DNA from: Sphingorhabdus pulchriflava
GTDB taxonomy: Bacteria; Pseudomonadota; Alphaproteobacteria; Sphingomonadales; Sphingomonadaceae
Assembly: GCF_003367235.1 (NCBI RefSeq)
Contig: NZ_QRGP01000002.1
Span: forward strand, 124,001-188,000
DNA length: 64,000 nucleotides
Direction: 5' to 3'
Of this stretch, positions 1 through 64,000 are shown piece after piece (position 1 is the stretch's first letter; every line of letters begins with the position of its first letter). Both the position numbers and the translations under genes were made by a program. Under the pieces are notes generated by a model. That model saw only the letters and a program-made list of their open reading frames with translations, was not told the DNA's origin and made no database searches.

Positions 1-1
1 T

Positions 2-235
2 GCGTTGGCAGCGGCAAAGGCGAGCGAGCCGGTACCGTTGGACATATTGCAGTCCGATGAAGCGTTGCGCGGTCGAACTGTTGCCCTGTCGGCAACCGAC
101 TATGGTCGCGACCCGATCATGGGCATTTTTGCCGGTTCGACGCATTCCAGCCTGTCAGTTTTGCGCGAAGATACTGAGCTTGGCGCGATTGCCGTGCACG
201 TACCCCGCCTTGGCTATTCGGTGACCGCTTCCTAG
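2..235 (+). CDS. C-terminal fragment of an unidentified protein (5' end outside window)
   Basis: An open frame enters the window from the left edge and stops at 233-235, leaving about 77 residues. Codon choice is like that of the neighbouring genes, so I read it as the real tail of a gene that starts upstream. The tail includes IMGIFAGSTHSSLSV and ends in GYSVTAS. I see no cofactor, metal or membrane motif and do not recognise the family. It converges on the aldehyde dehydrogenase, with only 39 bases between the two stop codons. Confidence 0.5.
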   Translation, partial: ALAAAKASEPVPLDILQSDEALRGRTVALSATDYGRDPIMGIFAGSTHSSLSVLREDTELGAIAVHVPRLGYSVTAS

Positions 236-274
236 CCGAATGGCGGGGCAATTTGTTTTTCTAACCCTGGGTCT

Positions 275-1708
275 TCAGGCTGCAGCAGCGGTGCGCTTTT
301 TCCGCACCAGCGTCTGCGCGTTGGTATATTCGAGCAACCCTTCTTCGCCGCCTTCGACGCCAAGTCCGGACTGCTTCATCCCACCAAAAGCTGCTGTCGG
401 TGACAAGTGCTGGACTTCATTGACCCAGACGGTGCCGCTCTGGATGCGCTTGGCGATTTCGAAGGCCTTGTCCTCGTCATTGCCCCAGATGGAACCGCCC
501 AGACCATATTCGGTGGCATTGGCGCGCGCTACAACATCATCATAATCGTCAAATTTAAGCAGCGGCAATACGGGGCCAAATTGCTCTTCCTGCACGATGC
601 GGCTGTCTTCAGGCGGATTGTCGAGGATGGTGACCGGAATGAAATAGCCGGGCACGTCTGACTTCTCGCCACCCATCAGGAAGGTATAGCCTTTCTCCTT
701 GGCATCGCGGATCAGGTCGAGCACACGTTCATATTGCGGGCGGTTGTTGATCGGGCCCAATCGGGTTCCCTGTTCGGAACCGTCGCCGATCTTCACGGTT
801 TTCGCATAAGCGACAATGGCATCGCGCAGCGGCTCGTAAATATCCTTGTGGACATACATGCGCTTGGTGGCGATGCAGATCTGGCCGTTGTTTCCGAACG
901 CCGCCCAGAAGAGCTGTTCGGCGACTTTTTCGACATCCACGTCGGGCATTACAATCGCAGGATCGTTGCCGCCGAGTTCGAGCGTGACCCGTTTCAGCGT
1001 GGCTGAGGCCGATTGCATGACCTTCTTGCCCGTGGCGGTTGATCCGGTGAAGCTGACCTTGTCGATATCGGGATGCGAGGTCATCCACGGCCCCAGATTG
1101 TCCCCTCCCGAGATGATATTGAGAACGCCAGCGGGCAGGATGTCCTTGATGATTTCACCCAGTTTCAACGTGGTCAGCGGGGTGAAAGGCGACGGCTTCA
1201 GCACCATGGTGTTGCCCGCGAGCAGACCGGGGCCAATCTTGAACGCGGCGAGAATCATCGGGAAATTCCAGGGCGCAATCGCCCCGACAACGCCCAAAGG
1301 CACCCGGCGCGTCTCGCTGTACCGCTCGTCGCTGTCTTCATTGACGACAACCGGCAGGTCGAGCGAGGAAGCGCCCATCAGCCAGAAGGCCGCACCGCCG
1401 ACATCAGCTTCCGCATCGGCATGCGGCTTGCCCTGTTCGGACGTCAGCAGGCGTTTGAGCGGATCGATATTGGCGAGAATGGCCTGCGCCATCGCGTTCA
1501 GATATTCGCGGCGCTTTTCGATCGGCAGTGCCGACCATGCTGGAAAAGCCGCGCGCGCTGCTGCAACGGCGCGATCCAGATCTTCAGGGGTTGCGTCGGG
1601 TGCTTGGCCGATAATCTGTTCATTGGCGGGATTGAGGACATCAAAGCTGGCGGATCCCGTTTCGAGCTTTCCACCGATCAGCATGCGATAATCTGAATCG
1701 AACTGCAT
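275..1708 (-). CDS. NAD(P)-dependent aldehyde dehydrogenase
   Basis: A 477-residue member of the aldehyde dehydrogenase superfamily, which oxidises an aldehyde to the carboxylic acid in the cytoplasm. Key residues are visible: the oxyanion Asn148 in APWNFP, the cofactor-loop FTGST at 220-224, the general base Glu244 in TLELGG and the catalytic Cys278 in GQICIA. The length is normal. A Shine-Dalgarno (AGGAG) lies about 7 bases before the ATG at 1708. It is the last gene of the minus-strand operon and starts 19 bases after the alcohol dehydrogenase stop, so it probably oxidises the aldehyde made by that enzyme. The substrate is unknown. By analogy with the terp operon it may be a terpenoid or alkyl-aryl aldehyde. 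Confidence 0.93.
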   Translation of the reverse strand: MQFDSDYRMLIGGKLETGSASFDVLNPANEQIIGQAPDATPEDLDRAVAAARAAFPAWSALPIEKRREYLNAMAQAILANIDPLKRLLTSEQGKPHADAEADVGGAAFWLMGASSLDLPVVVNEDSDERYSETRRVPLGVVGAIAPWNFPMILAAFKIGPGLLAGNTMVLKPSPFTPLTTLKLGEIIKDILPAGVLNIISGGDNLGPWMTSHPDIDKVSFTGSTATGKKVMQSASATLKRVTLELGGNDPAIVMPDVDVEKVAEQLFWAAFGNNGQICIATKRMYVHKDIYEPLRDAIVAYAKTVKIGDGSEQGTRLGPINNRPQYERVLDLIRDAKEKGYTFLMGGEKSDVPGYFIPVTILDNPPEDSRIVQEEQFGPVLPLLKFDDYDDVVARANATEYGLGGSIWGNDEDKAFEIAKRIQSGTVWVNEVQHLSPTAAFGGMKQSGLGVEGGEEGLLEYTNAQTLVRKKRTAAAA

Positions 1709-1727
1709 TGTCTCTCTCCTCTGTCGC

Positions 1728-2843
1728 TTAGGGCAGCAACACCACCTTGATGCATTCGCCGCGCGCCTGTGCCGCTATGGCTTCGTTGATTTCGTCCAGT
1801 TTGAACGTCCGGATAAGCTTGTCAAACGGGAATCGCCCTGCGGCATGGTGTGCGAGCAGTTCGGGGATGAAGCTTTGCGGATCACTGTCGCCTTCGATTA
1901 TGCCGATGATGCGAAGACCGGGTGTCATCAGCGCGGAGATATTAACGCTGATGCTGTCGGTCGGTTCCTTTGGAACGCCGACCAACCCGATCGCGCCATG
2001 ACTGCCTAGAGCGGCAAAGCCAGCTTCGATCACGCTGACCACGCCGCTGCTATCAAAGGCGAAATCGAGGCCTTCGGGAACGATGGCGCGCAAGGCTTCG
2101 GTCAGGTCGCCCGCTGCTGGGTCGATGACATGGGTTGCGCCCAGCTCCAGCGCGACTTCGCGCCGTGACGGCATGGGTTCGACAAGGATGATTGTGCTGC
2201 AGCCTTGGATGACCGCACTCATCACCGCCGCCAAGCCGACCGGGCCGCCGCCAAAAATGGCTATGGTCGAACCTGCGTGGCAAGCTAGCGAACGCATCAC
2301 ACCGCCAGCCCCGGTCTGGAAGCCACAACCGAGCGGGCCGAGCAGTTCGAGCGGAGCTTTTGTTTCCCCGACCTTCACGACATTGCATGCGCGCGTGATG
2401 GCATGGCTGGCGAAAGAAGATTGCCCGAAGAAATGCGATCCGATCCGCTCGTCGCCCGAACAGCAAGCAGTGGAACCATCCTCCAGACGGACGCCTGCGT
2501 AGTTCAGGGGAACGAAGCTGCGGCAATAGCTGGGCAAGCCTTCGTCGCAGCGCGGGCAATTCCCGCAGCTTGAAAAGCCTAGCACGACCTTATCACCAAC
2601 CGCGAGTCCGGTTACGCCTTCGCCCAGAGCCTCGACTATGCCTGAGCCTTCATGGCCGAGCACGGCGGGCAGCGTATAAGGTGCGAACTGGTCGCGGAAA
2701 ATCAGGTCGGTGTGGCACAGGCCGACGCCCGCAATCTTGACGAGCACTTCGCCGGCGCGCGGTGCTTCGACACTGACCGGCTCGATCGAGAAGTCTCCCT
2801 TGGGAATGCGGGCAACCGCCGCCACTGCCTCTGTCATATTCAA
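1728..2843 (-). CDS. Zinc-dependent alcohol dehydrogenase (MDR family)
   Basis: A 371-residue medium-chain zinc alcohol dehydrogenase of the class III / benzyl-alcohol dehydrogenase type. Catalytic zinc ligands are Cys43 (GLCHTD), His64 (GHEGSG) and Cys173 (LGCGFQTGAG). The structural zinc loop has Cys93, Cys96, Cys99 and Cys107. The Rossmann motif GGGPVG is at 198-203. It should oxidise a primary or aryl alcohol to the aldehyde with NAD+. It lies 27 bases after the rubredoxin gene and just before the aldehyde dehydrogenase, which places it between P450 hydroxylation and final oxidation to an acid. The family and zinc sites are seen directly; the substrate is inferred only from context. Confidence 0.93.
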   Translation of the reverse strand: MNMTEAVAAVARIPKGDFSIEPVSVEAPRAGEVLVKIAGVGLCHTDLIFRDQFAPYTLPAVLGHEGSGIVEALGEGVTGLAVGDKVVLGFSSCGNCPRCDEGLPSYCRSFVPLNYAGVRLEDGSTACCSGDERIGSHFFGQSSFASHAITRACNVVKVGETKAPLELLGPLGCGFQTGAGGVMRSLACHAGSTIAIFGGGPVGLAAVMSAVIQGCSTIILVEPMPSRREVALELGATHVIDPAAGDLTEALRAIVPEGLDFAFDSSGVVSVIEAGFAALGSHGAIGLVGVPKEPTDSISVNISALMTPGLRIIGIIEGDSDPQSFIPELLAHHAAGRFPFDKLIRTFKLDEINEAIAAQARGECIKVVLLP

Positions 2844-2870
2844 CCTCTCCTCTTGCCGCGTTCGGCCTTT

Positions 2871-3044
2871 TCACATCTCGCCAAAGTTGGCCTTCGATGC
2901 ACCGCATTGCGGGCAGAACCAGTCATCGGGAATATCTTCCCAGCGTGTGCCGGGAGGAATACCGTCTTCGGGTAATCCCAACGCCTCGTCATAGCGAAAG
3001 CCGCACTTGCCGCAGCGATGAACGGCATATTCCGGCTCGCTCAT
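2871..3044 (-). CDS. Rubredoxin, translationally coupled to the P450
   Basis: A 57-residue protein, short enough to be missed by length filters. It carries the two rubredoxin knuckles, Cys11-x2-Cys14-Gly and Cys44-Pro-x-Cys47-Gly, which bind one iron. Between them are the usual acidic and aromatic residues ([17 protein letters not shown] region). Its ATG overlaps the P450 stop as ATGA at 3041-3044, so the two are probably translated together. Rubredoxins pass single electrons. The tight coupling suggests this one feeds the P450, where [2Fe-2S] ferredoxins are the usual partners. Rubredoxins normally serve AlkB-type hydroxylases, so the pairing is unusual. No rubredoxin reductase lies in the operon; a generic reductase would have to act from elsewhere. 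Confidence 0.93.
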
Positions 3045-4330
3045 GCTCTTTCAACCTCGAAACGGATCGGCACCGATTTGGGCCCGCAGACAAATTCCGA
3101 TTCCGCCATGCGAGGTTCGCCGGTGAGCTCGACCGATTTCAGGCGCGGAATGATTTCCTTCCACAGCGCAATCATCTCCATCCGCGCGAGGTGGATGCCA
3201 AGGCAGGTGTGTCCGCCAAAGCCGAAACCGACATGGCGGTTGGGCGAGCGGCGATGGTCGAAGGTGAATGGATCCGGAAAGGCGTCTTCATCGCGGTTCG
3301 CAGAGAGGTACGACAGATAAACGAGATCGCCTTTCCGGATGGTCCTTCCCTTGATTTCATAATCCTGTGTGGCGGAACGGACGAACTGCTGGACCGGGCT
3401 GGCCCAGCGGATGGTTTCCTCGACAAAGCCGGGGATCAGATCGGGATTGGCTTTCAAGTCAGCCAATATGTCGGGGCGCATCGCCAACTGCCACATGCCA
3501 TGGCCGGTTGTGGCAGCGGTGGTGTCATGTCCCGCGGTAGAAGCGATGATGAAATAGGAGATAAGCGCGCGATGCTCCATCGGCCCGCCGTCGATCTTGC
3601 CATTGGCGATGACCGAGGCCAGATCGTGGCGCGGGCATTGCTGCCGGTCTGCGATCATCGGCTGATAATATTTCTCGAATTCTTCGAACACGATGCCCCA
3701 GGTGCGGGTGATTTCCTGCGGGTCGGTCAGGTCGGAACCGGGCCGCTTCAGATCGGGATCAGCATAGGTGAACAGCCACTGCGTCAGTTCCAGCATCTTC
3801 GCATGGTCGGCCTCGGGAACGCCGATCAGGTCGAGGACAACTTTCAAAGGATAGAGAAACGCTATTTCGGCCGCGAAATCGCATTCGGGGGCAAGGCTGA
3901 TCAATTTGTCGGCAAAAATTTTGGCGGTCGCTTCCACGCCCGGTAACGCAGCCTTGATGCCGTCGAGCGAAAACGCCCCCGAACAAACCGAGCGATATTT
4001 CTGGTGCTCGGGCGGGTCGAGCTGGACGAGCGAACGGAAGATGTTCGATTGGCCACCGGTATATTGTTTCACCAGCTCTTCGCCTGCCTGGCTGATTAGC
4101 GTCTTTGAACGGTCGCCGCCGTGGAAAATTTCATCTTGCCGCGCGATTTCGCGCAGGTCGGCATATTTGGTCACGATCCAGTGCGGGTCATAGCCGGGAA
4201 CTTCGACTTGGGAGAGCGGATAGTCTTTGCGAAGCCGGGTGAAGATGGCGTGGACATCGTCCCTGTTGGCAAAAGTTGCCGGGTTGAATGCGGGCGCCAC
4301 CAATTCGGGCGGAATCATCGTTTCGGACAT
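3041..4330 (-). CDS. Cytochrome P450 monooxygenase (bacterial class I, CYP108-like)
   Basis: A 429-residue soluble P450. Visible landmarks are the I-helix oxygen-activation motif AGHDTT at 266-271, the ExxR pair Glu305/Arg308 in EETIRW, and the heme loop [10 protein letters not shown] with the thiolate Cys376. No membrane anchor is present. It should hydroxylate a hydrophobic substrate using two electrons from a small iron-sulfur or rubredoxin partner. The general look resembles CYP108 (P450terp), but this is recall, not a computed alignment. It starts 23 bases after the AraC gene and ends in an ATGA overlap with rubredoxin. The alcohol and aldehyde dehydrogenases downstream would oxidise its product. 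Confidence 0.93.
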
Positions 4331-4353
4331 ATCAGGCTCTCCATAGGAAAAGG

Positions 4354-5235
4354 TTAGCCTGCCCCCGCCCGGCGACGCTGATCGCGATATTCGCTGGGTG
4401 CGATGCCCGCATATTGGCGGAAAGCGCGGCTGAAATGGCTTTGGCTCTGGAAACCGGTCGCTTCGGATAAGGCCGCAAGCGTCAAATCGGTTTGCACGAG
4501 CATCTGTTGTGCCCGGTCGAGCCGGGCCTTCATCACATATTGGTGCGGCGTAATGCCTGTCGCTTTTTTGAAGATGCGGCAGAAATGCGGTGGCGTAACC
4601 CCTGCGGTTGCCGCCATTTCCTCAAGGCTATGTTCGTCGGCGGGGTTCGCCAATATGGCGTTCATCACCTTGTGTAGCCGGTAAGCAGAAAAATCGCTGA
4701 CCGGGATTTCGGTCGGGTTGCCATGCGCAGGAGGGCCAGCAAGGATATGCGCCTTGAGCGCATTGACCATCGCTGCGACATAATGTTCGCGCTCGTCGGC
4801 ATCGGGTGCATATAGTTCCGACAAGATTTGCCGGGTGAGGGCAACTCCCAGCGGATCGGCAAAGGCGAAACGCAATTTGCTGAACTGCTCGGTCGCCGAG
4901 ATGTTTTTGAGCAGATCGGACAAAACCGAGAGCGTCACCGCATCCAGTTCACCATCGACGAGCCAACCGCTGGGCATCCCCGATGGCTGGATGGTGGCGC
5001 AGCCGGGAATCGAGCTCGACTGGCTCCAGCCGTCCTTATCCCACGTCTTGATCTGTGGCTTTCCCGATATGTGGACGATGAACATGGGGTCGGGCAAAGG
5101 CGGTAGGGCATAGCTGCCGACAAATTGTCGCCAGCGGCACAGCGACCAGCCCTCTCCTATCGACCCCATTTCCACGTCGGGCGCGCGGCCCAGCACGTCA
5201 CATATGATCGCGCGATTATCCCAATGCGTCGCCAT
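4354..5235 (-). CDS. AraC-family transcriptional regulator
   Basis: A 293-residue regulator with a divergent N-terminal sensing domain and a C-terminal double helix-turn-helix at roughly 190-288. Diagnostic parts are the first HTH (SLEEMAATAGVTPPHFCRIF) and the second (ATGFQSQSHFSRAFRQYAG) followed by PSEYR. Being first in the P450 operon, 23 bases ahead of it, it most likely controls the operon and perhaps its own transcription in response to the substrate or a product. A purine-rich Shine-Dalgarno (AAGGAGAGAGG on the minus strand) precedes the ATG. The effector is unknown. Confidence 0.9.
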   Translation of the reverse strand: MATHWDNRAIICDVLGRAPDVEMGSIGEGWSLCRWRQFVGSYALPPLPDPMFIVHISGKPQIKTWDKDGWSQSSSIPGCATIQPSGMPSGWLVDGELDAVTLSVLSDLLKNISATEQFSKLRFAFADPLGVALTRQILSELYAPDADEREHYVAAMVNALKAHILAGPPAHGNPTEIPVSDFSAYRLHKVMNAILANPADEHSLEEMAATAGVTPPHFCRIFKKATGITPHQYVMKARLDRAQQMLVQTDLTLAALSEATGFQSQSHFSRAFRQYAGIAPSEYRDQRRRAGAG

Positions 5236-5332
5236 CAGCCTCTCTCCTTCACTCCTGAGGAGAGCTTAGCCAGCTTGCGCGCGGACGGAAGCCCGAAACG
5301 CAAGATGGAAGCAAGGCGACGCATCGGATACA

Positions 5333-7549
5333 TCAGAAGGCGGCGCGTACCGAGATTCCATAAGTGCGCGGTGCGCCGGGCACGAGGAAGTTGTAAGGAA
5401 AGCCTGCGCCACGAAGATCGAGGCCGTAGCCATAGACCTTTTTGTTGAACAGATTGTTCCCCCACGCTCGCACGGTGAAACTGTCATTCGACCAGCCGAG
5501 CGAAGCGTTGACCTTTGCAAATCCCTTTTGCTGCAGCTCCGAATTGACCTGTGGCGAGCCGACGGCGTTGATCGTATTGAACGGTGAGAAATATTGCCGA
5601 CTTGCGTAGTTCACATTGGGCGAGAAGGTCAGCTTTCCGCCTCCCAGTTCCGCCACATCCCAGTCAAAGCCAGCCTGTGCCGTCAGCTTTGGCGAGAAGG
5701 GAAGGTCATTGCCGGACAGATCAGTACCCTGAAGGGTCAGCTCTTTATACTTGGTTTGCAAAAGGCCGAGCGCAAAGTTGAGTGAAAAGCCGTCAGACGG
5801 TTTGACTGTCGCTTCCAGCTCTGCACCATAGACTTCGGACTTGGGCGTGTTGACCAGGAAGGAGACCGGCCCGGGCCGCGTATCCTGTAGCTGCTGGTTA
5901 GTGTAGTCATAGTAGAACAGCGCAGCTGCCAGCGTCAAAACCCGGTCGAAATAGCGACCCTTGAAGCCCAGTTCATAGGCGTTGACTCTTTCAGGCTCGA
6001 TATAGCTGATGCCAGCTGACGAGGTGTAGCCGCCACCATTGACCGCCCCGGCGCGATAGCCCCGGTTGAAACTGGCGTAGAGCAAACTGTCATCGGGAAG
6101 AGTGTAGCTGAGCGCGATGCGCCCCGTCAGCGCATTATTGGTATCGCGCAATGCGATCCTCGCGGCAGGATCATAGGCACAGGTGCCAGCAGGTGTCGCA
6201 CAAGGTACGGTCGTTGCAATCGGCGTTGGTGCATCATCAACCGTTCCAAGGAACAGGAAAGCGAAAGCATCATCATAACGCGATTTGTCCTTGGTGTAGC
6301 GGGCGCCCACTGTCAGCACGAGTTGGTCTGTCAGGTTGATGTCACCCTGCGCAAAGACCGCATAGGATTTCCGCACTTGCCTATAATGCTGATAGAAACC
6401 GCCTGCGGGCGGGAGCGGCAGGTTGAACTGGTTGTCGGTAATGTTCCGGTCCCAGCCATAAAATACTCCGCCGACCAGATTGAGCGTATCGCTGCTATAG
6501 TTGAGCCGCATTTCCTGACTGAATTGGCGGTATTTCGATTGCCAGGTGATGTCGAGAATATCGAGCGGTGAGCCATCGGCTGCCTGCTGCAAATCCTGCT
6601 TGCCGCCATCATAGGATGTGATTGATGTCAGACGAACCGCTTCGGACAGATCGACGCCGACCGTTCCAGAAAAACCCCAGGCATCGGTATTGTTGTCTCC
6701 GACGCGGCTTTCATTTGTCTCGAAAAAGCCCAGTCCGGTGCGGAAGGCGCCGAGCCCATGTACCCCGGCCTGCGTGCCACGGTCGCGTCCGCCATAGGCT
6801 TTTAGAACGATGTCGAGACCGCCATCGCCGGGCTTGATGCGCAATGTTGCACGGCCTTGCAATGTGTCGACCGAATTGGGGTCGCGTCCGCCGGCGAACA
6901 GGTTTTTCATCTGTCCATCGCTCTTGGCATAATTCACTGCGAGCCGAAGGCCGATACTGTCTTCACTCAACGTGGTTTCGACGGCAGCCTTGCCAGTGAA
7001 TGCATCAAAATTGCCATAGCCCAGTTCAACATAGCCGTTGGAACCGCTAAGCGACGGTTTCCGGGTGATGAAATTGACGGCACCGCCGGTTGTGTTCCGT
7101 CCGAACAGCGTGCCTTGCGGCCCACGCAGCACTTCAATCCGGTCAAGATCGAACAGCCCCATGCCATGGCTGGTGCGCGGGGCGAGATAAACATCGTCGA
7201 TATAAACACCGACGGGCGAAGCCTGGTTTGAATTATACTCATTGGCAACGCCGATTCCGCGAAGTGAGAAATTGGGCTGGGTGTTGCCGAACGGGCTGTT
7301 TATCTGAAGGTTGGGAACGGCTGCAGCCAGTTCGGACGAATTGTCGATACCCTTTTGCGCCAGATCGTCGCCGCCCAATGCCGAAACGGCAAGTGGCACA
7401 TCGAGCAGTGATTGTTCCCGGCGCTGGGCAGTAACGACGATTTCGTCATCATTGTTTGCGCCATCAGAAGTTTCCTGCGCCAGAGCTGTTGTTGATGTCG
7501 ACGCCAGCAATGCAGCAAGCGCAGTTATCCCTTGCGAAAATCCCCTCAT
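5333..7549 (-). CDS. TonB-dependent outer-membrane receptor, linked to the P450 operon
   Basis: A 738-residue receptor with an N-terminal signal peptide ending TTALAQ, a Ton-box-like segment (DDEIVVTAQRR), a plug domain with VLRGPQGTLFGRNTTGGAVN, and a beta-barrel ending in RAAF, whose terminal Phe suits BAM insertion. I chose the ATG at 7547-7549. An earlier in-frame ATG at 7564 lies in the purine-rich GGAGGAGGAGAGG, which reads as the Shine-Dalgarno of the later start. In sphingomonads such receptors often import hydrophobic carbon sources, and this one sits 97 bases ahead of the regulator-P450 operon on the same strand. The shared substrate is an inference. Confidence 0.93.
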   Translation of the reverse strand: MRGFSQGITALAALLASTSTTALAQETSDGANNDDEIVVTAQRREQSLLDVPLAVSALGGDDLAQKGIDNSSELAAAVPNLQINSPFGNTQPNFSLRGIGVANEYNSNQASPVGVYIDDVYLAPRTSHGMGLFDLDRIEVLRGPQGTLFGRNTTGGAVNFITRKPSLSGSNGYVELGYGNFDAFTGKAAVETTLSEDSIGLRLAVNYAKSDGQMKNLFAGGRDPNSVDTLQGRATLRIKPGDGGLDIVLKAYGGRDRGTQAGVHGLGAFRTGLGFFETNESRVGDNNTDAWGFSGTVGVDLSEAVRLTSITSYDGGKQDLQQAADGSPLDILDITWQSKYRQFSQEMRLNYSSDTLNLVGGVFYGWDRNITDNQFNLPLPPAGGFYQHYRQVRKSYAVFAQGDINLTDQLVLTVGARYTKDKSRYDDAFAFLFLGTVDDAPTPIATTVPCATPAGTCAYDPAARIALRDTNNALTGRIALSYTLPDDSLLYASFNRGYRAGAVNGGGYTSSAGISYIEPERVNAYELGFKGRYFDRVLTLAAALFYYDYTNQQLQDTRPGPVSFLVNTPKSEVYGAELEATVKPSDGFSLNFALGLLQTKYKELTLQGTDLSGNDLPFSPKLTAQAGFDWDVAELGGGKLTFSPNVNYASRQYFSPFNTINAVGSPQVNSELQQKGFAKVNASLGWSNDSFTVRAWGNNLFNKKVYGYGLDLRGAGFPYNFLVPGAPRTYGISVRAAF

Positions 7550-8303
7550 CCTCTCCTCCTCCATATGGCGCTCCTACGCCAGTGTTGGAGGTGTTAGGGA
7601 CGATTACGTGACTTTGCTTTAGATGGCGTTGTTCGCAGATTTGACATTTCTTGCGCAAACTAGGGGCAGCATGTTCGGCCCCGAAAAATCGGTTCCATGC
7701 AGAAATGGAGCATACAAATCGCGCCCAAATGATTGCAACTGGCTAATGCAATGCGTTTTTGAGGAAGCTGGTGCCGCTTACGTGACTCGAACACATGACG
7801 CCATCATTACGAATATGACCAACGCGTTCTGAGAAGCCCAGAAAATCGAAGCATTTCGGGAGGCAAAGTTGAAGCTAAACGCCAAGACCCATTAGGTTCC
7901 TAAACTCGGCGAAAAGCAGAATTGCACCGTTAACTTTCAAAGCTGCTATCATTGACCGCTAACTCCATCAAAATCAGCATTCGATCTGCGCACATGAGTT
8001 AATGAATTTCTTTTGGTCGAAGCCTGAAAGTGTCCTTAAACAGTACAATTAGCCTTGGCGCATTCGCTGGACAGTCAATCGCCAGTTCACGAAAGCCGCG
8101 GAATTCCGGGGATTTGTAACGCCACGTCAATTTACGCAAAGGCAAATATGTCACATGGAATAAAACTTTAGGTCTAGAAATACCCCAAAAGGCCTATTAA
8201 CACCTTGTTAACTAACGGGGGTGAGTCGGGTCGTGACTCCCATCTATCAACGCTGAAGCTTCGAAAAAAATAACGAAGAGGCGAGGCGCGAAAAGGGGGT
8301 GTC
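7550..8303. other. AT-rich 754-base intergenic region between receptor and pilus genes
   Basis: No convincing gene is present; the short open frames lack ribosome sites and family motifs. The stretch must hold the minus-strand receptor promoter near its left end and the pilus promoter near its right end. It contains the tRNA-Thr 3'-half copy at 7767-7814. Base composition falls sharply to the right of that copy, with AT-rich runs around 7840-8060 and 8140-8210. This is consistent with foreign DNA starting there. Confidence 0.6.
7767..7814 (-). repeat. Truncated copy of tRNA-Thr(CGT) 3' half (att-like repeat)
   Basis: Bases 7767-7814 match 14786-14833 with two differences (7795 and 7800), 46 of 48 identical by eye. 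The copy covers the CCA end, acceptor 3' strand, T arm, variable loop and the 3' side of the anticodon arm, then diverges. It lacks the D arm and the 5' acceptor strand, so it cannot be a working tRNA. Its orientation is the same as the intact gene. Confidence 0.85.
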
Positions 8304-8828
8304 ATGCGGGGCTTTCTGCTTGCCTGCGTAGCTGCGCTTGTGTCGGTGCCTGCTTTTGCAGGCGAAGTACAAAGTGCTCGGTCTATCGATATTGCTGTCA
8401 ACGGCACGATTCCGGCGCAATGCGCGATCGGTGCAATTGCCGATTTGGATTTTGGCGATCTGGAACGGCGTGGGCTCGGCATCAGAACGCCCGTTGCCTT
8501 CAGTTGCAACCTACCATTCAATATGACCATCAAGAGTGCAAACGGCGCACTTACCCACGCGTCTATGCCACGCGGACAGGGCCCCTTTGGCGGCCAGCTC
8601 CCCTATACCCTGGGTGTACAAATGCCGGTTCGGCATCCCGCAGTCCAGATGGTCAGCCGCACATTCGACAGCCGCCAGCTGCTGTCTGGCGGGGTCATTT
8701 CCAGCAACGGCGGCATTGCGACCGACAATATGCTGCTCTCGGTCGAACTGGGAACGCCCAGTGGCGAGGCCGGGCTGCTGGCAGGCGAATATTCGGAGAC
8801 GATCACGATCACCGTGACTCCGATTTGA
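8304..8828 (+). CDS. Chaperone-usher pilin-like subunit (spore coat U / SCPU type)
   Basis: A 174-residue secreted protein. The signal peptide ends near VPAFA, and the mature part has one Cys in TIPAQCAIG and one in FSCNLP, the likely intradomain disulfide of an Ig-like pilin. The end (EYSETITITVTPI) matches the last beta strand of SCPU-type subunits. Such subunits are incomplete Ig folds finished by a donor strand from the chaperone or the next subunit. It is the first gene of the pilus cluster, 490 bases after the tRNA fragment. Its place in the fibre is unknown. Confidence 0.7.
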   Translation: MRGFLLACVAALVSVPAFAGEVQSARSIDIAVNGTIPAQCAIGAIADLDFGDLERRGLGIRTPVAFSCNLPFNMTIKSANGALTHASMPRGQGPFGGQLPYTLGVQMPVRHPAVQMVSRTFDSRQLLSGGVISSNGGIATDNMLLSVELGTPSGEAGLLAGEYSETITITVTPI

Positions 8829-8969
8829 GTTTCGTCCGGGGGGCAATTCCACGGGCGAAGAATAAGCCAATGGGGCAGGCATCGATGTCCCAGCGGCGTG
8901 CGACTCTCACGATGCGAATAGACGCCGCGTACGGGAAACCGGAACCGGCAGAAATGAAGGAAGAAAGCT

Positions 8970-9725
8970 ATGAAGAAGTTTCTTTTGGGCACTGCTGCAA
9001 CCGCAGCACTGATGGCGATTGCTTCGCCTGCTTCGGCACAGACGGCGCAGTTACACTATGCCGGTGGCCCCTTTACTCAAACTAACCCGACCGGCTTTCA
9101 GCTCATTGGGACGGCTGCTAACGAACTTGCTCTCTTGGGCGGCATTGGCACTCGCTACACTGCAATTGCCGGTGCATTGCCAAACACGACCCCCGCAACC
9201 CCGGTTGTAACCGTTGCGTTCAGCCTTTCTGGAACCGTCCAGAAGGACTGTTCTTTCTATGCAGGTAACAGCTCGGCAGCGACCACTTTGGACTTCGGCG
9301 TGATCGGTGTTCGCACCGGTAACAATGAAAATGTAAGCAGTGCCTTCGAAATGGTTGGCCCTGCTGTAGCAGCTGTCGACACACTGACCGCCGGCTGCAA
9401 CTTCAACAATGAAGTCAAGATCGTGAAAGCCAATGGCACCAGCGGCATGGTCAATCCGACCACCAGCGGCTATGACAGCAACCAGTTCCAAAAGAACATC
9501 CCGTACAGCGTGAATGCATCGTGGACCGGTGTTCCGGTGAACACTGTGGCTGCGGGTTCGGGTCAGACGCTGAACGTGGCCACCACTGCTGCAAATGGTG
9601 CCCTGCAACAGGGTGCATGGCGTTCCGCTATGGACATCGACTTTGTTGCTCCTGCGATCACCGCAAAGGGCCTGGTCGCTGGTGCATACAGCGATACAGC
9701 CACACTGACGCTGACTGCGCTTTAA
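8970..9725 (+). CDS. Probable major pilin subunit of the chaperone-usher pilus
   Basis: A 251-residue secreted protein with a clear signal peptide (n-region MKKF, cleavage after ASPASAQ) and a strong Shine-Dalgarno (AAGGAAG). Two Cys (VQKDCSFY and AGCNFNNE) could form a disulfide. The C-terminus AYSDTATLTLTAL resembles the last strand of SCPU-like subunits and parallels the ending of the first gene. It is rich in Ala, Thr, Asn and Gly, as structural pilins often are. It lies immediately upstream of the chaperone. The assignment as main fibre subunit is inferred from position, size and good translation signals. Confidence 0.65.
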   Translation: MKKFLLGTAATAALMAIASPASAQTAQLHYAGGPFTQTNPTGFQLIGTAANELALLGGIGTRYTAIAGALPNTTPATPVVTVAFSLSGTVQKDCSFYAGNSSAATTLDFGVIGVRTGNNENVSSAFEMVGPAVAAVDTLTAGCNFNNEVKIVKANGTSGMVNPTTSGYDSNQFQKNIPYSVNASWTGVPVNTVAAGSGQTLNVATTAANGALQQGAWRSAMDIDFVAPAITAKGLVAGAYSDTATLTLTAL

Positions 9726-9821
9726 GTCCAAGCGTAAACTTTGAAGCGAGGGGGAGGAGAAATCTTTCCCCTTTCTTCACGAATACCAAATAGTCGAAAA
9801 AATGTATCAGGGGGCAACAGA

Positions 9822-10625
9822 ATGTTCTTCGTAGCGGCGCTTCGGCGTAACATCCGTGCTGTGCTGGCGGTACTGGCTGCGATTGTGATGATCGTCACAC
9901 CGGCCATTGCGATGCGGGTTTCCCCCATGGTGGTCGAGATGGAATCGCGCGGTAGCAAAGCCATTGCGCGCGTCGAAGTTCAAAACATCAATGCCGGAAA
10001 GCTTGCCTACCAAACCAGGGTTTTTCGGATGGAAATCGACAAAGACGGTGTTGTGACGGAAACGCCCGCTGATGACCAGTTTCTAGTGTTCCCGCCGCAA
10101 GGAGCATTACCTGCGGGTGGTCGCCAGGTAATTCGGCTGCAATGGGTTGGCGATGCCGAGCTCGCCGCGTCACAGGCTTATTATGTTTCGGTCGAGCAAT
10201 TGCCTGTTCCTTTCGAACCAGGAAGCGCCGATTCAGTCGGCGCTCAAGTCCAGATTCTTTACAATATGCGCGCGCTGGTTGTCGTTGCGCCTCCCGGGGC
10301 TAAACCAGAGGTGAAAGCTGCCGGCGTCAAGCAGGTCAATTACCAGCCGCCAGCGCTACCCGGCGCTACAGACAAGCCGCCCTTGCAGGATGGTGTTGAA
10401 GTCACGTTGCGCAATAGTGGCCGCCGCCATGCGATGATGTCCAATTTCGGTTGGCAGTTTGAAGGGACTGACGCGGAAGGCAAGTGGCTTCGCGTCGATG
10501 TGTCCCCCGAGGAACTCAATCGCGTGGTCGGCACCGGCTATGTACCGGCGATGGGCGAACGCACCTTTCGACTCCCCATACCGGGTTTCGGGCCGGGCCC
10601 GATCAAGCTTTCATTCCAGCAATGA
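9822..10625 (+). CDS. Periplasmic pilus assembly chaperone (PapD-like)
   Basis: A 267-residue protein with a membrane-spanning signal ending PAIAMR and the chaperone opening VSPMVVEM. This is followed by PPQGALPAGGRQVIRLQW, the G1-type strand region, and AYYVSVEQLPVP, typical of PapD-like chaperones that donate a strand to pilins and deliver them to the usher. I placed the start at the ATG 9822-9824, since AGGGGG lies about 8 bases before it; an in-frame extension to 9741 would add residues before the signal. Its stop overlaps the usher start as ATGA (10622-10625), so they are coupled. Confidence 0.85.
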   Translation: MFFVAALRRNIRAVLAVLAAIVMIVTPAIAMRVSPMVVEMESRGSKAIARVEVQNINAGKLAYQTRVFRMEIDKDGVVTETPADDQFLVFPPQGALPAGGRQVIRLQWVGDAELAASQAYYVSVEQLPVPFEPGSADSVGAQVQILYNMRALVVVAPPGAKPEVKAAGVKQVNYQPPALPGATDKPPLQDGVEVTLRNSGRRHAMMSNFGWQFEGTDAEGKWLRVDVSPEELNRVVGTGYVPAMGERTFRLPIPGFGPGPIKLSFQQ

Positions 10626-13243
10626 CGTTAAGTTACGTCCTTTCCTCGCTGGCATTTCTTGCGACGCCGTCGATCGCCGGGGGTGCGCAGGCGACGATAC
10701 CACTACCGCGGACGCCAGCCCCGCAACCTCCTTCACCTGACGCCAGCGCAACCCAAACAACCATACCCCTGCCCAATAGGTCGCCATCCCCTCCGGAATC
10801 AACCGAACCCCAAATACCATTGGGACCGCATGGAAGGCCCGACATAAATCCCTATAACCGCGATATCGACATGACGGTGCCGCTGACCTTCCTCAACCGC
10901 AGTCTGGGCGAAATTCCGATGCGATTGACGGCCGATGACCGGTTTTTGCTCGAATCCGAAGCGTTTGTCCGCTTGATGAAGCCAGTGCTCAATGACGCTG
11001 CGCAGATCGAGCTTTCCACCAAGCTACAACCTTTGCCGCAGTTCGGCCCTGATGATCTTGCCCAAACCGGGGTAGAGCTGACCTATGATCCAAGTACGCT
11101 CGCTGTGGTCGTGGTCGAAGTGGAGCCTGAAAGGCGCGCAGTGCAAAATCTGTTTGCCCCGCCGCAGGATGACGAAAACGATATCACCCTGCAACTGGCC
11201 AAATTCTCATCCTATATCAACTTCAGTGCAACCGAGACTTATATCTGGGAAGAAAGTAAGGCCCAGCGCCCCACGATAAATATCGATGGTGCCGTGCGGG
11301 TTGGGAACTTCGTTTTCGAAGGTGATATGCAGCTTGGCGAGCGGTTCGGAATTTCCGGGGACGAGTATAAGCTTACGCGCAACTATGCCCGCTTTGTATA
11401 TGATGAACCCGAAAAGTATCGCCGCTGGTTTGCGGGCGATCTCGATCCAGAGATTCGCGGACAGCAATCATTCGTGTCGATGGGCGGGGCTGGAGTCCTT
11501 CGCCAGAAACGTCGGTTCAATACATTTCGTTCCGCTGTCCTTCAATCGGATCGCCAGTTGATTTTGCAACGCGAATCGACGGTCCGATTCTTGCGCAACG
11601 GCGCTCTTTACCGCGAACTCCGGCTTCAACCAGGCCGATATGACTTCAGCTCGCTTCCGTTGATAGCGGGTAGCAATGATGTCGACATACAGGTTACCGA
11701 CACTAGCGGTGCGGTTCAAAATCTGTCCTATCAGCAATATCTGGATCCGATCGACCTTGATCCGGGTGACTATGAATATGGCGCCTTTCTGGGCCCTACG
11801 AGCAGCCGCTTTGGTAGAGCTCCAGATTATAAGGGCCCGGTCGCTTTCAGCGGGTTTTTCCGCAAAGCTTTTCTGAACCGTCCAGCTATCGGTGTGGGCT
11901 TGCAGGCAAGCAAGAATGTGCAGACCTTGACCGGGCAAACGCAGTTCATCCTGCCCAATGGCGGTCGACTGTTAATGGACGGCGCGGCGAGTAACTCGAA
12001 GCGAGCCGGGCAGGGATTTGCCGGTGGTATAAGCTACGAACATTTGATCGACCGAAGTGGACTTTCAGACAGCCTCACTTTGCGCGCAGACTATGTATCA
12101 CCCAGATTCGCGACGTTAGGCAATCTTGACGGTATCAACACGACTTCTGTCTCGCTTTCGGCACAGTATTCGCGACAGTTCGATTTGCGTTTCCTTACGT
12201 CAACGACGGCAACCTATCTGAAGGGTCGCAACGGATTGAACGACAGTTACCGCATAGGCACCACTGGATATTACCGCCTGAATCGGGAATGGACATTCAG
12301 GGCAGGCGTCGACTACGCCAAGTATCCGTCCGCCGCATCACGTGGTGGAGGCTTCAGCGTCAGCATAGGCATTTCATTCCAGCCCGATTACCGCCGCCGT
12401 GCTGAAGCGCGCTACGAAAGCCGCGACGATTTGCAGGAATTGTCATACAACCAAAGCGGTCTCAATCAGCTGAATAGCGTCGGATTCGGCGGCTTGCTGG
12501 CGCGGCAGGATGGTAACGCCCGCGCGCAGGGCTATGCGGCTTATTCTGCCAACCGCTTCGATGCCTCAATCAGCCATGCAAGCTTTGGGCCGTCGATTTC
12601 CGATTTTGGTGCAGTGAATGCTACTTCGGTTCGATTTGGCACCACATTGGCTTTTGCCGACGGCATGTTCGGCGTCGGTCGCCGCATCAATGACAGCTTC
12701 ATGCTGCTCAAGGGTCACGAAAATCTCGGCAAACGCAGCGTAGTCGCCGGACAATCGCTCGCGCAAAACAACTATATCGGCAAAAGTGGAGCATTGGGCG
12801 CTGCTGTCAACAACTTCCTTGGATCCTATACGACCCAATCGGTACAATATGATGTTGAAGACCCGCCGACCGGTTATGATATCGGCCCGGGCGTGTTCCG
12901 GGTACGCCCGGCCTATAAAAGCGGATTCGCGGCACGCATTGGTACCGATGCTTTTGCCAGTGCGACAGGAACGCTGGAGCTTGCCGCAGGAAAACCGGTA
13001 TCGCTGATCGGTGGTCGTGTTACCCTGCTGGACCTCAAAGAGGGCGAAAATCCGCAGCCCATACCGTTCTTCACCAACTCGATAGGTCGCTTCGCTATCG
13101 CCAATCTGTTGCCCGGTCGGCGATATCTGGTTGAAACATACGGACCCAATGGCACCATCAACCATGGGTTTGAATTTGCTGTCCCATCGGACACCGCTGG
13201 ATTGGTCGATCTCGGCTTTGTCCGGCCAACTGCACCGAAATAG
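10622..13243 (+). CDS. Outer-membrane usher of the chaperone-usher pilus
   Basis: An 873-residue usher. After a short hydrophobic leader comes an unusual Pro-rich stretch (about 26-74) with TIPLP occurring twice. The N-terminal domain (VPLTFLNRSLGEIPMRL) follows, then a long beta-barrel region with alternating aromatic strands. A C-terminal carboxypeptidase-like module (TNSIGRFAIANLLPGRRYLVE region) resembles usher C-domains. Ushers accept chaperone-subunit complexes and secrete the fibre. The start is the ATG in the ATGA overlap with the chaperone; the leader there lacks a basic n-region, so a slightly earlier start inside the chaperone gene cannot be excluded. It appears archaic or alpha-like rather than classical FimD, but I cannot assign the clade. 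Confidence 0.82.
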   Translation: MTLSYVLSSLAFLATPSIAGGAQATIPLPRTPAPQPPSPDASATQTTIPLPNRSPSPPESTEPQIPLGPHGRPDINPYNRDIDMTVPLTFLNRSLGEIPMRLTADDRFLLESEAFVRLMKPVLNDAAQIELSTKLQPLPQFGPDDLAQTGVELTYDPSTLAVVVVEVEPERRAVQNLFAPPQDDENDITLQLAKFSSYINFSATETYIWEESKAQRPTINIDGAVRVGNFVFEGDMQLGERFGISGDEYKLTRNYARFVYDEPEKYRRWFAGDLDPEIRGQQSFVSMGGAGVLRQKRRFNTFRSAVLQSDRQLILQRESTVRFLRNGALYRELRLQPGRYDFSSLPLIAGSNDVDIQVTDTSGAVQNLSYQQYLDPIDLDPGDYEYGAFLGPTSSRFGRAPDYKGPVAFSGFFRKAFLNRPAIGVGLQASKNVQTLTGQTQFILPNGGRLLMDGAASNSKRAGQGFAGGISYEHLIDRSGLSDSLTLRADYVSPRFATLGNLDGINTTSVSLSAQYSRQFDLRFLTSTTATYLKGRNGLNDSYRIGTTGYYRLNREWTFRAGVDYAKYPSAASRGGGFSVSIGISFQPDYRRRAEARYESRDDLQELSYNQSGLNQLNSVGFGGLLARQDGNARAQGYAAYSANRFDASISHASFGPSISDFGAVNATSVRFGTTLAFADGMFGVGRRINDSFMLLKGHENLGKRSVVAGQSLAQNNYIGKSGALGAAVNNFLGSYTTQSVQYDVEDPPTGYDIGPGVFRVRPAYKSGFAARIGTDAFASATGTLELAAGKPVSLIGGRVTLLDLKEGENPQPIPFFTNSIGRFAIANLLPGRRYLVETYGPNGTINHGFEFAVPSDTAGLVDLGFVRPTAPK

Positions 13244-13252
13244 GAGAACCAC

Positions 13253-14158
13253 ATGTTCCGTTCGCTTTTTCTTTTCGGAATTTCGCTGTTGGCAGCACAA
13301 GCCCATGCTCAATCGCCGGTTACCTCATCGGCGCAGTGTCAGCTCCGCGTCACGGCCAGCCCGGCCAGCTGGATGATCAACGGCATCGATCCATTCAGCG
13401 AACAGATCGCTGAAGGCACGTTCAGCGCAATGATTGTCAATGAAGGCAACGCCGACTGTCGCTTCACACCCGTGTTTGAGATGCGTCAACCGCCGTTTGG
13501 CCTCTCCAAGGGAACCGGTAAGCCCATTCGCTATGCTCTGATCAACCTGACGGAATCGCTGGACGTCACGCCACGTGCCGGAAGGTCGCAACGAAATCCT
13601 TCGGGACGGGAGATGGTCCTCAAGCCGAGGGAATCGCGCTCGATACTTTACAAACTGGCGGCCGATCTGGATGATATCCGCGATTCCGGTACTTTCACGC
13701 AAGATTTGACGCTAGAGGCGCTTGACGGGCAGTTTCGCTCGCTTGGCGGCGCGCCGGTTGTTGTCGGGATGACCGTTCTGCCATCAGCTCGTATCGGCCT
13801 TACCGGCGCGTACTCGATGAATGACGGCCAGGCCGTTGTTGATCTGGGCGAACTGCGTCCGGGGGTTGCGCCAGTGCCCCTGCAGCTTCGTGTTAGCAGT
13901 ACTGGCGAATATGACATCAGCGTGTCATCTGCCAATTCGGGGAAGTTGCGCTTGGGTGCGAGCGATTGGTCCATACCCTATTCTGTTGCAATTGGCGGGA
14001 ATAGCATCAACTTGAATGGCGCAAGCATGCTGGCCGGGCCGGGCGGTTCGGGCTTCAAACGAGACAGCTTGCCCATCCAATTCCTGATCGGCGATGTCTC
14101 TGATAAGCGTGCGGGAACATATAGCGATGTCATATCGATTTCGGTGACAGCGCGATAA
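13253..14158 (+). CDS. Two-domain pilus tip protein / adhesin candidate
   Basis: A 301-residue secreted protein starting 9 bases after the usher, with a signal peptide ending AQAHAQ. The N-terminal half (Cys pair in SAQCQLRV and NADCRFTP) is unlike the other subunits. The C-terminal half ends RAGTYSDVISISVTAR, the same SCPU-like last strand seen in the smaller pilins. A receptor-binding domain joined to a pilin domain is the layout of tip adhesins such as CsuE in archaic systems. The architecture and position support this role; the ligand is unknown. Confidence 0.62.
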   Translation: MFRSLFLFGISLLAAQAHAQSPVTSSAQCQLRVTASPASWMINGIDPFSEQIAEGTFSAMIVNEGNADCRFTPVFEMRQPPFGLSKGTGKPIRYALINLTESLDVTPRAGRSQRNPSGREMVLKPRESRSILYKLAADLDDIRDSGTFTQDLTLEALDGQFRSLGGAPVVVGMTVLPSARIGLTGAYSMNDGQAVVDLGELRPGVAPVPLQLRVSSTGEYDISVSSANSGKLRLGASDWSIPYSVAIGGNSINLNGASMLAGPGGSGFKRDSLPIQFLIGDVSDKRAGTYSDVISISVTAR

Positions 14159-14271
14159 GGGGCGATCGCCTCCAATCGTTAATGCGTCATTAGCCACGCC
14201 GGAAAACCCTAACTTAGCTGCAAACCGCTATCTCCGATGCAATTCACATTGCCTATCGGAAAGGATAGCGA

Positions 14272-14694
14272 ATGTTCGGAAAATTCTTCATTGGCTCAGC
14301 TGCTCTTGCTTTGGCTGCGACGCCATCAGTGGTACTTGCCAATTCAACAGCTAGCTTGAACCTGCGACTTGTCGTCCCGGTGCATTGCTCGGTCCAATAT
14401 GAAGGCCTTCCCGGCTTGGAAACATCTTCAGGTCGCATTTCGCTGGGTAATGTCAGAGAATATTGCAATGCATCCGGCGGCTATGAACTGGTAATGGCCT
14501 ATGCGCCGGGATCGCTGCGCGGTGCGACAGTTCAAGTGGGAGGCGAAGTAATTGTCCTCGACGGTTCGGGGCGTGCAGTGCTTAGCCGCGAATCTGGACC
14601 AAAGATGCAAACTCGGCCGGTTTCCATTCTGCCCGGCGCCAACGGCATCGACACGAACCAGTTGGCGATAGATATCCATCCAATACAGGGATAG
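14272..14694 (+). CDS. Small secreted pilin-like protein
   Basis: A 140-residue protein with a signal peptide ending VVLANS, starting after a GGAAAGGATAGCG translation signal. Two Cys (VHCSVQY and REYCNASGGYEL) occupy positions like those of SCPU pilins, and the GYELVMAYAPG segment fits a beta-sandwich. It is shorter than the other subunits and ends IDIHPIQG, without the TxTxTVT-like last strand. It may be a terminator or minor subunit. It lies 113 bases after the tip gene and 93 bases before the tRNA gene, the last gene of the island. Confidence 0.5.
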   Translation: MFGKFFIGSAALALAATPSVVLANSTASLNLRLVVPVHCSVQYEGLPGLETSSGRISLGNVREYCNASGGYELVMAYAPGSLRGATVQVGGEVIVLDGSGRAVLSRESGPKMQTRPVSILPGANGIDTNQLAIDIHPIQG

Positions 14695-14787
14695 GCAATC
14701 CGCCATAGCGTCCCAAGCAGTACCCACGGGCGTTGCCTTTTATAACGCCTTTCCGCTGTATCTTCGGGATTTCCCTTCTGAAAGGGC

Positions 14788-14863
14788 TGGTGCCGCTTAC
14801 GTGACTCGAACACGTGACCCCATCATTACGAATGATGTGCTCTACCAACTGAGCTAAAGCGGC
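14788..14863 (-). tRNA. tRNA-Thr (anticodon CGT)
   Basis: The minus strand folds as a complete cloverleaf. The acceptor GCCGCTT pairs with AAGCGGC, the D arm is GCTC...GAGC, the anticodon stem CATCA/TGATG encloses loop TTCGTAA (anticodon CGT, reads ACG), the T arm is ACGTG TTCGAGT CACGT, and the 3' CCA is encoded. It is 76 bases long. Its 3' half is duplicated at 7767-7814. Confidence 0.97.
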
Positions 14864-15031
14864 GACCGGCGGGCGCTTACCAGTGTGCACGGCGCAAGAC
14901 AAGCCCTGTGCTGGTTTGCTGTCTCAATAGCAAAGCGACGCACGCCGAGTGGCTGTTGGTTGCCAAAAGCGCAATCGAGATAGGCCATTTCTATCGTGAC
15001 AACATAGCTCCACGCGCCTATCCGCCCGCCC

Positions 15032-15442
15032 ATGGCCCGATGGCGGACTCTTATGCAAACCTATGCCCGGCTGGCGATGATGCTGGTCGTCATGGCGTTG
15101 CTGGTCAAGGCCATGCTTCCTGCAGGATTTATGCTCGCGCCAACCAGCAAGAGCTTTACCGTTGCCATCTGCGCCGATGGCAGTGGCGAGATGCAGACGC
15201 GCACTGTCACCGTTTCGGTAGAGAATGGAAGCAATGGCGGTAAGGTCGATCATGCCCAATCGGGCAAGGGTTGCGCCTATTCTGCTCTGTCTGTCGCGTC
15301 GACCGCGGGGGTCGACGCGCCGCTACTGGTTCTGGCGCTTGCCATCCTGCTTCTGATCGGGCTGGCACCAGCGCCGCGTCTCTCGCTTGCGATTGCCCAT
15401 CATCTGCGTCCGCCATTGCGTGGTCCTCCGGTACAAGCCTGA
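15032..15442 (+). CDS. DUF2946-type small membrane protein of a copper locus
   Basis: A 136-residue protein with an N-terminal hydrophobic helix containing MLPAGFML, a pair of Cys (VAICADGSG and GKGCAYSAL) with acidic and His residues between them, and a second membrane helix near 93-112. This layout matches the DUF2946 family as I recall it, which is commonly found beside PCuAC, SCO and copper-type TonB receptors. The Cys and His of the periplasmic loop may bind metal. A later Met (residue 8) could also be the start. It is the first gene of a four-gene plus-strand group; its own function is not established. Confidence 0.65.
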   Translation: MARWRTLMQTYARLAMMLVVMALLVKAMLPAGFMLAPTSKSFTVAICADGSGEMQTRTVTVSVENGSNGGKVDHAQSGKGCAYSALSVASTAGVDAPLLVLALAILLLIGLAPAPRLSLAIAHHLRPPLRGPPVQA

Positions 15443-15515
15443 CCTTTCACACCTGAATAGTCAGTCTGGCTGATCCGCCCATGCGGCGTGTATCGGCCTA
15501 TCCGGAGTAATTTTC

Positions 15516-16004
15516 ATGAAGTTCAAAAGAGCATCCCTGCTTGCCGGGCTGGTAGTGCCCGTGCTCGCCACCCCCGTCTTGGCCCACAATTTTACCATAG
15601 GAAAAATAGCCATTGGCCACCCCTGGACCCGCGAAACAGCCGCTACGCAAAGTGTTGGCGGTGGGTTCCTGAACATCCGCAATAACGGCAAGACCGCTGA
15701 CCGGCTGGTGTCGGCAAGTTCGCCATTCGCCGCCGAAGTGCAGATTCACACGATGAGCATGGACGGCGGGGTGATGAAGATGCGCCAGTTGAAAGACGGC
15801 ATCACAATTCCGGCCGGTCAGACGGTCGAGCTGAAACCCGGCGGACTGCACATCATGTTCATCGGATTGAAGCAGCCCTTCAAAAAGGGTGGCCAGATTC
15901 CGGCGATGCTGAAATTCCAGAAAGCAGGCTCGGTCAAGGTCAGCTTTGCCGTCCAACCCGTAGGCTCCGCCGCGCCGATGGAGGCTGGCCATGCCGGACA
16001 TTGA
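15516..16004 (+). CDS. PCu(A)C-family periplasmic copper chaperone
   Basis: A 162-residue secreted protein with signal peptide ending TPVLAHN. It shows the copper site of PCuAC proteins: His and Met in IHTMSMDGG, Met in MKMRQL and the His-x-Met of LHIMFIG. It binds Cu(I) in the periplasm and passes it on, classically to the CuA site of cytochrome oxidase. Its 3' end overlaps the SCO gene by 14 bases, so the two are co-translated. There are no oxidase genes in the window; the partner enzyme lies elsewhere. Confidence 0.9.
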   Translation: MKFKRASLLAGLVVPVLATPVLAHNFTIGKIAIGHPWTRETAATQSVGGGFLNIRNNGKTADRLVSASSPFAAEVQIHTMSMDGGVMKMRQLKDGITIPAGQTVELKPGGLHIMFIGLKQPFKKGGQIPAMLKFQKAGSVKVSFAVQPVGSAAPMEAGHAGH

Positions 16005-16635
16005 TGACATGCCAGCTGGCGGGATCGCCGCCATTCGCAAACTGCTTTGGCTGATGGCGGCGGTCGCCGCGTTGCTGGGGGCTTTGCTTTATTTCGGTCT
16101 CGAAGGCAGCGGCGCAGACAAACAGACGCCTGTTGCCGCCAAGATGCCCTTTGGCGGGCCGTTTGAACTGACGGGGGCCGATGGCTCGGTTTTGACCGAG
16201 CAAAGCCTCGCCGGGAAACCCTATGCGATCTTTTTCGGTTTCACCCGCTGCCCCGATGTCTGCCCGACGACGCTGTCGCGGATGGCGCTATGGCGCAAGC
16301 AGCTTGGCAAGGATGGCGACAAGTTCAACATCGTCTTCGTTTCGGTCGATCCGGCGCGTGACAAGCCCGCTGATATCGGTAGCTATGTAGAACTGTTCGA
16401 TACGCCGATCATCGCAGCCACCGGAACCGACGCGCAACTGGCGCAAATCCGCAAAGGCTTTGGCGTCTATGTGAAGAAGGTTCCGCTCGATCCTGCGAAG
16501 CCCGGTGGAGATTACACCATCGACCACACGGCTGGTGTCTTCCTGATGGATGCGCAAGGCCATCTGTCATCGATCATCGACCATCACGAGGCCGAGAGCA
16601 CCGCGCTGGATAAGCTGCGGATGCTGGTCGGCTGA
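15991..16635 (+). CDS. SCO1/SenC-family copper metallochaperone
   Basis: A 214-residue protein anchored by one N-terminal helix (about 15-36) with a thioredoxin-fold domain outside. The SCO copper ligands are present: Cys87-x3-Cys91 in FTRCPDVCPTT and His179 in TIDHTAG. SCO proteins reduce and metallate the CuA centre of cytochrome c oxidase, working with PCuAC, whose gene overlaps this one. An alternative start at the Met in position 7 would remove the overlap. Function is confident from the motif set. Confidence 0.93.
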   Translation: MPDIDDMPAGGIAAIRKLLWLMAAVAALLGALLYFGLEGSGADKQTPVAAKMPFGGPFELTGADGSVLTEQSLAGKPYAIFFGFTRCPDVCPTTLSRMALWRKQLGKDGDKFNIVFVSVDPARDKPADIGSYVELFDTPIIAATGTDAQLAQIRKGFGVYVKKVPLDPAKPGGDYTIDHTAGVFLMDAQGHLSSIIDHHEAESTALDKLRMLVG

Positions 16636-16661
16636 AATCCATTTTTCCGAAAGAAATCGAA

Positions 16662-18752
16662 ATGAAAAACATACTTTATCTGGGCGCTGCCTTTCTGGCG
16701 GTGTCGACGGGCCCTGCTGCCTATGCACAGTCTGCCACCGACAATGCGGATGACTATTTGATCGTCGTTTCCGCCCAGCGCACCACGCCACTCGAACTGG
16801 ATCGTGAGGCGGAGGAGGAGTTAGCCACTGGCCCCGATGCGGCCGCGTTTATCGCGCGCCAGCCAGGGATGGCGCTGGTCGACAATGGTGCGCTATCGGG
16901 ACAGGTGCAGATGCGCGGGCTATTTGGCGAGCGCATCCTGCTGCGCATAAACGGGCAGCATTTTGCTACCGGGGGGCCGAATGCGATGGACCCGGCGATG
17001 CACTATGCGCCGATGGCGCTGATTGAACGCGTTGAAATCGCGCGCGGCACCGCGCCGGTACGCGACGGGCCGGGGCTTGGCGGCGGCGTCAATGCGGTAC
17101 TTAAACAGTCGGGCTTTGGCAAGGCGGGGGCCTTGGCCCCGCAAGTTGACGTTTCGGCGCAATATCGCCGTGTCGATGAAAGCGTTGCGGTTGGCGGCAT
17201 GGCAGGCCTCGCCAACGACCGCATCCGGATTGGCGCGATCGCGTCCTATGAAAAAGGCGATGACACGCGCTTTCCGGGTGGCCGCGTGGGCGGAACGGGG
17301 TATGAGCGCGCCGTCTATGGTGTGCATGCGGGGTTCAAGGCTGGACCCGGAGAGCTGTCGCTTGAGTATCGGCGGCAAGATACCGGGCGCTCGGGTAATC
17401 CGCCCTTTGCGATGGACATCATCTATTTCCACACCGATTTCCTGCGCGCCGGATTCGAGGGCGAACTCGCCGAAAATCTGACGCTGGAGATGCATATTGC
17501 CTATGCGGGTGTCGAACACCGGATGAACAATTTTGACCAGCGCCCTGCGCCGGCGGTTGCGGCCACACGTCAGTCAGATACCTATGCCGATACCCTGGGT
17601 GCCGGACTATCGCTACGCTTTGGCGTACCGGATCGGCACATCCGGGTTGGTGCAGATTTCGAGCAGATCGATAAGGGCTTCATGCTCTACAATCCCCTGG
17701 CACCTGCCTTCTATATTCACCCGCTCGATAGGGCCAAAAGCGATCGGATTGGTGCTTTTGCCGAAGCACGGACGACGCTGGGCCTGATCGATGCTGAACT
17801 GGGTGTGCGGCTTGATCGGCACGGCGCAAGCACCCAAGTGCCGCGTTTCGGCCCCGGCGTTCCGGTGGGGCCAGCCAATCTGGCGCGCGCCTTTGCCAAT
17901 AGCGACCGTGACTGGATCGGCACCTCGGTCGACGCGGCTTTGCGGTTATCCGCTGATCTGGGCAGCCTCACCCCCCGCCTGACGATTGCCCGCAAAACCC
18001 GAGCGCCAAGCCTGGTTGAACGCTTCTCCTGGTTGCCCACGGAGGCGAGTGGTGGGCTGGCCGATGGCAACATCTATGTCGGCACAGCTTCGCTGAAGAT
18101 CGAGAAAGCGTGGCTGGCCGAGGCCGGTCTGGATTGGAATGGCCAAAGCGCATATGCCCGCCCGCTGGTTTATTACCGTCGGCTCGATGATTTCATCCAG
18201 GGCGTGCCCTTTGATGCGACGCCGGGCGTGCTCGATACGCCCGTCGAAATGGTGGCGGCAACAAGCGGTGACCCGACACCGTTACGCTTTGCCAATGTTG
18301 ATGCCGAAATTTACGGGGCCGACATCGCTTTTGGAACGAGGATTGCAGGCCCGTTGCGACTGGATGGCGTTGCCAGCTATGTTCGCGGAAAGCGACGCGA
18401 CATATCGGACAATCTCTATCGCATAGCGCCTGCCAGCGCCCGTGTCGCACTGGCGTGGGAGGCGGAGCGATGGTCGCTGGCGGCGGAAGCGCTGGCGGTT
18501 GCGAAACAGCAAAAGACCTCGGCGACCAATAGTGAGCTGCCCAGCAAGGGCTATGTCACCTTCAACCTGTTCGGTCACTGGCTGGTCCGTGACGGACTGC
18601 GCCTTGATGCCGGGATCGAGAATGTGTTCGACAGATATTATGTCGAACATCTTGCCGGATATAATCGCAACAGCGGCTCAGATGTGGCCTTGGGTGCGCG
18701 CCTGCCAGGCGCAGGGCGTTCGGGCTTTGTCCGGCTGCGCTGGCAGATGTGA
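16662..18752 (+). CDS. TonB-dependent receptor, copper type (OprC/NosA-like)
   Basis: A 696-residue receptor: signal peptide ending AAYAQS, Ton-box-like YLIVVSAQRT, plug domain, then a barrel ending VRLRWQM. In the plug, the segment HFATGGPNAMDPAMHYAPM resembles the GPN-x-MDP stretch of OprC/NosA copper receptors as I recall it, and is rich in Met and His that could bind copper. Co-location with PCuAC, SCO and DUF2946 supports copper uptake. The last residue is Met rather than the usual Phe. A hairpin terminator follows the stop. Confidence 0.85.
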   Translation: MKNILYLGAAFLAVSTGPAAYAQSATDNADDYLIVVSAQRTTPLELDREAEEELATGPDAAAFIARQPGMALVDNGALSGQVQMRGLFGERILLRINGQHFATGGPNAMDPAMHYAPMALIERVEIARGTAPVRDGPGLGGGVNAVLKQSGFGKAGALAPQVDVSAQYRRVDESVAVGGMAGLANDRIRIGAIASYEKGDDTRFPGGRVGGTGYERAVYGVHAGFKAGPGELSLEYRRQDTGRSGNPPFAMDIIYFHTDFLRAGFEGELAENLTLEMHIAYAGVEHRMNNFDQRPAPAVAATRQSDTYADTLGAGLSLRFGVPDRHIRVGADFEQIDKGFMLYNPLAPAFYIHPLDRAKSDRIGAFAEARTTLGLIDAELGVRLDRHGASTQVPRFGPGVPVGPANLARAFANSDRDWIGTSVDAALRLSADLGSLTPRLTIARKTRAPSLVERFSWLPTEASGGLADGNIYVGTASLKIEKAWLAEAGLDWNGQSAYARPLVYYRRLDDFIQGVPFDATPGVLDTPVEMVAATSGDPTPLRFANVDAEIYGADIAFGTRIAGPLRLDGVASYVRGKRRDISDNLYRIAPASARVALAWEAERWSLAAEALAVAKQQKTSATNSELPSKGYVTFNLFGHWLVRDGLRLDAGIENVFDRYYVEHLAGYNRNSGSDVALGARLPGAGRSGFVRLRWQM

Positions 18753-18760
18753 AGAAGTGA

Positions 18761-19534
18761 TTAGCGCCCGGTCCAGTTGCCCGGGCGCTTTTCGATGAAA
18801 GCGGCCATGCCCTCTTTCTGGTCTTCGCTGCCGAACAGGCCGTGGAACAGGCGGCGTTCGAAGACGACGCCTTGCTGCAACGTGGTTTCAAATGCGGCGT
18901 TGACCATTTCCTTGGCGGCGATGGCAGCCAGCGGGGCCATACCGGCGATGGCTTCAGCTGATTTCAGGGCTTCCGCGACGAGGTCTGCCGCAGGCACGAC
19001 GCGGGCAACAAGACCAGCGCTTTCGGCTTCGGCGGCATCCATATTGCGCCCGGTGAGGCACATTTCCATCGCCTTTGCCTTGCCCACAGCGCGGGTCAGG
19101 CGTTGCGACCCGCCCATGCCGGGGGTGACCGCCAGCTTGATTTCCGGCTGGCCGAATTTGGCGCTGTCGGCGGCGATGATGAAGTCTGCCATCATCGCGA
19201 GTTCGCATCCGCCGCCGAGTGCCCAACCGGCAACCGCTGCGATCCAGGGTTTGCGCGTTGCGGTTACGCGGTCATAGCCCGCGAAGAAGTTGGAACCATA
19301 CATGTCGGCAAAGCTCTGGCTCGACATTTCCTTGATGTCGGCCCCTGCAGCAAAGGCCTTTTCACTTCCGGTGAGGACCGCACAACGCTGGCTGTCATCA
19401 GCGTCAAATTTGGCAAAGGCATCGGTCAGGTCGGCCAGCACCTGACTGTTGAGCGCATTCAATGCCTGCGGGCGGTTGAGCGTGATCAGGGTGACGCCAC
19501 CCTTTTGTTCGACGAGGATGGTTTCGTAGCTCAT
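18761..19534 (-). CDS. Enoyl-CoA hydratase
   Basis: A 257-residue crotonase-fold enzyme that adds water to trans-2-enoyl-CoA in fatty-acid or branched-chain amino-acid breakdown. The oxyanion-hole segment [11 protein letters not shown] and both catalytic glutamates (GGGCELAMM and [12 protein letters not shown]) are present, which marks a true hydratase. I start it at 19534 ([10 protein letters not shown]); the frame is open further upstream only by running into the preceding gene. Its ATG overlaps the stop of the hydrolase gene as ATGA, so they are coupled and probably act in the same pathway, for example valine breakdown. Confidence 0.93.
18763..18792 (+). terminator. Rho-independent terminator after the copper receptor
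   Basis: A 9-bp GC-rich perfect stem (18763-18771 with 18781-18789), 9-base loop, then TTTT. It serves the plus-strand copper operon and lies inside the last codons of the convergent enoyl-CoA hydratase gene. Confidence 0.65.
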
Positions 19535-20580
19535 AGCGGTTTCCATTCTTCTTGTGTCGGCAGCGGCGCAAAGATGGCGTCGAGCAACTCTTCGCTCACG
19601 CCTTCGGCCGTGGCCGGATTCCATTTGGGGGCATTGTCCTTGTCGACGATCACCGCGCGCACGCCTTCGGCAAAATCGGGGCGGACAAGCACGCGGCTGC
19701 CGATGCGATACTCCACGCGCATATTGTCGGCGAAATCATCAAGGCTTGCGCTGGTCGCCAATTGGCGGAGTGCGACCTTGCAGGTCTGCGGGCTCTTGGT
19801 GCGCAGCGTGGCGAGTTCCTTCATCGCCCAGTCGCTGTCGTCGCCTTCAAGGCTCGCCAATATGTCCTCATAGCGGTCCGACGCAAAATGCCGGTTGATG
19901 GTGAGGATGTTGCTCACAATCCGCGCCTCTGGTGGTGTGGCCGATAGCGTCCCCAAAATGCCGTCGATACGTTCGACATCCTCGGTCGCAATCCGTGCCT
20001 TAGCTTCGGCCAGTGACTCGCTGGAAAGATAATGTGTAGCCAATCCAAGCTCGAGGCATTCGGCACCGTCCAGCCGGGCGCCCGTCAGCGCGAGGAATTG
20101 CCCGACGCGCCCTTCAAGCCGTGACAGATACCATCCACCGCCCACATCGGGGAACAGGCCGATCCCGGTTTCGGGCATGGCAAAGCGGGTGTTCTCGGTC
20201 GCAACGCGGAACCGTGCAGGCTGGCTGATGCCAACGCCGCCACCCATGGTGATCCCGTCCATGAAGGCGACCACCGGCTTTGGGTAAGTGAACAGCAAAT
20301 GGTTCAATTGATATTCGTCGTGGAAGAATTTGCGGCCCGACTCGCCATTGTCGTTGAGCGCAGAATTGCGCAGGAAAGCGATGTCGCCGCCCGCACAGAA
20401 ACCGCGCCCTTCGGCATGGTCGATGATTACGCATTTGACCGCGTCGTAATCCTTCCACTTCAGCAATGCCTGGCTCATCGCATGCACCATAGGCAGCGTC
20501 AAAGCATGGATCGCGCCCGGGCGATTCAGGCTGATAACGCCTGCATGCCCTTCGATTCGAGTGAGGATATCGTCTGTCAT
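19531..20580 (-). CDS. 3-hydroxyisobutyryl-CoA hydrolase / enoyl-CoA hydratase family protein
   Basis: A 349-residue crotonase-superfamily protein with the longer C-terminal region typical of HIBYL-CoA hydrolases. Motifs are RGFCAGGDI (oxyanion hole), [17 protein letters not shown], and [18 protein letters not shown], which is characteristic of this subgroup. The enzyme releases 3-hydroxyisobutyrate from its CoA ester in valine catabolism. It is translationally coupled to the enoyl-CoA hydratase that would make its substrate. The serine hydrolase upstream ends 46 bases before it and may share the transcript. Confidence 0.88.
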
Positions 20581-20626
20581 CGCCGCCCCTATGCCGATGC
20601 CTGCCGCCTGAGTCGAGTGTCTGGCG

Positions 20627-22114
20627 TCAGGGTTTGGCCGTCAGTTGAAATCCAAGCGCCTGGATTTGGGGTGTCGATGTCGGCGCGAGCAGCACATTGC
20701 CCTCCACTATGCCGGCGGCGCACGTCCAGCTGAAGCGCCCCGAAAGCTTGCTGGTGGCGATGATCGCCGGGCTATCGTCGCACGCTCCGCTTTTGGCAGA
20801 AAGGTCGGTAAGGTGCTTGCGCCAATTGGCATCGCTGCGGTCCATTGCGAAATTCATCGCCAGATACTGGCCCTCGCCCTCTACGCCGCCAGCCTTCCAG
20901 ATGCGGCGTGCGGCGGCATAGCCCGTCTCGAGCGCAGGTGAAGATGCAATGGCGCGCGGTGCGATATAGCCCGATTTGAACAGCGCCGTTGCAGCATCCC
21001 AGACCGGTGCCGTCGGCCCGGCATAGGTGCGATTGGTGAGAGCGAAGACGCCGACGCCCGTTTCGGGAAGCAACAGCATATGGCTGCCATAACCGGGGAA
21101 GCCGCCGCCGTGGAAAAGGACATTACCGAGGACGCAATCATTGGCCTGCACCAGTCCTGCGCCATAAATCGCGGACAGGCGGCAATTGTCACCTTCCTTG
21201 CCAGGACGACGGCGGGCATGAAGCAAACCGCCGCCATATTGCATCGCGCGGATCGTTTTGGCGCTTTGCGCCTCGCCGTCTTTTGCAGGCCAGGCCGAGA
21301 GCAGATAGCCGATCCATTTGGCGTAATCCTGACCAGTTGTAACCAGCCCGCCCATCGCGCCAAATGCGCCATGCGGCATCATCGGTTCGCGCGACCAGGC
21401 ATCATTCTCCCAGCGATAGCCCATGGCAAGCTTGCCTGCAGGTACATCGCGCACTTCATATCGGGTGGACGTCATGCTGAGCGGTTTCAGCACCGTAGCC
21501 TTGACCCGTTTGGCATAATCCTGCTTCGACACATTGCTGACGATGCGGCCAAGGGTTGCATAGCCGAAATTAGAATATTCATAGCGTGTGCCTGAACTGG
21601 TCGAAAACGGCACGCCTGCTTTCAGCATCTTGCTGAACTCCGCCTCAGGCAGCGGCTGTTGCCGGTCGCCCCAGGGATCGTCGGTGACGAAGCCGGCAGT
21701 GTGGTGGAGCAAATCGCCGACGGTGATGCCCTTCGCCCAACCCTTGGTTTCGGGCACATATTTGCTCACCGGATCATCGAGCCGCAACCTGCCCTCGTCG
21801 CGCAGCGTCAGGATCGAATAGCCGGTGAAGGCCTTGGTCATCGATGCGATGCGGAATGCAGTCTCGGGGGTGACGGGAACATTGTCCTCGACGGTCTGCA
21901 CCCCCATCGCGCGGACATGAACAAGCCGTCCATCTTTCACGATGCCCCAGACAAGGCCAGGTACGTGCGCCTCAGCCATCCATTTGGCGAAATCGGCATC
22001 GAGTGCGGCGAAATCAGCAGACTGAATTTCAGGGGCCGCGCTGGTTTCAGCATTTGCGGGGGCAGAAAAAGCCGAGACTGCCAGAAGGGCGGCGATGAGG
22101 AGATTTTTGGACAT
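20627..22114 (-). CDS. Secreted serine hydrolase, beta-lactamase class C fold
   Basis: A 495-residue exported protein (signal ending PANAETS). The penicillin-binding-protein/class C fold is shown by the nucleophile motif SMTK in FRIASMTKAF and the YSN motif in YEYSNFGYATLG, and LLHHTAGF is common to esterase-like members. A C-terminal extension of about 120 residues follows the catalytic domain. Family members include esterases, D-aminopeptidases and beta-lactamases; the sequence alone does not decide. I would not call it a resistance gene. Confidence 0.85.
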   Translation of the reverse strand: MSKNLLIAALLAVSAFSAPANAETSAAPEIQSADFAALDADFAKWMAEAHVPGLVWGIVKDGRLVHVRAMGVQTVEDNVPVTPETAFRIASMTKAFTGYSILTLRDEGRLRLDDPVSKYVPETKGWAKGITVGDLLHHTAGFVTDDPWGDRQQPLPEAEFSKMLKAGVPFSTSSGTRYEYSNFGYATLGRIVSNVSKQDYAKRVKATVLKPLSMTSTRYEVRDVPAGKLAMGYRWENDAWSREPMMPHGAFGAMGGLVTTGQDYAKWIGYLLSAWPAKDGEAQSAKTIRAMQYGGGLLHARRRPGKEGDNCRLSAIYGAGLVQANDCVLGNVLFHGGGFPGYGSHMLLLPETGVGVFALTNRTYAGPTAPVWDAATALFKSGYIAPRAIASSPALETGYAAARRIWKAGGVEGEGQYLAMNFAMDRSDANWRKHLTDLSAKSGACDDSPAIIATSKLSGRFSWTCAAGIVEGNVLLAPTSTPQIQALGFQLTAKP

Positions 22115-22264
22115 GGGGCCACGCTAGCGCCGCACCGGCTGTGGTCAAGCGTATGTCGAACAGCATTCGGGTGCGACTAGTACATCGCCGGGCGATTATC
22201 TTTTGCGGAAGACGAGCTATACATCGGTTGATGAAACACGTGCGCGACCGGACGGGATGACGAA

Positions 22265-22696
22265 ATGAACAGAATGAATTGGGCGATCTTACCGGTGGCG
22301 TTAGCCGCACTTGTTGCGACCCCGGCGACGGCGAGTGGCACGATGTCATTGCCCGAACAAAAGGAAACGCTTTCGAGCTACCGGTCGTGCGTCGTGCGGT
22401 TGAAGCAGGCGATGAAGGAAGACAAGGCGGCGCCTACACCGCGGAAATTGCGCGACGACGGCTCCACACGCGAAGTCACGCTCGATATGCGCAGCAAGGG
22501 CGTCGAAAAACTGGGAAAGCAGCATGCGCGCTATGAAGCACGTATCTGGTATCACCATGGGCGAGCGACCGCAGAGGGCAGCCAGATCGAAGTCAGCCAC
22601 AGTTGGGAACATCGTGCACTTGAATGCAAGGGCAATGTGCTGACAATCAATGCGTCGAACGGCTTTACCTCAAGCACGTTTGAACCCGCATCCTGA
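22265..22696 (+). CDS. Secreted protein of unknown function
   Basis: A 143-residue protein with an N-terminal signal (cleavage near PATASG). The mature part is charged and has two Cys (YRSCVVRL and LECKGNV). It begins SLPEQKETLSSYRSC and contains an Arg/Lys-rich middle. I do not recognise a family. It is read away from the serine hydrolase (150 bases between starts) and precedes the quinone oxidoreductase by 68 bases. A second start three codons downstream is possible. Confidence 0.6.
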   Translation: MNRMNWAILPVALAALVATPATASGTMSLPEQKETLSSYRSCVVRLKQAMKEDKAAPTPRKLRDDGSTREVTLDMRSKGVEKLGKQHARYEARIWYHHGRATAEGSQIEVSHSWEHRALECKGNVLTINASNGFTSSTFEPAS

Positions 22697-22764
22697 CCGT
22701 AACTGCAATTAGCATTGCGTTGCTTGCCAACGCGCCATAGCGATATGGGCAAAGGAGTTTTCCC

Positions 22765-23751
22765 ATGTCCGCAGATACAGCCCGCCGCGCCGTCATCCGT
22801 TCCTTTGGCGGTCCTGAAGTGATTGAGCTGGAGGATGTGGCCCTGGCACCACCCAGTCCCGGCGAAGTGCGGATGCGCAGCACAGCCATCGGCCTCAACT
22901 TTATCGATACCTATCATCGCAGCGGGCTCTATCCGATCGAGCTGCCAAGCGGCCTGGGTGTTGAGGGTGCAGGCGTGGTCGAGGCGGTTGGTGACGGCGT
23001 CACGGATTTTGCGGTTGGTGACCGTGTTTGCACTTTCGGCCCGGAACGGGGAAGCTATGCTAGCTTGCGCAACATTTCAGCAGTGGCCCTGCTGAAAACG
23101 CCCGACAACGTTTCCGACGCACTGGCAGCCGCCGCGTTGCTCAAGGGCTGCACCGTCGAATTTCTGGTCGAGCGCTGTGCACAGGTACAACCGGGCGATG
23201 CGGTGCTGGTTCATGCAGCAGCCGGAGGTGTCGGCCTTATGCTGGTGCAATGGCTGAAGGCAATAGGCGCACATGTCATTGGAACGGTCAGCACAGAGGA
23301 GAAAGCAGCGCTGGCGCGCAAGGCCGGGGCCGACCATGTTCTGCTCTATGGCGAAGAGGATATCGCGCCCAAGGTGCGTGAACTGACCGGCGGTAAAGGT
23401 GTGCGCGTGTCATTTGATGGCGTGGGCAAAGACACATGGGCCAGCTCGCTCGATTCAGTCGGGCGTCGGGGTTTGATTGTCAGCTATGGCAATGCCAGCG
23501 GTCCGGTAACCGGCGTGGCGCTGGGCCAACTGGCCGCCAAAGGCTCGCTCTTCGTAACCCGGCCCGGATTATTTGACTATTACCGCAGTCCTGCCGAACG
23601 CGCAGCGGGCTGCGCCCGGATGTTCGGAATGCTGGCCAATGGTGCAATCGCAGTTTCGATTGGTCAGCGATATCAGCTCGACGATATAGTAAAGGCGCAT
23701 CAGGATCTGGAGGCGCGCAAGACGACGGGGTCGACAATCCTGACGTTATAA
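22765..23751 (+). CDS. NADPH:quinone oxidoreductase (MDR, QOR type)
   Basis: A 328-residue zinc-free medium-chain reductase. Diagnostic segments are FIDTYHRSGLYP, LGVEGAGVVEAVG, the QOR stretch LLKGCTVEFLVERC and the NADPH-binding VHAAAGGVGLMLVQ. It should reduce quinones or enals with NADPH in the cytoplasm. The start has a good Shine-Dalgarno (AAAGGAG) nine bases upstream. It seems to be a single-gene unit. Confidence 0.92.
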   Translation: MSADTARRAVIRSFGGPEVIELEDVALAPPSPGEVRMRSTAIGLNFIDTYHRSGLYPIELPSGLGVEGAGVVEAVGDGVTDFAVGDRVCTFGPERGSYASLRNISAVALLKTPDNVSDALAAAALLKGCTVEFLVERCAQVQPGDAVLVHAAAGGVGLMLVQWLKAIGAHVIGTVSTEEKAALARKAGADHVLLYGEEDIAPKVRELTGGKGVRVSFDGVGKDTWASSLDSVGRRGLIVSYGNASGPVTGVALGQLAAKGSLFVTRPGLFDYYRSPAERAAGCARMFGMLANGAIAVSIGQRYQLDDIVKAHQDLEARKTTGSTILTL

Positions 23752-23898
23752 GCATGATTCAAAAGAACAATGCGCTGTGACTAAGGCGTACTAGTACATT
23801 TGCTAGACGTTACTTCGCAACAATTCCCCCTTACTCGTTACACGATGAAACATCTGCGTCTTTGGCGCGGTGCGGGCAATTTAAACGGGGGAAGTAAG

Positions 23899-26800
23899 AT
23901 GCGCAGTTCAGCAGCATCGGTTTGGCTCAAGCGCATAATGGGCATTTTTGCGCTGATGCTGGTGCAGATTTTGTTGGTCCCTCAAGCCCATGCGCAACAC
24001 ACCTCTGGCGAATGCCCGCCGCAGACGGCGACAGTTACGGCAGGAGGAACCGTCACGATCAATATCTCCGATTGTGAGCTGCCGGGTTTTGGTGGGCTGG
24101 GTGCGATCGATGGTGGTAGCTTTGGGACTCCCGACTTTGAGAACCACGGCACCGCGATAACGCGCCGAGTCGGTTCCGGCCCTACTACCCAGTGGTTTCT
24201 CGACTATAGCCACAACGGCACCACCGGGATCGGTTCGACCGATGTCTTTGAACTCAGCGATGGATCTCTTACGGGCAGCGGCGACATCCAGTTCACGATT
24301 ACGATCAATGCCTCAGCCTCACCGATCACGGTCGCGCCGAGCAGCTTGCCAACCATAACTGCTGGCACATTCTTTTCACAGACCCTTACCGCAACTGGCG
24401 GTGCATCGCCTTACACCTACGTCTTGCAAAGTGGCGCGTTCCCCGTCGGGTTGAGCCTGTCGTCGGGCGGGGTGCTCTCAGGCACACCAACCCAGCGCGG
24501 CGCATACTCATTCAGCGTTCGCGCGACCGACAGCACCACGCCGACGGCGCAATTTACAGACAAGGGTTATACCGGCACGGTTCAGAGCCCGACGCTGGCG
24601 CTTTCGCCTGGTACCTATGCCATGAGCCAAGGGGTCTCGGGTTCGTTCAGTATAGGGGTTTCGGGAGGCGTTGCGCCGTATTCATTCTTGGTTGAGCCGG
24701 TCCCGCCCAATGCGCTGCCGCCTGGCCTGTCGCTCTCCGCGTCGGGCGTGGTATCGGGAACTCCGACTTCCTCCGGCAGCTTCAACACCACGATCCGCGT
24801 CGGCGATGCAAGTACCGGACCCGGCACATATTTCGAGCTTGAAACACTTACAATAAATGTTGCTCCGCCACCATCGGTGTCGATCGCGGTCGCGCCCAGT
24901 TCGGTCAATGAGGATGGCGCGACTAACCTGACTTATACGGTCACGCGAAGCGCAACTTCGACAAGCGCGCTGACAGTGAACCTGTCCTATTCGGGTACGG
25001 CGACCAGCGGAAGCGACTATACCGGCGCTGCCGCTACCGTTGTGATTCCGGCCAATGCCACCACGGCCACGCTGACGCTCGACCCCACTGCCGACACCAC
25101 AAGCGAGTCCAACGAGACCGCAATTGTCACGGTTGCTGCGGGAACAGGCTATACCGTTGGCGCCCCATCGAGCGCGACCGGCACGATCCTGAATGATGAA
25201 GGCACTTCGACCTACCCTGGATGTGCGACGCGCAACGTGACGGTTGCCAATGGCGGCACGGTCAGAGTTGACCTGTCGGCCTGCCACTTCTTCGGCTTGG
25301 GGGTTGTTTCGGTTGCCCCGACAAATGGCACTGCGACGGCTGGACCTGGGCCAGTCAACTATTACGACTACACCCACAATGGCAACAGCGCGACGAGCGA
25401 CCGGTTTGTGGTTCTGGATGACAATAGCCAGACGATCGTCATCAACGTGACGATTACGCCGCCGACCTCGTCGATCGTGGTCTTGCCGGCCAGCCTGTCT
25501 GCCATGACCGCCGGGACTGCCTTCTCCGAGGCATTGACTTCATCGGGCGGTACAGGGCCTTATACCTATACGGTTTCGACCGGCGCTTTGCCGACCGGTC
25601 TTTCGCTCTCAAGCACCGGTGTTATCTCGGGCACTCCGACGCAGCGCGGCAGCTACAGCGTCGGCATCCGCGCGCAGGACTCGCTCGGTGCGTTTACCGT
25701 AAAGGGTTATACCGGCACTGTCGCAGCGGCGTCGCTGACCTTGGTGTCTGGCACTGGCACAGCGATTCAGAGCGTGGCCTTCACCCAGACGCTGGCGACG
25801 ACCAATGGCGTTGCGCCGTTCACATATTTGGTGGAAACGGGCAGTCTGCCGTCCGGAATCACGCTTTCGAGCGCGGGCGTGTTGAGCGGAACCACGTCTG
25901 CGGCAGCAGGGCCCTATAGCGTCACGATCCGTGTGACGGATTCGAGCACGGGCGTCGGAACAAACTTCCAGCTTCAGCCTTTTACCCTAACCGTTAGCCC
26001 GCCCCCCACGGTTTCGATTGCGGTCACCCCTGCGTCAGTCAGTGAAGATGGTGCCACCAATCTGACTTATACCGTGACGCGGAGCCTGAACCTGTCTTCT
26101 CCCACCACTGTCAACATAACAACTGCGGGTACGGCGACGTCCGGCGTAGATTATACCGGCGGCGTAGCTACGGTTGTTATCCCTGCCAATGCGACGACTG
26201 CCACCATCACCATCAACCCGTCGGTGGATGGCTCTGTCGAACCCGATGAAACCGTGACGCTGATTGTGGCTGCCGGAACGGGCTATAGCGTAGGCGCACC
26301 ATCAAACGCTGTCGGCACGATCCTCAACGACGATGTACCATCGGCAACAATAGCCGTGTCTCCCGCTGCAGTGGCAGAAGATGGAGCGCCAAATCTCGTC
26401 TACACCGTTACGCTCAGTCAGGCACCCAATAGTCCGGTCTCCATAAACTACACCGTCGGTGGAACGGCCGCCAATGGCACGGATTATGCGACGATCACCT
26501 CGCCACTGATCATCAACACTGGCCAGACCACCGGTACGATCACGGTCAATCCCACAGCCGATACGTCGATTGAATCGGACGAAACGGTCAGCATCACGCT
26601 CGCTGCCGGTGCCGGCTACACCGTGGGTGTGCCCAACAATGCGGTCGGCACCATCCTCAACGACGATCTGCCCAATCTGACGATCAACGATGTGACCCTG
26701 AACGAGGGCAATGCCGGCATCACCAACGCGACCTTTACAGTCAGCCTGTCGGCTCCGGCGGGTCCGGGCGGCGTGACCTTCAACATCGCCACCGCGAACG

Positions 26801-29800
26801 GGTCGGCGACTGCCGGGACGGATTATGTCGCCCAGTCGCTGACGGCGCAGACCATCCCTGCGGGCAGCAGTACCTATATCTTCACCGTCCTGCTCAACGG
26901 CGACACGCTGAATGAACCCAGTGAGAGCTACTTCGTCAACGTCACCAGCGCGGTCAATGCTGTGGTCGTCGATGGCCAGGGCGTCGGCACGATCACCAAC
27001 GATGATCCGCTACCTTCGCTTTCGATCAACGATGTTTCGGTGACCGAGGGTAATGCGGGGACGGTCAATGCCGTCTTCACGGTCAACCTCTCGGCTGCAA
27101 GCGGCCAGACAGTTGCGGTCAACTATGCAACAGCCAATGGAACGGCAACGCAACCCGCAGACTATACCAACACAAGCGGCACGCTCACCTTCACGCCCGG
27201 CCAGACAAGCCGCACCATCACGGTGCCCGTGATTGGCGAAACTGTGCCCGAGGCGAACGAAACCTATTTCGTAAATCTGTCAGGGGCGACTAACGCAATC
27301 ATCGCGGACAATCAGGGACTGGGTACGATTAACAATGATGATGTGCCGGTAACAGTCTCGCCGGGGTCGCTGCCCAATGGAACGGTGGGGACAGCTTATA
27401 GTCAGACACTCACCGCATCGGCTGGGGTTGCGCCCTATAGCTTTGCCGTAACCGCAGGGGCTCTACCAACCGGACTGACCCTGACCGGCGGCGGCACGCT
27501 TTCGGGTACCCCGACCGCATCGGGCGTGTTCAACTTCACTGTGTCTGCGACCGATTCCAGCGGAGCGCCCGGACCGTTCAGCGGCAGCCAGGCTTATGCG
27601 TTGACGATCGTATCGCCTCCAATCATTGCAAATGATGATACAGGCGCGGCTGCGGTCAACGGCTTCACAGGGGGCACGGCCTATGCCGATGTCCTCGCCA
27701 ACAACGGCAATGGGCCCGACACGCTTGGCGGCGTTCCCGCCACGCTCACGACCGTAACGCTAAGCCAATTGGCCACGACCAACCCGGCGATCACGCTAAA
27801 CCCGGCGACCGGCGCGGTTGTTGTCGCCCCAGCCACCGCGGCGGGAAGCTATACGGTGACCTATGAAATCTGTCAGGCAGTGGATCCAGCGAACTGTGCA
27901 GCTGCAATCGCCGAGGTAAGCGTAGCTCCGGCAGCCATTGCAGCGCTCGACGACGTCAATGCGCCGGACATCAGCACGGTGACGGGTGGCACGGCCTACG
28001 CCAATATTCTTGCCAATAATGGTAATGGCCCAGACACGCTGAACGGCGCTGCGGCGACTTTTGCCAATGTGGTTGTGACGTCCTCGACTTCTTCCAATGC
28101 TGGCGTGACGCTCAACCCCGCTACTGGCAGGATCAACGTTGCGGTCGGCACACCCGTCGGGTCTCAGTCGGTCAACTATACGATTTGCGAACAGCTCAAC
28201 CCGACCAATTGTGCGTCGGCGGTGGCCAGCGTGACGGTGATCGACATTCCGCCTGTGGCTGGTCCGGTAACGCTAACCGTGCCTTATGACGCTGCCGCTA
28301 CCAATGTACCGCTCGTGATAACCGGCGGCGCGCCGACCAGTGTCAACGAGGTTACCCCATCGCTGCACGGCACTGTGATGGCCAGCGGCACGACTATCAC
28401 CTATCAGCCCAACCCGGGCTATGCCGGACCCGATAGCTTTACCTATAGCGCAACCAATAGCGGCGGCACTTCCTCGGCTGCACTGGTGTCGATTACAGTG
28501 CAGGATCCGGTGGTGACAATCACGCCTTCAGGTGGCCTCAACGCCAGTATTGCTGTCCCCTACACCCAAAGCTTCACTTTCAATGGCGGTGCACAGCCAT
28601 GGTCGGGATATCAGGTTACCAACCTGCCAGCCGGACTTTCCATTACGGGCACCACTGCGAACAGCGTGACGGTTTCGGGCACGCCGACAGCGGCTGGCGC
28701 GTTCAACCTCAATGTCTCGGCGACCGACAGCAGCAGTGGCAATGGCCCCTTCACCGTCGGTCAGGCGTTCACGCTGAACGTTGCTGGACCCGGTTTGGCG
28801 CTGATTCCCGGCTCGGGCACGCTGAACGCGCCCTATGCAGCGGCCTTCAGCCAGAATTTCACCGCATCCGGAGGGACCGGGCCCTATAGCTATACCCTGA
28901 CAGGCGCGTTGCCTGCAGGCCTCAGCTTCAGCGGTTCGACACTGTCTGGTACACCAACCGCCCCGGGTAGCTATCCCGTCACCGTAACCGCAACCGATAC
29001 GGGTTCGACCGGAACGGGCGCGCCGTTCACCGTCGCGCAGAATTACACCATTGATGTGCCTGCGCCGACCATAGCGATAGCGCCTGCTGTGGTTCCGGCA
29101 GCGAATGCAGGGGTTGCCTATTCGCAGACTCTGACCAGTTCGGGAGGTGTTGCACCTTATACCCTGGCTCTGACATCAGGCAGCCTGCCGACTGGACTGA
29201 CGTTCAGCGCCGGTACGCTCTCAGGCACACCGACCCAGGTTGGCAGCTTCAACTTCACCATCACCTCGACCGACAATTTTGGTCAGGCGGGTAGCCGTGC
29301 CTACACGCTGACGGTCAACGCGCCGACACTGGTGCTAACACCTGGTTCGGGCACTACCAACGTTGCGTTTAACGCACCCGTGTCGCAGACCTATGTCGCA
29401 AGCGGCGGCGTCGGGCCCTATAGTTATGCTGTCACCGCCGGGGCATTGCCGACAGGGGTAACGCTGAACGGTTCGACGGGTCTGCTATCGGGCAGCACGA
29501 TCCAGGTGGGGACATTCAGCTTCACCGTGACCGCGACCGACACGACTATAACCGGCGTAGGTGCGCCATTCTCCGTTTCGGGCAATTATGCCCTTACGGT
29601 GGCTCCGCCTGTGATTGCGATCGATCAGGCAAGCTTGCCATCCGCAACGGTTGCTTCTGCCTATAGCACAACCGTCACAGCCTCGGGCGCCATCGCACCT
29701 TATAGCTATGCAATTACTGCGGGCGCTCTGCCGGCGGGCCTCAGCCTGTCGTCTGGAGGAACATTGTCGGGCACACCGACCGCTGGCGGCAATTTCAACT

Positions 29801-32706
29801 TCACGATCACCGCGACCGATTCAAGCGGTACGCCCGGACCGTTTAACGGTGCACGCGCCTTCACATTGAACGTCGCCTCGGCATCTGTGACCTTGCCTGC
29901 AACCAGCCTTGCTAGCGGTCAGCGCAATGTGCCCTATGCAGCGACGTTGAACCCGGCGAGCGGAGGCACCGCTCCTTATAGCTATGTCGTAACTGCTGGT
30001 GCGCTTCCCACCGGAATGACGCTCTCTGCTTCGGGTGTGCTGGGTGGTACCCCCACCGCCTTTGGCAGCTTCAGCTTTACCGTAACCGCGACAGATAGCA
30101 GTACGGGTACCGGCCCTTATGGCGGCAATCAGAGCTTTGCGCTGACGATTGTCGACCAGCCGCCTGTCGCAGGCGCAGTCAGTCTCAGCCTGCCCTATGG
30201 CTCTGGAGCGACGCCGGTTGCGCTGAACCTTTCGGGCGGCACGGCAACCTCGGTTGCAATTGCCTCAGGCCCAGCCAATGGCAGTGCAACGGTCGGCGGA
30301 CTGACCGTCAGCTATCAGCCCAATGCCAGCTTCTCCGGAACCGACAGCTTCACCTATACCGCCACCAACAGCGGCGGCACTTCGTCTCCCGCGACGGTGA
30401 CGATAACGGTCGGGGCCCCGGCGTTGACGGTTACAGCGGCTGGCCCGCTGACAACGACTGTCGGACAGGCCTATAGCCAGACTTTCAACTTTGCGGGCGG
30501 TACGGCTCCGTTCAGCGCCTACACCGTTACCGGATTGCCAGCAGGCCTTTCGGTCAGCAGCAGCAGCGCCAACAGCGTGACCATAGCCGGTACGCCGACC
30601 GCGAGTGGCAGCTTCGCCCTCACGGTCAGCGGACAGGACAGCAGCACCGGTAATGGGCCGTTCACCGCGTCTCAGGGTTTCACTCTGAACGTGGCGGCAC
30701 CCAATCTGGCGCTAGCCCCCGCATCGGGCAGCTTCACCGCCACCTATGCTGGGCCCTATAGCCAAAGCATCGCTGCCAGCGGCGGGGTTGGGCCTTACAG
30801 CTACGCGCTGACCGGTAGCCTGCCAGCTGGTGTAACGCTCAACGCTGCAACCGGTGCGGTTTCGGGAACGCCAACCGCATCGGGCAGTTTTGCCTTCACC
30901 GTCACGGCCACGGACACTGGTGCGACCGGGGCTGGAGCACCGTTCACCGTGGCGGGCAACTATAGCCTGACCGTTGCCGCACCGACGATTGTCGTCACGC
31001 CAACGGCGCTTCCTGCTGCGATTGCGGGCCAAGCCTATACGGCTACGTTGTCGGCTTCGGGTGCGGTTGCTCCCTATAGTTACACGTTGACCGGCGGTGC
31101 CTTGCCGACGGGCGTGACACTGGCTGCGAATGGCCAGCTATCGGGTACGCCAACGGTGTCGGGCAGCTTCGCCTTTGCGGTGCAGGTCCGCGACGCCAAT
31201 GGCCAGACTGGTGCTGCCAACCTGACATTGGGCGTGGGTGTGCCGACTTTGACGATAACGCCAGCAACACTGCCTGCAGCGGTTCAGGGTATCGCCTATA
31301 GCCAGGCGTTGACGGCAAGTGGGGGCATTGCGCCTTACAGCTTCGCCATAAGTTCCGGCACATTGCCCGCCGGTTTGACGCTGAACACCACAACCGGTGT
31401 TATAAGCGGGACGCCAACGACATCGGGTACCGCGAACTTTGCGATCACCGCAACCGACAGCACCGGCGGAACGCCTGCAACGCTGACGGTCAATTTTGCC
31501 CTGCAAGTGGCGGCCCGGCCAGACCCGGCGACCGATCCCGAAGTGCGCGGGCTGGTTCAGGCCCAGGTGGCGGCCACCCGCCGCTTCGCCGACGCCCAGG
31601 TCGACAACTTCATGCAGCGCATGGAAAGCATGCACGGCGAAGGCAGCGGCAATGGCGAGGGGAATGGCGACGGTGCGGGTATCACATTCCGCAACAATGT
31701 CCGTCTCTCCACGCCCGATCATTGCCGCGATGCGATTACGATGATGACAAATGCAGCCTGCGCCAACCGCAGCCGCATGTCGGGCATCGTATCGCTCAAC
31801 AACTGGAGCGCAGAGGGCAGTGCCAAAGCCGAAGGTCCGACAGCCAATGCCGGCGCGGGCGGCGGGGCAGGCGGCCCTTGGACAATCTGGGCCGGCGGCG
31901 CGATCCGCTTTGGCGAACGTGAAGCGAATAGCGGACGTGTCTCGCAAGAGTTCGAATCCGAAGGCATCACCATCGGCGCGGATTATCGCTTCAGCCCGTC
32001 TTTCGCAGCCGGTCTTGGCATCGGTCTCGGCCGGGATACCGTCGATGTCGGGGACGAAGGTTCGCGCAGCCGTGGCGAAGCCAAGACGATCGCAGTCTAT
32101 GGTAGCCACAAACTGGGTGACGGCTTCTTCGTCGACTGGCTGGGTGGGTATCAAAAGCTCGATTTCGACCTGCGCCGCTATGTCACGTTGACCGGTGCGC
32201 TGCTGAACTCCAGCCGCGACGGCCACCAATGGTTCGGAACGTTGAGCACGGGGGCGGATATCCTGCGTGGCGATTGGCAGCTGACGCCTTATGCCCGCAT
32301 CGACATCACCCGGGCGACGCTCAACGGCTATTCGGAAAGCAGTGGCTCGGTGTTCGACCTGACCTTCCTCGATCAGGATGTGAACTTCACTTCGCTCGGT
32401 CTGGGCACAAGGTTCAAATACCGCCACAAGACCGGCTGGGGCGAATTGCTTCCACAATTGCGAGCCGAATATCAGTGGAATGTAGAACGAAGCGCCGACG
32501 CGCGCGTTGCCTATGCTGACCGGATCTCGGGGCCCTTCTCCACAATTCCCCTTTCGGGCATTGGCAGCGAAGAACTGACACTTGGCGGCAAGCTGGAAGC
32601 GCTGTTTGATCCCAACTGGGCTCTGGCGGTCGAATATATCGGCCGCATCAGTCCGGGGGCTGGTTCCGACAATATGTTTCAGATCGGTGTGAAACACGAA
32701 TTCTAG
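23899..32706 (+). CDS. Giant autotransporter adhesin with putative Ig and Calx-beta repeats
   Basis: A 2,935-residue protein in one unbroken frame. The signal peptide ends PQAHAQ near residue 33; I chose the ATG at 23899 because GGGGGAAG precedes it, though the frame is open from 23800. By eye the passenger has: a Cys-containing module used twice (about 35-135 and 435-525); about 15 putative Ig (He_PIG) modules, each with a GLSLSSGGVLSGTPT-like core; five Calx-beta modules ending GTILNDD or similar (first near 326, then four in tandem about 710-1150); two modules containing LANNGNGPDTL; and two ending DSFTYTATNSGG. A helical linker (about 2548-2578) and a roughly 280-residue barrel ending VKHEF complete a type Va autotransporter. 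Likely role: surface adhesion. Confidence 0.88.
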   Translation: MRSSAASVWLKRIMGIFALMLVQILLVPQAHAQHTSGECPPQTATVTAGGTVTINISDCELPGFGGLGAIDGGSFGTPDFENHGTAITRRVGSGPTTQWFLDYSHNGTTGIGSTDVFELSDGSLTGSGDIQFTITINASASPITVAPSSLPTITAGTFFSQTLTATGGASPYTYVLQSGAFPVGLSLSSGGVLSGTPTQRGAYSFSVRATDSTTPTAQFTDKGYTGTVQSPTLALSPGTYAMSQGVSGSFSIGVSGGVAPYSFLVEPVPPNALPPGLSLSASGVVSGTPTSSGSFNTTIRVGDASTGPGTYFELETLTINVAPPPSVSIAVAPSSVNEDGATNLTYTVTRSATSTSALTVNLSYSGTATSGSDYTGAAATVVIPANATTATLTLDPTADTTSESNETAIVTVAAGTGYTVGAPSSATGTILNDEGTSTYPGCATRNVTVANGGTVRVDLSACHFFGLGVVSVAPTNGTATAGPGPVNYYDYTHNGNSATSDRFVVLDDNSQTIVINVTITPPTSSIVVLPASLSAMTAGTAFSEALTSSGGTGPYTYTVSTGALPTGLSLSSTGVISGTPTQRGSYSVGIRAQDSLGAFTVKGYTGTVAAASLTLVSGTGTAIQSVAFTQTLATTNGVAPFTYLVETGSLPSGITLSSAGVLSGTTSAAAGPYSVTIRVTDSSTGVGTNFQLQPFTLTVSPPPTVSIAVTPASVSEDGATNLTYTVTRSLNLSSPTTVNITTAGTATSGVDYTGGVATVVIPANATTATITINPSVDGSVEPDETVTLIVAAGTGYSVGAPSNAVGTILNDDVPSATIAVSPAAVAEDGAPNLVYTVTLSQAPNSPVSINYTVGGTAANGTDYATITSPLIINTGQTTGTITVNPTADTSIESDETVSITLAAGAGYTVGVPNNAVGTILNDDLPNLTINDVTLNEGNAGITNATFTVSLSAPAGPGGVTFNIATANGSATAGTDYVAQSLTAQTIPAGSSTYIFTVLLNGDTLNEPSESYFVNVTSAVNAVVVDGQGVGTITNDDPLPSLSINDVSVTEGNAGTVNAVFTVNLSAASGQTVAVNYATANGTATQPADYTNTSGTLTFTPGQTSRTITVPVIGETVPEANETYFVNLSGATNAIIADNQGLGTINNDDVPVTVSPGSLPNGTVGTAYSQTLTASAGVAPYSFAVTAGALPTGLTLTGGGTLSGTPTASGVFNFTVSATDSSGAPGPFSGSQAYALTIVSPPIIANDDTGAAAVNGFTGGTAYADVLANNGNGPDTLGGVPATLTTVTLSQLATTNPAITLNPATGAVVVAPATAAGSYTVTYEICQAVDPANCAAAIAEVSVAPAAIAALDDVNAPDISTVTGGTAYANILANNGNGPDTLNGAAATFANVVVTSSTSSNAGVTLNPATGRINVAVGTPVGSQSVNYTICEQLNPTNCASAVASVTVIDIPPVAGPVTLTVPYDAAATNVPLVITGGAPTSVNEVTPSLHGTVMASGTTITYQPNPGYAGPDSFTYSATNSGGTSSAALVSITVQDPVVTITPSGGLNASIAVPYTQSFTFNGGAQPWSGYQVTNLPAGLSITGTTANSVTVSGTPTAAGAFNLNVSATDSSSGNGPFTVGQAFTLNVAGPGLALIPGSGTLNAPYAAAFSQNFTASGGTGPYSYTLTGALPAGLSFSGSTLSGTPTAPGSYPVTVTATDTGSTGTGAPFTVAQNYTIDVPAPTIAIAPAVVPAANAGVAYSQTLTSSGGVAPYTLALTSGSLPTGLTFSAGTLSGTPTQVGSFNFTITSTDNFGQAGSRAYTLTVNAPTLVLTPGSGTTNVAFNAPVSQTYVASGGVGPYSYAVTAGALPTGVTLNGSTGLLSGSTIQVGTFSFTVTATDTTITGVGAPFSVSGNYALTVAPPVIAIDQASLPSATVASAYSTTVTASGAIAPYSYAITAGALPAGLSLSSGGTLSGTPTAGGNFNFTITATDSSGTPGPFNGARAFTLNVASASVTLPATSLASGQRNVPYAATLNPASGGTAPYSYVVTAGALPTGMTLSASGVLGGTPTAFGSFSFTVTATDSSTGTGPYGGNQSFALTIVDQPPVAGAVSLSLPYGSGATPVALNLSGGTATSVAIASGPANGSATVGGLTVSYQPNASFSGTDSFTYTATNSGGTSSPATVTITVGAPALTVTAAGPLTTTVGQAYSQTFNFAGGTAPFSAYTVTGLPAGLSVSSSSANSVTIAGTPTASGSFALTVSGQDSSTGNGPFTASQGFTLNVAAPNLALAPASGSFTATYAGPYSQSIAASGGVGPYSYALTGSLPAGVTLNAATGAVSGTPTASGSFAFTVTATDTGATGAGAPFTVAGNYSLTVAAPTIVVTPTALPAAIAGQAYTATLSASGAVAPYSYTLTGGALPTGVTLAANGQLSGTPTVSGSFAFAVQVRDANGQTGAANLTLGVGVPTLTITPATLPAAVQGIAYSQALTASGGIAPYSFAISSGTLPAGLTLNTTTGVISGTPTTSGTANFAITATDSTGGTPATLTVNFALQVAARPDPATDPEVRGLVQAQVAATRRFADAQVDNFMQRMESMHGEGSGNGEGNGDGAGITFRNNVRLSTPDHCRDAITMMTNAACANRSRMSGIVSLNNWSAEGSAKAEGPTANAGAGGGAGGPWTIWAGGAIRFGEREANSGRVSQEFESEGITIGADYRFSPSFAAGLGIGLGRDTVDVGDEGSRSRGEAKTIAVYGSHKLGDGFFVDWLGGYQKLDFDLRRYVTLTGALLNSSRDGHQWFGTLSTGADILRGDWQLTPYARIDITRATLNGYSESSGSVFDLTFLDQDVNFTSLGLGTRFKYRHKTGWGELLPQLRAEYQWNVERSADARVAYADRISGPFSTIPLSGIGSEELTLGGKLEALFDPNWALAVEYIGRISPGAGSDNMFQIGVKHEF

Positions 32707-32739
32707 TTCTGGTATCCAGATTCCAGGGTTCGGAAATTT

Positions 32740-32770
32740 AAAGGGGGCAGGTCAAACCTGCCCCCTTTTT
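32740..32770 (+). terminator. Rho-independent terminator of the giant autotransporter gene
   Basis: A near-perfect palindrome with a long stem (AAAGGGGGCAGGT pairing with ACCTGCCCCCTTT) and a tiny loop, followed by T residues. It begins 34 bases after the stop codon and is the clearest terminator in the window. Confidence 0.9.
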
Positions 32771-32873
32771 CATATGGAACAAGGGTGAGTGGAGGCCTGC
32801 CTATATTGTGGCCGCGGAGCAATAAACCGCACTGGCCGCACAGCCTTAAACGATTGCTATATATAGAGAAAAC

Positions 32874-32948
32874 TGGAGCGGGCGAAGGGATTCGAACCCT
32901 CGACCCCAACCTTGGCAAGGTTGTGCTCTACCCCTGAGCTACGCCCGC
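32874..32948 (-). tRNA. tRNA-Gly (anticodon GCC)
   Basis: The minus strand gives a full cloverleaf. The acceptor GCGGGCG pairs with CGCCCGC, the D arm is GCTC AGGGGTA GAGC, the anticodon stem AACCT...AGGTT carries loop TTGCCAA (anticodon GCC, reads GGC/GGT), the T arm is GAGGG TTCGAAT CCCTT, and CCA is encoded. It is 75 bases long. The rest of the 433-base gap 32707-33139 holds the terminator and no visible gene. Confidence 0.97.
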
Positions 32949-33139
32949 TCTGGCGGCTGGAATCGGGTGATGTCCAGCGGGTGAGGCGCGCCATTAGCAG
33001 GCGTTATCGGGGGCTGCAAGCCCTTTAATCACAGCAGAATTGCTTTGCTTTTTTGAAGGCGTGGGACGCACTATCTTGGCATATGCGCGTCGCACCCCAC
33101 ATAAGGGGCACGGACGATTCGGATATCGGGAGCAGTAAT

Positions 33140-34054
33140 TTGGCCAGCATGGGTTTGACCACCGAAGAACAGAAAGCCGTGCAGGCTTTTCGCGACGAAA
33201 TTGTCGAGCCGTCGATGACCAAATTGGTCATCCTCGACTTTTGGGCGGAATGGTGTGGGCCTTGCAAACAGCTGACGCCGGTGCTGGAAAAGGTTGCCGC
33301 CGATTATGCCGAAAAAGGCGTGCTCCTCGCCAAGGTCAATGTCGATGAGAACAAGTTCATCGCCGCGCAATTCCAGATCCGTTCGATCCCCACCGTCTAT
33401 GCCATGTTCCAGGGCCAGCCAGTCGCTGACCTGACCAGTGCGCGTACCGAACCGCAGCTTGCGGCCATGCTGGATCAGTTGCTGGCCAAACTGCCGGTCC
33501 AGCCGGGTGCGGTGCCCGATAGCGGCCCCAGCCTTGATGAAGTCGCTGCCGCCGGTACCGAAGCGCTGGCTGAGGGCGCGAATGAAGAGGCTTATGCGAT
33601 CTTTACCGAAATTCTCGGCCACGATCCGGAGCATAAGGCAGCACTTGCCGGTATGCTCGAGGCATTGATTGCGCTCGACCGCAAGGAAGAGGCGCAGGCG
33701 ATCCACACAAGCCTGACCGATGAGCAGCGCGCCGATCCAGCTTTGGAGCGCGTGGGAACGATGCTCGCCATTGCCGCAGAGGCGCGTGACCCCGAAGAGA
33801 TTATGGCCTTGAAGGCCGCGGTGGAAGCCGCACCCGACAACCATCAGGCGCGGTTCGATCTTGCCAATGCCTTGATGGCGGCGGGCGACCGTGATGGTGC
33901 CGCAGACGCCCTGCTGGCTAGCATTGCTGCTGACCGGGCGTGGAATGAGGGTGCCGCGCGCAGCCGCCTGCTCGAAATATTCAGTATGATCGGCCTCGAA
34001 GATCCGTGGGTCGCAGCGACACGTCGTAAATTGTCGGCAATATTGTTCGGCTGA
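33140..34054 (+). CDS. ybbN: Thioredoxin-domain co-chaperone YbbN (CnoX-like)
   Basis: About 304 residues: an N-terminal thioredoxin domain with WCGPC intact (FWAEWCGPCKQL), then a C-terminal helical region of degenerate tetratricopeptide repeats (EALAEGANEEAYAIF, NHQARFDLANALMAAGDRDGA). This is the YbbN/CnoX layout; the family binds chaperone clients and protects them from oxidation. I favour the TTG at 33140 because GGGAG lies 7 bases before it; the ATG at 33149 is the alternative. It overlaps the next gene by one base (TGATG), a coupled pair common in alphaproteobacteria. Confidence 0.88.
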   Translation: MASMGLTTEEQKAVQAFRDEIVEPSMTKLVILDFWAEWCGPCKQLTPVLEKVAADYAEKGVLLAKVNVDENKFIAAQFQIRSIPTVYAMFQGQPVADLTSARTEPQLAAMLDQLLAKLPVQPGAVPDSGPSLDEVAAAGTEALAEGANEEAYAIFTEILGHDPEHKAALAGMLEALIALDRKEEAQAIHTSLTDEQRADPALERVGTMLAIAAEARDPEEIMALKAAVEAAPDNHQARFDLANALMAAGDRDGAADALLASIAADRAWNEGAARSRLLEIFSMIGLEDPWVAATRRKLSAILFG

Positions 34055-34671
34055 TGACGGTTAAGCGGATCTCGATCTTCCCGCTCTCAGGGGTGATCAT
34101 GCTTCCCGGCATGCAATTGCCGCTGCATATTTTTGAGCCGCGCTACCGTTCGCTCGTCAGCGATGCTTTGGCGCGCGACCGGATGATCGGGATGATCCAG
34201 CCCAAAAGCGGCGGCGAGCATCCTCCGTTGTTTGCGGTGGGCTGTCTGGGCCGGATCGACGATGTCGAGGCGCTCGAAGACGGGCGCTATAACATCGTTC
34301 TCGAAGGGTTGCAGCGCTTCACCCTCACCCGCGAGCTTGACGTCGGAACGCCGTTTCGCCAGATCGAGGCGGAATTGTGGGAAGAGGATGAATTGGGCGA
34401 GGCGCTCTCGCTGGGCGAACGCGCGTCGTTTGAAATCGAGGCGCGCCGTTTCGCCGAAGCGCAGGGCTATGCGGTCGACTGGAACGCGGTGGGCGAACTC
34501 GACGATTACTCGCTGGTCAATATCGTCGCGCAGATCGCGCCCTTCGATGCGGCGGCCAAGCAGGCCCTGCTAGAGGCCAAGGGGCTGGCAACGCGCAGCG
34601 AACTGATTGTCCAGCTGATGCAGTTTTTTGGCCGCCATGATGGCTCTGACGACCGGGTAACGTTGCAATAA
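34054..34671 (+). CDS. LON-protease substrate-binding (LonN) domain protein
   Basis: A 205-residue protein consisting of a Lon N-terminal-like domain: opening ISIFPLSGVIMLPGMQLPLHIFEPRYR, then IGMIQPK and a GCLGRI motif. It has no AAA or protease domain. Stand-alone LonN proteins are widespread in alphaproteobacteria, and their role is not settled; a part in proteostasis is suggested by coupling to ybbN. It ends three bases from the convergent marC stop. Confidence 0.88.
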   Translation: MTVKRISIFPLSGVIMLPGMQLPLHIFEPRYRSLVSDALARDRMIGMIQPKSGGEHPPLFAVGCLGRIDDVEALEDGRYNIVLEGLQRFTLTRELDVGTPFRQIEAELWEEDELGEALSLGERASFEIEARRFAEAQGYAVDWNAVGELDDYSLVNIVAQIAPFDAAAKQALLEAKGLATRSELIVQLMQFFGRHDGSDDRVTLQ

Positions 34672-34674
34672 GCT

Positions 34675-35298
34675 TTATGCGCCGAAGCTGGCTCTAAGCC
34701 CGTCGATAACAAACTGCGCCGCCAGCGCGCCGAGCAATACGCCCAGCAGGCGCGTGATGACGGCTTCGGCTTTTGAACCTAGCACGCGCATGATCGGCCC
34801 TGCGGCAACCAGTGCGATCAGCGTCAGCAATAGCACAGCGCCTAATGCGCCGAGCACCACCAGCGAGCGGTCGAGCCCCTGATTCTGGCTCATCAACAAC
34901 ATCACCGACGCAATCGAGCCTGGTCCGGCAATCATCGGCATAGCCATCGGGAAGACCGAGACGTCCTCAATCTCTGGCGTCTCGATAATCTTCTGCGCGC
35001 GTTCCTCGCGCCGCTCGGTGCGTTTTTCGAACACCATGTCGATTGCGATCAGGAACAGCATGATCCCGCCCGCGATGCGGAAGCTGTTGAGCTCGATATG
35101 CAGTGCGCCGAGCAGATCTTCTCCAAACAGCGCAAAGACGAACAATATGCCTGCCGCGATAATCGACGCGCGGATGGCCATGCTGCGCCGCTGTTGTGCA
35201 GTCGCGCCCTTGGTCAGGCTGGCATAGATTGGCGCACAGCCCGGCGGGTCAATCACCACGAAAAAGGTGATGAAGGCAGAAACAAACAGGTCGATCAT
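34675..35298 (-). CDS. MarC-family integral membrane protein
   Basis: A 207-residue, very hydrophobic protein with about six membrane helices. The N-terminal FFVVIDPPGCAPIYASLT and the central FPMAMPMIAGPGSIASVML are characteristic of the MarC/UPF0056 family. Function is unknown; early links of MarC to multidrug resistance were not upheld. Its ATG overlaps the lipoprotein stop (ATGA at 35295-35298). It is the last gene of a yggT-folD-lipoprotein-marC minus-strand run. Confidence 0.9.
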   Translation of the reverse strand: MIDLFVSAFITFFVVIDPPGCAPIYASLTKGATAQQRRSMAIRASIIAAGILFVFALFGEDLLGALHIELNSFRIAGGIMLFLIAIDMVFEKRTERREERAQKIIETPEIEDVSVFPMAMPMIAGPGSIASVMLLMSQNQGLDRSLVVLGALGAVLLLTLIALVAAGPIMRVLGSKAEAVITRLLGVLLGALAAQFVIDGLRASFGA

Positions 35299-36017
35299 GC
35301 GGCGGGTGCGGCCACGGCGTCGTCGATGACGGTATCAAAGGCTTCACCGTTCCACAGGCGGACGGTAACCGTGCGGCTATTGTCGGGCAGGACGGTCCAG
35401 GTGAAATTCAGGCTCTGGTCGCGCGAAAGGCCCATCTTCATTTTCGCGCCCATCGGCGGAGCGGCGAGCGGTGCATTGGGTTTGCCCTTGCAACTGGCGA
35501 CACGCGTTTCGATCAGTTCGGGTGCCGCACGGGGGGCCGTGAGGGCATCGCCATGGTCGACAACCCATTTCCACTCACCATCGCCCATATAGGAAGCCGG
35601 CGCATCCGCCGGGCGGGAGCCCTTGTCCTGCCACTGCCAGACGGTGGTGAAATAGCCCACCGAGCCATCGGGCCGCTGCCAAGCGCCGGTCGTAACTCCG
35701 GTCTTGCCGTCACATGACATGAACGCCTTGTGCGGTTGCCATTTGACCGACTTTGGCGGATCGGCCTTATCTTTCAGCCATTCCAGCGCCCGATTTGGGT
35801 CGGGTGCGAACATCACCGCATCTTTTGCAGCTGTTTCGCGAAAGGCGGTCCATTGCCCCTTTTCCTGCGCCAGCCGGTTGAAGGCGATTTCGGCAGCAAT
35901 CACCGCGCTGGGATTGGCGCTTTGGGACATGGCGCGCATCTCGGGTCGCTGCGACGCACATCCGCTGACAAGCAAGGTGGTCGCGAAAAGGGCGGGAAGA
36001 TATTGGGTCCGGGTCAT
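35295..36017 (-). CDS. Putative lipoprotein of unknown function
   Basis: A 240-residue protein with a lipoprotein signal peptide (LLVSGC, lipidated Cys at 19). The region AAEIAFNRLAQEKGQWTAFRE, together with MFAPDP and an aromatic-rich strand pattern (VGYFTTVWQWQ), resembles the SnoaL/DUF4440 cone fold. I infer this loosely. The C-terminal third has no recognised domain. It begins 7 bases after folD and overlaps marC by four bases, so it is co-expressed with both. Confidence 0.68.
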   Translation of the reverse strand: MTRTQYLPALFATTLLVSGCASQRPEMRAMSQSANPSAVIAAEIAFNRLAQEKGQWTAFRETAAKDAVMFAPDPNRALEWLKDKADPPKSVKWQPHKAFMSCDGKTGVTTGAWQRPDGSVGYFTTVWQWQDKGSRPADAPASYMGDGEWKWVVDHGDALTAPRAAPELIETRVASCKGKPNAPLAAPPMGAKMKMGLSRDQSLNFTWTVLPDNSRTVTVRLWNGEAFDTVIDDAVAAPAA

Positions 36018-36024
36018 TCCCGGC

Positions 36025-36921
36025 TCATAGCCCTTCGGGGTCGGCTAGGCCAGCCCGTCGATGTGCAGCGACCAGCGTGTTGCGCAACAGGCAGGCAATG
36101 GTCATCGGGCCAACACCCCCCGGCACCGGCGTGATAGCTGAGGCCAGCTCCAGCGCGCTGCTATAATCGACATCGCCGACGAGCCTACCCTTGGCCTCGT
36201 CGTTCACAGGTTCCAGTCGGTTGATGCCAACATCAATGACGACCGCACCGGGTTTCAGCCAGTCGCCCTTGACCATTTCGGCACGACCGACAGCGGCGAC
36301 CACGATATCGGCCTGCTGCACCCTTTCCATGAGGTCGCGGGTGCGGCTGTGCGCGATGGTGACGGTGCAATTTTCGCCCAGCAGAAGCTGCGCCATCGGC
36401 TTGCCAACCAGAATGGAGCGGCCGATGACAATCGCGTCTTTACCGGACAAGTCGCCGATATGGTCTTTCAGCAGCATCAGCGAACCTAGCGGGGTGCACG
36501 GCACCAGCCCGGGCAAACCGAGCGCGAGGCGTCCGGTGCTGATCGGGGTAAGGCCGTCGACATCCTTGTCGGGGCTGATCGCCTCAACTACGGCCTGTTC
36601 GTCGAGATGTTTGGGAAGCGGAAGCTGGACCAATATGCCATCGACGGCATCATCGGCATTCAACTGCCGGACGAGCGCGATGAGGTCACCCTGGGCGGTG
36701 TCAGCGGGCAGGCGGTGCTCAAAACTCGCCATTCCGGCAGCGACCGTCGCCTTGCCCTTGGACGCGACATAGACGGCGCTCGCCGCGTCATCACCGACCA
36801 GCACTACGGCTAGTCCAGGCACTTTGCCTGTCGCTGCGGTAAAGGCCGGCACGGCTTGCGCGATCCGGGCGCGCAGCCCGGCAGCAAAAGCCTTACCGTC
36901 AATGATGGTCGCGTTGCTCAT
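36025..36921 (-). CDS. folD: Bifunctional methylenetetrahydrofolate dehydrogenase / cyclohydrolase FolD
   Basis: A 298-residue cytoplasmic enzyme that interconverts 5,10-methylene-THF and 10-formyl-THF in one-carbon metabolism. It has the catalytic YVASK Lys, [10 protein letters not shown], the NADP-binding [14 protein letters not shown] and the C-terminal signature [16 protein letters not shown]. The length is standard. Its ATG overlaps the yggT stop (ATGA at 36918-36921). The 10-formyl-THF product is also the substrate of PurU, encoded 24 kb away in this window. Confidence 0.96.
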
Positions 36922-37220
36922 AGTCCCGAATAATACAGGTCATGCGCCAGACCGCCGAGCAGCATCTGGATGATGCGCAAGCCGACAATCAGAACGATGG
37001 GGGAAAAATCGATCATACCGGTATCGGGCATGATGCGGCGGATCGGTTTCAGAAATGGATCGAGGATCATGTTCAGCGAATGCCAGAGCGACGCAACAAT
37101 GTTGTTCGACAGGCTGACGACATTGAACGAGATCAGCAGGCTGAGGATGAATTGCACAATCACGACCGTGGAAACGATGGTGATCAAATAACCGATGATC
37201 TGGATAAGCGCGAGGAGCAT
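36918..37220 (-). CDS. YggT-family membrane protein
   Basis: A 100-residue protein with two hydrophobic helices flanking the motif [24 protein letters not shown], which is diagnostic of YggT. The family is linked to cell shape, division and membrane homeostasis in various bacteria, but the mechanism is unclear. It heads the folD operon by four-base overlap, a common alphaproteobacterial arrangement. Confidence 0.92.
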
Positions 37221-37301
37221 GCATGCCTCCGAAAGAGCAGGGATGCGCCCAATTAGCCGAGGCTGGGCGCTGTATCAACCATCTAGAACACCCGAATTTC
37301 A

Positions 37302-37325
37302 TCATTCTCGCAAAAGCGGGAATGA
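37302..37325. repeat. Short intergenic palindrome (REP-like)
   Basis: A 10-bp stem with one G-T pair (TCATTCTCGC / GCGGGAATGA) around AAAA, between argB and yggT. It resembles short dispersed palindromes I recall from sphingomonads. It has no T-run, so it is a weak terminator candidate for argB. Confidence 0.5.
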
Positions 37326-37345
37326 CGAAGGATATTACTGATAAC

Positions 37346-38245
37346 TCACCGATGCACCAGCGTGCCCGCACCGCGCGCCGTGAAGATTTCAAGCAGGCTG
37401 ACATGCGGGACCCGCCCGTCGAGAATGACAGCGGCTTCGGTGCCGCCTTCGACCGCGGCGATGCAGGTTTCCAGCTTGGGGATCATCCCGCCGGTAACCG
37501 TTCCGTCTTCGCGCAACGCGCCAATCTGCTTGGGATCAAGATCGGTGAGCAGATTGCCCGATTTGTCGAGCACGCCTGCGACGTCGGTGAGCAGGAACAA
37601 ACGCGCCGCGCCCAAGGCAGCGGCAATCGCACCCGCCATCGTGTCGGCGTTGATGTTATAGGTCTGGCCAGTCTTGTCGACGCCGATGGGGGCGACCACG
37701 GGGATCATCCCACTGCCCGAAATCGTGTCGAGCAGGCTGCGGTCGATATGTTTGGGTGTGCCGACAAAGCCAAGGTCGACCGCGCGTTCGATATTGCTGT
37801 CGGGATCGCGGGTGGAACCCTCGACCTTTTCGGCGATTACGAAGCCGCCATCCTTGCCCGAAATGCCGACCGCACGGCCCCCGGCTTGGGCAATCCAGCT
37901 CACCAGTTCCTTGTTGATCGCTCCCGACAGCACCATTTCGGCAACCTTGGCGGTTTCGGCATCGGTGACGCGCAGTCCGTCTACAAAGCGGCTTTCGACG
38001 CCCAGCTGCTTCAGCATCGCACCGATCTGAGGCCCACCACCATGGACAACCACTGGATTGATGCCGACGGCTTTCAGCAGCACCACATCCTCGGCAAAGT
38101 TGCGCGCGGCTTCGGGATCGCCCATCGCATGGCCGCCATATTTGATGACAAAGGTTTTGCCCGCATAGCGCTGCATATACGGCAGCGCCTCGGTGAGGGT
38201 TTCGGCTTTTGCCAGCATCGCTGGATCGGGTGCGTGGTTGGTCAT
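37346..38245 (-). CDS. argB: Acetylglutamate kinase
   Basis: A 299-residue amino-acid kinase that phosphorylates N-acetylglutamate in arginine biosynthesis. Motifs are [12 protein letters not shown] (ATP site Lys), [11 protein letters not shown] (substrate loop) and the C-terminal LTDVAGVLD. The helix before the kinase core (about 15-35) is the type found in arginine-inhibited forms, so feedback control is likely. I start at the ATG 38245 (MTNHAPDP); the frame is open to 38284 only via TTG. The queuosine transporter gene ends 52 bases upstream on the same strand. Confidence 0.95.
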
Positions 38246-38297
38246 GATGGCGCGCGGGTTAGCGCCCCATCGCTTTGCACGCAACTATATTGCAGGC

Positions 38298-38969
38298 TCA
38301 GGCGGCCTTGCCGTCCAATCGTTGCCCAAGCTTGACGCAAGCGGTGATCAGCAGGGGCACGAACACCACCACCAGGGTCAGCTTGGCGATGATCTGACCC
38401 GTCATGATGTCGACAATCGGCATTTCCTGCCCGCTGCCGGGATCGACCACGCCATAGAATGCGATGGTGATAAACAGCACGGTATCGAGCGCCTGCGAGA
38501 GCAAACCCGCAATCAGCCCGCGCAGCCAGGCCGCCCGCCCGCTGCCTTCGCCCTTCAGCTTGGTGAAAACATAGACGTTCAGGGTTTGCGAAATACCATA
38601 GGATATTAGGCCGGCCAGCTGAAGACGCGCGCCCTGGCCGAGGATGCCCGCAAATTGGTCTTGTAACGTCCAGAAGGGGGCGGGGGGCATGCGGATGACG
38701 ATGAAGATCAGCGCCATCGAAAGGATGAGCGGCAAGAAACCATAGCGGACGAGTTTGTCAGCGGTGTCCTTGCCGTGCAGTTCGGCTACTGCGCTTGATA
38801 GCACCACCAGCATCAGAAAGGCGAAGATGCCCGATTCGACATGCAGCGGCCCGATTTCCGAAATCTTGGTGCCGAGCACACCCGCCAGCACCACCAGCCC
38901 GCCATAGAGCAAAGCATAGACAAACAGCGATCGCGGGATCATCGTTCCGGTGCTTGGGCCGTCGGTCAT
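38298..38969 (-). CDS. Queuosine-precursor transporter (YhhQ/VUT family)
   Basis: A 223-residue membrane protein with about six helices. YGGLVVLAGVLGTKI, the conserved SYGISQTLNVYVFTKLK region and WLRGLIAGLLSQALDTVLF match the VUT/YhhQ family that imports preQ0/preQ1 for tRNA queuosine synthesis. The start at 38969 has a GGGAAG Shine-Dalgarno; upstream in-frame codons fall in the repeat element. The preferred precursor cannot be told from sequence. Confidence 0.88.
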   Translation of the reverse strand: MTDGPSTGTMIPRSLFVYALLYGGLVVLAGVLGTKISEIGPLHVESGIFAFLMLVVLSSAVAELHGKDTADKLVRYGFLPLILSMALIFIVIRMPPAPFWTLQDQFAGILGQGARLQLAGLISYGISQTLNVYVFTKLKGEGSGRAAWLRGLIAGLLSQALDTVLFITIAFYGVVDPGSGQEMPIVDIMTGQIIAKLTLVVVFVPLLITACVKLGQRLDGKAA

Positions 38970-39064
38970 TTTGTTGCTTCCCTGTTTCTGCTTTGGTGGC
39001 CAATGGTTAGCGGCTAATTTTATTGGCGCAAGGCGGAAGGGCGCGCTAACAGCTTTGACATACA

Positions 39065-39154
39065 CGTCGCCCCTGCGCAGGCAGGGGCCGTTGCAGGTTT
39101 ATCTTGCGCGATCGGCTTGGGCCTCCAACGGCCTCAGCCTCTGCTGGGGCGACG
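39065..39154. repeat. 90-bp structured inverted-repeat element upstream of nupC
   Basis: Bases 39065-39093 and 39126-39154 are inverted copies, 24 of 29 matching, with identical outer nine bases (CGTCGCCCC / GGGGCGACG). The left arm itself holds a hairpin (GCCCCTGC...GCAGGGGC, 39069-39088). It resembles dispersed miniature repeats of sphingomonads. It fills the divergent region between the queuosine transporter and nupC. Confidence 0.6.
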
Positions 39155-39179
39155 GTTTGAATTTGGGGGAGTGTCGCAA

Positions 39180-40478
39180 ATGCAAATCCTGATGAGCCTT
39201 GGCGGAATGGTGCTGATCCTTGCGATCGCCTTCCTGCTGTCCTCCAACCGTAAGGCGATCCGCCCACGCGTCGTGCTGTCGGCCTTTGCGCTGCAGGCAG
39301 GGCTGGCGGCGCTGGTGCTCTATGTGCCCTGGGGCAACCGGGTTTTGCAAGGCGCGGCGGCTGGGGTATCCAACTTGCTGGGCTATGCCAATGAAGGCAC
39401 GAAATTCCTCTTCGGCGGGCTCGCCACCGATCCGCTGGGGCAGAATTTCGCGATTCAGGCACTCCCCGTCATCATATTCTTCGCCGCTTTCATTTCGATC
39501 CTCTATTATCTCGGAGTGATGCAATATGTCATCCGCTGGATCGGCGGCGGCCTGCAGAAAATCACCGGCATTTCAAAGGTCGAAAGCCTGTGCGCGGCCT
39601 CGAACATTTTTGTCGGCCAGTCGGAATCGCCGCTGGTGATCCGCCCCTATCTCGCGACGCTCAACCCTGCGCAGCTCTTCTGCGTGATGACGGTCGGCAT
39701 GGCCGGGGTCGCGGGAACGATCCTCGCCGCCTATGCCTCGATGGGCATTCGCATCGATTACCTCATCGCCGCCGCCTTCATGTCGGCCCCGGGTGGAATA
39801 TTGATGGCGAAGCTGATCATGCCCGATGAAGAAATCGCACCCGAACCCGAAGACATATATTTGCCTCAAGCACGCATCAGCGCTGAAGGGCCCGCTGCAC
39901 TGCTACCGGAAGGAGGCCCGCATCCCGTGCCTGCGGCTGCAGACCATGATGAGGAAAAGCCTGCCAATATCATTATGGCAGCTGCACAAGGCGCGCAAAC
40001 AGGCGTTCGGCTTGCCGTCGCAGTCGGCGCGATGGTTCTTGCCTTCGTTGCACTGGTAGCGCTGGCGAACGGCATTCTTGGCGGAATCGGCAATGCAATT
40101 GGCCTTCAAGGGCTCAGTTTCCAGGGGCTTTTGGGTTATGTCTTTGCACCGGTCATGTATCTGCTCGGCGTTCCGTGGAACGAAGCCGTGCAGGCGGGTG
40201 GGCTGTTCGGCACCAAGATCGTCCTCAACGAATTTGTCGCCTTCATCGATCTGGGTGCACTGAAAACCTTGTCTGCAACGACGGTCGCCATCGTCACCTT
40301 TGCGCTGTGCGGCTTCGCCAATTTCAGCTCGATCGCGATCCAGATGGCGGTCACCGGCGGCCTCGCCCCCAACCAGCGCCCAATGATCGCCAAGCTGGGG
40401 CTGAAGGCGCTGGCCGCAGGGTCGCTGTCCAACCTGATGAGCGCGGCGTTAGCAGGGCTGTTTCTGTCTTTGGCCTGA
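39180..40478 (+). CDS. Concentrative nucleoside transporter (NupC/CNT family)
   Basis: A 432-residue inner-membrane symporter with about nine helices. Family hallmarks are QALPVIIFFAAF, the SNIFVGQSESPLVIRPYL loop, the GTILAAYASMGI stretch and GTKIVLNEFVAF. It imports nucleosides with H+ or Na+. A hydrophilic insert of about 55 residues (roughly 220-275, acidic and Pro-rich) lies between helices. I start at the ATG 39180, after GGGGGAG. Its stop is 5 bases before the left inverted repeat of the GxxExxY cassette. Confidence 0.9.
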   Translation: MQILMSLGGMVLILAIAFLLSSNRKAIRPRVVLSAFALQAGLAALVLYVPWGNRVLQGAAAGVSNLLGYANEGTKFLFGGLATDPLGQNFAIQALPVIIFFAAFISILYYLGVMQYVIRWIGGGLQKITGISKVESLCAASNIFVGQSESPLVIRPYLATLNPAQLFCVMTVGMAGVAGTILAAYASMGIRIDYLIAAAFMSAPGGILMAKLIMPDEEIAPEPEDIYLPQARISAEGPAALLPEGGPHPVPAAADHDEEKPANIIMAAAQGAQTGVRLAVAVGAMVLAFVALVALANGILGGIGNAIGLQGLSFQGLLGYVFAPVMYLLGVPWNEAVQAGGLFGTKIVLNEFVAFIDLGALKTLSATTVAIVTFALCGFANFSSIAIQMAVTGGLAPNQRPMIAKLGLKALAAGSLSNLMSAALAGLFLSLA

Positions 40479-40483
40479 TTTAG

Positions 40484-40512
40484 TTTCACGCAAAGGCGCA
40501 AAGGTTTTCAAG
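40484..40512 (+). repeat. Left 29-bp terminal inverted repeat of the GxxExxY cassette
   Basis: It starts TTTCACGCAAAGGCGCAAAG and contains two staggered GCAAAG units. It ends 10 bases before the GxxExxY start codon, so it may also hold part of its promoter or leader. Confidence 0.85.
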
Positions 40513-40522
40513 AGGTCAACGT

Positions 40523-40921
40523 ATGAATGCCGAGCTTGAGGCTATTGCAAGTCGGGTGATTGATACGTCTATGGCCATACATGTGGATGTTGGTCCAGGT
40601 TTGCTGGAATCGGTATACGAGACTCTTCTCGCCGCACGCCTTGAAAAGCAGGGATTTAAGGTTGATCGGCAATTGCCGGTCAAGGCAGTCATTGACCGCA
40701 TTGTTTTTCCAAAAGCATTCCAGATCGATTTGCTGGTGAACGACACTCTGTTGATTGAGCTGAAATCCGTCGAAAAATTATCACCCGTTCATTCGAAACA
40801 AACGCTGACATATCTACGATTAATGAAATTGCCTTTGGGGCTTTTGATAAACTTCGGCGGCATCACACTCAAAGAAGGACTCAAACGGGTTGTGAACAAT
40901 TACAGGGAGTTCGGCAACTGA
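40523..40921 (+). CDS. GxxExxY family protein (PD-(D/E)xK nuclease-like)
   Basis: A 132-residue protein with the family motif Gly26-x2-Glu29-x2-Tyr32 (GPGLLESVYE) and a PD-(D/E)xK-like core: Asp69 in FQIDLL and Glu79-x-Lys81 in LIELKSVE. It ends with LGLLINFGG, also typical. The fold suggests a metal-dependent nuclease or a nuclease relative, but no function is established for the family. The gene has lower GC than its neighbours, a GAGG ribosome site, and is enclosed by inverted repeats, so acquisition is likely. Confidence 0.9.
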   Translation: MNAELEAIASRVIDTSMAIHVDVGPGLLESVYETLLAARLEKQGFKVDRQLPVKAVIDRIVFPKAFQIDLLVNDTLLIELKSVEKLSPVHSKQTLTYLRLMKLPLGLLINFGGITLKEGLKRVVNNYREFGN

Positions 40922-40924
40922 CCC

Positions 40925-40953
40925 CTTGAAAATCTTTGCGCCTTTGCGTGAAA
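40925..40953 (-). repeat. Right 29-bp terminal inverted repeat of the GxxExxY cassette
   Basis: The reverse complement equals the left repeat except for one A/G change in the 21st position. It starts 3 bases after the GxxExxY stop and ends 2 bases before the mutS stop. It could double as a 3' structure of the transcript. Confidence 0.85.
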
Positions 40954-40955
40954 TT

Positions 40956-43586
40956 TCACTCTTCCCCAGCCAAGCCCTTCAGTTCGTAAAGCAAATCAAG
41001 CGCCTGTCGTGGCGTGAGTGCGTCGATATCCATGCCCGACAGCTTTTCACGCACGGCATCGACCTTGGCTTCGGCGGCATTGAGGGCGGCACCGAAGAGC
41101 GGCATGTCGCCCAATCCCGCCGCCAGCCCGCCGGTTTCGGCGCGGCCCTTTTCGAGTTTCTCCAGCACTTGCGTCGCGCGTGCGAGCACCGGTGGTGGCA
41201 GACCGGCGAGTTTGGCGACCGCAATGCCATAGCTCCGGTCGGCGGGGCCGTCCGAGACTTCGTGGAGGAGGACGAGGTCACCCTTGTACTCCTTGGCGCG
41301 GACATGGTGGAGCGAGAGCGCGTCGAGCGTGTCCGCCAAACGGGTCAGTTCGTGATAGTGCGTCGCAAACAGGCAGCGGCAGCGGTTGGCTTCATGGATG
41401 CCCTCAACCACGGCCCAGGCAATGGCGAGTCCATCATAGGTCGAGGTGCCGCGCCCAACCTCGTCGAGAATGACGAAGCTGCGCTCGGTCGCCTGCGCAA
41501 GGATGGCCGCCGTCTCGACCATCTCGACCATGAAGGTCGAACGCCCGCGTGCCAGATTGTCCGACGCGCCGACGCGGCTGAACAGCCGGTCGACCAGCCC
41601 CAGTCGGGCGGTGCTCGCTGGCACATAGCTGCCCGCCTGCGCCAAAATCACGATCAGGGCATTCTGCCGCAAAAAGGTCGATTTACCACCCATATTGGGG
41701 CCGCTTACCAGCCACAGCCGCTTGTCTGGCGCGAGGCCGCAATCATTGGCGATGAAGCGTTCGCCGAGCCGTGCCAATGCGCTTTCGACCACCGGATGCC
41801 GCCCGCCTTCGATTTGCAGTTCGTTGCCGGGAACGAATTCAGGCAGGCACCAGCGCCCTTCGGCCGCCCGTTCGGCAAGGGCGGCTGCCACATCAATCCG
41901 CGCCAAGGCATCGGCACTTGCCGCAATCGCATCGCGGCGGACGAGTACATGCCCGATCAGTTCCTCAAGATGCGCGGCTTCGGCTGCCAGCGCATGGCCG
42001 GAGGCTTGCGTGATCCGCAGCGCCTCCTCATGCAATTCGGGCGAGTTGAAGCGCACCGCGCCCGCCATCGTCTGGCGGTGGGTAAAGCCGCTGCCTGCCG
42101 CCATTAGCGGGTCGGCATTTTTGGCGGGCACTTCAACAAAATAGCCGAGCACGCCGTTGTGGCGGATTTTCAGCGCGGAAATGCCGGTCGAGGCACGATA
42201 ACGCGCCTCCATTGCTGCTACCGCAGCCCGTCCATCACGCCCCGCCAGCCGCAGTGCATCCAGCGCGGCGTCATAGCCCTCGGCGATATAGCCGCCCTGC
42301 GAGGCTTCGGTCGGCGGCGTTGGCACCAGCGCACGGCTGAACAGGTCGACCATCGCGCCATGTCCGTCGAGTGCAGGAAGCAGGCTTTCCAGCAAAGCGG
42401 GGCGTTCCGCCATTGCGCCGAGCCGCTCACGCAAGATACGCGCGCCATCAAGGCCATCGCGAATTTGCCCCAAGTCGCGCGGGCTTCCTCGCCCAGCCAC
42501 CACGCGGCCTAGCGCGCGGGCAATATCGGGCAATTGGCGCAGCGCAGCGCGCGTGCTGTCACGCAATAAGGGCGCATCGTGGAACCATTGCACCAGCGCC
42601 AGCCGCGCTTCGATTGCGCCTTTGTCCATCAATGGCGCAGAGAGGTCGGCCGCCAATTGCCGCGCGCCCGCCCCAGTAATCGTCCGGTCGATTTCGGCAA
42701 GCAACGAACCCGCCCGCCCGCCGCCATTGGCCGAACGGGTAATCTCAAGGCTGTCGCGCGTTGCTTGGTCGATCAGCAGATATTGCTGCACCTCGCGTCG
42801 CACCGGCACTTTGAGGAAGGGCATCTTGCCCTGCCCGACATGCTCCAGATAGGCGAGCAGGCCGCCCGCAGCGGCCAGTTCGGCACGGCTGAGCGACGCA
42901 AAGTCCGTGCTGCCGAAATGCGCGGCGAGTGCGCCCTTGCCTGCCATGCTGTCAAAGTCGTCGCGTGGTCGTTCGATTGCGCCATAGGGTTGGGCGGTAA
43001 AGCTTTCGGGTGCGACCACTTCGCTCGGCCCCAGCCGCGCCAGTTCGGCTTCGAGTGCCGACGCGGATACGCAGCTCACCTCGAAATAGCCGGTCGAAAT
43101 ATCGGCCGCCGCCAGCCCGATTTCGCCGCCAGCCTCGGCGAGCGCGACCAGAATGTTCGAGGCCCAGCTGTCGAGCAGGCTATCCTCGGTCAGCGTGCCA
43201 GCGGTGACAAAACGGATGATGTCGCGTGCGACCAGCGCCTTCGATCCGCCCCGCGCCTTGGCCTCTTCGGGCGTTTCGGTCTGCTCGGCAATCGCGACCC
43301 GGTGCCCGGCCTTGATCAGCCGCGCCAGATAGCCCTCGGCGGCGTGTACCGGCACGCCGCACATCGGGATCGGTTGCCCGCCATGTTCGCCGCGCGAGGT
43401 CAGCGCGATGTCGAGCGTTTGTGATGCGGCCTTGGCGTCGTCAAAAAACAGCTCGAAAAAATCACCCATGCGGTAGAACAGCATGCAGTCGCCGGCTTTC
43501 GCCTTCAATTTCAGATATTGCGCCATCATCGGCGTCGGCGTTTCGAGGCCGGGCAATGCAACATTTTTGGCGGGGCGCGAGTCCAT
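40956..43586 (-). CDS. mutS: DNA mismatch repair protein MutS
   Basis: An 876-residue mismatch-recognition ATPase. The N-terminal mismatch-binding motif with Phe-x-Glu (MGDFFELF) is present. The ATPase domain has Walker A GPNMGGKST near residue 630 and the Walker B/signature DEVGRGTST with AThYHE (FATHYHELT). It recognises mispairs and recruits MutL. I start at the ATG 43586 (MDSRPAKN); the frame is open 28 codons further but without support. It is divergent from maeB and its stop abuts the GxxExxY cassette. Confidence 0.97.
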   Translation of the reverse strand: MDSRPAKNVALPGLETPTPMMAQYLKLKAKAGDCMLFYRMGDFFELFFDDAKAASQTLDIALTSRGEHGGQPIPMCGVPVHAAEGYLARLIKAGHRVAIAEQTETPEEAKARGGSKALVARDIIRFVTAGTLTEDSLLDSWASNILVALAEAGGEIGLAAADISTGYFEVSCVSASALEAELARLGPSEVVAPESFTAQPYGAIERPRDDFDSMAGKGALAAHFGSTDFASLSRAELAAAGGLLAYLEHVGQGKMPFLKVPVRREVQQYLLIDQATRDSLEITRSANGGGRAGSLLAEIDRTITGAGARQLAADLSAPLMDKGAIEARLALVQWFHDAPLLRDSTRAALRQLPDIARALGRVVAGRGSPRDLGQIRDGLDGARILRERLGAMAERPALLESLLPALDGHGAMVDLFSRALVPTPPTEASQGGYIAEGYDAALDALRLAGRDGRAAVAAMEARYRASTGISALKIRHNGVLGYFVEVPAKNADPLMAAGSGFTHRQTMAGAVRFNSPELHEEALRITQASGHALAAEAAHLEELIGHVLVRRDAIAASADALARIDVAAALAERAAEGRWCLPEFVPGNELQIEGGRHPVVESALARLGERFIANDCGLAPDKRLWLVSGPNMGGKSTFLRQNALIVILAQAGSYVPASTARLGLVDRLFSRVGASDNLARGRSTFMVEMVETAAILAQATERSFVILDEVGRGTSTYDGLAIAWAVVEGIHEANRCRCLFATHYHELTRLADTLDALSLHHVRAKEYKGDLVLLHEVSDGPADRSYGIAVAKLAGLPPPVLARATQVLEKLEKGRAETGGLAAGLGDMPLFGAALNAAEAKVDAVREKLSGMDIDALTPRQALDLLYELKGLAGEE

Positions 43587-43743
43587 GTCAGCTTGATACC
43601 GGCTTGCCGGGGCAAGGCAACAGGGGCCCGCCGATGATTTGTGGAATAAGTTTGACCGCCCCAGAAGCATGCAGACTTGCGCCCCTACCGTGCTTGCCGC
43701 TAGGGCGGGCGCATATCAGAAAAAAAGCAAGGCAAATGATCCC

Positions 43744-46008
43744 ATGAGCGAAAGCGACGTCCCCTTTACCGCCCGCGAAGCATTGCTGTTCCATTCGCAG
43801 GGACGTCCCGGAAAGATCGAGATCGTCGCGACCAAGCCGATGGCGACCCAGCGTGATTTGAGCCTCGCTTACTCGCCCGGCGTTGCGGTGCCGGTGCAGG
43901 CTATCGCTGACGATCCGGCGACGGCCTATGATTATACCGCCAAGGGCAATCTGGTTGCGGTGATTTCGAACGGCACCGCCATCCTTGGCATGGGCAATCT
44001 GGGGGCCTTGGCCTCAAAGCCGGTGATGGAGGGCAAGGCGGTTCTCTTCAAACGCTTCGCCGATGTCGACTCGATCGATATCGAGGTGAAGACCGAGGAT
44101 GCTCAACGCTTCATCGATGCCGTCGAACTGCTCGAGCCGACCTTTGGCGGCATCAATCTTGAGGATATTGCCGCTCCCGACTGCTTTGTGATTGAGCAGA
44201 CACTGCGCGAACGCATGAACATCCCCGTCTTTCACGACGACCAGCATGGCACTGCGATCATCTCGGCGGCCGGCTTGATCAACGCCTGCCTGCTCACAGG
44301 TCGCAGCCTCAAGGACATCAAGGTCGTCTGCAACGGTGCGGGTGCAGCGGCGATTGCCTGTACCGAGCTGATCAAGGCGATGGGCGTGCCGCATGGCAAT
44401 GTGATCATGTGCGACCGTAAGGGCGTGATCTATCAGGGCCGTACCGAAGGCATGGACCAGTGGAAATCGGCCCATGCCGTCCCCACCGAGGCGCGCACAT
44501 TGGCAGAGGCGATCAAGGGTGCAGACGTTTTCCTTGGGCTTTCGGCGGCGAATGCGATGACCAAGGATATGGTTCGCGACATGGCCGACCAGCCGATCAT
44601 TTTCGCGATGGCCAACCCCGATCCCGAAATCACCCCGCCCGATGCGATGGAGGCGCGGCCCGATGCAATCGTGGCGACGGGGCGGTCGGATTATCCCAAC
44701 CAGGTCAACAATGTTCTCGGCTTCCCCTTCATCTTCCGTGGCGCGCTCGATGTGCGGGCGACGACCATCAACGAAGAGATGAAAATCGCCGCCGCCAATG
44801 CGATTGCCGAGCTGGCGCGCGAGACGGTGCATGAGGATGTGGCTGCGGCCTATGGCGGTAATGCGCAAAGCTTTGGCCGCGATTATATCATCCCGGCCCC
44901 CTTCGACCCGCGCCTGATCGAGGTTGTTTCCTCGGCGGTGGCCAAGGCAGCGATGGACAGCGGGGTCGCGCAAAAGCCGATTGCCGATATGGATGCCTAT
45001 CGCGCCTCGCTGCGCGCGCGCCAGAACCCGACAACCTCGGTGATGGCACAGGTGTATGAAGCGGCACGTGCGAAACCGAAACGGGTGATCTTTGCCGAGG
45101 CCGAAGAAGATGTCGTGCTGCGCGCCGCCGTCCAGTTCCGGCAGGATGGCTATGGTACCCCTGTGCTGGTCGGGCGCGATGCGACCGTGCTCGCCAAGCT
45201 GCAGGCGATGGGGGTTGCTAACCCCGAAAGCTATGAGATCCACAACAGCGTCTCCAGCCCGCTGGTTCCTGCGATGGTCGACCGGCTCTATCTGCGCCTG
45301 CAACGCCGCGGCTATTTGCGTCGCGACATTCAGCGCATGGTCAACCGCGACCGCAACATCTTTGGCGCACTGATGCTGGCAATGGATCAGGGCGACGCGA
45401 TGATCACCGGCATCACCCGCACCTTTGCGCAAACAATGCGCGAATTGCGGCGCGTGCTCGATTCGAAAAAGGGCGAGATTCCGTTCGGCATTCATGTTCT
45501 TGTCGGCAAGACGCATACGGTCTTCATGTCCGACACCACGGTCAACGAACGGCCGAGTTCGGAAGAGCTGGCCTATATCGCCGAACAGACTGCGCAAGTT
45601 GCGCGCCGTATGGGGCATACGCCGCGCGTCGCGTTCCTTTCCTATTCGACCTTTGGCAATCCGGCGGGCAACTGGCTCGGCAATATCCGCGAAGCGGTGG
45701 CGCTGCTCGACAGCCGCAAGGTCGCCTTCGAATATGAAGGCGAAATGGCCCCTGACGTCGCGCTCAACCCGGCGCTGATGGCGAACTATCCCTTTTGTCG
45801 CCTGTCAGGCCCTGCCAATGTGTTGGTCATGCCCGGGCTGCAATCGGCCAATCTTTCGGCCAAGCTGCTGCGCGAACTGGGCGGCGATCAGGTGATCGGC
45901 CCGATGCTGGTGGGGATGGAAAAGCCGGTGCAGATCGCGACCATGTCGTCGAGTGCGTCGGAAATTGTCGCGCTGGCGGTGCTCGCTTCAGCCGGGGTGG
46001 CGCAATAA
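43744..46008 (+). CDS. maeB: NADP-dependent malic enzyme with phosphotransacetylase-like C-terminal domain
   Basis: A 754-residue protein of MaeB architecture. The malic enzyme part is about 1-430, with the Tyr of [11 protein letters not shown], the metal-binding [11 protein letters not shown] and the NAD(P) site [11 protein letters not shown]. The phosphotransacetylase-like domain is about 430-754, which in this family regulates rather than catalyses. It decarboxylates malate to pyruvate and supplies NADPH. I start at the ATG 43744 (MSESDVPF), not the longer frame. The minus strand holds a 534-codon shadow frame that I do not annotate. Confidence 0.96.
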
Positions 46009-46018
46009 GCGTTTCGGC

Positions 46019-46501
46019 TTAGGGCCGCCCGCTTGAACCACCCTGTCCGGCGCCTGGCGCGCCGACCGAACCGATATTGCCAAACAGTTCTTCAAAGAAG
46101 CTGGTCTCGCGGCCCAATGTGCGGGTCTTGTCACCTTCAGGGTTCAGCTGAACAACATTTTCCATGCCCTTCTGGTTCACGGCGACGACATTGCCAGCAT
46201 TGTCAAACTGGACATGGATGATCGACTGCGCGGTTGGGCGCGGGTTGCGGAACGCCAACTGCTTGGTGTCGCGTGCAAAATAATACCAGTCATTGCTGCC
46301 AAACTGGCCGGTAAAGGTCGGGCGACCCAGCGTGGCCTGCACCGATTCCTTGTTATCGACGCCCGCCTGCACCGAAGTCAGCAACACGCTGTCGCCGATA
46401 TAGCCCTGATGTCCGCGAAATTGCGTACACCCTTGCGCAAGCATCGCGATTCCCGCGACAGCAGCAAGGGTAAGGGCTTTGGAAATCTTGGTCTTCGGCA
46501 T
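46019..46501 (-). CDS. bamE: Outer-membrane assembly lipoprotein BamE
   Basis: A 160-residue lipoprotein: signal with lipobox LAQGC, then the SmpA/OmlA (BamE) domain with QAGVDNKESVQATLGRPT, YYFARDT and VVAVNQKG. It is an accessory part of the BAM complex that inserts outer-membrane proteins such as the receptors, usher and autotransporter in this window. The tail is Gly/Pro rich. The start at 46501 gives a clean lipoprotein signal. It is divergent from the bc1 chaperone gene (125 bases between starts), the usual alphaproteobacterial order. Confidence 0.9.
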   Translation of the reverse strand: MPKTKISKALTLAAVAGIAMLAQGCTQFRGHQGYIGDSVLLTSVQAGVDNKESVQATLGRPTFTGQFGSNDWYYFARDTKQLAFRNPRPTAQSIIHVQFDNAGNVVAVNQKGMENVVQLNPEGDKTRTLGRETSFFEELFGNIGSVGAPGAGQGGSSGRP

Positions 46502-46626
46502 ATTGGGGCCTTCTTGGTCGATAAGCGGCATTGCCATTGCATCCTTGGGCGGCAATGGCAATATCCATCGCGAAATGAACGGCGGATGAGCCGCCAATCT
46601 GACGCACCCATCGGGAGTTTTTCATA

Positions 46627-47160
46627 ATGTTGCTGTTGCAGCGCCTGTTCCGCAAGAAAGAGGCCGATCCGCGCGACGCCCTGCGCCCACTATACGCGCA
46701 AATTGTTGCCACCGCGCGCCAGCCGCACTGGTTTGTCGAGGGCAAGGTGGCCGATACCATCGAAGGTCGCTTCGAAATGGTCGCAACCATATTGTCGCTC
46801 GTGCTGCTGCGGCTGGAAGGTGATACCGAACAGGCGGGCTCGACTGCCCTGCTTATCGAACTGTTTGTCGAAGATATGGACCCGCAACTGCGCGAAGTCG
46901 GGATCGGCGACATGATTGTCGGTAAGCATATTGGCCGGTTGGTAGGGGCGCTGGGCGGCAGGTTGGGCGCGTATCGCGATGCTCTGGCCGCGCCCGAAAG
47001 GGCCTCTGCCTTTGGCGCGGCGCTGGTTCGCAATCTTTACGCCGGGACCGAGCCGGAGCCAGCGAGCTTAGGCCACGTTCGTGATGACGCACTGGCCTTT
47101 GTGGACCGGCTGGCCGGGATGCAAGCCCAGACGATTCTTGCTGACGGGATAGGCGGATGA
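46627..47160 (+). CDS. Ubiquinol-cytochrome c chaperone family protein (CBP3-like)
   Basis: A 177-residue all-helical protein. YAQIVATARQPHWF near residue 25, DTIEGRFEMVATILSLVLLRL, LFVEDMDPQLREVGIGDM and VGKHIGRLVGALGGRLGAY are the recognisable CBP3/UQCC core. In mitochondria CBP3 assists cytochrome b synthesis and assembly of the bc1 complex; the bacterial role is inferred. It is coupled to yceD by an ATGA overlap (47157-47160). Confidence 0.9.
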   Translation: MLLLQRLFRKKEADPRDALRPLYAQIVATARQPHWFVEGKVADTIEGRFEMVATILSLVLLRLEGDTEQAGSTALLIELFVEDMDPQLREVGIGDMIVGKHIGRLVGALGGRLGAYRDALAAPERASAFGAALVRNLYAGTEPEPASLGHVRDDALAFVDRLAGMQAQTILADGIGG

Positions 47161-47693
47161 CCATCATTCCCGCCCCCGAATTCAGCGTCACGGTCCCGCT
47201 TTCGGAAATCGGTTCGACTATCGTCAGCCGACAGCTTGCCGCCAACGCCACCGAGCGCGCCGCGCTTGCCAAGCGTTTTGACCTTTTAGCGCTCGACATG
47301 CTTGAAGCCGACGTCCGCTATCACCGAGAGGGAGAGGCGATTGTCCTTGACGGTCAGTTGCGGGCAGAGGCGCAGCAGGCCTGCATCGCTACCGGAGAAC
47401 CCGTGGCGGCCAGGGTGCAGGAACCGCTGAACATCCGCTTTGTCGCCGAACTTGGGCATGAACCCGATGCCGAAATAGAATTGGCCGCTGATGATTGCGA
47501 TACGCTGACGCATGACGGGCGGGTGATTGATCTGGGCGAGGCCGTGGCCCAAAGCCTTGCTCTCGCGCTCGACCCCTTTCCGCGCAGCCCGAACGCCGAT
47601 GCCGTCTTGAAGGCAGCCGGGGTAAAGGATGAAAGCGAGGCCGGGCCTTTTGGCGCGCTCGCGGCGCTCAAGGAAAAGCTGGAAAAGAAATAG
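47157..47693 (+). CDS. YceD/DUF177-family protein
   Basis: A 178-residue acidic protein with the DUF177 pattern: an N-terminal beta region, a Cys-containing motif (QACIATGEPVAARVQEPLNIRF), then DLGEAVAQSLALALDPFPRSP and a C-terminal PFGALAALKEKL. The family is linked to 23S rRNA metabolism and ribosome assembly, and it is usually followed by rpmF or plsX. Here a phosphatidyltransferase follows instead. Coupled translation with the bc1 chaperone gene is indicated by overlap. Confidence 0.88.
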   Translation: MTIIPAPEFSVTVPLSEIGSTIVSRQLAANATERAALAKRFDLLALDMLEADVRYHREGEAIVLDGQLRAEAQQACIATGEPVAARVQEPLNIRFVAELGHEPDAEIELAADDCDTLTHDGRVIDLGEAVAQSLALALDPFPRSPNADAVLKAAGVKDESEAGPFGALAALKEKLEKK

Positions 47694-47702
47694 GCCCAGC
47701 GA

Positions 47703-48296
47703 TTGTTCGACACCCGCCTGCGCCAGCTGATTGATCCTGCGCTCAACCGGATGGGCGCGTGGGTTGCACGCAGCGGTATCGGCGCGAATGCCATTACATT
47801 GACGGGTGCGGTGCTGGTCGTGCCGCTTTTCTATTCGCTGCTGCTGCAAAATTGGCTGGTGGCGCTGGCTTTGCTTGCGGCCAACCGTCTGCTCGACGGT
47901 CTCGACGGCGCGGTAGCGCGGGTCAGGGGCCCGAGCGCGTGGGGCGGCTATCTCGATAGCCTGTGCGATTATCTTTTCTACATCGCCGTGCCGCTGGGTT
48001 TCGCTTTTGCATCCCCAGCCAATGAGCTGTCGGGGCTGATTTTGGTGGCGAGCTTCACCCTCACCGCCGTCAGCTTCCTCGCGCTTGCCGCGATTCTGGC
48101 GGGACGCGATTTGGGGCACGGGGCCAAAGCCTTCACCTACTCGACCGGATTGATGGAGGGAGGCGAGACGATCGCCTTCTTCGTCGCGATGTGCCTGTTT
48201 CCGGCGCTGTTCCCGCAATTGGCATTGCTGTTTGCAGTGCTGTGCTTGGCGACGGTGATACAAAGGTTGTGGCAAGCACGAAACCTATTAGGCTGA
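47703..48296 (+). CDS. CDP-alcohol phosphatidyltransferase family membrane protein
   Basis: A 197-residue protein with about six membrane helices and the catalytic CDP-alcohol phosphotransferase motif DGLDGAVAR...GYLDSLCD (roughly residues 65-89), which holds the four Asp that bind two metals. It transfers a phosphatidyl or other CDP-linked group to an alcohol. The acceptor is not evident, and the sequence does not look like standard PgsA or PssA to me. The start appears to be TTG at 47703, 10 bases after the yceD stop; a weak ribosome site makes the start uncertain. Its end overlaps the convergent thioesterase gene by 9 bases. Confidence 0.85.
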   Translation: MFDTRLRQLIDPALNRMGAWVARSGIGANAITLTGAVLVVPLFYSLLLQNWLVALALLAANRLLDGLDGAVARVRGPSAWGGYLDSLCDYLFYIAVPLGFAFASPANELSGLILVASFTLTAVSFLALAAILAGRDLGHGAKAFTYSTGLMEGGETIAFFVAMCLFPALFPQLALLFAVLCLATVIQRLWQARNLLG

Positions 48297-48698
48297 ACCG
48301 AGGAAAGGCGCGGCCACATCGGCGGGCACTCGCATCAGCCGCCCCGAAGCCCGGTCGAGCATCGCCCATGTCGTATTGGCACTGACGATCACCTTGCCCG
48401 CATCGTTCACAAACTCCACCCGCCGGTCAAAGGTTGCGCCGCGCGGCGGCTTTTCGATCCATGTCCGCCCGGTCACGCCTTCGCCCAGCGCCACATTGCC
48501 GCGATAGTCAATCTCGTGCCGGGTCACGACCCAGATATAGGCGTCCACATGTTCGGGCGCAGCCGTGGCCGCCCAATGCGATGTCGCCATATCCTGAATC
48601 CACCGCACCCACACGGCATTGTTGACATGGCCGAGTTCGTCAATGTCGGCGGGGGTGGGGGTGAAGGTGCGGCTGAAAGGGGTGTGCATTCTGTTCAC
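48288..48698 (-). CDS. Hotdog-fold acyl-CoA thioesterase
   Basis: A 136-residue single hotdog domain of the YbgC / 4-hydroxybenzoyl-CoA thioesterase type, shown by ADIDELGHVNNAVWVRWIQD, where the Asp and the HVNN segment form the active site. It should hydrolyse short or aromatic acyl-CoA esters. A second Met at position 4 is an alternative start. It is convergent with the phosphatidyltransferase and divergent from the following unknown gene. Confidence 0.88.
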   Translation of the reverse strand: MNRMHTPFSRTFTPTPADIDELGHVNNAVWVRWIQDMATSHWAATAAPEHVDAYIWVVTRHEIDYRGNVALGEGVTGRTWIEKPPRGATFDRRVEFVNDAGKVIVSANTTWAMLDRASGRLMRVPADVAAPFLGSA

Positions 48699-48732
48699 GA
48701 TTTTCTCTTACAGAGCGATTAAAGAGGTCATT

Positions 48733-49368
48733 ATGGACGACGATCGCAGAAAAAAACGCAATTTCGAACCTTCGTTCAAATATGCGCAGCCGGATGGCGG
48801 GGGACGTAGCCTTATCATTACTCGGGAAGGTGCCTTTGTCCATGAAGATGGTGAACGCCACACTCTGGTGGATGCGGTTGATTATTTCTGGAGCGCGGTA
48901 GGTCACGATCCTGCATCGTGGACTGAAACCATGATTGGCTATCGCTATTTGCTCGAAAATGCCCACGAGGCTGACCAGGAGGATCTGCGACGCACCTTGA
49001 ACTGGCTTGAGTCTGCCATCCCTGTGCGTGCGCGAGCAGCCATTGTCGCTGCTGCAAAATATGTAGCGGCCATGCCATCGGCTTTGCTTGCTACAAGTAC
49101 GCCGCGAATACTCAATATCTTGAACAGCCGCATTCTCGGGATCGTGTGGCACATCACGCCAGATTTCGACGTCAAACCATTACCACCCAAGGTACCAAAG
49201 TTTGGAGATGAGGCAGGATATGGCCTGATCCGCTCCGTTCCCGAGCTTTACCTTAAGGTGATGGACCTATCGTCAGACATGGAACATTTGGTTGCCGGCC
49301 TTGCAAAGGAAGCAATGCAATATGGAATTTCGCTTCCAGAAGAACTGGAAGCCAAAGCCAAATCTTGA
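48733..49368 (+). CDS. Protein of unknown function
   Basis: A 211-residue, probably cytoplasmic protein beginning MDDDRRKKRNFEPSFKYAQ. It contains an acidic and aromatic middle (VDAVDYFWSAVGHDPASW) and helical stretches near 95-130. I do not recognise the family. The start follows AGAGGTC. Codon use and GC are somewhat lower than in flanking genes, so it may have been acquired. It is read divergently from the thioesterase and converges with the peptidase gene (24 bases between stops). Confidence 0.6.
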   Translation: MDDDRRKKRNFEPSFKYAQPDGGGRSLIITREGAFVHEDGERHTLVDAVDYFWSAVGHDPASWTETMIGYRYLLENAHEADQEDLRRTLNWLESAIPVRARAAIVAAAKYVAAMPSALLATSTPRILNILNSRILGIVWHITPDFDVKPLPPKVPKFGDEAGYGLIRSVPELYLKVMDLSSDMEHLVAGLAKEAMQYGISLPEELEAKAKS

Positions 49369-49392
49369 ATACGTATCGGCAAGGCCGACCCT

Positions 49393-51558
49393 CTATTTGG
49401 TCGCCAACCCCAATTGCCATACCAGAAACGCCGCTTCCTCGGCATTTTCGCGCAAACGGTCAAAGCGTCCGCTCTTCCCGCCATGGCCAGCGCCCATATT
49501 GGTTTTGAGCAGCAGCACATTGTCGTCGGTCTTAACGCTGCGCAGTTTGGCGACCATCTTGGCGGGCTCCCAATAGGTTACGCGCGGGTCGTTGAGGCCG
49601 GCGGTCCACAGCATCGGCGGATAGGCTTGTGGCAAGACATTGTCGTAAGGCGAATAGCTGCGGATATAATCGAACGCAGCCTTGTCGGTGATCGGGTTGC
49701 CCCATTCGGGCCATTCGCCGGGGGTCAGCGGCAATGTCTCGTCGAGCATGGTGTTGAGCACATCGACAAAGGCGACGTGGCTGACCACCGCTCCGAAAAT
49801 TTCGGGGGCCTGGTTGAGCACCGCACCCATCAGCTCACCACCCGCCGAACCACCGCTCGCAGTCAGCTTGCCTTTGCTCGTATAGCCCATCTCAATCAGC
49901 GCCTTTCCGGCGTCGACAAAGTCGTTGAACGTGTTGGTCCGCTTGGTCAGCTTGCCGTCGAGATACCATTGATAGCCCAGATCATCACCGCCGCGGATAT
50001 GTGCGATCGCATAGGCAAAGCCGCGGTCGACATAGCTCAGCCGGTTGGCAGAGAAACCCGGCGGCATTGCGTAGCCATAGGCGCCATAGGCGTAGAGGTG
50101 CAGCGGCTGGCTGCCGTCCTTCTTGAAACCTTTCTTGTACAGGATCGACACCGGCACCTTGGTGCCATCGCGCGCGGTGATGGTCACGCGCTCGGTCTGG
50201 TACTGGTTGGCGTCATAGCCGCTGGGGATTTCCTGTACCTTCAATGTTTCGAAATTGCCGGTTGCGACGGTATAGTCGAACACCGTGTCGGGCGTGACCA
50301 TCGATTCATAGTCGAGGCGCAATTTCTGCACATCATATTCGGGGTTCTCGCCAAGCTCCGCGACATAGCTCGCCTCGGCAAATTTGATTGGCTCGGCCTT
50401 GGTCGGGCTGTTGTAGCGGCGCACCTCGACCTGATCGAGGCCGTCAATCCGGCCTTCGGTAACGAAGAAATCCTTGAACAGCGAAACGCCGGTCAAATAA
50501 TGCTTGTCCGAACCCGCAATCAGCGTTTTCCAACCGCCCGGAGCCTTCAGGCTGGCGGTGGCGACGCGGAAATTCACATGATCGTCGTTGGTCAGGATGT
50601 AGAGCGTGCCGTCGCGCACATCGACGCTATATTCGCGACCGACTTTGCGCGGGGCAACGAGAATGGGTTCGGCTAACGGATTGTCCGCAGGCACCAGCCG
50701 CACTTCGCTGGTCACATTGTCGCCGGTGGCGATAATGATCCAGTCTTCCTGCGCGGTCAGGCCGACGCCGACGCCAAAGCCGATATCGGCTTCTTTGTAG
50801 AGCAATTTGGCGTTCTTCGGATCGTCGCCCAGCCGGTGGTAATAGGCATTGTCGGTGCGCCAATTTTCGTTTGCAAGGCCATAGACCAGGCCCTTGCTGT
50901 CCTTGGTCCAGACGATGCTCGAAAGCGTGCCGGGGATGATGTCGGCCAGCTCTTCGCCGGTTTCGAGGTTGCGGATGTGCAGGTCGAAGCGCTCCGACCC
51001 ATTATCGTCATAGGCATAGGCGAGCAGCTTGCCGTCGGGGCTGACTTCGGCGGCACCCAGCCGGAAATAGTCTTTGCCCTCGGCGTGCTTGTTTTCATCG
51101 AGGATCAGCTGGTCGGCACCGCCCTTGACCGGCTTGCGGTAATGCTTGCGATATTGCGCGCCTTCATCGAATTTCGACCAGTAGATATAGTCGCCATCCT
51201 TTTGCGGGACCGAAGAATCATCCTCCTTGATCCGCCCCTTCATCTCCTGAAAGATCGTCTCGACCAGCTTTTCCTGTGGCTTCATCTGCGCTTCGAAATA
51301 GGCGTTTTCCTTCTCGAGATGCGCGAGTATCTCCTTATTCTCGATCTTCGGATAGCCTTGATCGCGCAGCCAGTGATAGTCGTCGGTAATCGTCACGCCA
51401 TGCACGGTATAGCTGTGCGGGCGCTTCTCGGCGATCGGGGGCTGGACTTGGGTATCGGTCTTGGCGGTCATGCTGTCTTTCTCTGTGATGGCTGCCAGCA
51501 CCGGCGCGGCGCTGATGCAAAGGGCAATCGAGGTTCCGAGCTTCAGGAGCAGTTTCAT
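49393..51558 (-). CDS. S9 family peptidase, oligopeptidase B type
   Basis: A 721-residue prolyl-oligopeptidase family enzyme with a beta-propeller N-terminal half and an alpha/beta-hydrolase C-terminal half. The catalytic Ser is in ASGGSAGGELMG, the Asp in AGLNDPRVTYWEP and the His in GAGHGGKSGR. A signal-like N-terminus (MKLLLKLGTSIALCISAAPVLA) points to export, as in many sphingomonad homologues. I start at the ATG 51558, after GAGGACG, rather than 11 codons earlier. It should cleave short peptides. It is divergent from the aminopeptidase P gene with 52 bases between starts, so the two peptidases may share regulation. Confidence 0.93.
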   Translation of the reverse strand: MKLLLKLGTSIALCISAAPVLAAITEKDSMTAKTDTQVQPPIAEKRPHSYTVHGVTITDDYHWLRDQGYPKIENKEILAHLEKENAYFEAQMKPQEKLVETIFQEMKGRIKEDDSSVPQKDGDYIYWSKFDEGAQYRKHYRKPVKGGADQLILDENKHAEGKDYFRLGAAEVSPDGKLLAYAYDDNGSERFDLHIRNLETGEELADIIPGTLSSIVWTKDSKGLVYGLANENWRTDNAYYHRLGDDPKNAKLLYKEADIGFGVGVGLTAQEDWIIIATGDNVTSEVRLVPADNPLAEPILVAPRKVGREYSVDVRDGTLYILTNDDHVNFRVATASLKAPGGWKTLIAGSDKHYLTGVSLFKDFFVTEGRIDGLDQVEVRRYNSPTKAEPIKFAEASYVAELGENPEYDVQKLRLDYESMVTPDTVFDYTVATGNFETLKVQEIPSGYDANQYQTERVTITARDGTKVPVSILYKKGFKKDGSQPLHLYAYGAYGYAMPPGFSANRLSYVDRGFAYAIAHIRGGDDLGYQWYLDGKLTKRTNTFNDFVDAGKALIEMGYTSKGKLTASGGSAGGELMGAVLNQAPEIFGAVVSHVAFVDVLNTMLDETLPLTPGEWPEWGNPITDKAAFDYIRSYSPYDNVLPQAYPPMLWTAGLNDPRVTYWEPAKMVAKLRSVKTDDNVLLLKTNMGAGHGGKSGRFDRLRENAEEAAFLVWQLGLATK

Positions 51559-51610
51559 ACGGGCGACGTCCTCTCTATATAGGGGCAACACTTAAGAACA
51601 GGAATCACCC

Positions 51611-53419
51611 ATGTCCACCTATGAAGCCCGCCTTGCAGCCTTGCGCGAACAGTTGAAGACCGACCGGCTCGACGGTTTCGTCATCCCCATCTGCGATGAG
51701 CATATGAGCGAGTATATCGGCGAATATGCCCAGCGTCTGGCATGGCTCACCGGCTTTGGCGGTTCGGCGGGGACAGCGGCAGTGCTTTCCGAGGAAGCGG
51801 CGATTTTCGTCGACGGGCGCTACACCATTCAGGTGCGCGAGCAGGTTGATGGCAAATTGTGGCAATATCAACAGGTGCCGCAGACCAGCGTCGCTGACTG
51901 GCTGAAGACCAATGCCAAACAGGGCGCACGGATTGGCTATGACCCTTGGGTGCATACCAAGGGCTGGGCCGATGCCGCGGCCAAGGCGCTCGCTTCGGTC
52001 GGGGCCGAACTGGTCGCAGTATGCGAGAACCCGATCGACAAGGTATGGGCGGGCCGCCCCGATCCCTCCAATGCCAAGCTGATCGTACTCGGTGACGAAT
52101 ATACCGGGCAGGGTAGCGCCGAAAAGCGTGCGGCAATTGCCGACTGGCTGGCCGAGCGCAAATTGGATGCGGCTATCCTGTCGGCGCTCGACAGCGTGGC
52201 TTGGGCGTTTAACATTCGCGGATCGGATGTGTCGCGCACGCCGGTCGCGCTTTCTTTCGCTGTCATCAACGGCGATGGCACCGCCGATTTCTATGTCGAA
52301 CCCGACAAGATCACCGACGAGGTGCGCCAGCATCTGGGCAACGCCGTGCGTTTGCACCCGCGCACCGCCTTTGCGCCCGCGCTTCAAGGCATGCAGGGCA
52401 AGCGCATCGCGGTCGACCCTGAACGCGCGGTCGCGGCGATCTTCGACAAGCTGGCGAGCGGAGGGGCCGAAGTCGTCCAATTGCGCGACCCCACCGTGAT
52501 TCCGCGCGCGCAGAAAAACCCGGTCGAACAGGCGGGCCACCGTGCCGCGCAGGCGCGCGATGGCGCTGCGCTCACCCGCTTCCTCCACTGGCTGTCGATT
52601 GAAGCCCCCAAGGGCGGCGAGACCGAATTGAGCGCTGCGGCCAAGCTCCAGAGCTTCCGCGAGGCAACCGGCAAGCTGCGCGACCTTTCGTTCGACACCA
52701 TCTCGGCGGCTGGCCCCAACGCCGCGCTGCCGCATTATCGCGTTGATGAGCAATCGAACCGGCGGATCGAGCCGGGCAGCATCTATCTGGTCGATAGCGG
52801 CGGGCAGTATCTCGATGGCACCACCGATGTTACCCGCACCGTCTGGATCGGACCCGGTGAGCCGACAGCGGAGATGAAGGATCGCTATACCCGCGTGCTC
52901 AAGGGCCATATCGCGCTCACCCGCGCGACCTTCCCCGAAGGTACGGCAGGCAGCCAATTGGACGCGCTCGCGCGGCAATATCTTTGGGCTGCAGGCGTCG
53001 ATTACGCGCATGGCACCGGCCACGGCGTCGGCGCGTTCCTTTCGGTCCATGAAGGCCCGCAGCGTATCGCCAAATCGGCGGGCGGGCAGGCCGGAACCGG
53101 CGAAACCCTCCTCCCCGGCATGTTCCTTTCGAACGAGCCCGGTTATTACAAAACCGGCGCCTATGGCATCCGCATCGAAAATCTGGTGCTGGTCGAAGAA
53201 CGGCAGATTGAGGGCGCGGAAGGCACCTATTACGGCTTTGAAAACCTCACCTGGGCCCCGATCGACAAGGCCCTGGTCGACACCAGCCTGCTCACCCGCG
53301 ACGAACTGCGCTGGTGGGATGATTACCATGCCCGCGTGCTGGAAATTGTCGGCCCGCAACTGGAGGGTGAGGCAAAGGACTGGCTAGTGGAGGCTTGTGC
53401 GCCTTTGGTCAGAGGGTGA
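51611..53419 (+). CDS. Xaa-Pro aminopeptidase (M24B, aminopeptidase P)
   Basis: A 602-residue cytosolic metalloprotease of the three-domain, eukaryotic-like aminopeptidase P group. The C-terminal pita-bread domain has the dinuclear metal ligands: Asp in YLVDSGGQY and TTDVTRT, His in GTGHGVG and Glu in LSNEPGYY and RIENL. It removes an N-terminal residue preceding proline. The neighbouring divergent S9 peptidase suggests joint peptide recycling. Confidence 0.94.
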   Translation: MSTYEARLAALREQLKTDRLDGFVIPICDEHMSEYIGEYAQRLAWLTGFGGSAGTAAVLSEEAAIFVDGRYTIQVREQVDGKLWQYQQVPQTSVADWLKTNAKQGARIGYDPWVHTKGWADAAAKALASVGAELVAVCENPIDKVWAGRPDPSNAKLIVLGDEYTGQGSAEKRAAIADWLAERKLDAAILSALDSVAWAFNIRGSDVSRTPVALSFAVINGDGTADFYVEPDKITDEVRQHLGNAVRLHPRTAFAPALQGMQGKRIAVDPERAVAAIFDKLASGGAEVVQLRDPTVIPRAQKNPVEQAGHRAAQARDGAALTRFLHWLSIEAPKGGETELSAAAKLQSFREATGKLRDLSFDTISAAGPNAALPHYRVDEQSNRRIEPGSIYLVDSGGQYLDGTTDVTRTVWIGPGEPTAEMKDRYTRVLKGHIALTRATFPEGTAGSQLDALARQYLWAAGVDYAHGTGHGVGAFLSVHEGPQRIAKSAGGQAGTGETLLPGMFLSNEPGYYKTGAYGIRIENLVLVEERQIEGAEGTYYGFENLTWAPIDKALVDTSLLTRDELRWWDDYHARVLEIVGPQLEGEAKDWLVEACAPLVRG

Positions 53420-53491
53420 GCCCAGGAGCCTCTCCACAAGATTGACAATCGCCGTCCACATACTAGCCTCACCCAACAGGAGAGGCCCCCT

Positions 53492-54325
53492 ATGCAGATA
53501 ACCCCATCCGGCCAGGCGTGCGGTGCAACCGTTACCGGTGTTGACCTGCGCCAGCCGCTGTCCGCCGATCTAGTCGGTGCGATCCGCGCGGCTTGGCTTC
53601 AGCATCATGTGCTTGCCTTTCCCGATCAGGATTTGAGCGACGATGATCTGGAACGCTTCACGCTGCATTTTGGCGGTTTTGGCGATGATCCCTTCATCGC
53701 GCCGGTGCCGGGGCGCATGCATGTGATTGCGGTCGAGCGGCTGGCGGATGAGACCTCGCCGCTGTTCGCCGAAAACTGGCATAGCGACTGGAGCTTTCAG
53801 GCGCGGCCACCGGCTGGCACCTGCCTTTATGGCATAAAAATCCCACCCATCGGCGGCGACACGCTGTTCGCTAACCAGCATGCGGCGCTCGATGAAATGC
53901 CCGATAAGCTGCGCGCGCGGGTGGAGGGGCGGATGGCGATCCATTCGGCGAAGCGGGCTTATGCCCCCGATGGCTTTTATGGAGAGGGCGACAAGGCGAA
54001 GCGTTCGATGGACATCCGCCCGTCAAAGGATGCCGAGGCCACCCAGCTCCACCCCTATATCCGCGCGCATCCCGAAACCGGGCGGCTCGGGTTGTTCAGC
54101 TGTTTCGGCTATATCATCGGCTTTGAAGGCATGGACGATGCAGAGGCGCTGCCGCTGCTGATCGAACTCTACCAATATCAGGGGCAGGAGGCGTTCGTAT
54201 ATCGCCATAAATGGCAGCCGGGCATGCTGCTGATGTGGGACAACCGATCCGTCCTCCACGCCGCGACCGGCGGTTATGATGGCCACCACCGGTTGCTGCA
54301 CCGGACGACGATAGCGGCGGCTTGA
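53492..54325 (+). CDS. TauD/TfdA-family Fe(II)/2-oxoglutarate dioxygenase
   Basis: A 277-residue dioxygenase. The facial triad is visible: His97 and Asp99 in NWHSDWSF, and the distal His in NRSVLHAATGGY; the 2-oxoglutarate-binding Arg is in HRLLHRTT. Such enzymes hydroxylate taurine, aryloxyacetates, sulfates or other small acids. There are no transport or sulfur genes nearby, so the substrate is open. A GGAGAGG ribosome site precedes the ATG. Confidence 0.9.
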   Translation: MQITPSGQACGATVTGVDLRQPLSADLVGAIRAAWLQHHVLAFPDQDLSDDDLERFTLHFGGFGDDPFIAPVPGRMHVIAVERLADETSPLFAENWHSDWSFQARPPAGTCLYGIKIPPIGGDTLFANQHAALDEMPDKLRARVEGRMAIHSAKRAYAPDGFYGEGDKAKRSMDIRPSKDAEATQLHPYIRAHPETGRLGLFSCFGYIIGFEGMDDAEALPLLIELYQYQGQEAFVYRHKWQPGMLLMWDNRSVLHAATGGYDGHHRLLHRTTIAAA

Positions 54326-54415
54326 GGACCGGCGCGGGACGCCTCAATCCCCCTACCCAAAGCCCATCCACCCGCTATACCGGTTGCAAAGAACAACCCA
54401 ATCGAGGAGCCCTCC

Positions 54416-55327
54416 ATGCCCGAAACGCAGAACCAAACCTTGTCCGAATATACACCCGCCAAAGTGTGGGAGTGGAACACGGAAAGCGGCGGGCGCTTTG
54501 CCAATATCAACCGGCCGATTGCAGGCCCGACGCATGACAAGGAGCTGCCTATCGGCAAGCATCCGCTGCAGCTTTACTCGCTCGGCACGCCCAATGGGGT
54601 GAAGGTAACGGTGCTTCTCGAGGAACTGCTCGCGCTGGGCCATGCAGGCGCCGAATATGATGCCTGGCTGATCAATATCGGCAGCGGTGACCAATTCGGT
54701 TCGGGCTTTGTTGACGCGAACCCCAATTCAAAAATTCCTGCATTGGTCGACCGCTCGGGCCCGACGCCGCAGCGCGTGTTCGAATCAGGTGCGATCCTGC
54801 TCTATCTCGCCGAGAAATTCGGCGCCTTCCTGCCCACCGATCCCGCCAAGCGCACTGAGGCGTTAAGCTGGCTGTTCTGGCAAATGGGCAGCGCACCCTA
54901 TCTCGGTGGCGGTTTCGGCCATTTTTATGCCTATGCGCCGTTCAAGATCGAATATTGCATCGATCGCTTCGCGATGGAGGTGAAGCGGCAGATGGATGTG
55001 CTCGATCGCAATTTGGCGGAGCGCGAATATATGGCGGGTGACGAATATTCGATCGCCGATATCGCGATCTGGCCCTGGTACGGAGCACTCGCCATGGGGT
55101 TGGTCTATGAGGCGGGCGAGTTTCTCGACGTCGCCAGCTACAGCAATGTCCAACGCTGGACCAAGCAGATCGCGGCGCGCCCCGCGGCGCAGCGCGGGCG
55201 GATGGTCAACCGCGTGATGGGCGATCCCGCCACCTGTTTGCCCGAACGGCACGATGCCAGCGATTTCGAAACGCGGACCATCGAAAAGCTGACAGCGGCA
55301 GGGGAATGGCCACCGAAGAAGGATTGA
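54416..55327 (+). CDS. yghU: Glutathione S-transferase family protein, YghU type
   Basis: A 303-residue GST-fold protein with the longer N-terminal extension of YghU/nu-class enzymes: YTPAKVWEWNTESGGRFANINRP, then LYSLGTPNGVKVTVLLEEL and the NPNSKIPALVD glutathione loop. The class has glutathione disulfide reductase activity and binds two glutathiones. YMAGDEYSIADIAIWPW is the conserved C-domain. Preceded by GAGGAG. Confidence 0.9.
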   Translation: MPETQNQTLSEYTPAKVWEWNTESGGRFANINRPIAGPTHDKELPIGKHPLQLYSLGTPNGVKVTVLLEELLALGHAGAEYDAWLINIGSGDQFGSGFVDANPNSKIPALVDRSGPTPQRVFESGAILLYLAEKFGAFLPTDPAKRTEALSWLFWQMGSAPYLGGGFGHFYAYAPFKIEYCIDRFAMEVKRQMDVLDRNLAEREYMAGDEYSIADIAIWPWYGALAMGLVYEAGEFLDVASYSNVQRWTKQIAARPAAQRGRMVNRVMGDPATCLPERHDASDFETRTIEKLTAAGEWPPKKD

Positions 55328-55380
55328 CTTCAAGCAATATGTTCGCATAATGTTCCACTTACTTTGGAGGAGATGATTCG

Positions 55381-55749
55381 ATGATTGGTTATGTGACTTT
55401 GGGCACCAACGACCTTGCCCGTGCCGCCAAATTTTATGACGCCATTGCGGCCGAACTCGATACGCCGCGGATGATGGAATTTGACGGGTTCATCGCTTGG
55501 GGTAAGCCGGGCGGGGCTGCAGGAATCGGCCTGACCAAGCCTTTTGACGGCAATGCCGCCACAGTCGGTAATGGCGTCATGGTGGCGCTTGAAGCAAAGG
55601 ATAAGGAACAGGTCCACAGGCTCTACGACATCGCGCTGGCCAATGGCGGCACCTGCGAAGGCCCCCCGGGACCGCGCGGTGATGAAGGCTTTTACGCGGG
55701 CTATTTCCGTGATCCTGATGGCAACAAGCTCAACGCTTTCATCATGTAA
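55381..55749 (+). CDS. VOC (glyoxalase/bleomycin-resistance) superfamily protein
   Basis: A 122-residue single-domain protein with the opening MIGYVTLGTNDLARAAKFYDAI and closing GYFRDPDGNKLNAFIM of VOC proteins. The first metal ligand position (often His in the first strand) is not obvious, although the DPDGN strand is intact. It could be an isomerase, dioxygenase or binding protein; the substrate is unknown. It follows yghU by 53 bases. Confidence 0.88.
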   Translation: MIGYVTLGTNDLARAAKFYDAIAAELDTPRMMEFDGFIAWGKPGGAAGIGLTKPFDGNAATVGNGVMVALEAKDKEQVHRLYDIALANGGTCEGPPGPRGDEGFYAGYFRDPDGNKLNAFIM

Positions 55750-55804
55750 TAATCTTGCGGGACATAGTGTCAGTTTTGTCAACTTTGGGCGGGATTCTCT
55801 CAAT

Positions 55805-56203
55805 ATGAGCGTTCGAAAACTGGAGAAATTCCCGCTCCATCTTGGCCTTGGCGCAACCGCAATCCCCCAGCCCGAATTCACCGGCAGGATCGAATGGTAT
55901 ATGGGTTATGGCGGCCGTCACGGAGGCGATGGGGCCGAAGGACGGCTGGTTTCGATGCACCATTTCACCGAAAACTGGGACAGTTGGGAAATGCATCCGG
56001 CAGGCGATGAAGTTGTTGTGTGCACATCGGGCCAGATGACGCTTTTCCAGGAATTTCCCGACGGCTCAACCGCTTCGGTGACAATTGGCGCTGGTGAATA
56101 TGTCATCAACCCGCCCGGCGTCTGGCACACCGCCGACATTGATCGCGAGGCGACGGCACTGTTCATCACCGCCGGATTGGGCACCGAACAACGGGCAAGA
56201 TAG
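55805..56203 (+). CDS. Cupin-domain protein
   Basis: A 132-residue small beta-barrel with cupin motif 1 near WEMHPAGDEVVVCTSGQM (His and Glu) and motif 2 near YVINPPGVWHTADI (His). It may be a metal-binding enzyme or a binding protein. The start at ATG 55805 gives a complete cupin; the frame is open upstream across the VOC gene, which I reject. It lies 55 bases after the VOC gene. Confidence 0.82.
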   Translation: MSVRKLEKFPLHLGLGATAIPQPEFTGRIEWYMGYGGRHGGDGAEGRLVSMHHFTENWDSWEMHPAGDEVVVCTSGQMTLFQEFPDGSTASVTIGAGEYVINPPGVWHTADIDREATALFITAGLGTEQRAR

Positions 56204-56237
56204 GCCAAGGCTGGTAAAACCGGCCGCTCTCGCCTAA

Positions 56238-58395
<2,158 letters not shown>

Positions 58396-58396
<1 letters not shown>

Positions 58397-59316
58397 TGGC
58401 AGGCAAGGGCGTGGTCGCCCTGACCGGTGCGACCGGATTTGTCGGCGGTGCGACGTTGCACCAACTGGTCGAAGCAGGATGGCAAGTGCGCGCACTTACC
58501 CGCCGCAGCCAGCAGGAAAAAGTGGGCGTCACATGGGTGAAAGGTGCGCTCGATCGGCCCGAAAGCCTCTCCCAATTGTGTGATGGTGCAGATGCCGTTT
58601 TGCACATTGCAGGCGTGGTCAATGCGCCCGATGCGGCAGGATTTGAAGCGGGCAATGTCACCGGAACCGCCCAACTGCTGAGCGCCGCCAAGGAATCCGG
58701 CATAAGCCGCTTCGTCCATGTCTCCTCTCTGTCCGCCCGCGAGCCGCAGCTTTCGGCATATGGATCGAGCAAGGCCAAAGGCGAAAAGCTGGTTGCGACC
58801 AGCATGCTCGACTGGACCATCCTCCGCCCACCCGGCGTCTATGGCCCCGGCGACACCGAAGTGCTCGAGATGTTCAAAATGGCCGCCAAGGGCTTCTGTC
58901 TGCTACCGCCTGCAGGCAAAGGATCGTGGATCCATGTCGACGATCTCGCGCGCTTGCTGGTTGCGCTGCTTCCCGCCCATGAGGATGCGACGGCACAGAT
59001 CTTCGAGGCCGATGATGGCGAACCGGGGGGGTGGGAGCATCGCCGCTTTGCCCGTGCAATTGGCTTGGCGCTGGACCGCCGTATCACAACAATTTCCGCT
59101 CCGCGCCCGCTGCTCTTTGCCGCAGCCTGGGGCGACCGGCTGGTGCGCGGTGCCAAGGCCAAGCTGACGCCCGACAGAGCCAGTTATATGAGCCATCCTG
59201 ACTGGGTCATTGATCGCGAAGCAGCACCTCCCGCAGCGCTCTGGCAGCCGCAAATTGGCACGCTCGATGGACTGAAAGCGACCGCGCGCTGGTATAAGGC
59301 GCAAGGATGGCTATAG
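58396..59316 (+). CDS. NAD(P)-dependent epimerase-like reductase, candidate ceramide reductase
   Basis: A 306-residue extended short-chain dehydrogenase with Rossmann motif GATGFVGG at 11-18 and catalytic Tyr122-x3-Lys126 (AYGSSKAKGE). It is coupled to proB (stop and start share one base) and lies 89 bases before acp-spt. In Caulobacter crescentus an epimerase-like protein next to spt (CerR) reduces 3-ketoceramide, so this is the likely role here. I start at the ATG 58396 because the longer frame would run inside proB. Assignment to CerR rests on context and family, not on a computed alignment. Confidence 0.75.
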
Positions 59317-59405
59317 AAGCCGGTAATAGATAGGGACCAGAAATCGCCCTTTTGCCGCCTCATTCGGCTGGCAATGGCGCAACAGATCATAGTTAGGGAC
59401 AATAT

Positions 59406-59648
59406 ATGACCGACCGCAGTGAGATGTTCGACAAGCTCAAGGAGTTGATCGGGCCGTTCAACAAAAAGGGCGTCGAGCTGAGCGATAGCACAACCTTTGC
59501 CGGCGATCTCGAATGGGACAGCCTGACCGTCATGGATTTTGTCGCCGAAGTAGAAGACAGCTTTGACATCGTGATCACGATGAACTTGCAGGCCGAGATC
59601 GAAAATGTCGGCCAGCTCGTCGATGCGGTGCTGAAACTTACAAATTGA
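59406..59648 (+). CDS. acp: Acyl carrier protein for sphingolipid synthesis
   Basis: An 80-residue acidic carrier protein; the phosphopantetheine Ser39 lies in WDSLTVMDF. It starts 1 base before spt. In sphingolipid-producing alphaproteobacteria a dedicated ACP adjacent to spt carries the long-chain acyl group for condensation with serine, so it differs from the fatty-acid AcpP. The close spacing (stop 59648, next start 59650) supports co-expression. Confidence 0.92.
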   Translation: MTDRSEMFDKLKELIGPFNKKGVELSDSTTFAGDLEWDSLTVMDFVAEVEDSFDIVITMNLQAEIENVGQLVDAVLKLTN

Positions 59649-59649
59649 T

Positions 59650-60849
59650 ATGACCGACCTTTTCTCCAAATTCGATCCGCTCATCGAACAACGTCGCGCG
59701 CTGCTCGAAACCGGCCTCACCGACCCGTTCAATCTGGTGATGGAAAAGGTGCTGTCACCCACCGTCGCCATCTGCAACGGGCGCGAAACGATCCTGCTCG
59801 GCACCTATAATTATATGGGCATGACCTTTGATGAAGATGTCATCGCTGCCGGCAAACAGGCTTTTGACGATTTCGGCGCAGGCACGACCGGAAGCCGCGT
59901 TCTTAACGGCACCTTCCATCCGCATCGCGATGTAGAGGCGGCGCTGCGCGAATTTTACGATATGGACCATGCAATGGTCTTTTCGACCGGCTATCAGGCC
60001 AATCTGGGCATCATCAGTACGATTGCCGGCAAGGGCGACTATATCATCCTCGATATCGACAGCCATGCGTCGATTTACGATGGCTGCAAGATGGGCGATG
60101 CCGAAATCGTTGCTTTCCGTCACAATGATGTCGGGGCGCTGGAAAAGCGGCTGAAACGCCTGCCTGCCGAAGCGGGTAAGCTGGTGGTTCTCGAAGGCGT
60201 CTATTCGATGCTCGGCGATGTCGCGCCGTTGAGAGAGATGGTCCGCATCTCGAAAGAGCATGGCGCGATGGTGCTGGTCGATGAAGCGCATTCGATGGGC
60301 TTTATCGGCGCGAATGGCCGCGGCGTTGCCGAGGAGCAGGGCTGCATCGATGACGTTGATTTCATCATCGGCACTTTCTCGAAAAGCGTCGGCACCGTGG
60401 GCGGCTTCTGCGTTTCGAACCATCCCAAGTTCGAAATTCTCCGCCTCGTTTGCCGCCCTTATGTCTTCACCGCTGCCCTGCCACCCAGCGTGATGGCGTC
60501 GAGCGCGACATCGGTGCGCAAGCTGATGCACGGCAGCAACAAGCGCGCGCATCTGTGGGAAAATTCGAAGACATTGCACAAGGGGTTGCGCGATCTTGGC
60601 TTCCAGCTGGGCACCGACGAACCGCAGTCTGCGATCATCGCCGTCATCATGCCCGATCTGGAACGCGGTGCGATGATGTGGGAAGCGCTGCTGAAGGAAG
60701 GCCTTTACGTCAACCTTGCTCGCCCACCGGCAACCCCCGCCGGTATGACGCTGCTCCGCTGCTCTCTCTGTGCCGAGCATACAAACGAGCAGGTGCAGGA
60801 CATTCTGGATCGGTTTGAGCGGGCAGGCAAAGCAGTCGGCATCATCTAA
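59650..60849 (+). CDS. spt: Serine palmitoyltransferase
   Basis: A 399-residue PLP-dependent alpha-oxoamine synthase. The PLP Schiff-base Lys245 is in GTFSKSVGTVGGF, with DEAHSMGFIG (Asp211, His214) and the cofactor-stacking His139 in DSHASIYDG. It condenses serine with an acyl thioester to 3-ketosphinganine, the first step of sphingolipid synthesis. The family also includes BioF and KBL. I choose SPT because of the adjacent ACP and reductase and because the length (about 400) fits the soluble bacterial SPT homodimer. This gene is the main reason to call the host a sphingolipid producer. Confidence 0.92.
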   Translation: MTDLFSKFDPLIEQRRALLETGLTDPFNLVMEKVLSPTVAICNGRETILLGTYNYMGMTFDEDVIAAGKQAFDDFGAGTTGSRVLNGTFHPHRDVEAALREFYDMDHAMVFSTGYQANLGIISTIAGKGDYIILDIDSHASIYDGCKMGDAEIVAFRHNDVGALEKRLKRLPAEAGKLVVLEGVYSMLGDVAPLREMVRISKEHGAMVLVDEAHSMGFIGANGRGVAEEQGCIDDVDFIIGTFSKSVGTVGGFCVSNHPKFEILRLVCRPYVFTAALPPSVMASSATSVRKLMHGSNKRAHLWENSKTLHKGLRDLGFQLGTDEPQSAIIAVIMPDLERGAMMWEALLKEGLYVNLARPPATPAGMTLLRCSLCAEHTNEQVQDILDRFERAGKAVGII

Positions 60850-60858
60850 CCTGCAGCG

Positions 60859-61719
60859 ATGACGAAGCGTTACACCCTCACTTTATCGTGCCCGGATGCT
60901 CCGGGGCTGGTTGCTGCTGTCTCCGGCTTTCTCGCCAATCATGGTTGCAACATTCTTGAATCGCAGCAGTTTAACGACCGTGAAGATGCGCAATTCTTTA
61001 TGCGGGTGGTGTTTGAAGCTTTACCGGGAGCGCCTGACGCCGATACCCTGAGAGCACAATTTGCGCCTTTGGCGGAGCGGTTGGCGATGCATTGGCAGAT
61101 CCGCGATGCTGATGCGCCGCGCAAGGTGTTGCTTATGGTCTCCAAATTCGACCATTGCCTCGAAGACCTGCTCTATCGTGTGCGGGTCGGGGAGTTGAAG
61201 ATGGATGTGGTGGCGATCGCCTCCAACCATCCACGCGATTCCTCGAAACCTTCGCTGGTCGGCGACATTCCCTGGCACCATTTTCCAATTTCGCCAGAAA
61301 CCAAGTCTGAACAGGAAGCTGCGATCAAGGCGCTGATCTCGGAGACCGGGGCGGAACTGGTCGTGCTGGCGCGGTATATGCAGATATTGTCTGATGATTT
61401 TGCTAGCTTCCTTTCTGGCCGCTGCATCAACATCCACCACAGCTTCCTGCCTGGCTTCAAGGGTGCCAAGCCCTATCATCAGGCGCATGCACGCGGGGTG
61501 AAGATGATCGGCGCGACCGCCCATTATGTCACCGCCGACCTTGATGAAGGTCCGATCATCGCACAGGATGTCGAAGCGGTCAGCCATGCCGATACTGCGG
61601 AGGATCTTGTGGCGAAGGGCCGTGATATCGAGAGCCGCGTGCTCGCAGCCGCCGTTCGCGACCATCTGGAGGATCGGGTGCTGCTCAATGGCAACAAAAC
61701 CGTCGTTTTCCGCAGCTAG
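60859..61719 (+). CDS. purU: Formyltetrahydrofolate deformylase
   Basis: A 286-residue enzyme with an N-terminal ACT domain ([20 protein letters not shown], about 1-80) and a formyltransferase-like hydrolase domain with [19 protein letters not shown] and GATAHYV. It hydrolyses 10-formyl-THF to formate and THF and balances the one-carbon pool. It starts 9 bases after spt, so it probably shares its transcript, without an obvious link in function. Its stop shares a CTAG with the stop of the convergent gene. Confidence 0.95.
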
Positions 61720-62576
61720 CGCACTGCGCCTTTGGCGAGCAATTTGGGAACCAGCACGAAGGCCGCGACAAGCGGCCATTTTCGTTGCCAGGGCTTTATC
61801 TCGATCTGCGTCCCCGCATGGCGATTTATCTTCCACGCGAGGTAGTCAATCCCCCCCGAATAGGTGAAGGCAGCCTTGGCGAGGCGGGCAACCGAGAGCA
61901 ATTTGCCTTCGATCCGGCGCCGGGCCCAGCTGCCGCGCACCGCATTTGGTGGGATGGCTGCCATTGCTGGCGCGCTAAATTGCTCATAGCGTGCCGGGTC
62001 CGCGTCCACCACCGAGTTGGAACGGCTTTTGCGCTCCGCGCGCAGTTCGACCGAATAGGTCAAGGCAAAGGCACGGCGCCACCAGTCGAGCGGCGCTTCT
62101 CCATCAATTGATCCGGCGGCGGCCAGCAAAGTCGGCGCGGCGCGAGAAACAGAATCGATGGCGGCCTGCTGCGCTGTCGCATCCACACTCCACACCAGCC
62201 GTGAGGGTTGCGCAAAGCGGGCCCAGACGGAGACATTGCGCGTGTCAGGGCTGTTCAGCCGGCGAAAGTCCTCCTCGCTCAACACCGCATATTTGGCCAT
62301 CAGCCCGTCATGTTCAAATGGAAAGACATTAGGCGGGATCAGTCTATTTGCCCGCGCCAGCCAGCTTTTGCCATATGCTGCTTCATAGTTCGAAACGATC
62401 AGGTAGAAATCGAGCATCAGCCCGTCGAGCTGGCTTTCGCGCAGGCAACTGCCGTAAAATAAAATAGCCCGCGAGGCCCCTGGATATTTCGCCGCCAATG
62501 CCGCTGCCATTGCGGACACTTGAGGTTCGACAGGCGCGGCCAATTCCTCGGCGACAAGATGTTCAAGCGAAGACAT
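61716..62576 (-). CDS. Tam41/Mmp37-like lipid cytidylyltransferase candidate
   Basis: A 286-residue protein with a nucleotidyltransferase-fold signature like mitochondrial Tam41: FYGSCLRES at 40-48, [10 protein letters not shown] at 53-62 (Asp-Phe in the place of DxD, as in Tam41), then [18 protein letters not shown] at 83-100 and [12 protein letters not shown] at 118-129. These align in order with recalled Tam41 landmarks (GSG, MIDF, IKYGVIS, AGRLQKPV). Tam41 makes CDP-diacylglycerol from phosphatidate and CTP. It is the last gene of a minus-strand operon after a lipid kinase, 40 bases away, and converges on the spt operon. A ceramide-1-phosphate or sphingoid-phosphate substrate is therefore plausible. 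I did not run a search; the call is my recognition. Confidence 0.6.
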
Positions 62577-62616
62577 GGGCGTTTTCTAGCGCCTTTTTAG
62601 CCGAAGTGCGAACGCT

Positions 62617-63588
62617 TCAAGCTGCGAGCTTGAGGAAGGGGACCGGTGCAGTTGAGCGCAGGAAAATCGGGCGCTCGTTGTTGGCCTCGAAAACCTCACC
62701 ATCGAGAATGACGCTGCTATTCTCTCCGTCGATGCGGATAACATCGCCCTGTTCAAAATGTACGCCGTCGAGTTGCCGCTGGCCCAGCTTGCCCCGCAAC
62801 GACGCAGCGATCATGCGGAACATGGCAGGTGGTCGGTTGTCGACCGCGAGCAGTTTCATGAATCCGGTCTTGCCAGATGGTCCGGCTTGTCCGCCAAGCA
62901 ACAGTTTTTCGAGCGTGGTGACAATCAGCACCGAGAAACTGCCCTGCAATTCCCCGCCGCGAATGAAGGATACACGCACCGGGCGCGACTTCTGCGGAAG
63001 GAAATCTGCCTTCACACCGAATATGGCTGAAAAAAGGACGGCCATCGCGGTCAGGAAATGGCTGATGCCGTTGGGCAGGCCCAGCGGGTAAATCTTGTTG
63101 CGGCAGTATAATATGGTTTCGGCCAGCCCGGCACCACCCAGAAACATTCCGAGCACCGGTCGCGAGGATTCGTTGCCGTCACTAAGCGCAATCAGTTCGC
63201 GCACTACAATATGCGCCGAGAGATCGCCTTTCGCGACCTGAACGATCTGGGCCAGCGCCTCGAGCGGGGCACCGTCGGCACCCAGATCGAGCGCAATAAG
63301 GTTGGTCTTGCCATTGGGCAATACCGCGACCGGTGGCGGAACACCTTCGAAATGACCGCCATGGTAGATTTCGGTCAAGGCGGCTTGGACGGTTCCGTCG
63401 CCGCCGTTGATGACGAGCACTTTGGGTTTGACACGCGCGATCATTTCCAATGCGCGCGCAATCTGGCCGATTTCCTCCACTTCATAGTGAAAGACATCAG
63501 GATTGTCCGCGCAATAGCTCCGCACTTGCGGCAACAGCGATTTGTTGCCGGTCGAGTGTGGATTGGAAAGGAGCGCGACTAGAGCCAA
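62617..63588 (-). CDS. Diacylglycerol-kinase-family lipid kinase (candidate sphingoid/ceramide kinase)
   Basis: A 323-residue DAGK/LCB5-type lipid kinase with GGDGT at 62-66 (VINGGDGTVQAAL), the nucleotide-loop SNPHSTGNKS at 8-17 and VLPNGKTNLIALDLG for the conserved lipid-kinase loop. The enzyme phosphorylates a lipid hydroxyl with ATP. In Caulobacter a kinase of this family near spt (CpgB) makes ceramide-1-phosphate; the setting here is alike. It starts 14 bases after the DUF2141 gene. It could also be a plain diacylglycerol kinase. Confidence 0.82.
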   Translation of the reverse strand: MALVALLSNPHSTGNKSLLPQVRSYCADNPDVFHYEVEEIGQIARALEMIARVKPKVLVINGGDGTVQAALTEIYHGGHFEGVPPPVAVLPNGKTNLIALDLGADGAPLEALAQIVQVAKGDLSAHIVVRELIALSDGNESSRPVLGMFLGGAGLAETILYCRNKIYPLGLPNGISHFLTAMAVLFSAIFGVKADFLPQKSRPVRVSFIRGGELQGSFSVLIVTTLEKLLLGGQAGPSGKTGFMKLLAVDNRPPAMFRMIAASLRGKLGQRQLDGVHFEQGDVIRIDGENSSVILDGEVFEANNERPIFLRSTAPVPFLKLAA

Positions 63589-63602
63589 ATTGCGTCAAAC
63601 CC

Positions 63603-64000
63603 TCACATATACTTCATCTTCACCGAGATCGTGGTGACCCCGCTGCCGACATAGAAACTGACTTTGCTCACCGATGGCTTGCCGAGATTGAGGACATTTA
63701 TCGACGGATTATTGGAAAATCCGCCGCCATCCTGCGAGATATCGGTTTTACCATTGGCATTGGCGTCGTGCCGCACAGCGATGGCATAGTTGCCAACCGA
63801 AGCCACGGGCACGCAGAAGGTCATATTTCCTGCACGTGCGCTGGTTTCGACGCGGTTGAGCCAACGCCCTTTTGCTAGCCACGCCGATTGGGTGGCGGGA
63901 TAGCTTTGAACGCGCATACGACCCGACGAATTTTTGATTCCGCTGACCACCACCTTGATGGCGGGGCCATTGCTTCCAGTGCAGCGGCTCATATCATTGG
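63603..64000 (-). CDS. DUF2141-family protein (5' end outside window)
   Basis: At least 132 residues of an open minus-strand frame that continues past the right edge; the ATG at 63992 is probably internal because DUF2141 proteins carry an exported N-terminus. The stretch IKVVVSGIKNSSGRMRVQSYPA, AVRHDANANGKTDIS and SVKMKYM fits the secreted beta-sandwich DUF2141 pattern. Its function is unknown. It heads the operon with the lipid kinase and the Tam41-like gene, which hints at an envelope-lipid role. Confidence 0.8.
   Translation of the reverse strand, partial: NDMSRCTGSNGPAIKVVVSGIKNSSGRMRVQSYPATQSAWLAKGRWLNRVETSARAGNMTFCVPVASVGNYAIAVRHDANANGKTDISQDGGGFSNNPSINVLNLGKPSVSKVSFYVGSGVTTISVKMKYM

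Follow-up and report, generated by a model that had tools for sequence, protein, structure and literature searches.

A Tam41-like CpgC-family protein beside a predicted ceramide kinase in Sphingorhabdus pulchriflava: a candidate CTP:ceramide-1-phosphate cytidylyltransferase

In Caulobacter crescentus, the CC_1168–CC_1152 cluster contains spt (CC_1162), CC_1161, a ceramide kinase gene (CC_1160) and a CDP-alcohol transferase gene (CC_1159), together with genes for a phosphoesterase (CC_1158), LptF2/LptG2 (CC_1156/CC_1155), ceramide synthase (CC_1154) and a CofC-like protein (CC_1153) (PMC11324152). The kinase CpgB (CCNA_01218) converts ceramide to ceramide-1-phosphate (PMC10331486). CC_1161 (CpgC, CCNA_01219) is needed for CPG and CPG2, and its mutants lose phosphosphingolipids; it was proposed to make an NDP-activated ceramide, with an InterPro domain suggesting a CDP-diacylglycerol synthase (PMC11324152). 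The original prediction for the locus described below had called such a step new for bacteria as far as known; as an idea, it was already contained in this earlier proposal. Two later studies, from 2025 and 2026, assign CpgD and CpgA to the second phosphoglycerate, with CpgD required for that unit only, and treat the mechanism of CpgC as unidentified (PMC12275187, PMC13228409). A shortened gene set was reported for Zymomonas, and sphingomonads were found to scatter the cluster genes (PMC11324152). Our literature search, which covered few subscription journals, returned no report of a CpgC activity test, no mention of CDP-ceramide and no paper joining Tam41 with ceramide or sphingolipids in bacteria.

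The window analyzed here is a stretch of 64,000 nucleotides (bases 124001–188000 of contig C2) from the 3.22-Mb genome of Sphingorhabdus pulchriflava. Near its end, both predicted open reading frames were recovered on the minus strand: one for a putative Tam41-like cytidylyltransferase of the CpgC family (286 aa, 61716–62576), and one for a CpgB-like lipid kinase of 323 aa with a TTG start (62617–63588). The kinase carries the GGDGT motif previously read in it and matches Pfam DAGK_cat (PF00781; 50.3 bits, cut-off 23.6). On the plus strand lie the genes for an NAD-dependent epimerase/reductase in the CerR position (58396–59316; PF01370), which is 33–39% identical to the SDR proteins of the Roseomonas and Diaphorobacter clusters, an acyl carrier protein in the AcpR position (59406–59648; PF00550) and serine palmitoyltransferase (spt, 59650–60849; NF047603, 800 bits, cut-off 670). 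The pair had been described as next to spt and convergent with acp-spt; the orientation is as described, but purU (60859–61719, plus strand; PF00551 and ACT) intervenes, and its 3΄ end overlaps the 3΄ end of the 286-aa frame. We do not think that purU belongs to the pathway; it was found in only 2 of the 80 loci surrounding the best 80 of 588 relatives and is regarded as an intervening gene in the lineage of the window. On the other side of the kinase, a DUF2141 protein gene (63603–64000, minus strand; PF09912, 79.5 bits) is cut by the window end, and its whole frame of 158 aa occupies positions 7603–8079 of L031, which is the window plus its flank. Just past the window end follow LptF and LptG (L031:8201–10522), both above their NCBIfam cut-offs, and a GNAT-like protein of 387 aa (L031:12249–13412), which shows 41% identity to the Roseomonas protein occupying the ceramide synthase gene position and is by that position a putative ceramide synthase. 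Genes resembling those for SPT and ceramide synthase share the cluster with cpgC.

The gene order likens the 286-aa protein to Caulobacter CpgC, which lies between spt and the ceramide kinase gene. The protein accompanies a kinase and spt within a cerR-acp-spt/lptF-lptG-ceramide synthase cluster, as CpgC does; the locus differs from that of Caulobacter in having purU after spt. In annotated plasmid p1-AD2 of Roseomonas mucosa, aligned by eye, the genes stand in the same row as in Caulobacter, and the window proteins match their counterparts there, with 40% identity for the protein in the CpgC position. Because this row resembles that of Caulobacter and the window proteins match it, the 286-aa protein is CpgC (CC_1161) by position, and the pair appears to be the sphingomonad form of Caulobacter cpgB-cpgC. 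The 323-aa kinase is probably a ceramide kinase: like CpgB (CC_1160), it is a DAGK_cat protein with GGDG that adjoins cpgC. It shares 25–31% identity with the kinases encoded at 17 further loci. Relatives of the Roseomonas and Diaphorobacter CpgA, phosphoesterase, CC_1153-like, CpgD-like and acyl-AMP ligase proteins were not detected in L031 (E ≤ 1e-4).

We examined the distribution of cpgC in 190 genomes of the class and 119 of the family (repeated draws were taken as identical sets, and their handles agree where listed). In the class set, cpgC was found in 21 genomes, both by protein search and with a profile of 20 family members that included the window protein, and all 21 possess spt, so that the predicted co-occurrence was borne out. 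With NF047603 at E ≤ 1e-100, a loose threshold that E. coli also passes, spt was counted in 25 of the 190 genomes (Fisher P = 2.9e-24, relatedness ignored); these matches score at least 432 bits, only three exceed the curated 670, and Caulobacter vibrioides is below 670 too. Relatives mostly have spt nearer to cpgC than the window does. In 16 of the 21 cpgC-positive genomes, that of the window included, spt lies within 2 kb of cpgC and is convergent with it; it is 8.3 kb away in one, and in the remaining four the strongest spt match falls on a different contig. The CpgB-like kinase was not found within 20 kb around spt in the four spt-positive, cpgC-negative genomes. One of these four, a member of the window's family (L200), preserves the window's gene order for the reductase, ACP, SPT, LptF, LptG and the GNAT-like protein, with a desaturase-like gene preceding the last, and has no DUF2141, kinase or cpgC gene. 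The kinase-cpgC pair seems to be gained or lost against a background of retained ceramide synthesis, as expected of a head-group step.

The neighborhood of cpgC is well conserved. Among the 80 loci of the best 80 of 588 relatives, nearly all sphingomonads by title, we found the kinase in 71, SPT in 68, ACP in 66, DUF2141 in 58 and the GNAT-like protein in 51 (54 loci exceed 20 kb, and the others end at contig ends). Genes for LptF and LptG were each seen beside the cluster in 68 of these loci, matching the placement of LptF2/LptG2 in Caulobacter. Open frames in the neighborhoods were taken from stop to stop, so that their lengths are upper bounds, and genes were those seen by BLAST or, in the last survey, by HMM. 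The predicted kinase beside cpgC was also present in 17 of 20 class neighborhoods (L113–L132), equivalent to 17 of 19 genomes; it was not found in L121, L130 or L125, of which L125 comes from the same genome as L124. In the nine of the 80 loci where neither BLAST nor HMM found a kinase beside cpgC, eight are titled Sphingobium (L087, L090, L096, L097, L103, L105, L109 and L112; none has a CpgB-like kinase near cpgC within the stretch examined). Six of the eight exceed 20 kb, so that in these the kinase is elsewhere or missing, or perhaps replaced by another.

Tam41 produces CDP-diacylglycerol, and the 286-aa protein had been likened to it by three landmarks. All three are present (YGS at 41–43, LMLDF at 53–57 and KYAVLS at 95–100) and are conserved beyond chance: in an alignment of 20 members, consisting of the window protein and relatives 31–43% identical to it, Y41, G42, S43, D56, K95 and A97 are among 23 invariant columns. 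The other invariant residues are P81, P82, W118, R120, Q123 and P124 in the N-terminal part, and E177, R179, E181, R231, L232, K234, T238, Y245, K249, H253 and P268 in the rest. We regard Y41, G42, S43, D56 and K95 as core residues, E177, R179 and E181 as those of a second domain, and R231, L232, K234, Y245, K249, H253 and P268 as a family-specific C-terminus. The closest relative among the matches listed, from which the source genome itself was possibly excluded, is a protein of an uncultured Sphingorhabdus (88% identity).

However, the Tam41_Mmp37 profile match expected from the original prediction was not obtained, as the window protein has no match to PF09139 at E ≤ 1. The profile detected 2 of the 20 family members at that threshold, L011 with 28.8 bits and L017 with 23.2 bits, and only L011 exceeds the cut-off of 24. 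A weak search of named control genomes, Caulobacter vibrioides included, gave a PF09139 match only in Methanocaldococcus; genome searches of this kind also failed to recover G123, though its protein L011 exceeds the cut-off when scanned directly. As a single query, the 286-aa protein found nothing in NCBIfam, Pfam or PDB sequences, and family profiles and two single relatives gave only weak rows against PDB sequences, Tam41 not among them. The fold is Tam41-like: the predicted model consists of a nucleotidyltransferase domain and a second domain as in solved Tam41, and its best match is CTP-bound Tam41. Identity to the Tam41 structures (bacterial 7ecd, and 6ig4/6ig2 of S. pombe) is 14–16%. Of the three acidic residues in a nucleotidyltransferase core, Tam41 retains a single one (PMC11646218), and D56 is the sole invariant acidic residue before residue 125 in our alignment, a likeness drawn from this invariance and the published statement. 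The family differs from Tam41 in a conserved C-terminal block of its own (Y245, K249, H253 and P268), which falls outside the 7ecd alignment, and in the presence of spt in each of the 21 class genomes that carry it. The model also has helices at 242–254 and 268–281, outside the part aligned with 7ecd, where a C-terminal membrane-binding helix as in Tam41 might lie. The fold does not settle the substrate.

We consider it likely, with a probability of roughly 0.65, that CpgC acts as a metal-dependent CTP:ceramide-1-phosphate cytidylyltransferase with a Tam41 fold, and that the two genes form the sphingomonad version of the cpgB-cpgC pair. The kinase would supply ceramide-1-phosphate, by analogy with Caulobacter CpgB. 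CTP would sit between the nucleotidyltransferase domain (YGS, D56 and K95) and the second domain, and the lipid phosphate would attack its α-phosphate, releasing CDP-ceramide and pyrophosphate. A CDP-alcohol-type transferase would then exchange CMP for the head group, which in Caulobacter is glycerate or phosphoglycerate.

Other activities must be weighed against this one. Enzymes with nucleotidyltransferase folds vary in the nucleotides and acceptors that they use, and the window kinase may have a substrate other than ceramide. CpgC might thus activate a phosphorylated sphingoid base or another lipid phosphate of the pathway, or use a nucleotide other than CTP; this is quite unlikely given that SPT-like and ceramide-synthase-like genes stand in the same cluster and that Caulobacter CpgB acts on ceramide (PMC10331486). 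The same specificity of CpgB, the loss of phosphosphingolipids in CC_1161 mutants (PMC11324152) and the presence of spt alongside cpgC in every one of the 21 genomes also speak against a second CDP-diacylglycerol synthase acting on phosphatidate next to a diacylglycerol kinase. We regard that function as very improbable, even though the product of Tam41 and the DAGK_cat assignment of the kinase would suit it. Moreover, the genome already has a CdsA, as its single CTP_transf_1 match (PF01148) at C1:1395884–1396276 indicates; CdsA also synthesizes CDP-lipid but belongs to an unrelated integral membrane family (PMC7018664), and the 286-aa protein has no match to PF01148. Activity on phosphatidate only, in a genome without CdsA, had been named as an outcome that would count against the original prediction, and because CdsA is encoded here this does not apply as put.

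An earlier published model, as reported in PMC11324152, has the glycerate unit coupled straight to ceramide-1-phosphate without a CDP-ceramide intermediate, and the later papers still draw the step as one of unidentified mechanism (PMC12275187, PMC13228409). Such direct joining is seemingly not very favorable energetically according to PMC11324152, and a nucleotidyltransferase fold whose best match is CTP-bound Tam41 points to nucleotide transfer; we hold out little hope for this model.

If CpgC forms CDP-ceramide, either a housekeeping enzyme takes it or a partner from another family does. The genome of the window has four CDP-alcohol transferases (open frames of 194, 275, 200 and 222 aa), which by our reading may be a PgsA-like, a PssA-like and two other proteins. 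None has the size of CpgA (364–429 aa for open frames in other loci), and CpgA-type genes were found in 9 of 20 class neighborhoods. The two others were compared with cpgC, with overlaps counted by eye in the 119 family genomes after searches at E ≤ 1e-10. Neither tracks cpgC, and the one in the window was rejected as the user of CDP-ceramide. That in the window (47703–48296, plus strand) is patchy (13/119 genomes; 11 of 91 cpgC-positive and 2 of 28 cpgC-negative), and its best NCBIfam match, archaetidylinositol phosphate synthase, reaches 77.9 bits, below the cut-off of 180. That at C1:1952324 occurs in 32 of 119 genomes (24 of 91 cpgC-positive and 8 of 28 cpgC-negative). In L113, L115, L124 and L130, a second CDP-alcohol transferase adjoins LptG and has, within the region common to both, 32–39% identity to the CpgA-type protein of its own locus; in these genomes it may represent the CPG-forming enzyme that is otherwise missing. 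A further, rather doubtful conjecture is that the CpgC family is a Tam41 offshoot and the first CDP-ceramide synthase, and that in sphingomonads lacking CpgA the housekeeping phosphatidylglycerophosphate or phosphatidylserine synthases may use CDP-ceramide, so that the products would be ceramide phosphoglycerol, phosphoserine or phosphoethanolamine and not the ceramide diphosphoglycerate of Caulobacter.

Relatives of cpgC also occur on plasmids. The IncP plasmid pDCB2 of Diaphorobacter (NZ_CP065408.1; L196 and L198), typed as conjugative and carrying mercury resistance, has a seemingly whole phosphosphingolipid set: an SPT-like protein (43% identical to that of the window), ACP, fatty acyl-AMP ligase, SDR, a ceramide-synthase-like protein, kinase, CpgC, two CDP-alcohol transferases, a CpgD-like protein and LptF/LptG. 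Thirteen Roseomonas plasmids, several from human samples, harbor cpgC relatives; the one examined, p1-AD2 (NZ_CP025188.1, L195), carries the cluster with CpgC annotated as a hypothetical protein. In Pseudomonas sp. JS425, the IncP plasmid pPNP1 (NZ_CP073662.1, L199; typed non-mobilizable) encodes kinase, CpgC, LptF/LptG, a PLP enzyme in the spt position, a carrier protein and an acyl-AMP ligase, with a class 1 integron containing sul1 nearby.

The gene pair is real, conserved and well placed, and it represents a known gene of unsolved mechanism, not a new system. The Tam41 fold turns the published guess into a sharp test, in which D56 and K95 are the residues of interest. If the cytidylyltransferase activity is true, bacteria make a CDP-sphingolipid, and ceramide would enter the same CDP-lipid logic as glycerophospholipids. 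Such an activity would also account for the long and short forms in which the locus occurs, the former including CpgA, phosphoesterase and CpgD-like genes and the latter consisting of the kinase and CpgC alone.
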